From positions 390 through 21,969 of IMG/VR virus record IMGVR_UViG_3300037961_001600: a DNA stretch of 21,580 bases; one strand, written 5' to 3'. A program made the translations under genes and the position numbers. The notes beneath the pieces were generated by a model. That model was not told where the DNA came from. It saw only the letters and a program-made list of their open reading frames with translations, and made no database searches. Shown here one piece after another: positions 1 to 21,580 of this stretch. The stretch comes from a virus. Numbering within the stretch: position 1 is the first letter of the stretch; every line of letters starts with the position of its first letter.

Positions 1-843
1 TTTAAAATCTCAGTCAATCTCTATAATGATGGAGTTTTAACCAAACAATATACACACAACTACACTGATATCTCATGGGTAGGTAAACAAGACTTTGACT
101 ATCAACAAGATGTATCAAGCCTAGTCTTTAACACAGCAGAACTAGAGTTGTATGGTATTGATCGAGGCTACTATAACGGATATTTTGGAATCGGTTTCTC
201 TGATTATTATTTTACAACCACATACGAAATTATTGAGATTGTGATAGATCAAGTTCTCGATCAGATTGAGATGGAAGTAATCGATGCTGGTTATGAAGTT
301 TACGAAGATATTAGTTTTGAAATAGAAATACAAGATCCACAAGGTGAGGTAGCCTTAATCGAGTTTGATATGGTCGAACCTGAAATGGTGGATATAGAAA
401 TCGAAACTCCTAGTATGGAAGATTTTGAGCCTATAGAAGAAATCCAAACTGACATGGAAGTTGTCGAAGTTGATATGACAGAAATGGCAGAAGAACTTGA
501 AGTTGAAGTCGAACCCAATAGCGAAGATGCTGATGAACCCACTGTGGAGACAGAGGAAGAAGAACAGCAAGAAACAGTACAACCGAAATCAAAAGAAGAA
601 GTTGCTCAAAAAATTATTGCTAGGGTTGTAGATCAAGGTAATCAAATAGTTTTAAATAATGTCAAACTAGCTGTCATGGCACAACTAGCAGACACAGACG
701 GATTTAATAAATACCAACAAGTAACACTGACAGATATGGATATATCTGATTATAGCATGATGCAAATAAACGATAGCTACGGAATCTTATTTGAGTCAGC
801 ACAAAATGAAATGATGGAGGATATGATTAATGCCCAGTATTGA
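1..843 (+). CDS. Acidic hypothetical protein, 5' end outside the window
   Basis: The reading frame is open from the first base, so the gene starts upstream and only its C-terminal 280 residues are seen. A TTG codon at 148 is in frame but needs no start role. The first 100 or so residues are rich in aromatic and beta-prone residues (many Tyr, Phe, Gly), as in a virion surface domain. The next 90 residues are extremely acidic, with many Glu, Asp and Val/Met repeats and almost no basic residues. The last 80 residues return to a normal composition. The gene overlaps the next one by 14 nt. By position, after the tail genes expected outside the window and before lysis genes, it may be a virion or tail-associated protein. 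No family was recognised. Confidence 0.8.
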   Translation, partial: FKISVNLYNDGVLTKQYTHNYTDISWVGKQDFDYQQDVSSLVFNTAELELYGIDRGYYNGYFGIGFSDYYFTTTYEIIEIVIDQVLDQIEMEVIDAGYEVYEDISFEIEIQDPQGEVALIEFDMVEPEMVDIEIETPSMEDFEPIEEIQTDMEVVEVDMTEMAEELEVEVEPNSEDADEPTVETEEEEQQETVQPKSKEEVAQKIIARVVDQGNQIVLNNVKLAVMAQLADTDGFNKYQQVTLTDMDISDYSMMQINDSYGILFESAQNEMMEDMINAQY

Positions 844-1291
844 GTATCAAGGAATGAAGTTTACTGGTGGTAAGTTTTTTCTTATTTTATCCCTCATAGG
901 TGCAATTATTGGTGGTGGTTGGACTGGTTATAAGTTTTACGATGACTACTTGGATATGAAAGCCAAGATAGAAGAATACACAGCACCTGATCTATCTTCT
1001 TATGATGAACAAATCGCAGTCATAAAATCAGAACTAGATATGATCCTTGATGAGATTACCTTAGTTGCTGATGTCGCTAAAGACCTCAAGAACGATATGA
1101 AAACAGATTTACGACAAATGGGTAATGACATACGACACATTACAGAAATCGTTAATGATGTAGAAGATAGACAAAAAGAAGATATTAGAGAAATATTTGA
1201 TGAGATTAAAATTATCGAAGATAACCTTAATTTAAACATTGATAAGGCATTGAACAATCCACTTAATGATATGTCAGCAAAGGCAAAATAA
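830..1291 (+). CDS. Small membrane-anchored coiled-coil protein
   Basis: This 153-residue protein has one clear membrane segment at about residues 16-32 (hydrophobic and Gly-rich, including IGAIIGGG). A long, charged helical region from about 36 to 150 follows, with heptad-like spacing that suggests a coiled coil. There is no cysteine. The start is supported by GGAGG at 816-820, 9 nt upstream. The stop shares one base with the ATG of the small terminase gene. Proteins with this plan are common near the structural/lysis boundary of marine phages. A role in the cell envelope, such as lysis or infection, is a guess from topology and position only. Confidence 0.8.
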   Translation: MPSIEYQGMKFTGGKFFLILSLIGAIIGGGWTGYKFYDDYLDMKAKIEEYTAPDLSSYDEQIAVIKSELDMILDEITLVADVAKDLKNDMKTDLRQMGNDIRHITEIVNDVEDRQKEDIREIFDEIKIIEDNLNLNIDKALNNPLNDMSAKAK

Positions 1292-1713
1292 TGACCACAG
1301 AAGTAGTAAGAAAACAGGGTAATAGACCAAGCAAGTATAAGCAGTCTATTTTATCCGATCTATTTGAAATGTTAGCGAGAGGTAAAACTATTCGTGAATG
1401 TTGCAAAGAACTAGATGTATCTTGGACAACGCTAAGACAATGGATCAACAAAGACGAAAAACTAAATCAACAATATCTACAAGCTAAACACGACAGTGTT
1501 CTTTACACTATTGAAGATTTAGACAAACTCTTAGAAGAAGCAAAAAAAGATCCAAAGTTAAATATGACTAAGGTCAAACTATTAGAGATTATACAAAAGA
1601 ATGTGCATTTTAAAGCTGGTAAACTAGCTCCAAAAATTTATGGCACAGAGAAACAAACCATGTCTATTCAAGACCAAAAGGGTAATGAGTTTAAGGTAGA
1701 GTGGTCTAAATGA
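1291..1713 (+). CDS. terS: Terminase small subunit, Sf6-like
   Basis: The 140-residue protein has a helix-turn-helix at about residues 33-54 (GKTIRECCKELDVSWTTLRQW), typical of small terminases that bind the packaging site. A helical middle region follows (residues 63-105), then a basic stretch and a short C-terminal tail ending EWSK, as expected for oligomerisation and contact with the large subunit. The helical pattern after the HTH resembles the Sf6 gp1 class. Its partner, the large subunit, is encoded about 12 kb away at 13637, which is unusual because the two are commonly adjacent. The end overlaps the next start by 4 nt. A simple HTH regulator is the alternative. Confidence 0.75.
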   Translation: MTTEVVRKQGNRPSKYKQSILSDLFEMLARGKTIRECCKELDVSWTTLRQWINKDEKLNQQYLQAKHDSVLYTIEDLDKLLEEAKKDPKLNMTKVKLLEIIQKNVHFKAGKLAPKIYGTEKQTMSIQDQKGNEFKVEWSK

Positions 1714-1904
1714 ACATAGATTTTAAAACAGTCTTACCCTATCTTGTAATCCTTGCATCATTAGCGATGACATGGGGTATGTGGAGTGAACGATTAGAAG
1801 CTGTTGAAGCTAAAGCAGACTCTATTTCACAAATGCAACAAGATATAGCTGTCATTAAAGAAAAAATAATTTGGATAGAAAACTACCTTATAGATAACAA
1901 ATGA
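1710..1904 (+). CDS. Small inner-membrane protein with coiled coil (possible spanin or holin-like)
   Basis: A 64-residue protein with a short N-terminal tail, one membrane segment at about residues 9-24 (PYLVILASLAMTWGMW) and a heptad-like helix after it (residues 26-60). This plan would place the coiled coil in the periplasm if the N-terminus stays inside, as in inner-membrane spanin subunits. It would also fit small holin-like proteins. ATG overlaps the terS stop (ATGA). The stop also overlaps the ATG of the following secreted-looking protein by 4 nt, so the two are probably translated together. The function is inferred from topology and neighbours. Confidence 0.75.
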   Translation: MNIDFKTVLPYLVILASLAMTWGMWSERLEAVEAKADSISQMQQDIAVIKEKIIWIENYLIDNK

Positions 1905-2110
1905 AGTTTTTTATCGTCATGTGGTTATGTATACAGTCACCCACTGTACCACTTGATAAAACTTGTGTAACACAAGTTATTAAAACAGCAGGATATCACA
2001 CTATGCAAGAATGTAGATACAACGCTGTAATGTTTGCAAACAAAGTAATGGTTGTTCCTGATATTTATGTGACAACCTTTTGCACAGAAAAAGAGGTGAC
2101 AACAATATAG
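1901..2110 (+). CDS. Small Cys-containing protein with hydrophobic N-terminus
   Basis: A 69-residue protein beginning with a short hydrophobic stretch (MKFFIVMWLCIQ), which could be a short signal or anchor. Four cysteines (residues 10, 22, 37 and 61) could form two disulfides outside the cytoplasm. The residues before Cys10 do not make a convincing lipobox, so a lipoprotein call is not justified. The start overlaps the previous stop as ATGA. Together with the previous gene it has the layout of an overlapping spanin pair, but the missing lipobox argues against a standard outer-membrane spanin. No family was recognised with certainty. Confidence 0.7.
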   Translation: MKFFIVMWLCIQSPTVPLDKTCVTQVIKTAGYHTMQECRYNAVMFANKVMVVPDIYVTTFCTEKEVTTI

Positions 2111-2118
2111 GGAGGAAG

Positions 2119-2814
2119 ATGTCTCGGATTTTAATAATCTCAGACCTTCACGAACCATACAGTCATACTGATAGTTTTGTTTTCTTAGAAGCTATCAAAA
2201 AAAAATACAAACCTGAAAGAGTTGTATGTATAGGCGATGAGCTTGATTATCATGCTCTGTCTTTTCACGACTCTGATCCTGATCTACCTAGTGCCTCTAA
2301 AGAGTTAGAGCTAGGGTTATACAAGATCAAGATGATTGAGAAGTTATTTCCAAAGATGGATTTACTTCATAGTAATCATGGATCAATGGTTTATAGAAAG
2401 AGAAAGCATCATGGCTTTCCTTCTCTAGCAGTGAAGGACTACGCAGATATACTCGGTGTCGATAAGCAAAAGTGGCGTTGGCACGATAGGCTAATTATAA
2501 AAGATAAATATGGCGAATATTATTTCTGCCATAACATGAATAAAGATCCTGTAAAATCTTCAATGTCAATAGGCATGAATTTTATACAAGGTCATTATCA
2601 TACGGAATTTCGTATTGGTTTTTGGTCAAGCCCTGAAAACCTACGTTTTGGCATGAATGTGGGCTGTCTTATTGATAAAGACTCACTTGCATTTGCCTAC
2701 TCAAAAGTTAATATTAGGAGACCTGTACTAGGTTGTGGAATGATTATAAATGGTGTACCACACTTGATACCAATGATCCTAAAACGAGGAAACAGATGGG
2801 TACGTCAAATATGA
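2119..2814 (+). CDS. Calcineurin-like metallophosphoesterase
   Basis: The 231-residue protein carries the ordered metal-binding motifs of the metallophosphoesterase fold: DxH (Asp9, His11 in ISDLHEP), GDxxD (residues 39-43, GDELD), a GNH-like SNHG (85-88), a later His (138, FCHN) and GHxH as GHYH (158-161). Such enzymes hydrolyse phosphomonoesters or diesters using two metal ions. The substrate here is unknown. An in-frame ATG at 2080 exists, but ATG 2119 sits right after GGGAGG (2110-2115) and begins directly with the first strand of the fold, so 2119 is chosen. The 3' end overlaps the DUF3310 gene. Phage members are often linked to DNA or RNA metabolism, but the position here is beside lysis genes. 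Confidence 0.88.
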   Translation: MSRILIISDLHEPYSHTDSFVFLEAIKKKYKPERVVCIGDELDYHALSFHDSDPDLPSASKELELGLYKIKMIEKLFPKMDLLHSNHGSMVYRKRKHHGFPSLAVKDYADILGVDKQKWRWHDRLIIKDKYGEYYFCHNMNKDPVKSSMSIGMNFIQGHYHTEFRIGFWSSPENLRFGMNVGCLIDKDSLAFAYSKVNIRRPVLGCGMIINGVPHLIPMILKRGNRWVRQI

Positions 2815-3020
2815 AAGATAAAATAAATCCACCATACTATATCGGTACAAAGATACAGGTATCAGATTTTATTCACGAATTTAAACTAGACTATTTTCAA
2901 GGAAACATTGTCAAATATGTTGTCAGACATAAATCAAAAGGTGGCATTGAAGATTTGGAAAAAGCAAAATGGTATTTGGAGAAACTTATAGAATGTACGA
3001 AGAAATTAAATCTGCAATAA
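2796..3020 (+). CDS. DUF3310 family small protein
   Basis: About 74 residues matching the DUF3310 pattern: a Pro-Pro-Tyr start (NPPYYIG), a middle helix, then GNIVKYVVRHKSKGG and EDLEKAKWYLEKL. This family is frequent in phages and is usually annotated as hypothetical or as a protein of unknown function in nucleotide metabolism regions. ATG 2796 has GAGGA five bases upstream and overlaps the phosphoesterase gene by 19 nt. ATG 2811 is an alternative start that keeps the full domain. A longer frame from 2733 lies entirely inside the phosphoesterase gene and is not needed. The 3' end overlaps the lysozyme start. Confidence 0.85.
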   Translation: MGTSNMKDKINPPYYIGTKIQVSDFIHEFKLDYFQGNIVKYVVRHKSKGGIEDLEKAKWYLEKLIECTKKLNLQ

Positions 3021-3418
3021 TTCACCACGAAGGTAAAATTAATAAGATTTATAAAGATCACTTGGGCAACGCTACGTTTGGTGTTGGACATTTGGTACTA
3101 CCTACAGACGACCTCAAGGAAGGAGTAGAATACAATGATGCAACAATTATGGAATACTTCGAAAGAGACTTTGACCAAGCTCTACATGACGCAAGGTCAT
3201 TTATCAAAGAAGAAGATATTGATCCTATCGCTTTTGGCTGTGTTATTAATATGGCATTTCAGCTAGGATTACCTAGATTATCGAAATTTAAAAACTTTCA
3301 ATACCACTTAACAAAGTGTGATTATCAATCTGCCAGTGATGAAATGTTAGACAGTCGATGGGCAAAACAAACCCCTAATAGAGCTAACGAACTGGCAGAT
3401 ACCATGAGGAATATATAA
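2993..3418 (+). CDS. Endolysin, T4-type lysozyme (GH24 muramidase)
   Basis: The 141-residue protein fits the T4 lysozyme family in length and in its catalytic triad. Glu13 lies in HHEG, Asp22 in IYKDHLG and Thr28 in ATFGVGH, with the same spacing as Glu11, Asp20 and Thr26 of T4. It should cut the N-acetylmuramic acid to N-acetylglucosamine bond of peptidoglycan. There is no signal peptide, so release should depend on a holin, and a holin gene follows directly (the stop shares bases with the holin ATG). ATG 2993 is preferred over ATG 2969 because it gives the usual N-terminal length and has GGAG upstream. It overlaps DUF3310 by 28 nt. Confidence 0.93.
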   Translation: MYEEIKSAIIHHEGKINKIYKDHLGNATFGVGHLVLPTDDLKEGVEYNDATIMEYFERDFDQALHDARSFIKEEDIDPIAFGCVINMAFQLGLPRLSKFKNFQYHLTKCDYQSASDEMLDSRWAKQTPNRANELADTMRNI

Positions 3419-3807
3419 TGTTAAATTTACTTGTAAGCCCTATTGCGTCTATTCTTAAAGATACAGTAAAAGGTTTTGTTGAAACCAAAAAAGCAAAAGC
3501 AGAATTAGCTGTTACTGAAATAAAAGCTAAAACAAAACTCAAAGAAGATCAGATTGCTGGTAAAGTAGCATGGGAGTCATCTGCTGTAAATCAAATGGAA
3601 AACAGCATAAAAGACGAAATTGCACTTATAGTTTTGTTATTACCAGCAGTATTAGTATTTATTCCTTTTATGACTCCACATATAAAAGCTGGTTTTGAAG
3701 CACTACATAGTCTGCCTACTTACTACCAACATCTTTTATATATTGCCATTAGTGCAAGTTTTGGAATTAAAGGAGCTTCAGGTGCGATGAAGTTGTTAAA
3801 GAAGTGA
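3418..3807 (+). CDS. Holin, similar to the 3TM gene-transfer-release holin family
   Basis: The 129-residue protein starts with a short amphipathic segment (residues 1-20), then a charged Ala/Lys/Glu helix and KVAWESSAVNQMENSIKDE. Two strong hydrophobic segments follow, at about 68-86 and 104-121, and the tail is basic (MKLLKK). The segment AGFEALHSLPTYYQ before the last membrane helix and the ISASFGIKG ending are typical of holins of this class in marine and alphaproteobacterial phages. It should form membrane lesions that let the lysozyme out. It directly follows the lysozyme gene and overlaps the next gene by 4 nt (GTGA). Confidence 0.82.
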   Translation: MLNLLVSPIASILKDTVKGFVETKKAKAELAVTEIKAKTKLKEDQIAGKVAWESSAVNQMENSIKDEIALIVLLLPAVLVFIPFMTPHIKAGFEALHSLPTYYQHLLYIAISASFGIKGASGAMKLLKK

Positions 3808-4097
3808 GTACACTTAAAGAAGTTGAAGCATTACTACGCAAAGTAAAGAAAGAAAACAGAGAGCTAAAAAAAGCTATCGAAGAAAAGGATCTACACATTA
3901 AGTTCCTTAATGAACGTCTTGACAACTGGGCAGATAAAAACGCATTGTTAAGAGAAGAAAAACTAAAGATTACTGTAGACGATGTAATTGCATTTCAAAA
4001 AGCAAAAGCAGAATATGCTTCATCTCAAAACAGATCACTAACAGAACAATTAGAGAAACAAGAGAAGGTAGAATTAGATGGCAACTTATCAGGGTAG
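3804..4097 (+). CDS. Charged coiled-coil protein of unknown function
   Basis: A 97-residue protein starting at a GTG that overlaps the holin stop (GTGA), which suggests translational coupling. Residues 1-55 are almost purely charged and Leu-rich with heptad spacing (coiled coil). Residues 56-97 are also helical. No signal peptide or membrane segment is seen, so a spanin role is unlikely. It may be cytoplasmic or part of the virion. The 3' end overlaps the following gene by 20 nt. Confidence 0.7.
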   Translation: MSTLKEVEALLRKVKKENRELKKAIEEKDLHIKFLNERLDNWADKNALLREEKLKITVDDVIAFQKAKAEYASSQNRSLTEQLEKQEKVELDGNLSG

Positions 4098-4323
4098 AAC
4101 AGTCAAACTCAATAAACCCATGAAGGGTGATGTCAAAAAGTTTAAGGTGTTCGTAAAAGATGGTGACAAAGTTAAAAAGATAAACTTTGGTGATCCTAAT
4201 ATGAGCATCAAGAAAAATTCACCTGCACGAAAGAAATCCTATTGTGCGAGATCAGGTGGAATTAAAGGAAAGAATAATAAACTATCTGCAAATTATTGGT
4301 CTCGTAAGATGTGGAATTGTTAA
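4078..4323 (+). CDS. Small basic protein, DUF5754-like
   Basis: The 81-residue basic protein has a pattern I associate with DUF5754: KLNKPMKGD near the start, KFKVFVKDG, then NFGDPNMSIKKNSPARKKSYCARSGG and a conserved end NYWSRKMWNC. Two Cys (57 and 81) and a His-free core make a classical zinc site unlikely. The function is unknown. It is the first of a row of tiny basic proteins reaching to 4963. The start has AGAAGG upstream and overlaps the previous gene. Confidence 0.75.
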   Translation: MATYQGRTVKLNKPMKGDVKKFKVFVKDGDKVKKINFGDPNMSIKKNSPARKKSYCARSGGIKGKNNKLSANYWSRKMWNC

Positions 4324-4334
4324 AGGAGTAAAAT

Positions 4335-4433
4335 ATGCCATACGGAAAAGGAACATACGGAAAGAATGTCGGTAGACCTTCTAAAGAACTAAAGAAAAAA
4401 TTAAAAAAGAAAATGAAAAAGAAGAAGAAGTAA
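4335..4433 (+). CDS. Tiny basic protein with poly-lysine tail (32 aa)
   Basis: This short ORF begins MPYGKGTYGKNVGRPSK and ends in a Lys-rich tail with five terminal lysines. A good ribosome-binding site (GGAG at 4325-4328) precedes ATG 4335, 11 nt after the previous stop. The opening MPYGKGTYG is a recurrent start of tiny phage proteins in marine genomes. The Gly/Tyr head and Lys tail suggest nucleic-acid binding, which is unproven. It is too short for most gene callers, but spacing and the RBS support it. Confidence 0.7.
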   Translation: MPYGKGTYGKNVGRPSKELKKKLKKKMKKKKK

Positions 4434-4434
4434 T

Positions 4435-4551
4435 ATGCCCTTCTCAAAATACAGTCCAAAACAAAAGAAACTAGCAAAGATTGCATCACCTAGAGATAAA
4501 ATAACAGGAGCTGACTTCAAAAAACTTAAAAAGAAAAAGAAGAAAAAATAA
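4435..4551 (+). CDS. Tiny basic protein with poly-lysine tail (38 aa)
   Basis: The ORF begins MPFSKYSPKQKKLAKIASP, one base after the previous stop. It ends in seven lysines, and its TAA shares the final A with the next ATG. The ASPRDKITGADFKKL segment in the middle resembles short phage proteins of unknown role. There is no separate strong RBS, so it probably relies on reinitiation after the preceding ORF. Like its neighbours it has a very high Lys content and probably binds nucleic acid or acidic proteins, which is inference. Confidence 0.65.
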   Translation: MPFSKYSPKQKKLAKIASPRDKITGADFKKLKKKKKKK

Positions 4552-4709
4552 TGGCTACAAAAAACGTACCTACTAATAAGGCTCTGTATGCACGAGTAAA
4601 AGCAGAAGCTAAAAGAAAGTTTGATGTTTACCCCAGTGCATATGCTAATGCGTGGCTTGTCAAGACATACAAAAAGCGTGGTGGTGGTTATAGAACTAAA
4701 AAAGCATGA
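4551..4709 (+). CDS. Small basic protein with PSAYANAWLVKTYKKRGG motif (52 aa)
   Basis: A 52-residue protein with the core VYPSAYANAWLVKTYKKRGG, a motif seen in small phage proteins, often fused or adjacent to the DUF5872-type protein that follows here. The ATG overlaps the previous stop by one base (TAATG), and its stop overlaps the next ATG (ATGA). These junctions fix both ends well. The function is unknown. The composition is strongly basic with several aromatic residues. Confidence 0.72.
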   Translation: MATKNVPTNKALYARVKAEAKRKFDVYPSAYANAWLVKTYKKRGGGYRTKKA

Positions 4710-4963
4710 GCAAAGCTAGTGGAGGTCTTACTAAGTGGTTTGCTCAAGACTGGGTAGACATAGGATCTAGGAAGAAAGATGGCAGTTATGCCAAGTGTGG
4801 TCGTAAGTCTGCTAAAGGCAGTAAAAGGAAATATCCAAAATGCGTTCCAAAATCGAAAGCGAACAGAATGACAGAATCGCAAAAGAAATCGGCAGTGCGA
4901 AGAAAACGATCCAAAAGGCAAGGAGTTGGTGGGAAGCCAACGAATGTCAAGACCTTCGCTTAG
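4706..4963 (+). CDS. Small basic protein, DUF5872-like
   Basis: The 85-residue protein matches the pattern I know as DUF5872: GGLTKWFAQDWVDIGSRKKDG, then YAKCGRKSAKG, KYPKCVPKSKANRMT and SAVRRKR before GGKP. Two conserved Cys (residues 32 and 46) are present. The protein is very basic. The function is unknown. The family occurs in phages and metagenomic viruses. It overlaps the previous gene (ATGA), and its last 124 nt are shared with another frame that begins at 4840. Confidence 0.75.
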   Translation: MSKASGGLTKWFAQDWVDIGSRKKDGSYAKCGRKSAKGSKRKYPKCVPKSKANRMTESQKKSAVRRKRSKRQGVGGKPTNVKTFA

Positions 4964-5202
4964 TCATTATAAAATGGATTGATAGTGGGCTTTGTGATCC
5001 AACATGGATCGAAGCTAGTTCTTACGAAGATAAACCAATGCCAATCTGCATGACTGTGGGTTGGCTATACAAAAGAACAAAGGACAAGACAATATTGTTT
5101 TCAAGTTATTCATTAGAGAATGATGAATACAAAAAAGGCAACGAAGGCACTATCCAACTTATTCTCAACAAATGTATTATTGATGTTCAAGAGGTTTGTT
5201 AA
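4840..5202 (+). CDS. Hypothetical small protein, start inside the previous gene
   Basis: The frame downstream of 4963 is clearly coding-like: DSGLCDPTWIEASSYEDKP, then ICMTVGWLYKRTKDKTILFSSYS and a C-terminal CIIDVQEVC. This pattern (Trp-containing head, VGW strand, SSYS strand, Cys-Ile end) recurs in small phage proteins. The only ATG giving the whole domain is at 4840, which places 124 nt inside the DUF5872-like gene in another frame. No ATG, GTG or TTG lies closer to the domain except an internal Met at 5038, which would cut it. The true start may be a rare codon near 4960. The end overlaps the leftward gene by 26 nt. Confidence 0.6.
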   Translation: MRSKIESEQNDRIAKEIGSAKKTIQKARSWWEANECQDLRLVIIKWIDSGLCDPTWIEASSYEDKPMPICMTVGWLYKRTKDKTILFSSYSLENDEYKKGNEGTIQLILNKCIIDVQEVC

Positions 5203-5398
5203 TCTCTACTTCTGAACACAAATTCAACACCTCTTTCAAATCCCCCTCAAAACAATACCACTTACTCCCCATATAATTATTAATAGATTTATTATCAGGG
5301 TATGTTTCCCTAACCTTTTTTATTTTCCGGTAGATTGTTTTTTCATGACAATCAAATATCTTCGCAATATCTTTGTATGTATATATCTTATCTGTCAT
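5177..5398 (-). CDS. Small helix-turn-helix (excisionase/MerR-like) DNA-binding protein
   Basis: A 73-residue protein with an N-terminal helix-turn-helix at about residues 7-27 (YTYKDIAKIFDCHEKTIYRKI), the layout of excisionase-like or MerR-like winged helices, followed by a short strand region (KWYCFEGDLKEVL) resembling the wing. It is the last gene of the leftward operon. Its ATG overlaps the stop of the upstream gene by 11 nt. Its 3' end runs 26 nt into the convergent rightward gene. It probably binds DNA as a regulator. The target is unknown. Confidence 0.75.
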   Translation of the reverse strand: MTDKIYTYKDIAKIFDCHEKTIYRKIKKVRETYPDNKSINNYMGSKWYCFEGDLKEVLNLCSEVEINKPLEHQ

Positions 5399-5588
5399 TG
5401 TAAATGTATTCTGCTATTTTCTTTCCATTCTTCAAAGTAATTAGATTAGCGTCAATATTATGTTTTTCTTCTTTTAGCTCTAATATCCTAGCTGGTAGTC
5501 TAAAACAACCATAAAGTTTCAACGCATCTAATCCATTAATCTTTCTATGTTTCTTTAAGTGATTTAATATATCCTGTTTCTGACTCAT
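5388..5588 (-). CDS. Small winged helix-turn-helix protein (HTH_39-like)
   Basis: From ATG 5588 the protein has 66 residues with the pattern QDILNHLKKHRKINGLDALKLYG, then RLPARILELKEE and a short wing NGKKIAEY. This is typical of the small phage helix-turn-helix family PF14090. An in-frame ATG at 5624 is possible, but ATG 5588 overlaps the stop of the upstream gene as ATGA and has AGGGG upstream, so it is preferred. It is a likely regulator or replication accessory DNA-binding protein. Confidence 0.78.
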   Translation of the reverse strand: MSQKQDILNHLKKHRKINGLDALKLYGCFRLPARILELKEEKHNIDANLITLKNGKKIAEYIYNDR

Positions 5589-5938
5589 ACTTTGATCCCC
5601 TTTTCTTTTGTTGATGTCTGCCAAGCTGATATCACGATCTGAGCATTTTCCCTTTTGACAAGGTTGAGTGTATCTTTTTTCATTTTTAACTCTAACTCTG
5701 TCAAATACTCATTCCATTCACGACTAGCTCTAGCGTTTCGGTCTTGCTTACTAGACTGTGCAACACCATTTTGTTCTTCTTTTAGTTGAAGCTCTGCAAG
5801 TTTCTTTGATTTCCATTCCTTTATCATTTCCTTATTTACTTTAGCTTGAACAACATCTTCTACACTTTCGAGTTGTAGTAAAGCATCACCAACTTTTTCT
5901 TCTAGTTGGTCAATAAGATTATTGGGAATGGTCGCCAT
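5585..5938 (-). CDS. Charged helical protein of unknown function
   Basis: A 117-residue protein, mostly helical and charged (Lys/Glu/Gln-rich). The leader AGGAGG lies 12 nt before ATG 5938. No Cys, no membrane segment and no motif I recognise. It overlaps the HNH gene upstream by 20 nt and the HTH gene downstream by 4 nt (ATGA), so it is a firm member of the leftward operon. A structural or DNA-metabolism accessory role is possible but unsupported. Confidence 0.75.
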   Translation of the reverse strand: MATIPNNLIDQLEEKVGDALLQLESVEDVVQAKVNKEMIKEWKSKKLAELQLKEEQNGVAQSSKQDRNARASREWNEYLTELELKMKKDTLNLVKRENAQIVISAWQTSTKEKGIKV

Positions 5939-6269
5939 TTTTGTATTTTTCCTCCTCTATTCTTAGGATTTCTCGTAAGTTCTTAATGTAAAAGGTGTGG
6001 TTTATTTCCTTATCGGACTCAGCACAATCGTGGCAAAGTCGGCAGAGAGGAATTAAATTTTCATAATAGTCTAAATACTTGCTCCCACCCATAGCACGAT
6101 TTCTATAATGATGTGTATCTACAGCCATGTCGCCACAGTTTACACATACTGCATCTTCAGGTATTTTCCAACCTCTACCCTTAAACAACGCCTTTGTGTG
6201 TTCTTTCAAATCTAACCTTTCCTCTCTTTCCTGCTCCTCAATAACCCAATCAGTAAACGCTAGACTCAT
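5919..6269 (-). CDS. HNH nuclease-like protein
   Basis: The 116-residue protein has a zinc-bound HNH layout: CxxC (Cys42, Cys45), the HH pair (His53, His54 in DTHHYRNRAMGG), Asn71 (NLIPLC), then CRLCH (Cys76, Cys79, His80). The Asn and final His fit the N and H of the HNH motif. Such proteins nick or cut DNA, and many phage versions assist packaging or recombination. Here it lies in a leftward operon with a PD-(D/E)XK nuclease, not beside the large terminase. The start overlaps the stop of a 31-aa membrane peptide (ATGA), with GGAG 13 nt upstream. Confidence 0.83.
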   Translation of the reverse strand: MSLAFTDWVIEEQEREERLDLKEHTKALFKGRGWKIPEDAVCVNCGDMAVDTHHYRNRAMGGSKYLDYYENLIPLCRLCHDCAESDKEINHTFYIKNLREILRIEEEKYKNGDHSQ

Positions 6270-6361
6270 TTTTTACTTAACTGATCTCCTATTGCGTAAA
6301 TCATGACAGCTATAAATATAATTACCAACAACTGAATAATTGATATGACTAAAGATATCAT
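6266..6361 (-). CDS. 31-aa membrane peptide
   Basis: The short ORF is hydrophobic from about residue 3 to 24 (ISLVISIIQLLVIIFIAVMIY) and has a short charged end (GDQLSKK). Its ATG overlaps the stop of the upstream gene (ATGA at 6358-6361). Its own stop overlaps the ATG of the HNH gene (ATGA at 6266-6269). It thus fills the gap exactly, which is strong evidence for a real translationally coupled gene. It should be a single-pass membrane peptide with a cytoplasmic or periplasmic Lys tail. The function is unknown. Confidence 0.72.
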   Translation of the reverse strand: MISLVISIIQLLVIIFIAVMIYAIGDQLSKK

Positions 6362-6756
6362 TTTTTCCCATTAAAATAATCAGCTCTTGATTGATTGATT
6401 GCACAACTAATAGCTATAGCTCTTTTGTTCTCTTGATCTAACTCTTTTAAATTTGCATAATTATCCATAAGCTCAAAAGCTCTATCAATAAGTCGTAAGT
6501 TCTTCTCTATTTCATCAGTAGCTATATTCGAACCATAATTAAAATCTGTATTTGATTGTGGCTTCTGACCTTCAAATGGATCAGTCCTTCTTGGTTCATC
6601 ATCTACAGGATATTTTTTTGGCATTTTTGCAATAACAGCCATTTGTTTTTCACTAACCTGCCAATCTTTATCCTTCCCTTTATCATAAAAACTTTTCTCA
6701 AATTCATTACATTCATCTCTATTAACAAATTCAAGAGCATCTTTCATTGTTGTCAT
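6358..6756 (-). CDS. Hypothetical protein in nuclease operon
   Basis: The 132-residue protein begins MTTMKDALEF at ATG 6756, two bases after the nuclease stop, with GGAAGG 10 nt upstream. An ATG at 6795 in the same frame lies inside the nuclease gene and has no such support. It contains KDWQVSEKQMAVIAKMPKKYP, a pattern like a short helical region found in phage replication-module proteins, then an acidic/polar linker and a C-terminal helical part with AIAISCAINQSRADYF. No family was assigned. Confidence 0.75.
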   Translation of the reverse strand: MTTMKDALEFVNRDECNEFEKSFYDKGKDKDWQVSEKQMAVIAKMPKKYPVDDEPRRTDPFEGQKPQSNTDFNYGSNIATDEIEKNLRLIDRAFELMDNYANLKELDQENKRAIAISCAINQSRADYFNGKK

Positions 6757-6757
6757 A

Positions 6758-7399
6758 CTAATTTTCCTTCCTAAAACATCTTTCAATGATCGCATTATTA
6801 TCGTAAGCCTCTCTAAATAATCTAAATTGGTCGAAACCTAGCGTTAGTTTTTCTATAGTAAATTCTTTAGTTTCGATTTTACTATTGTTCTTTGGTAGTC
6901 TTACAATAATTCCTTTTTGAACCTCGATATTATCATTTTTATTTATCAACCAAGCGTATGCACCAAGCTGTATGATTGTATCAGTGTAAATTCTTTTACC
7001 AGTTTTAAAATCTATCAAAACATAATTACCTTCTTTGTCTTGCACGAGAAGATCAGGGCAACCACCAAACTCATAACTTTCACAGACCATCTGCTTCTCA
7101 GACCAAACAATTTTATACTCTTGCTTATCCCACCATTCTGTAAATTTCTTAAAAGCCTTTTGGACTTTTTTATCGTCAGGTATTTCATAATCAAGTCCAT
7201 GAATATATTTTTCTGCAAGGTCATGAACACTTGTGCCTTGCTCCCCTGCCTTATCTCTTTCCTGACGATAGTCTAAACCCTTCTTTCCACAATCCCATGC
7301 CCAATGTATAAGAGCATTAGAGTCTTTAAAACGACCGATGACTGTTGTTGTTCCAACAACTAATTTACCATTACTTAGTTTGTATTGACCTGTTGGCAT
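6758..7399 (-). CDS. PD-(D/E)XK nuclease, RecB/Cas4-like
   Basis: The 213-residue protein shows the ordered motifs of the RecB-type PD-(D/E)XK fold: GTSVHDLAE (residues 55-63, His59 and Glu63), GGCPDLL with Asp116, LIDFKTGK with Asp130 and Lys132, and the QLGAYAW helix motif (Gln144 to Trp150). These residues bind metal and cut DNA. No cysteine cluster of Cas4 iron-sulfur type is evident. It is probably a phage exonuclease or end-processing enzyme for recombination or replication. AGGA lies close upstream of ATG 7399, within the overlapping 44-aa ORF. Confidence 0.85.
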   Translation of the reverse strand: MPTGQYKLSNGKLVVGTTTVIGRFKDSNALIHWAWDCGKKGLDYRQERDKAGEQGTSVHDLAEKYIHGLDYEIPDDKKVQKAFKKFTEWWDKQEYKIVWSEKQMVCESYEFGGCPDLLVQDKEGNYVLIDFKTGKRIYTDTIIQLGAYAWLINKNDNIEVQKGIIVRLPKNNSKIETKEFTIEKLTLGFDQFRLFREAYDNNAIIERCFRKEN

Positions 7400-7505
7400 C
7401 TTCTATCCTTTTCTGTAGTTTCAATCCTGCTTTCTTAAAGCGTTCCATCACTTTAATAAATCTTTGAATATCTACTTTTTTTATTTCACTTGAATTTTTT
7501 TTCAT
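7371..7505 (-). CDS. 44-aa basic helical peptide, first gene of the nuclease operon
   Basis: The ORF starts at ATG 7505 after a very strong ribosome-binding stretch (GGAAGGAAG, 4 nt upstream). It encodes a mainly helical, Lys-rich peptide (MKKNSSEIKKVDIQRFIKVM...). It overlaps the nuclease gene by 29 nt. A short hairpin at 7529-7546 lies just before the RBS. The strong RBS and position argue that it is translated. It may act as a leader that couples translation into the nuclease gene, or as a real small protein. Confidence 0.6.
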   Translation of the reverse strand: MKKNSSEIKKVDIQRFIKVMERFKKAGLKLQKRIEDANRSIQTK

Positions 7506-7528
7506 CTCGCTTCCTTCCTTGTATGGCA

Positions 7529-7546
7529 GACTACACTTTAGTAGTC
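7529..7546 (-). promoter_or_regulatory. Hairpin just upstream of a strong RBS
   Basis: GACTAC and GTAGTC form a perfect 6-bp stem with a 6-nt loop. On the leftward transcript it lies about 10 nt before the GGAAGGAAG of the 44-aa gene. It could protect the mRNA 5' end, mark a processing site or tune initiation. There is no T-run, so it is not a typical terminator. Confidence 0.35.
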
Positions 7547-7728
7547 GAATTGATATGATGCCAAATTAAAGATTTTTGTAAATCACTATATTTATAATTC
7601 TTTAATCTTTCTTGACAATCTCTTTTCAACTTATTCTCTTTCATCTTCATATCACTATAGTTATTTTCTAAAGGAGGAGTATTCGAATTTATGACAATGT
7701 GAGAATAGTTATATTTGCAATCTGCCAT
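7531..7728 (-). CDS. Doubtful 65-aa ORF in leader of the leftward operon
   Basis: An open frame begins MADCKYNYSHIVIN and ends basic and helical. No ribosome-binding site is seen before ATG 7728, and internal Met codons at about 7650 also lack one. It lies between the divergent control region and the first well-supported leftward gene, so it could be a small early protein or simply AT-rich leader. Two Cys and several Asn/Tyr residues give no family clue. Confidence 0.35.
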   Translation of the reverse strand: MADCKYNYSHIVINSNTPPLENNYSDMKMKENKLKRDCQERLKNYKYSDLQKSLIWHHINSTTKV

Positions 7729-7770
7729 AAGTTAGACATATAGTAATTTTGAATAACTAGCAAGAATTAT

Positions 7771-7799
7771 TTGGTATTTTTTTTATTTTAGTATATACA
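7771..7799 (+). promoter_or_regulatory. Candidate sigma70-type promoter for the rightward early genes
   Basis: TTGGTA (7771-7776) and TATACA (7794-7799) are separated by 17 nt in the intergenic space between divergent gene blocks. The next plausible rightward ORF begins at 7868. The surrounding DNA is extremely AT-rich, so such matches also occur by chance. The symmetric TAGTATATACA could serve the leftward strand as well, but no matching leftward -35 stands out. Confidence 0.35.
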
Positions 7800-7867
7800 T
7801 CAAATTGTGTCTGTATTTTACAAATATTTGTTTTTGCGTGATACAGATAAAAACAGGGAAATACGTT

Positions 7868-7975
7868 ATGTTTTATGCGTTTTTGAGGCTTTTTTACAAT
7901 ACAAGAAGATTTGCAAAGAAAACTTACTTGAGTTTACTGAAATGGATAACATTATTTGGGAAGGAGTTTTATTAG
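7868..7975 (+). CDS. Candidate 35-aa basic aromatic peptide
   Basis: The ORF encodes a peptide rich in Phe, Tyr, Leu, Lys and Arg (MFYAFLRLFYNTRRFAKK...), with an amphipathic, possibly membrane-active look. GGGAA lies about 7 nt before the ATG. Its stop at 7973-7975 is 3 nt before the next start, and the RBS of that gene (GGAAGGAG) lies inside its end. It could be a coupled leader peptide or a small toxin-like early protein. A competing frame from GTG 7807 covers the same DNA but is less likely. Confidence 0.42.
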   Translation: MFYAFLRLFYNTRRFAKKTYLSLLKWITLFGKEFY

Positions 7976-7978
7976 AAT

Positions 7979-8248
7979 ATGGATCAAAACCAAATGAAAT
8001 GCCCAACTTGCAACAGGCTACACATCTCTACAGACTATTCTCCGACCAAAAAAGAAAAGCAGATACTCCAATTCATTCTAAAATACCAACAGGAAAATAT
8101 GCCTAGTCCAAGCTACAGAGATATTGCAAAATTTATAGGTTTAAAAACTACTAACAGTATTCACAAATATTTATATAGACTGAAAGAAAATGGTTATGTA
8201 GATTTTGTTCCAGCGATGAAACAAAATGTCAAGGTGATTAAAACATGA
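7979..8248 (+). CDS. LexA-like winged-helix DNA-binding protein
   Basis: The 89-residue protein starts with a CPTC pair (Cys8, Cys11). From residue 23 it shows the LexA DNA-binding pattern: TKKEKQILQFILKYQ, PSPSYRDIAKFIGLKT, SIHKYLYRLKENGYV. The LexA autopeptidase domain is absent, so it cannot be a self-cleaving repressor. It is probably an early transcription regulator or a replication-origin binder. GGAAGGAG lies 12 nt before ATG 7979, and a second ATG at 7994 is possible. The stop overlaps the next start (ATGA). Confidence 0.8.
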   Translation: MDQNQMKCPTCNRLHISTDYSPTKKEKQILQFILKYQQENMPSPSYRDIAKFIGLKTTNSIHKYLYRLKENGYVDFVPAMKQNVKVIKT

Positions 8249-9063
8249 TTGATAAATTACCAGCTATGTATTTCTTTCCAAATGATTACATAGCCTCTAC
8301 AAGATCATTTACAATGGCACAGAGGGGTATTTATACAGACCTTTTATTCTTTAGTCACACAATGAATGGCAAAGGTTTACCTTGTGATATTAACGAACTT
8401 TGCAAACTAATATTTCAAATGACGTTTGACTTAGAGGAAATTGAGCAGAACAGGTCTGATCTAATTTATGTTTTAGAAAAAAAGTTTTACATAGAAAATG
8501 ATCGCTACTTTAACAAAAGACAACAACTTGAATTTGTTAAGGGTATTGAACTCTCTAACAAGAGAAGTCAAGCTAGAAAAAAGTCTAAAGAAAAATTTGA
8601 TAGCGTTTTGTCAGATCAACTTGTTGTCACTGTAGATAAAGATGAAGATAAAGATGTATCTAATATATTTATATATATATGGGATAGTTTAAAAGTTCGT
8701 AGGGGATCAAAAAAACTAGCTTTTGAAAAGTTTAAAAAGATTAAAGACATTGACGCTGAAGTTATTATCACTAAATACAATAAGTTATGTGATCAAGCTA
8801 GTGATGACAAATATATCCCACACTTTGCAACTTGGCTCAACCAAGAACGTTTTAATGACGAAGATGTCTTTAGCATTGAAGATTTCAAAAAAAGACATAA
8901 CATAACTGCTAACTTTATTGAAGAAAAAGACGGATTATTATTTTTTACTACTAAAGAAGCATGGGGAATTATGGATTGGATCTATGATAAAAAAGGCAAC
9001 CACATTAAACCAAACGAGCTAGATGGCAAAAAAGAAGAAGAAACAGAAAAAACACAATCCTGA
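8245..9063 (+). CDS. DUF1376 replication-type protein
   Basis: The 272-residue protein begins with the DUF1376 pattern: MYFFPNDYIASTRSFTMAQRGIYTDLLFFSH, then GLPCDINELCKLI. It continues with a Lys/Arg-rich linker (about 105-135). The C-terminal part with RRGSKKLAFEKFKKI and IPHFATWLNQERFNDE resembles the second domain of phage replication-initiation or helicase-loader proteins. Such proteins often stand where lambda O or a loader would be. No helicase or polymerase is encoded in this window, so it may recruit host enzymes, which is inference. It overlaps the previous gene by 4 nt and the next by 41 nt. Confidence 0.78.
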   Translation: MIDKLPAMYFFPNDYIASTRSFTMAQRGIYTDLLFFSHTMNGKGLPCDINELCKLIFQMTFDLEEIEQNRSDLIYVLEKKFYIENDRYFNKRQQLEFVKGIELSNKRSQARKKSKEKFDSVLSDQLVVTVDKDEDKDVSNIFIYIWDSLKVRRGSKKLAFEKFKKIKDIDAEVIITKYNKLCDQASDDKYIPHFATWLNQERFNDEDVFSIEDFKKRHNITANFIEEKDGLLFFTTKEAWGIMDWIYDKKGNHIKPNELDGKKEEETEKTQS

Positions 9064-9556
9064 AGCTCAACCCATAGAAGAAATGGATCGAGGTGGTCAA
9101 GAGATCATTACGATTGACGGACAACTTTATAGACTCCCTGATATGAAGCCTATGAAACAAGGGTTAAAACATATTTATGGGGAAATAAACTCAAATTTAC
9201 AAAAGTATTATCACAAAAACTTACTTTGCCCTCAAGATAGTCGAATAAATGCCTTGAGATTTGTGGCAGGAGAAAAGCTAGAAGCATTATCAGTTTATGC
9301 AGGACTCCAATCTAGCCAAACCTTTAATTGGGATCGCCTAGAGGGTGTTCCAATGGGTAATTCGCTTGAAATATTCAATCTTAATGGTTTTGATGCCCAT
9401 GACCAATTCAACAAAGCCATGCAATCTATCCCATTAAACCTACAATCAGCAACTTATAACCTTATTGTTAATGACCAACCTGTCGGTAGACGTAAAGGAA
9501 TGGATAATTTAAAGGAAAGTCTTGATTGTCTAAGAGATTTCTTTAAGATGGGTTAG
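9023..9556 (+). CDS. DUF6456-like protein
   Basis: The 177-residue protein starts with a poly-Lys head (MAKKKKKQKKHN). A core from about residue 70 has INALRFVAGEKLEALSVYAG, a helix pair with NKAMQSIPLN and a final NLKESLDCLRDFF. This order (RxxAGEKL, a long helix, then a C-terminal LxxSLDxLxxFF helix) resembles DUF6456 and related regulators of alphaproteobacteria and their phages. It may bind DNA or regulate early/late switching. A hairpin that could end the transcript begins at the stop codon. The gene overlaps its neighbour by 41 nt. Confidence 0.7.
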   Translation: MAKKKKKQKKHNPEAQPIEEMDRGGQEIITIDGQLYRLPDMKPMKQGLKHIYGEINSNLQKYYHKNLLCPQDSRINALRFVAGEKLEALSVYAGLQSSQTFNWDRLEGVPMGNSLEIFNLNGFDAHDQFNKAMQSIPLNLQSATYNLIVNDQPVGRRKGMDNLKESLDCLRDFFKMG

Positions 9557-9581
9557 CCCTCTATCCTCGCTTCAAGAGGGC
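9556..9581 (+). terminator. GC-rich hairpin after DUF6456-like gene
   Basis: GCCCTCT (9556-9562) and AGAGGGC (9575-9581) form a perfect 7-bp stem with a 12-nt loop, starting at the last base of the stop codon. Only a broken T-rich stretch follows (TTGTTCTC...), so termination would be weak. The arms carry the same AGCCCTCT word found in the leftward operon near the ParB-like gene, so a protein-binding role is also possible. Confidence 0.5.
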
Positions 9582-9665
9582 ATTGTTCTCAGTTTGTTCT
9601 ATTTAGATTATGGATCGTAAATGATATGAATTTACTAAGGTGGAAAATTCTGCCTAAATCTTATT

Positions 9666-9950
9666 ATGAACGCCTATGTTAATTTATGGGTGTCAGTTTT
9701 ATCAAGGAATATTTTAGACGCAACTTTTAGAACTAGCCCAAATTATGATATATCAGATCATGTCCTTTGTGCTGAAGCACAGGCATGGATCAATAGTAAA
9801 AGTTTCAAATTTATTTGTATGTTAATTAATATCGAGCCAACAATAGTGGTAAAAATCTATGAAAAAATCAACAAAACCAGAAAAAAAATCAGTCAATCGG
9901 AAGCATTTGAAATCGTCAAAAAAGCCATTGAACGACATATTACTCGATAA
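9666..9950 (+). CDS. Hypothetical small protein with AWINS...CMLINIEP core
   Basis: A 94-residue protein with a core EAQAWINSKSFKFICMLINIEP and VVKIYEKI. This layout (Trp, a short loop, Phe, Cys, then xIxP and a helix) is shared with small phage and alphaproteobacterial proteins that I cannot name. The C-terminal third is a basic helix. No clear RBS precedes ATG 9666. A GGTGG at 9639-9643 is too far. No alternative ATG, GTG or TTG lies in frame upstream before a stop at 9636. It overlaps the next ORF by 92 nt. Confidence 0.65.
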   Translation: MNAYVNLWVSVLSRNILDATFRTSPNYDISDHVLCAEAQAWINSKSFKFICMLINIEPTIVVKIYEKINKTRKKISQSEAFEIVKKAIERHITR

Positions 9951-10134
9951 AGATATTAAATGCAGTTTATTTATTCATAAAGACCAAGAAGATAACAACA
10001 ATGTCATTATTGTTTTTCAAGGTTTTGCGTCTAAAGAAGAATGTTATAAATTTGTAGAGTCTTACAAATCTGATCACGAGAATTTTCACGAAATAGATAA
10101 AGAACATTACGGAACTAAATATACAATACATTAA
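9859..10134 (+). CDS. Hypothetical small protein overlapping the previous gene
   Basis: The 91-residue frame has a Lys-rich N-terminal third that lies entirely inside the preceding gene. A well-formed second part follows, with strands and helices (KCSLFIHKD, NNVIIVFQGFASKEECYKFVESY). The second part looks coding because it spans the gap to the convergent ParB-like gene. The ATG at 9859 lacks a good RBS. TTG codons at 9907 and 9928 are alternatives that would shorten the overlap. The function is unknown. Confidence 0.55.
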   Translation: MKKSTKPEKKSVNRKHLKSSKKPLNDILLDKDIKCSLFIHKDQEDNNNVIIVFQGFASKEECYKFVESYKSDHENFHEIDKEHYGTKYTIH

Positions 10135-10159
10135 GGCAACCCAAGAATATCAGATTGCC
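10135..10159. terminator. Weak bidirectional hairpin between convergent genes
   Basis: GGCAA (10135-10139) and TTGCC (10155-10159) form a 5-bp stem with a 15-nt loop, directly after the rightward stop. A-rich DNA follows on one side and TTAA on the other. It sits in the 40-bp gap where two convergent transcription units meet. The stem is short, so terminator activity is uncertain. Confidence 0.3.
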
Positions 10160-10174
10160 TAAAAATACTACAAC

Positions 10175-10921
10175 TTACTCAAAATAATATTTAGCTTTTT
10201 GTCTATTTTTGTAATTATGAACAGATAATATACTTTTTAGATTTTCTTCTACTGTATATGCGTTTTTCCATTGATGAGGAAATTTAGTAAAGTTTTCTAA
10301 AAAAGTATAAATATCAAAATTATCTTGCTTTCTTAATTTCAATAAAGCACGAATAAAATAAATCCTATTCCATATTTTAGGCTCTATTTTTGACTCTTTT
10401 AACATTAATATTTGTCCTTTTACTTTTTCAAAAACAGGATTTGGAATTTCTAAATTTCCATTCCTAAAGTCAAAATAACTACTTCTAATTTTATCTTCAC
10501 CTAAAGATAAATAAGAACAGGCTTCAACAACAGTAGAATGAGATACACCTAAAGATACTAATTCTAAATATTTTTTATAATGTTCTCTATTTTTACTATG
10601 TATGACAAAAGCACCTGCAATATCAATATTGTTCCAATTATTTTGAACGGAATTGATATCTCTAATTAAGTCAATTAGTTTGCTTTTTTCTACATGAAAG
10701 ACAGAATATCGAATGGGAATGTTTAAAGTTTTACAACATTCAAACCTATTTTGTCCGTCAATTATTTGTTTATATTGATCGACCACAATTGGATTTACCA
10801 ATCCAAATGTTTTAATACTATCAATCATTTTACTTACTTTGGAAGATTTAATTTCTCTATTTCCTTCAACGAATATAAATTCGTGATAGTCATTAGAGGT
10901 GTAAATCTGATCTTGTTTCAT
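10175..10921 (-). CDS. ParB-domain protein
   Basis: The 248-residue protein has a ParB/Srx N-terminal domain: FVEGNREIKSSKV (17-29), DSIKTFGLVNPIVV (34-47) and IIDGQNRFE (53-61), the GQNR motif of the ParB nucleotide-binding fold. A middle helical part (about residues 105-145, LELVSLGVSHSTVVEACSYL) could be a DNA-binding helix-turn-helix. The last 90 residues are basic and helical. No ParA-type partner is visible, so classical partition is not supported. It may act as a DNA-binding regulator or nuclease-like protein. It ends the leftward operon and has its own gap with tandem hairpins and a purine-rich RBS (GAAAGAG). Confidence 0.82.
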   Translation of the reverse strand: MKQDQIYTSNDYHEFIFVEGNREIKSSKVSKMIDSIKTFGLVNPIVVDQYKQIIDGQNRFECCKTLNIPIRYSVFHVEKSKLIDLIRDINSVQNNWNNIDIAGAFVIHSKNREHYKKYLELVSLGVSHSTVVEACSYLSLGEDKIRSSYFDFRNGNLEIPNPVFEKVKGQILMLKESKIEPKIWNRIYFIRALLKLRKQDNFDIYTFLENFTKFPHQWKNAYTVEENLKSILSVHNYKNRQKAKYYFE

Positions 10922-10937
10922 GATTTATTCTCTTTCT

Positions 10938-10981
10938 AGTATGCTAAATACATACTTAAAAGCCCTATAAAGAGCTTTTAA
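10938..10981 (-). promoter_or_regulatory. Tandem hairpins before the ParB-like gene
   Basis: AGTATG/CATACT (10938-10943 and 10951-10956, 7-nt loop) abuts TTAAAAGC/GCTTTTAA (10956-10963 and 10974-10981, 10-nt loop). On the leftward transcript the stronger hairpin comes first, 9 nt after the upstream stop at 10990. The second hairpin, the RBS and ATG 10921 follow. It could act as a partial terminator, an RNA processing site or a translational control element. The same layout occurs at 12033-12078. Confidence 0.5.
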
Positions 10982-10989
10982 CTATATAT

Positions 10990-11244
10990 TTAATAATCTG
11001 TTGTAAGTTTAAATTTAACTTCTAAATAATTATCATCACCATAACAATGACAATGTTCATCAGAATGGAATCTAAGAGTTTCTATAAAATCAACTAAATC
11101 GTAAACTTTACACTTAATTGTTTCAACTTTTTTTATGTAAGGTTTTTTTAAAGTAATTGATTTTTCTTTCTTACTATCCCATTTAGTTTTAATACAATTA
11201 ACTTTTGTAATTTCTACATCATCATAACTAAATATTGGTTTCAT
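10990..11244 (-). CDS. Hypothetical small protein
   Basis: An 84-residue protein with a basic first half (KTKWDSKKEKSITLKKPYIKKVETIKCK) and a second half with HSDEHCHCYGDDNYLEVKF. The two Cys and three His in that part could bind metal, but no known finger pattern is clear. The RBS GCGAGGT lies before ATG 11244. It overlaps the upstream gene by 17 nt. The last gene before the ParB leader hairpins. No family was recognised. Confidence 0.7.
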   Translation of the reverse strand: MKPIFSYDDVEITKVNCIKTKWDSKKEKSITLKKPYIKKVETIKCKVYDLVDFIETLRFHSDEHCHCYGDDNYLEVKFKLTTDY

Positions 11245-11419
11245 TATTATTTACCTCGCTGTTTTTATTACTAAAATAGTCATAAGATAAAATCTTATTA
11301 ACTCGCTTTCGTTCCTTTAATCGCATAGCCCTCTCTTTTTCATAGTCGTATGAGGTCTTACCATTACTGAAACGATATCTGTCGTTGGCGACAAATTCTT
11401 TTTTTTCGGTTTTAATCAT
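11228..11419 (-). CDS. Basic hypothetical small protein
   Basis: From ATG 11419 the protein has 63 residues (MIKTEKKEFVANDRYRF...), rich in Lys, Arg, Asn and Tyr, with a central DYEKERAMRLKERKRV helix. The ATG overlaps the stop of the upstream gene in an 8-nt ATGATTAA junction. Longer starts up to 11470 lie inside that gene and are not favoured. It may bind nucleic acid through the basic helix, which is inference. Confidence 0.68.
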   Translation of the reverse strand: MIKTEKKEFVANDRYRFSNGKTSYDYEKERAMRLKERKRVNKILSYDYFSNKNSEVNNNETNI

Positions 11420-11681
11420 TAAGATCGTTTTTTTTATATGTTTCATTAAACCAAATTTCATCAAGTTCACCTTGACTTATATAGCCCTCTGATTTGTATT
11501 CATCAGCATAAGTTTGGCTACAGTCATCACATACGCAAATTGTATCGTCTACTGGATTGGTTTTACTTTCCCAAATTTCAATAGCTACATCTTCGTGTAA
11601 TATTCTGCCACACTCTTGACATGGTTGTTTATATTGTTCGTCATGATAATCTGGTATTTTATATGTATCGATTTTAATCAT
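11412..11681 (-). CDS. Zinc-ribbon-like small protein
   Basis: An 89-residue acidic protein with two knuckles, CxxC (Cys21, Cys24 in PCQECGR) and CxCxxC (Cys49, Cys51, Cys54 in CVCDDC), as in a treble-clef or zinc-ribbon fold. The C-terminal half is acidic. The start MIK lies in an 8-nt ATGATTAA overlap with the upstream stop, the same junction used again at its own 3' end. It could bind a protein partner such as host RNA polymerase or a nuclease, but nothing in the sequence proves this. Confidence 0.72.
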   Translation of the reverse strand: MIKIDTYKIPDYHDEQYKQPCQECGRILHEDVAIEIWESKTNPVDDTICVCDDCSQTYADEYKSEGYISQGELDEIWFNETYKKNDLND

Positions 11682-11916
11682 GATTATTTATCTCTCTATC
11701 ATTAAACCAATCAGCAAATAAATCTTGAGCTAGTAAACTGCATTCTTCAGCAAAATAATCTTGATTACTTGAAACAAAATTATTCCATTCATCTTCTGAT
11801 ATTTTGTATTTATTTTCAGAGTCTAAATGTCTTAACTCTATAAATTGATACAATGAATTAATTGGTATTAAATAGTTTTCGTCTATTTGTTTTTTTAATT
11901 TTTCAATTTCAGTCAT
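11674..11916 (-). CDS. Acidic hypothetical small protein
   Basis: An 80-residue acidic protein of helical character (MTEIEKLKKQIDENYLIP, SEDEWNNFVSSNQDYFAEE, QDLFADWFNDREI). No Cys-rich site apart from one Cys, and no membrane segment. The RBS is purine-rich (AAGAAAGAG). It overlaps the 35-aa membrane peptide upstream by 8 nt and the zinc-ribbon gene downstream by 8 nt. No family was recognised. Confidence 0.7.
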   Translation of the reverse strand: MTEIEKLKKQIDENYLIPINSLYQFIELRHLDSENKYKISEDEWNNFVSSNQDYFAEECSLLAQDLFADWFNDREINNHD

Positions 11917-12016
11917 TGTTTTTCTCTTTCTTAGCTCTCTTATAAAGTTTGTAAGATATATAAAAGAACGCTACCAATAAAATTAAGTCTAATCCGTTAA
12001 GTCCATAAAAAGGCAT
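11909..12016 (-). CDS. 35-aa membrane peptide
   Basis: A short ORF with an N-terminal MPFYGLNG, a membrane segment at about residues 9-22 (LDLILLVAFFYISY) and a basic, probably cytoplasmic, tail (KLYKRAKKEKNND). GAGG lies 5 nt before ATG 12016, and the stop overlaps the next gene by 8 nt. The preceding leader contains the tandem hairpins at 12033-12078. The function is unknown. The topology resembles small phage inhibitors or accessory membrane peptides, but this is only an analogy. Confidence 0.65.
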   Translation of the reverse strand: MPFYGLNGLDLILLVAFFYISYKLYKRAKKEKNND

Positions 12017-12032
12017 AACAACCTCGCTTTCT

Positions 12033-12078
12033 TCAATATCATTATAGATATTGATCAGAGGGCTATAAAAAGCCCTCT
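12033..12078 (-). promoter_or_regulatory. Tandem hairpins in the leftward operon
   Basis: TCAATATC/GATATTGA (12033-12040 and 12047-12054, 6-nt loop) is followed 2 nt later by AGAGGGCT/AGCCCTCT (12057-12064 and 12071-12078, 6-nt loop ATAAAA). Both stems are perfect 8-mers. On the leftward transcript the GC-rich hairpin comes first, then the AT-rich one, then GAGG and ATG 12016. There is no clear T-run after the GC-rich stem, so readthrough is likely. The palindrome could equally be a DNA-binding site, since its arm recurs nearby. Confidence 0.55.
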
Positions 12079-12087
12079 AATAAATAC

Positions 12088-12255
12088 CTAATTAAAAAAA
12101 GGTGTTGGAGTTCTTCCAATCTTTACAAGATACAAATTGATTTGATTACAATAATTTTCATATTGTTTTTTAGTTGATCCTGTAAATTGAACTGTAAGAC
12201 CTTTATCCATGTTTTTGACTATTTCTTTTAATTGTCTTTCAGTAAGTTTTAACAT
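12088..12255 (-). CDS. 55-aa hypothetical protein
   Basis: The ORF begins MLKLTERQLKEIVKNMDKGL and ends IGRTPTPFFN. It is helical at the start with an amphipathic middle (TKKQYENYCNQINLYL). Its ATG overlaps the stop of the upstream gene (ATGTTAA, 7 nt), which supports coupled translation, while a separate RBS is weak. The stop is 10 nt before the GC-rich hairpin. No family was recognised. Confidence 0.65.
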   Translation of the reverse strand: MLKLTERQLKEIVKNMDKGLTVQFTGSTKKQYENYCNQINLYLVKIGRTPTPFFN

Positions 12256-12707
12256 CTGTAAATGAAGTAATTTGAATACTCCTCCTCTGCTCCGTTATAA
12301 GTATTTAAAAAATGACCTCTGCCATCAGATAAAATTGCATCTTCTACAAAATGATCAAAATCATCTATTAAAGAAAATACTGCTTCATTAGAACTCTCGC
12401 ATTGATCAGCTAATATTTCAAAAACTCTCTCGTCAGCTTTTGAGTGAGAAGATAAAAAAGAAGAATTAAAAGCCCAAACAGAATCTCTGATATATTCTTT
12501 TACTTTCTCGTCTGCTTCTTCATCAGTAAGAACCATATAAGACTCATTGACATTAGCTCCGTCTAAATCAATGTAAGATGTATCATCATCATTTATTTTA
12601 AATTGAATATGATCCATTTCTTCTTTAGTAAATCCGTCATTAACTAAAAAAGAATGGAGAGCTTTGGCTCTATCGTCATGATCGTGATTAATATAGTTAA
12701 TAGTCAT
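12249..12707 (-). CDS. Acidic hypothetical protein, first gene of the leftward operon
   Basis: A 152-residue acidic protein with two patterns that recur in phage hypotheticals: YMVLTDEEADEKVKEYI followed by WAFNSSFL, and the end SDGRGHFLNTYNGAEEE with YFIYR. The N-terminal NHDHDDRAKAL and the high Asp/Glu content stand out. GAGG lies 5 nt before ATG 12707, and a promoter-like sequence is 26 nt further upstream. Acidic, DNA-mimic-like accessory proteins are sometimes anti-defence factors, but no motif here shows that. Confidence 0.75.
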   Translation of the reverse strand: MTINYINHDHDDRAKALHSFLVNDGFTKEEMDHIQFKINDDDTSYIDLDGANVNESYMVLTDEEADEKVKEYIRDSVWAFNSSFLSSHSKADERVFEILADQCESSNEAVFSLIDDFDHFVEDAILSDGRGHFLNTYNGAEEEYSNYFIYRC

Positions 12708-12732
12708 AATTACCTCGCATTATTAATTATTT

Positions 12733-12763
12733 ATAATAGATCAAATATTAAAGAATATGTCAA
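12733..12763 (-). promoter_or_regulatory. Candidate promoter for the leftward accessory operon
   Basis: On the leftward strand TTGACA (12763-12758) is a perfect -35 box and TATTAT (12738-12733) a 5/6 match to -10, with a 19-nt spacer, slightly longer than ideal. The first gene starts at 12707, 26 nt after the -10. It fits a host sigma70-type promoter. Confidence 0.55.
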
Positions 12764-12840
12764 GAGCAATTAAGGACTAAATGGGATTTTATAAACAATC
12801 TAAATCAAACCAATTTGCCACGAATTAACCACCAAAAACC

Positions 12841-13047
12841 ATGAAACAAATACCAACTATTAGAGAAAAACAATCATATATAATAAAAGCTATATATAAG
12901 GGTATAAAGAATACATATAGAAAGATAAAAGATATATTAATAGAAAGTATTGATATTATTAGACTTATATACGTTGCGTTTAAGGTTTATAATATTACTA
13001 ATGGTTATAGATATATAAAACATAAGAACAATATACAAAGTTCTTAA
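12841..13047 (+). CDS. Doubtful 68-aa ORF in AT-rich gap
   Basis: An open frame with many Ile, Lys and Tyr residues (IREKQSYIIKAIYKGIKNTYRKIKDIL...). The composition mirrors the surrounding AT-rich DNA. There is no ribosome-binding site before ATG 12841 (CACCAAAAACC). It ends just inside the inverted-repeat element at 13040-13176. It may be a small membrane-associated helix protein, but chance is as likely. Confidence 0.3.
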   Translation: MKQIPTIREKQSYIIKAIYKGIKNTYRKIKDILIESIDIIRLIYVAFKVYNITNGYRYIKHKNNIQSS

Positions 13048-13176
13048 AGATATCCTAAATAAACATAAATATAATAATATATTACTGTTTTGTGATGTAA
13101 TGTTATGTATTTTTATCTGTAATAGTGTTTATAGTGATAATATATTACTAAATTAGGATAATTAATTTATAAGAAC
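13040..13176. repeat. Nested inverted repeat with duplicated palindromic 13-mer; candidate control or replication site
   Basis: Three arm pairs are arranged symmetrically in a 137-bp non-coding stretch. The outer pair is GTTCTTA (13040-13046) and TAAGAAC (13170-13176). The middle pair is TATCCTAA (13051-13058) and TTAGGATA (13153-13160). The inner pair is two copies of ATAATATATTACT (13074-13086 and 13137-13149), which contain the 10-bp palindrome TAATATATTA. The stretch lies in the AT-rich gap between the divergent leftward accessory operon and the rightward head genes. It may be an origin, an operator or an mRNA leader structure. The rest of the gap (13177-13261) holds a C-rich CCCCCACACACA strand and a short 5-bp hairpin, with no clear promoter. 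Confidence 0.5.
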
Positions 13177-13261
13177 ACAATACAAACAAACCCCCACACA
13201 CAATATTTTATATATATATGGACTGATTTCAACTCAGTACAAATCTCTATAAAGGCTCAAA

Positions 13262-13480
13262 ATGGATATAGATTTTAGATTAAAAAAAGATATTATACCG
13301 ACAGGCAAACTACATAGTGAGTTCGCTATATTTAGTTGGGATAGAAAACAAGAAATGCAAAAAAGAGTATGTTTATATTGTGATGCTTGGGGTACATTTG
13401 CGATACAACCGCAAGACGCATATCGACAATATTACTTCTTGTGTGGAGATCATTATTCAAATGAAAAAAAAGAAGATTAA
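13262..13480 (+). CDS. Small zinc-finger-like protein
   Basis: A 72-residue protein with CxxC (Cys37, Cys40 in VCLYCDAWG) and CxxH (Cys61, His64 in FLCGDHY), spaced as a small zinc finger. The first third is mixed charged with a TGKLHSEF strand. The RBS is weak (AAAGG). It starts the rightward head-gene unit and overlaps the next small gene by 20 nt. The function is unknown, and a packaging- or regulation-linked role would be a guess from position. Confidence 0.68.
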   Translation: MDIDFRLKKDIIPTGKLHSEFAIFSWDRKQEMQKRVCLYCDAWGTFAIQPQDAYRQYYFLCGDHYSNEKKED

Positions 13481-13640
13481 GAAGGCTACAAAGCCTCAAA
13501 TTAGTGTCATGAGTGTTTTATTAGGTGAACTGCCAGATAGGTCTCCTGTGGTAAAAAATTCAGGAAAAAACCTAGTATCTGATCGTAGTGTCGCTAGGAT
13601 TAATGACTATCTAAAGGATAATCAAAAAGATGACGCATGA
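13461..13640 (+). CDS. Small basic protein before the large terminase
   Basis: From ATG 13461 the protein has 59 residues: a Lys-rich head (MKKKKIKKATKPQIS), then VLLGELPDRSPVVKN and RSVARINDYLKDNQ. GGAG lies 12 nt upstream, and the stop overlaps the terminase ATG (ATGA). A longer frame from 13317 lies inside the zinc-finger gene and is not needed. It sits where a small terminase would be expected, but the HTH-containing small terminase candidate is at 1291. No family was recognised. Confidence 0.65.
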   Translation: MKKKKIKKATKPQISVMSVLLGELPDRSPVVKNSGKNLVSDRSVARINDYLKDNQKDDA

Positions 13641-14890
13641 ACACCATAACGATTCCCTATAAGCCTAGAGAATTACAACAACAAGTTCATAAGAACCTAA
13701 AACGATTTAATGTATTAGTATGTCATAGACGTTTTGGTAAGACAGTTCTAACAGTCAATGAGTTGATCAAACGATGTCTCCAATGTCAATTACCAAGACC
13801 ACGATATTATTATATCGCACCGACATACAGCATGGCGAAAAGAATAGCTTGGGATTATCTCAAGTATTACACTTCTGTTTTGCCAAATATGGATTATCAC
13901 GAGACCGAACTCAGAGCTGAACTCCCTAATGGAGGCAGAATACAATTACTCGGTTGTGAACGACCACAAACCCTAAAAGGACTCTATATTGATGGTGTAG
14001 TATTAGATGAGGTAGCCCAGATGCCACCGAAGATGTGGACTGAGGTCATACGACCTGCACTATCAGATCGAGAAGGGTTTATGATTGCGATTGGCACACC
14101 TGCTGGACATAACGCCTTTTTCGACCTATATAATCATGGACTGCATGATGATAACTGGTTTACTGCTAAATTTAAAGCGAGTGAAACGAAGGTCGTCAAA
14201 GAAGAAGAATTAGCCGAAGCAAAAAAATTAATGCCTCCTGAGATATACGAGGCAGAATATGAATGTAGTTTTGAAAGCTCTGCAATCGGAGCTATATACT
14301 CACAAGGACTGAATAAAGCCGAAGATGAGAGTCGTATAACAAAAGTACCTTATGATCCGACATTGAAGGTATCGACCTTTTGGGATCTAGGAATGGCAGA
14401 TAAAACCTCAATATGGTTCTGTCAGCAAAAAGGCACAGCTATACACCTCATTGACTACTTTGAAGATAGTGGTGAATCCCTAGAATACTATGCCTCAATC
14501 CTACAAGATCGAGGATATATCTACGATACACACTACCTACCTCACGATGCTAATGTCCGAGAGATCGGAACAGGTAAATCAAGGGTAGAAATCGCACAAA
14601 GTCTTGGCTTGACGACTAGTATTGTACCGAAGATGAGTATAGAAGATGGAATTAACGCAGTCAGAATGACGTTATCACGATGTTATTTTGATTTTGAAAA
14701 GACAAAAGAAGGATTAGATGCCCTCAGACAGTATCGATGGGCTGTAAACGACAAAGGCGAAAGCAAAAATAGACCACAGCACGACTGGACATCGCACAGT
14801 GCTGACGCATTTCGCTATTTATGTACTGGATTACAGGAAACAAAAAACTGGTCTACACAAATTAATTATCCGAAGCTAGGAATTGTATAA
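13637..14890 (+). CDS. terL: Terminase large subunit
   Basis: The 417-residue packaging motor has an ATPase with a Walker A-like CHRRFGKT (29-36), a Walker B GVVLDE (120-125) and a coupling motif IGTP (152-155). The C-terminal RNase H-like nuclease has Asp250 (FWDLGMAD), Asp304 (LPHDA) and Asp390 (HSADAFRY), the three expected metal ligands. It cuts concatemeric DNA and pumps it into the procapsid through the portal, which is encoded next (the stop shares a base with the portal ATG). The length and motif order resemble the P22/Sf6 type, suggesting headful packaging. This is an inference. Confidence 0.95.
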   Translation: MNTITIPYKPRELQQQVHKNLKRFNVLVCHRRFGKTVLTVNELIKRCLQCQLPRPRYYYIAPTYSMAKRIAWDYLKYYTSVLPNMDYHETELRAELPNGGRIQLLGCERPQTLKGLYIDGVVLDEVAQMPPKMWTEVIRPALSDREGFMIAIGTPAGHNAFFDLYNHGLHDDNWFTAKFKASETKVVKEEELAEAKKLMPPEIYEAEYECSFESSAIGAIYSQGLNKAEDESRITKVPYDPTLKVSTFWDLGMADKTSIWFCQQKGTAIHLIDYFEDSGESLEYYASILQDRGYIYDTHYLPHDANVREIGTGKSRVEIAQSLGLTTSIVPKMSIEDGINAVRMTLSRCYFDFEKTKEGLDALRQYRWAVNDKGESKNRPQHDWTSHSADAFRYLCTGLQETKNWSTQINYPKLGIV

Positions 14891-16875
14891 TGAAATTAAC
14901 GAAAGAAAGATTAAAAGCACTTATATCGCAAGAAATAACAAACTCTCTTGGTTTTTATGGGGGTGAGTTATCTTCTCAGCGTAAAAATGCACTAAAATTT
15001 TACTTAGGAGAGCCTTTAGGTAACGAAGTAGAAGGTCAATCGCAGGTAAGATCACAAGATGTACTCGAAGTAGTCGAAAGCATACTCCCAAGTATGATGA
15101 GAATCTTCACACAGGGCGAAAGTATCGTCAGATTTGAACCTCAAAAGCCTGAAGATGTCGCTTACGCAGAACAATCATCAGATTACATCAACCATATCTT
15201 CAACAAAGACAATAATGGCTATCAAATCTTGCACACAATGTTCAAAGATGCACTTATTTCTAAAAATGGCTTCGTCAAATACTATTGGAAAACAGACAAA
15301 GAGCAAAAACAAGAGTCTTATGAAAATTTAACCACTGCTGAGTACCAAGCACTACTTGCAGATCCTGAAGTAGAGGTTGTAGAGGTCGAAGATACTGGAA
15401 ATGAACTCGATATTGCTGGACAAGACTTTACGGAACAAACTTACAACGTCACTGTAAAGCGTGTCAAAGAATATGGTCGTGTTTGTATTGAGAATGTAGC
15501 ACCTGAAAGTATTTTAGTTAGTAAAACAGCAAACAGTTTAGAAGATTGTAACTTTATTGGACAAAGAGTTTTTAAAACAAGATCAGAATTAATCAGTATG
15601 GGTTTTGACAAGAAGATTGTCAATGAACTACCAGTAGCTGATGAAGAAATTTACAACACAGAGGCTGTCACAAGAAGGTCGTATGACGATGAGACGATGC
15701 CTCAGGAATATCAAAACATTGATCCTTTACTGACACGAGTATCAGTTATTGATTGTTACATGAAGTGTGATTACGATAACGATGGAATTGCAGAACTAAG
15801 ACACATCGTGGTGGGTGGATCAGCACCCAATGCTTATCACATCTTAGAGAATGAACCTATAGAGCAAATACCTTTTGCGATGGTTACAGCTATCCCTATG
15901 CCACATAGGTTTTATGGTTTATCTATCTATGATTTAATTGGCGATGTGCAAGAGATTAAGACTACCCTTTTAAGGCAAACTCTTAATAATGCCTATCTAC
16001 AAAACAATGCTAGAACTGTAGTTGTAGATGGACAAGCAAACATAGACGATCTCCTTACTTCAAGAGCTGGGGGGATAGTACGAGTTAAATCCCCTAACGC
16101 AGTAACCCCCCTCGCTTCTCCTAACTTTATGAGTCAAGGTTTAGCGATGCTAGATAAAGTAGATACTATTAGAGAGTCAAGATCAGGCGTATCAAAAGTT
16201 CAAATGGGCTTAGACTCAGATCAAATAAACAAATCACACACAACTGCAACTAGCACTAATGTGATGATGAACGCATCGACACAACGAATTGAACTCTATG
16301 CAAGAAACTTTAGTGAAGGTATCAAGAGAATGTTTCAAGGTATCTTGACATTAGTTTGCAAGTATCAAGATCAAGAAAGAATTATTAAGTTAAGAAATAA
16401 ATTTGTACCGATGAACCCTAGAGAATGGGTAGATCGTTACAACGCAACAGTACAAGTTGGACTGGGTACAGGATCACAAGATCAACGACTAGAAGTATTA
16501 GGTCGTGTATTAGCAGTGCAAGAAAAACTAATCGGTGCTGGTGGTATGGGTATTGTCGATCCACAAAAAATTTATAACACCCTAGAGAAATATTTAGAAA
16601 ACGCTGGTTACAAAGACGCAAGTCAGTTCTTCAACAATCCAGCAGTCAATCCACCTAGACCACAACAAAGAAAACCTGATCCAGCAATACAACTAGCCCA
16701 AGCAGATTTACAAAGACAACAAGCAAAAGATAAAGCAGAACTACAACTCAAAGCACAAAAGCTAGAACTCGATCAACAAAAATTAGCATCACAATTAATT
16801 AAAGAAGATGATGCAAAAGAATCACAAAAAGAAAAACTAGCAACACAAATATTACAGCAAGGAATTAAAAGATAA
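14890..16875 (+). CDS. Portal protein, P22-like
   Basis: The 661-residue protein starts with a helical clip region, then SQDVLEVVESILPSMMRIFTQGESIVRFEP (about 55-85), a hallmark of P22-like portals. It has GLSIYDLIGDVQEIKTTLLRQTLNN in the middle, a serine-rich segment near residue 450 and a Gln/Lys-rich coiled-coil C-terminus (about 595-661), as in portal barrel or crown regions. It forms the dodecameric DNA entry ring at one capsid vertex. It follows terL with a one-base overlap, and its stop shares a base with the next ATG. The family type supports a short-tailed virion. Confidence 0.93.
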   Translation: MKLTKERLKALISQEITNSLGFYGGELSSQRKNALKFYLGEPLGNEVEGQSQVRSQDVLEVVESILPSMMRIFTQGESIVRFEPQKPEDVAYAEQSSDYINHIFNKDNNGYQILHTMFKDALISKNGFVKYYWKTDKEQKQESYENLTTAEYQALLADPEVEVVEVEDTGNELDIAGQDFTEQTYNVTVKRVKEYGRVCIENVAPESILVSKTANSLEDCNFIGQRVFKTRSELISMGFDKKIVNELPVADEEIYNTEAVTRRSYDDETMPQEYQNIDPLLTRVSVIDCYMKCDYDNDGIAELRHIVVGGSAPNAYHILENEPIEQIPFAMVTAIPMPHRFYGLSIYDLIGDVQEIKTTLLRQTLNNAYLQNNARTVVVDGQANIDDLLTSRAGGIVRVKSPNAVTPLASPNFMSQGLAMLDKVDTIRESRSGVSKVQMGLDSDQINKSHTTATSTNVMMNASTQRIELYARNFSEGIKRMFQGILTLVCKYQDQERIIKLRNKFVPMNPREWVDRYNATVQVGLGTGSQDQRLEVLGRVLAVQEKLIGAGGMGIVDPQKIYNTLEKYLENAGYKDASQFFNNPAVNPPRPQQRKPDPAIQLAQADLQRQQAKDKAELQLKAQKLELDQQKLASQLIKEDDAKESQKEKLATQILQQGIKR

Positions 16876-17759
16876 TGGCAACCCCTAATATGCCTTCTTC
16901 GGCACAAGATGTAATTAATAATTTTTTATCAGGCGGATATGGTAGTCAAGCACAGGCTAACCCCTACAGAGTAGATGTCGATCCTTTTCGACCACCTGTT
17001 TCTGATACACCTGACGAAGATGATAAATCACCGACAGATCCTTGTCCTGAAGGTTATATTTATGATCCAGTAATTAAAAGTTGTGTTCCTATTGAGCAAG
17101 GATCAAGTGATAGACCTGATGAACCAGATCGTGAACAAATGATGTTCGAACAAATGAAAAAAGATCCAAGCACTGTTTTTGGAGCTTCTAACATTTTAGA
17201 TGATTATCTTATCGATACCAAAGGCGGTGGTGACATCTTGTTAAAATTTGATCCTAATATTGGAAAGTTAGGAGCAGGTAGTCTCAACCCTTTATTACTA
17301 TTAGGCGGTGGTTTGTTAGATAGTGCTTTTGGTGGTGCAGAAAGACGAGAAAAAACATTTAATGATGCTATTAAAACATATCTTGATGCTGGGTATGGTC
17401 AGCAACTTAATAACGGAACTTTTCAAGTTTTTACACCTCAACAATATTACAATACAGTAAAAGATAACCTATTAGGTAATTCACCTGAATATCCTTTAAC
17501 TGTAGGTGAAGCCATAGATAGTGTTATAGACAGAACAGATCGACCAACTGCACAAGGAATAGGCAGTGGTGCAATAGCAGAAGATTTAACAGGTGGTTTA
17601 TTAGGCACTTCACCACTAACATCTGTAGACTCAAGTGGAAACAGAGTTAGAAATGACGATGTATACAGATCAAATATAGCCAAAAACATAGAACGTAACA
17701 AACGTAACTTTGGTTTTAGTAGATTTAAGGAAGGGTTTGGATTTACAGGTGGCAGATAA
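16875..17759 (+). CDS. Virion-region protein of unknown function with CPEGYIYDP motif
   Basis: The 294-residue protein lies between portal and scaffold. The N-terminus is Ser/Gln/Pro-rich, followed by an acidic linker and a short Cys pair motif at about 56-72 (PCPEGYIYDPVIKSCVPI). It then has a Met-rich helix, a Gly/Leu segment (about 133-150, LNPLLLLGGGLLDSAFGGA) that may insert into or touch a membrane, and a Gly-rich end. The CPEGYxYD pattern recurs in marine phage proteins. An ejection or internal virion role is possible from the hydrophobic segment and location, but unproven. Confidence 0.75.
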   Translation: MATPNMPSSAQDVINNFLSGGYGSQAQANPYRVDVDPFRPPVSDTPDEDDKSPTDPCPEGYIYDPVIKSCVPIEQGSSDRPDEPDREQMMFEQMKKDPSTVFGASNILDDYLIDTKGGGDILLKFDPNIGKLGAGSLNPLLLLGGGLLDSAFGGAERREKTFNDAIKTYLDAGYGQQLNNGTFQVFTPQQYYNTVKDNLLGNSPEYPLTVGEAIDSVIDRTDRPTAQGIGSGAIAEDLTGGLLGTSPLTSVDSSGNRVRNDDVYRSNIAKNIERNKRNFGFSRFKEGFGFTGGR

Positions 17760-17979
17760 TGAAATTAAAAGAAGCCAACAAGCGAAAGACATATTAGAAA
17801 ACCCTATTTTTATAGAAGCAGTACAAAAAGTTAGAACAGAGTTACACAATGAGTGGTTAAACTCTGAACCAAAAGATTCAGAACAACGAGAGAACATCTT
17901 TGTCATGAGAAGAATGTTAGAAGTTGTCTTGATGCAAATACAATCAGTTATGGAAACAGGCAAGATTGTAAAAAAATAA
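17749..17979 (+). CDS. Small conserved phage protein between portal and scaffold
   Basis: From GTG 17749 the protein has 76 residues, mainly helical: NEIKRSQQAKDILENPIFIEAVQKVRTEL, EWLNSEPKDSEQRENIFVMRRMLEVV and a final METGKIVKK. This plan (AKxLLExPxFxEA..., then REN..., then ETGK) recurs between portal and capsid genes of alphaproteobacterial phages, function unknown. A TTG at 17710 gives a longer frame inside the previous gene and is less likely. The overlap with that gene is 11 nt. Confidence 0.75.
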   Translation: MADNEIKRSQQAKDILENPIFIEAVQKVRTELHNEWLNSEPKDSEQRENIFVMRRMLEVVLMQIQSVMETGKIVKK

Positions 17980-17993
17980 CAGGAGAAATATAA

Positions 17994-19031
17994 ATGGCAG
18001 AACAACCAGTAATGGATTCTGCAACAGAAACTCCCAGTGAATCTGTTGCACCAACGCCCAAGTCTCTTAATCAAGGAGAGGCGGCTGAAGCCCTGAAGAA
18101 CTTACTTAATACGGAAGCCTCTAAGACTCAGGAAACAGCAAGTGAAGAATCAACAAAAGAGGTAAGCGACTCGGAAACGAATATCGAAGATGCTTTTGAC
18201 GATGATGAACTAATTGATCAAATTGAAGATGAACAACCATCTGAAAGTAATCAGGAACTTTATAAAGTTGTTGTCGATGGACAAGAACAAGAAGTCACCC
18301 TTGATGAACTCACGAAAGGTTATTCTCGACAAAGTGATTATACTCGTAAAACCGAAAAACTATCGCAAGATAGAAAGAGTGTAGAAGAATTAAAAAATGA
18401 ATACACTAGGCAGAACGAGGAGGCTAAAATCAAAAGAGATCAATACGAAAAGCAAATTCAAGTATTGACTGAACAATTAAAACAAAGTGAACCATCTAAG
18501 GTAGATTTAGATAAACTTTATGAAGATAATCCAGCCGAGTATGTTCGTGTAAAAGCTGAACAAGATCGCAGAAAAGAATTATTGGAAAAAGCAAGTCAAG
18601 AGCAACAAAGAATACAAGCTGAAAAACAAGAGGAGCAAACAAAACAATATAACGCTTATCTTGAACAGCAAAGACAACTACTTGCTCAAAAACTACCTAT
18701 TTACGCTGACAAAGAAAAAGGAGCAGAGTTTACAAAGAATTTAGTAAATTATGCCAAAGAGATTGGTTATACAGACCAAGAAATAAATATGTTAGTAGAT
18801 CATAGATCCGTTATTATGTTAGCCAATGCTTATCGTTACGATAAGTTAAAGAAAGCTAACTTGAAAAATAAAAAAGTAACAAAGGTATCTAAGGTCGTAA
18901 GTTCATCTAGTGCTAAAGTTCAAGACGATAATGAAGTTGCAAAGCGATTGAAATCTAAAAAAGCAAATCTTAGAAAGACAGGAAAAGTGAATGACGCTGT
19001 TTCTGTTTTACAAGAATTGTATTCTCAATAA
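17994..19031 (+). CDS. Scaffold protein
   Basis: The 345-residue protein is acidic at the start, then has KVVVDGQEQEVTLDELTKGY followed by SRQSDYTRKTEKLSQDR (about 89-125), the usual hallmark of scaffolds in this phage group. A long coiled coil (about 125-230) and a basic C-terminal part (KKANLKNKKVTKVSKVV..., 283-345) come next. Scaffolds guide capsid assembly and leave before or during packaging, and the basic C-terminus probably contacts the capsid protein encoded next. AGGAG lies 9 nt before ATG 17994. No protease was seen in the window. Confidence 0.88.
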   Translation: MAEQPVMDSATETPSESVAPTPKSLNQGEAAEALKNLLNTEASKTQETASEESTKEVSDSETNIEDAFDDDELIDQIEDEQPSESNQELYKVVVDGQEQEVTLDELTKGYSRQSDYTRKTEKLSQDRKSVEELKNEYTRQNEEAKIKRDQYEKQIQVLTEQLKQSEPSKVDLDKLYEDNPAEYVRVKAEQDRRKELLEKASQEQQRIQAEKQEEQTKQYNAYLEQQRQLLAQKLPIYADKEKGAEFTKNLVNYAKEIGYTDQEINMLVDHRSVIMLANAYRYDKLKKANLKNKKVTKVSKVVSSSSAKVQDDNEVAKRLKSKKANLRKTGKVNDAVSVLQELYSQ

Positions 19032-19055
19032 CAACAACATAGAAAGGAATAAGTA

Positions 19056-20033
19056 ATGGCACAACCAACCAATACTTTTGATACCTATGATGGTGCAAAC
19101 TCTATAAGAGAAGATTTAGCTGATGTAATTTACAATATTTCACCGACTGAAACTCCTTTTATGAGTAACGCATCAAAAGGTACAGCAACAAACACACTAT
19201 ACGAATGGCAGACAGACTCACTAGCTGATGCTGCTGCAAACGCACAAATCGAAGGTGATGACTACACAGGTGATGCAAGAACTGCAACTGTTAGACTTAA
19301 CAACTACACCCAAATCTCTGCAAAAGCAGTAACTATTTCTGGTACTGACGATGCAGTAGATAATGCTGGTATGTCCACACAGATGGCTTACCAGTTAGCG
19401 AAGATGGGTAAAGAACTTAAGCGAGACATGGAAAGAGCATTAGTAGGAGTCGAAAATGCAAAAGTCGCTGGTAACGCATCAACTGCAAGAGAAACAGCAT
19501 CTGTTGGAACATGGTATGGTGGTAACAAACCTGGTACATCTTCTGCCGCTGGTAACTTCTCAACCAATGGTTCACCATCAGCAACTCCTGCTGGTACAGG
19601 TGCTACAGCAATCGCTGGTGGTACTAACAGAACCTTTACAGAGGCACTATTAAAAGCTGGTCTTTTAAAAGCCTTTGAATTAGGTGGAGAGCCTGAGACA
19701 GTAATGATGTCACCATCACACAAGCAACTAGCTTCAGCTTTTGCTGGGGTTGCAACGAAATACAAAGATGCGAGTGACAGAGTATCAATCGGTACTACTG
19801 ACATTTATGTATCAGATTTCGGTGAGGTAGCTTTCGTACCAAACAGACATCAACAAGCAAACAGAGTTGATATCCTACAAATGGATATGTGGAGTGTAGA
19901 TTTCCTACGCCCTTTCCAAACCTCTGATCTTGCAAAGACTGGTGACTCTGACAAGAAGTTACTCTTAGCTGAGTATGCTTTATGTGCAAAAGCACCAAAC
20001 GCAAACTACGGAATATTTAACTTAACTGCATAA
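19056..20033 (+). CDS. Major capsid protein, SU10/DUF5309 type
   Basis: The 325-residue protein matches the SU10-type capsid family. Near the N-terminus ISPTETPFMSNASKG is followed by YEWQTDSLADAAANAQIEGDD. The long spine helix has MGKELKRDMERALVG. A Gly/Ser/Thr-rich loop (about 145-190) precedes GGEPETVMMSPSHKQLASAF, then the beta strands with VDILQMDMWSVDFLRPF. It should adopt the HK97 fold and form the capsid shell. AGAAAGGAA precedes ATG 19056. A strong hairpin follows the gene. Its base composition is richer in G+C than the neighbours, as common for highly expressed capsid genes. Confidence 0.93.
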   Translation: MAQPTNTFDTYDGANSIREDLADVIYNISPTETPFMSNASKGTATNTLYEWQTDSLADAAANAQIEGDDYTGDARTATVRLNNYTQISAKAVTISGTDDAVDNAGMSTQMAYQLAKMGKELKRDMERALVGVENAKVAGNASTARETASVGTWYGGNKPGTSSAAGNFSTNGSPSATPAGTGATAIAGGTNRTFTEALLKAGLLKAFELGGEPETVMMSPSHKQLASAFAGVATKYKDASDRVSIGTTDIYVSDFGEVAFVPNRHQQANRVDILQMDMWSVDFLRPFQTSDLAKTGDSDKKLLLAEYALCAKAPNANYGIFNLTA

Positions 20034-20053
20034 TTATTTGTAGTCAAAGGACT

Positions 20054-20077
20054 GGGGGTGTTTAATGCACCCCCTTT
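20054..20077 (+). terminator. Terminator-like hairpin after the major capsid gene
   Basis: GGGGGTG (20054-20060) and CACCCCC (20068-20074) form a perfect 7-bp GC stem with a 7-nt loop, followed by only a short TTT. It may be a partial terminator that lowers expression of downstream head-tail genes, or an mRNA stabiliser. The RBS AGAGAGG of the next gene lies just beyond. Confidence 0.7.
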
Positions 20078-20095
20078 ACATATAGAGAGGAAAAA

Positions 20096-20317
20096 ATGGC
20101 AATATTTACAAACAAAAAACATACATCAAGGTTGTTTAAGGTTGTAGAAAACGCAAAGAAATCAGACCAAATGATTTCTAAAGGCGATGGTAAAAAACAA
20201 TCTAAGCAAACATCTATGGGTGATCGTAAATACGATCCAATGTTAAGCATTTCAGGTAATCAAGGTTTATCCATGAAAGACACAATAGATGCGATGATAG
20301 CTAAAGCGATAAAGTAA
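20096..20317 (+). CDS. Basic hypothetical protein after capsid
   Basis: A 73-residue Lys-rich protein (MAIFTNKKHTSRLFKVVEN, then a polar stretch) ending in an amphipathic helix (SMKDTIDAMIAKAIK). GAGAGG lies 7 nt before ATG 20096, and the stop shares one base with the next ATG. It may be a capsid-associated or adaptor-associated protein from position only. No family was recognised. Confidence 0.7.
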   Translation: MAIFTNKKHTSRLFKVVENAKKSDQMISKGDGKKQSKQTSMGDRKYDPMLSISGNQGLSMKDTIDAMIAKAIK

Positions 20318-20670
20318 TGGCAAAAAAATTCTCACTTAACGATCCTAACGATCAATCATCAGTTAAAACAAATCTTATAGTTGATGAAGCTGAGAATAAA
20401 TATCATATTGAAAACTACCAAGATCAGGCAACTATCAAAGAAATCTTAGATGCTAATAAAAAAGCACAAAACGAAGGTGCATATAAAGCAAAAGCATTGG
20501 AACATGAAAAAGGATATCGTGTTGCTAGACTGCCAAACATTGTAGTTCATCAATTAGCTAAACAAGGCATCTTAAATTACAATGGAAAAGTTTTAGATAA
20601 GACTAGATTTTTTCGTTGGTTAAACGACTCTGATAACAGACATTTTAGAATATATACAGGTAACTTATAA
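20317..20670 (+). CDS. Hypothetical head-region protein
   Basis: A 117-residue protein with an N-terminal polar domain, then a core RVARLPNIVVHQLAKQGIL and RFFRWLNDSDNRHFRIYTG. This last pattern (WLND..N..FR) recurs in small phage proteins encoded between the capsid gene and the adaptor. It is probably a head-region accessory factor. The stop shares a base with the next ATG. Not enough is seen to name it. Confidence 0.72.
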   Translation: MAKKFSLNDPNDQSSVKTNLIVDEAENKYHIENYQDQATIKEILDANKKAQNEGAYKAKALEHEKGYRVARLPNIVVHQLAKQGILNYNGKVLDKTRFFRWLNDSDNRHFRIYTGNL

Positions 20671-21299
20671 TGGCATTAGACACATACTCCAATTTAAAAA
20701 CTACTATTGCGAACTATCTAAATAGAAGTGATCTCACTGCATACTTAGGTGATTTTATTACTTTGACTGAGGCTAGACTCAATAGAGAGTTGCGAGTTAG
20801 AGAAATGGTAAACACTGATACTTCCACAACAACAGTTGCTGGTACACAAAGTTATTCTCTGCCTACAGGATATTTAGAGGCAACTACTGTTATATATCAA
20901 AGCAACCCTTATTGTACTTTAAGATTTATGAGTAATACAGATTTTTACAATAAATATAATACGAGTCAAACAAGCGGTAAACCGACATATTTTACTATAG
21001 TGGGATCTAACATATTGTTAGGTATAGCACCTGACAGTGCTACAACACTGCAAATAAACTATTATAAAACAATATCGGCATTATCAGACGACAATACAAC
21101 AAATACAATATTAACTAATTATCCTGAGTTGTATTTATATGGTTCACTGGCTGAGTCAGCACCATTTATTATGCAAGATGAAAGGATAAATACTTGGGCA
21201 ACTCTGTATAAAGAAGCATTGAAAAATGCAAACGAAACTTCATCACGAGGATCTACTACATCATCACCATTACAGATGTCCACACCACAGGTGGCATAG
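20670..21299 (+). CDS. Head-tail adaptor, SU10-type
   Basis: The 209-residue protein has a start typical of SU10-type adaptors: TYSNLKTTIANYLNRSDLTAYLGDFITLTEARLNRELRVREM (residues 5-46). Beta-rich regions follow (SYSLPTGYLEA, PTYFTIVGSNILLG, TLQINYYK), then a helical LYLYGSLAESAPFI with a C-terminal helix DERINTWATLYKEAL. It should sit below the portal and join head to tail. It ends exactly before the ATG of the tail protein. The C-terminal tail is Ser/Thr-rich. Confidence 0.85.
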   Translation: MALDTYSNLKTTIANYLNRSDLTAYLGDFITLTEARLNRELRVREMVNTDTSTTTVAGTQSYSLPTGYLEATTVIYQSNPYCTLRFMSNTDFYNKYNTSQTSGKPTYFTIVGSNILLGIAPDSATTLQINYYKTISALSDDNTTNTILTNYPELYLYGSLAESAPFIMQDERINTWATLYKEALKNANETSSRGSTTSSPLQMSTPQVA

Positions 21300-21580
21300 A
21301 TGATCGATTTTGGCGATTTACAAGCTGACCTACCTACTTATGAGAACTCAGGTGCTTTAGTAGTTGATAATGTCTTACCTCTTGCAAAAGGCTATAAAAG
21401 CCTAGCTGGTTTTCAGGCATTAAGTGGTACAGGATTAACAGGTAGTGCTGTTGGTTTATTTACAAGTTTTAGTGCTAGTGGTTCTACGAACTATGCTGGT
21501 GACGCTACCAAACTTTATCAGATGGACTCCTCTCTAGTCTTTCAAGATAAAAGTAAAGCTGGTGGCTACAACAACTCTAC
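21300..21580 (+). CDS. Tail hub/stabilisation protein (gp10-like), N-terminal part
   Basis: Only the first 93 or so residues are inside the window. The start MIDFGDLQADLPTYENSGALVVDNVLPLAKGYKSL and the repeated SAVGLFTSFSASGSTNYAGDATKLYQM, then VFQDKSKAGGY, are typical of beta-propeller-like tail proteins related to P22 gp10 (packaged DNA stabilisation). It should extend the adaptor ring to close the head. The ATG follows the adaptor stop without a gap. A structural protein of another tail class cannot be ruled out because the C-terminus is missing. Confidence 0.7.
   Translation, partial: MIDFGDLQADLPTYENSGALVVDNVLPLAKGYKSLAGFQALSGTGLTGSAVGLFTSFSASGSTNYAGDATKLYQMDSSLVFQDKSKAGGYNNS

Follow-up and report, generated by a model that had tools for sequence, protein, structure and literature searches.

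Middle promoters of phage T4 carry a MotA box near −30, and Pho-box-like direct repeats have an 11-bp period. In the headful phage SPP1, the pac site spans promoters and contains direct repeats (PMC4737164). Among the HTVC010P-like pelagiphages, Skadi-1 is reported to lack an RNA polymerase of its own and nine of ten Skadi genomes assemble as circular contigs (PMC10504331). The literature that we searched says little on the control of late genes in abundant marine podovirus-like phages that have no RNA polymerase of their own. Here, we describe a bipartite element in a marine phage, in a window of 21,580 nucleotides at positions 390–21969 of a 30,496-base virus record (IMGVR_UViG_3300037961_001600); the element is real, conserved, and unexplained in detail. 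It occupies 13189–13256 and seems to be the conserved centre of a regulatory region. We put the probability at about one half that the late operon is controlled from this element, through an activator-dependent promoter with its leader; the genes under its control would probably be those that build and pack virus particles. No description of the element was recognised in the literature searched (titles and abstract openings, with partial coverage). As it is compact and single-copy and has a probable counterpart in cultured pelagiphages, a role as late promoter or packaging start is testable in existing laboratory systems.

From 13262 on, every open reading frame of the structural block lies on the plus strand. 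The first late gene (13262–13480, +) encodes a cysteine-rich small protein of 72 amino acids with no assigned family; searches of Pfam, PHROGs, and the PDB gave no match. This protein is 66–77% identical in distant relatives, in which the replication proteins are about 40% identical. The terminase large subunit (TerL; 13637–14890, +) is the first of the packaging and structural genes. It was recognised by its PHROGs match, as were the portal, the major capsid protein, and a TerS candidate of the Sf6 type, which lies in the lysis region at 1291–1713, about 11.5 kb from TerL. Within the phage collection, TerL is closest to the proteins of HTVC010P-group pelagiphages, at about 50% identity.

The left boundary of the gap is a small gene for 68 amino acids (12841–13047, +). 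Its substitutions are biased to the third codon position, numbering at first, second, and third positions 3/3/7 against L002, 4/4/12 against L003, and 3/4/7 against L005, and its conserved C-terminal peptide IRLIYVxFKVxNI...YIKHKNNIQSS is in frame in L006, L007, and L008. The gap, which the preliminary description placed between divergent transcription units, thus lies between two plus-strand genes, and the true divergent interval is 12708–12840. Within the latter, the minus strand of 12708–12770 carries TTGACA (12763–12758) and TATTAT (12738–12733), 19 nt apart, and GCGAGG follows this pair and precedes the leftward gene. The stretch is well preserved among 10 aligned relatives and likely represents an early leftward promoter. 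The leftward block at 10175–12707 is an accessory cassette, most of whose genes, including the ParB-like one, are absent or replaced in relatives, unlike the block at 7979–9950, which many relatives retain.

Viral contigs are rich in close TerL relatives, which are encoded by 131 of the 136 stretches matched. The family set comprises 80 loci from these matches, or 81 sequences with the window. Across 46 distinct instances of the element, positions 1–6 (ACCCCC) and about 31–69 are conserved and the middle is variable. The left half, AACCCCCA (13189–13196, +), hereafter the C box, occurs once in the window, and its ACCCC is invariant in all 46 instances. The right half, a 35-nt block ACTGATTTCAACTCAGTACAAATCTCTATAAAGGC (CORE; 13222–13256, +), is the probable leader of the late transcript and ends, ahead of the first late gene, in AAAGG (13251–13255), which reads as a ribosome-binding-site-like sequence 6 nt before the ATG at 13262.

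The 46 instances were picked by a pattern that fixes the offset between the halves and are therefore uninformative on constant spacing. For the spacing test, CORE was placed first, by a weight matrix trained on the same 46 instances, and any C-run was then sought in the preceding 80 nt; two chance matches (L039 on the minus strand and L066 at 6590) had been removed from the instance set before the count. The scan reached as far as 2.6 kb upstream of TerL and took in the sequences with at least 450 nt there, which left out 15 of the 81. CORE was matched in 64 of the 66 sequences scanned, with scores of 28.8–46.3 against a best score of 2.8 in downstream control DNA; L022 and L059 gave no match upstream of TerL. 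Sixty-three of these 64 carry a run of at least four C whose first base is 31 nt before CORE (32 in L033 and L036, which have one extra C). The spacing is constant in all 63 sequences in which both halves are covered, the exception being L050, whose contig starts inside the spacer.

The distance from CORE to TerL ranges from about 200 to 1790 nt, as small genes or a tRNA gene may intervene. Twelve loci, chosen because ten of them looked tRNA-bearing, were scanned for tRNA genes; the ten carry six Thr-GGT and four Val-GAC genes on the minus strand, each beginning 68–70 nt from the first base of the C box, just where CORE ends (for example L014 4916–4990 and L054 2856–2930, with eight other loci alike). 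The window has no tRNA gene at this point. CORE is kept even where an opposite-strand tRNA gene directly adjoins it, which argues that it is not only a ribosome-binding leader. Of 16 loci checked for context, 13 fit the strict element pattern and nine of these also contain TerL; in the stretches of L090, L100, L103, and L106, which have no TerL, the sequence ends 133–1008 nt past the element start, and the full record of L090 carries TerL at 7642–8889. A search of bacterial genome contigs with the CORE pattern gave no match, and a 961-bp nucleotide search of the phage collection gave one weak match, which falls within the first 65 bases and is to a Vibrio phage.

What does the element do? Our main argument is positional: the late genes start at 13262 on the plus strand, a rightward transcription start is needed there, and the bipartite element is the only sequence upstream of the late operon that is conserved across the family. 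A late promoter served by the host polymerase would be expected in the HTVC010P-like group, given that Skadi-1 is reported to have no polymerase of its own (PMC10504331). In the arrangement we propose, the C box (ACCCCC) would stand in for a −35 box and bind an activator or RNA-polymerase adaptor encoded by the phage, the DNA would open at the AT-rich end of the spacer, transcription would start near 13222, and CORE would be transcribed as leader RNA as far as the first late gene's ribosome-binding site. A doublet with an 11-bp period and ATAATATATTACT sites farther upstream could serve as additional protein-binding sites. We infer promoter activity, the start site, the activator, and the binder of each motif from this arrangement.

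An ordinary sigma-70 promoter is not supported, although the element precedes the first gene of the late operon as a late promoter should. No −10 hexamer was detected at a fixed place (the best of offsets 20–23 gave z = 0.8, a value reached by 96 of 500 shuffles, for 25 distinct spacers), and the box at the conserved position is ACCCCC, not a TTGACA-like −35 box. The sole plus-strand match to the promoter consensus nearby, at 13134–13162, lies away from the element, and the region holds fewer consensus matches than its shuffles do (5 vs 7.9). With no −10 hexamer detectable, the model must suppose that an activator or adaptor acts at the C box. The element resembles T4 middle promoters in that its presumed activator box, in place of a −35 box, would lie some 30 nt ahead of the start as placed here, and differs from them in that no −10 hexamer was detected. 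Counting against a promoter, its −10 part would be the least conserved part of the element, the doublet varies in place and direction, and several relatives have none.

In cultured phages, we examined the gaps before the first late gene in 15 named records, 12 from Pelagibacter phages and three from others. Ten of the 15, all among the 12 Pelagibacter phages, have a C-run that ends 23–25 nt ahead of TATATATA, after which comes CATGG or GACCGG. These ten (HTVC010P, HTVC024P, Greip, HTVC204P, HTVC100P, Lederberg, HTVC034P, Skadi-4, HTVC203P, and HTVC035P) share with the window the layout of a C-run box, a variable spacer of near-constant length, AT-rich TATATATA, GG, the first late gene, and TerL. 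They differ from it in the distance from the end of the C-run to TATATATA, which is about 13 nt in the window, and in the downstream block. The arrangement of C-run and TATATATA is absent from HTVC106P, from HTVC028P, whose gap is cut by the end of the record, and from the three non-Pelagibacter records. TATATATACATGG occurs once each in the whole genomes of HTVC010P and Greip, and the HTVC010P genes at 725–26773 are all on the plus strand, running away from the C-run gap. The pelagiphage arrangement is likely, if not proven, to be homologous to the window element, and the C-run gap of HTVC010P-type phages is its probable counterpart. The gaps of Greip (L086) and HTVC024P (L085) also contain a palindrome-like TTGAGAATnATT.TCATTC before their C-runs, reminiscent of a metal-regulator box, and in those of Skadi-4 (L119) and HTVC203P (L125) TAAGGCAT repeats with an 11-bp period lie roughly 450 nt upstream of the first late gene.

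Between the C box and CORE, the spacing scan delimits a spacer of constant length (13197–13221, 25 nt, +) that is AT-rich, palindrome-prone, and variable between relatives. L002 and L003 are identical over 13223–13262 and 93% identical over 12841–13036, and only 23% identical in the spacer, about the level expected of unrelated AT-rich DNA. Near-identical flanks around random-like identity are hard to reconcile with a neutral spacer. Conversely, in 25 pairs the spacers are at least 75% alike and the blocks downstream of them less than 80%; L073 and L051 are the most extreme, their 22-nt spacers being identical and their blocks 78% identical. Spacers thus seem to have been exchanged between relatives as cassettes whose length stays constant, although fast local mutation rather than exchange may account for single pairs. 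Palindromes in distinct spacers are longer than in dinucleotide shuffles (22 spacers, z = 3.6), also when spacers with TATATA are set aside (17 spacers, z = 3.3), whereas 34 upstream control segments gave z = 0.4.

Just upstream of the C box lies the doublet, TAAGAACACAATACAAACA (13170–13188, +), a degenerate copy of the TACGAACAAAATACGAACA motif with three mismatches. In 44 upstream regions of the family, effectively about 23, the 11-bp period stands far above shuffles in self-similarity (z = 16.7), ahead of 12 bp (6.5) and 22 bp (3.9); at four offsets chosen farther upstream, 11-bp scores average 3.3–3.5, near the shuffle mean. The window's own doublet scores just 3.3. Doublet sequences vary by lineage (TACGAACAAAA, TTATGCGTGTT, TTTATCCGCAT, TATTCTACAAG), and in some relatives the doublet is inverted and farther upstream. 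Direct repeats at this pitch, which many relatives carry upstream of the element, would suit a protein bound to one face of the DNA, and so count in favour of a promoter. As at Pho-box-like sites, a pair of direct repeats spaced by 11 bp precedes a start site, here a presumed one; unlike there, the repeat sequence changes from relative to relative.

These repeats would equally be at home in the pac site of a headful phage, with TerS binding the direct repeats and TerL cutting in or near the palindrome-prone spacer between two motifs at a fixed distance; such a site may overlap a promoter, as in SPP1. A pac site accounts about as well as a promoter for the direct repeats near packaging genes, degenerate as the window copy is, for the fixed spacing, and for the palindrome-prone spacer close to TerL. 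The element is also single-copy, about 200–1800 nt upstream of TerL, and exactly spaced, and the TerS candidate is of a fitting type. The circular contigs of nine of ten Skadi genomes agree with circular permutation (PMC10504331), and SPP1 has direct repeats and promoters together near its packaging genes (PMC4737164). However, the SPP1 site spans the start of terS, whereas terS in the window neither adjoins nor contains the element and lies about 11.5 kb from it, and the repeats differ among relatives in their position and orientation with respect to the C box. Contig ends are not enriched at one point, though a pac site predicts the same. We regard a pac site as the main rival to the promoter, though on balance unlikely.

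A constant-length spacer that is exchangeable is odd enough to need an explanation of its own. More speculatively, and with rather little expectation that it is correct, we suggest that the spacer is a specificity tag: short, palindrome-prone alleles of constant length would be swapped among related phages under selection for difference while the flanking motifs stay fixed, and a phage would thereby tell its own late switch or packaging start from those of competing phages or satellites.

The preliminary description also likened the gap to replication origins and master control regions. A control region is indeed probable here, as a conserved element lies beside the sequences it had singled out, and nothing found is specific to an origin. 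In an origin, the doublets would bind the initiator and the AT-rich stretch would unwind; iteron-like 11-bp doublets, AT-rich DNA, and a replication-initiator-like gene at 8245–9063 speak for this. Yet it is the C box and CORE, not the doublet, that are strictly conserved, 4 kb and other genes separate the initiator gene from this site, and GC skew over the window appears to follow gene direction. We consider an origin improbable.

A cos site, with the spacer as the cut site and the genome ends located here, is less probable still. Its position upstream of TerL and a variable, dyad-rich centre between fixed flanks would suit it, and in the 80 loci 29 contig ends fall within 1 kb upstream of TerL against 13 downstream, an excess that may simply reflect the variability of the region. 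The ends are spread over the gap, however, for which we reject a fixed cos end: L050 alone starts inside the spacer and L009 alone inside CORE, and most contigs read through the element. Cultured relatives, moreover, assemble as circles (PMC10504331). No exact terminal repeat was found in the 600-bp end stretches of two long contigs.

Thirteen base pairs to the left of the bipartite element ends the feature first noted in this gap, three nested arm pairs with a duplicated palindrome. All of these sequences are present: an outer pair GTTCTTA (13040–13046) and TAAGAAC (13170–13176), a second pair TATCCTAA (13051–13058) and TTAGGATA (13153–13160), and an inner pair formed by two copies of ATAATATATTACT (13074–13086 and 13137–13149) with 50 nt between them. 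That they stand out against chance is borne out for the total arm length of 25 bp, reached in none of 1000 dinucleotide shuffles of the 137 bp, and less so for their number, as at least three nested exact pairs of 7 bp or more arose in 34 of the 1000; a direct repeat of at least 13 arose in 14. When the surrounding 600 bp were shuffled, some 137-bp window held at least three nested pairs in 17 of 100 cases, so the choice of the best window matters, and a direct repeat of at least 13 appeared in three of 100.

Conservation of the arms was followed in an alignment of seven sequences, the window and six close relatives (A2). Paired cells make up 88.1% of the outer helix, which shows no two-sided change; 75.0% of the second (14 of 56 cells unpaired), in which four pairs each show a two-sided change in one sequence; and 95.7% of the inner, in which nine of ten pairs are invariant. 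By eye, the TATCCTAA/TTAGGATA arms are unrecognisable in L002, L003, and L005 and altered in L006–L008. For the whole nested structure, 86.9% of cells are paired compared with 84.3% in column shuffles (16 of 500 as high), and four pairs have a two-sided change compared with 1.8 (11 of 500 as high), a weak signal at best, the sequences being few and related. On the left, the outer arm overlies the small gene's stop codon, and the right one falls within the doublet motif that recurs in relatives. We therefore reject the nested arms as a conserved unit, since the two outer pairs decay in close relatives while the inner ATAATATATTACT copies are kept; the arms do not form a single structure but overlap pieces of what appears to be a regulatory region. 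Lack of arm conservation, which the preliminary description named as a ground for refuting it, thus applies to the outer two pairs and not to the inner one. A structured RNA or cruciform built from them is very unlikely despite an arm total above shuffles and one well-kept local dyad, as the outer arms decay, RNAalifold gave no pairs on 31 element sequences (alignment A1) and on A2 only two local hairpins other than the nested arms, with one two-sided change in 20 pairs, and Rfam gave no match up to E = 1; an RNA element, having no covarying family pairs, is rejected.

The first copy of the inner palindrome, TAATAATATATTACT (13072–13086), is identical in seven of seven aligned relatives, and the window holds only two matches to it with at most two mismatches, where 0.42 are expected and 8 of 100 shuffles have as many. 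The second ATAATATATTACT copy lies in the local dyad AGTGATA-ATA-TATTACT (13133–13149), whose pairs are kept in seven of seven sequences with one two-sided change, equalled by 74 of 500 shuffles and hence statistically weak.
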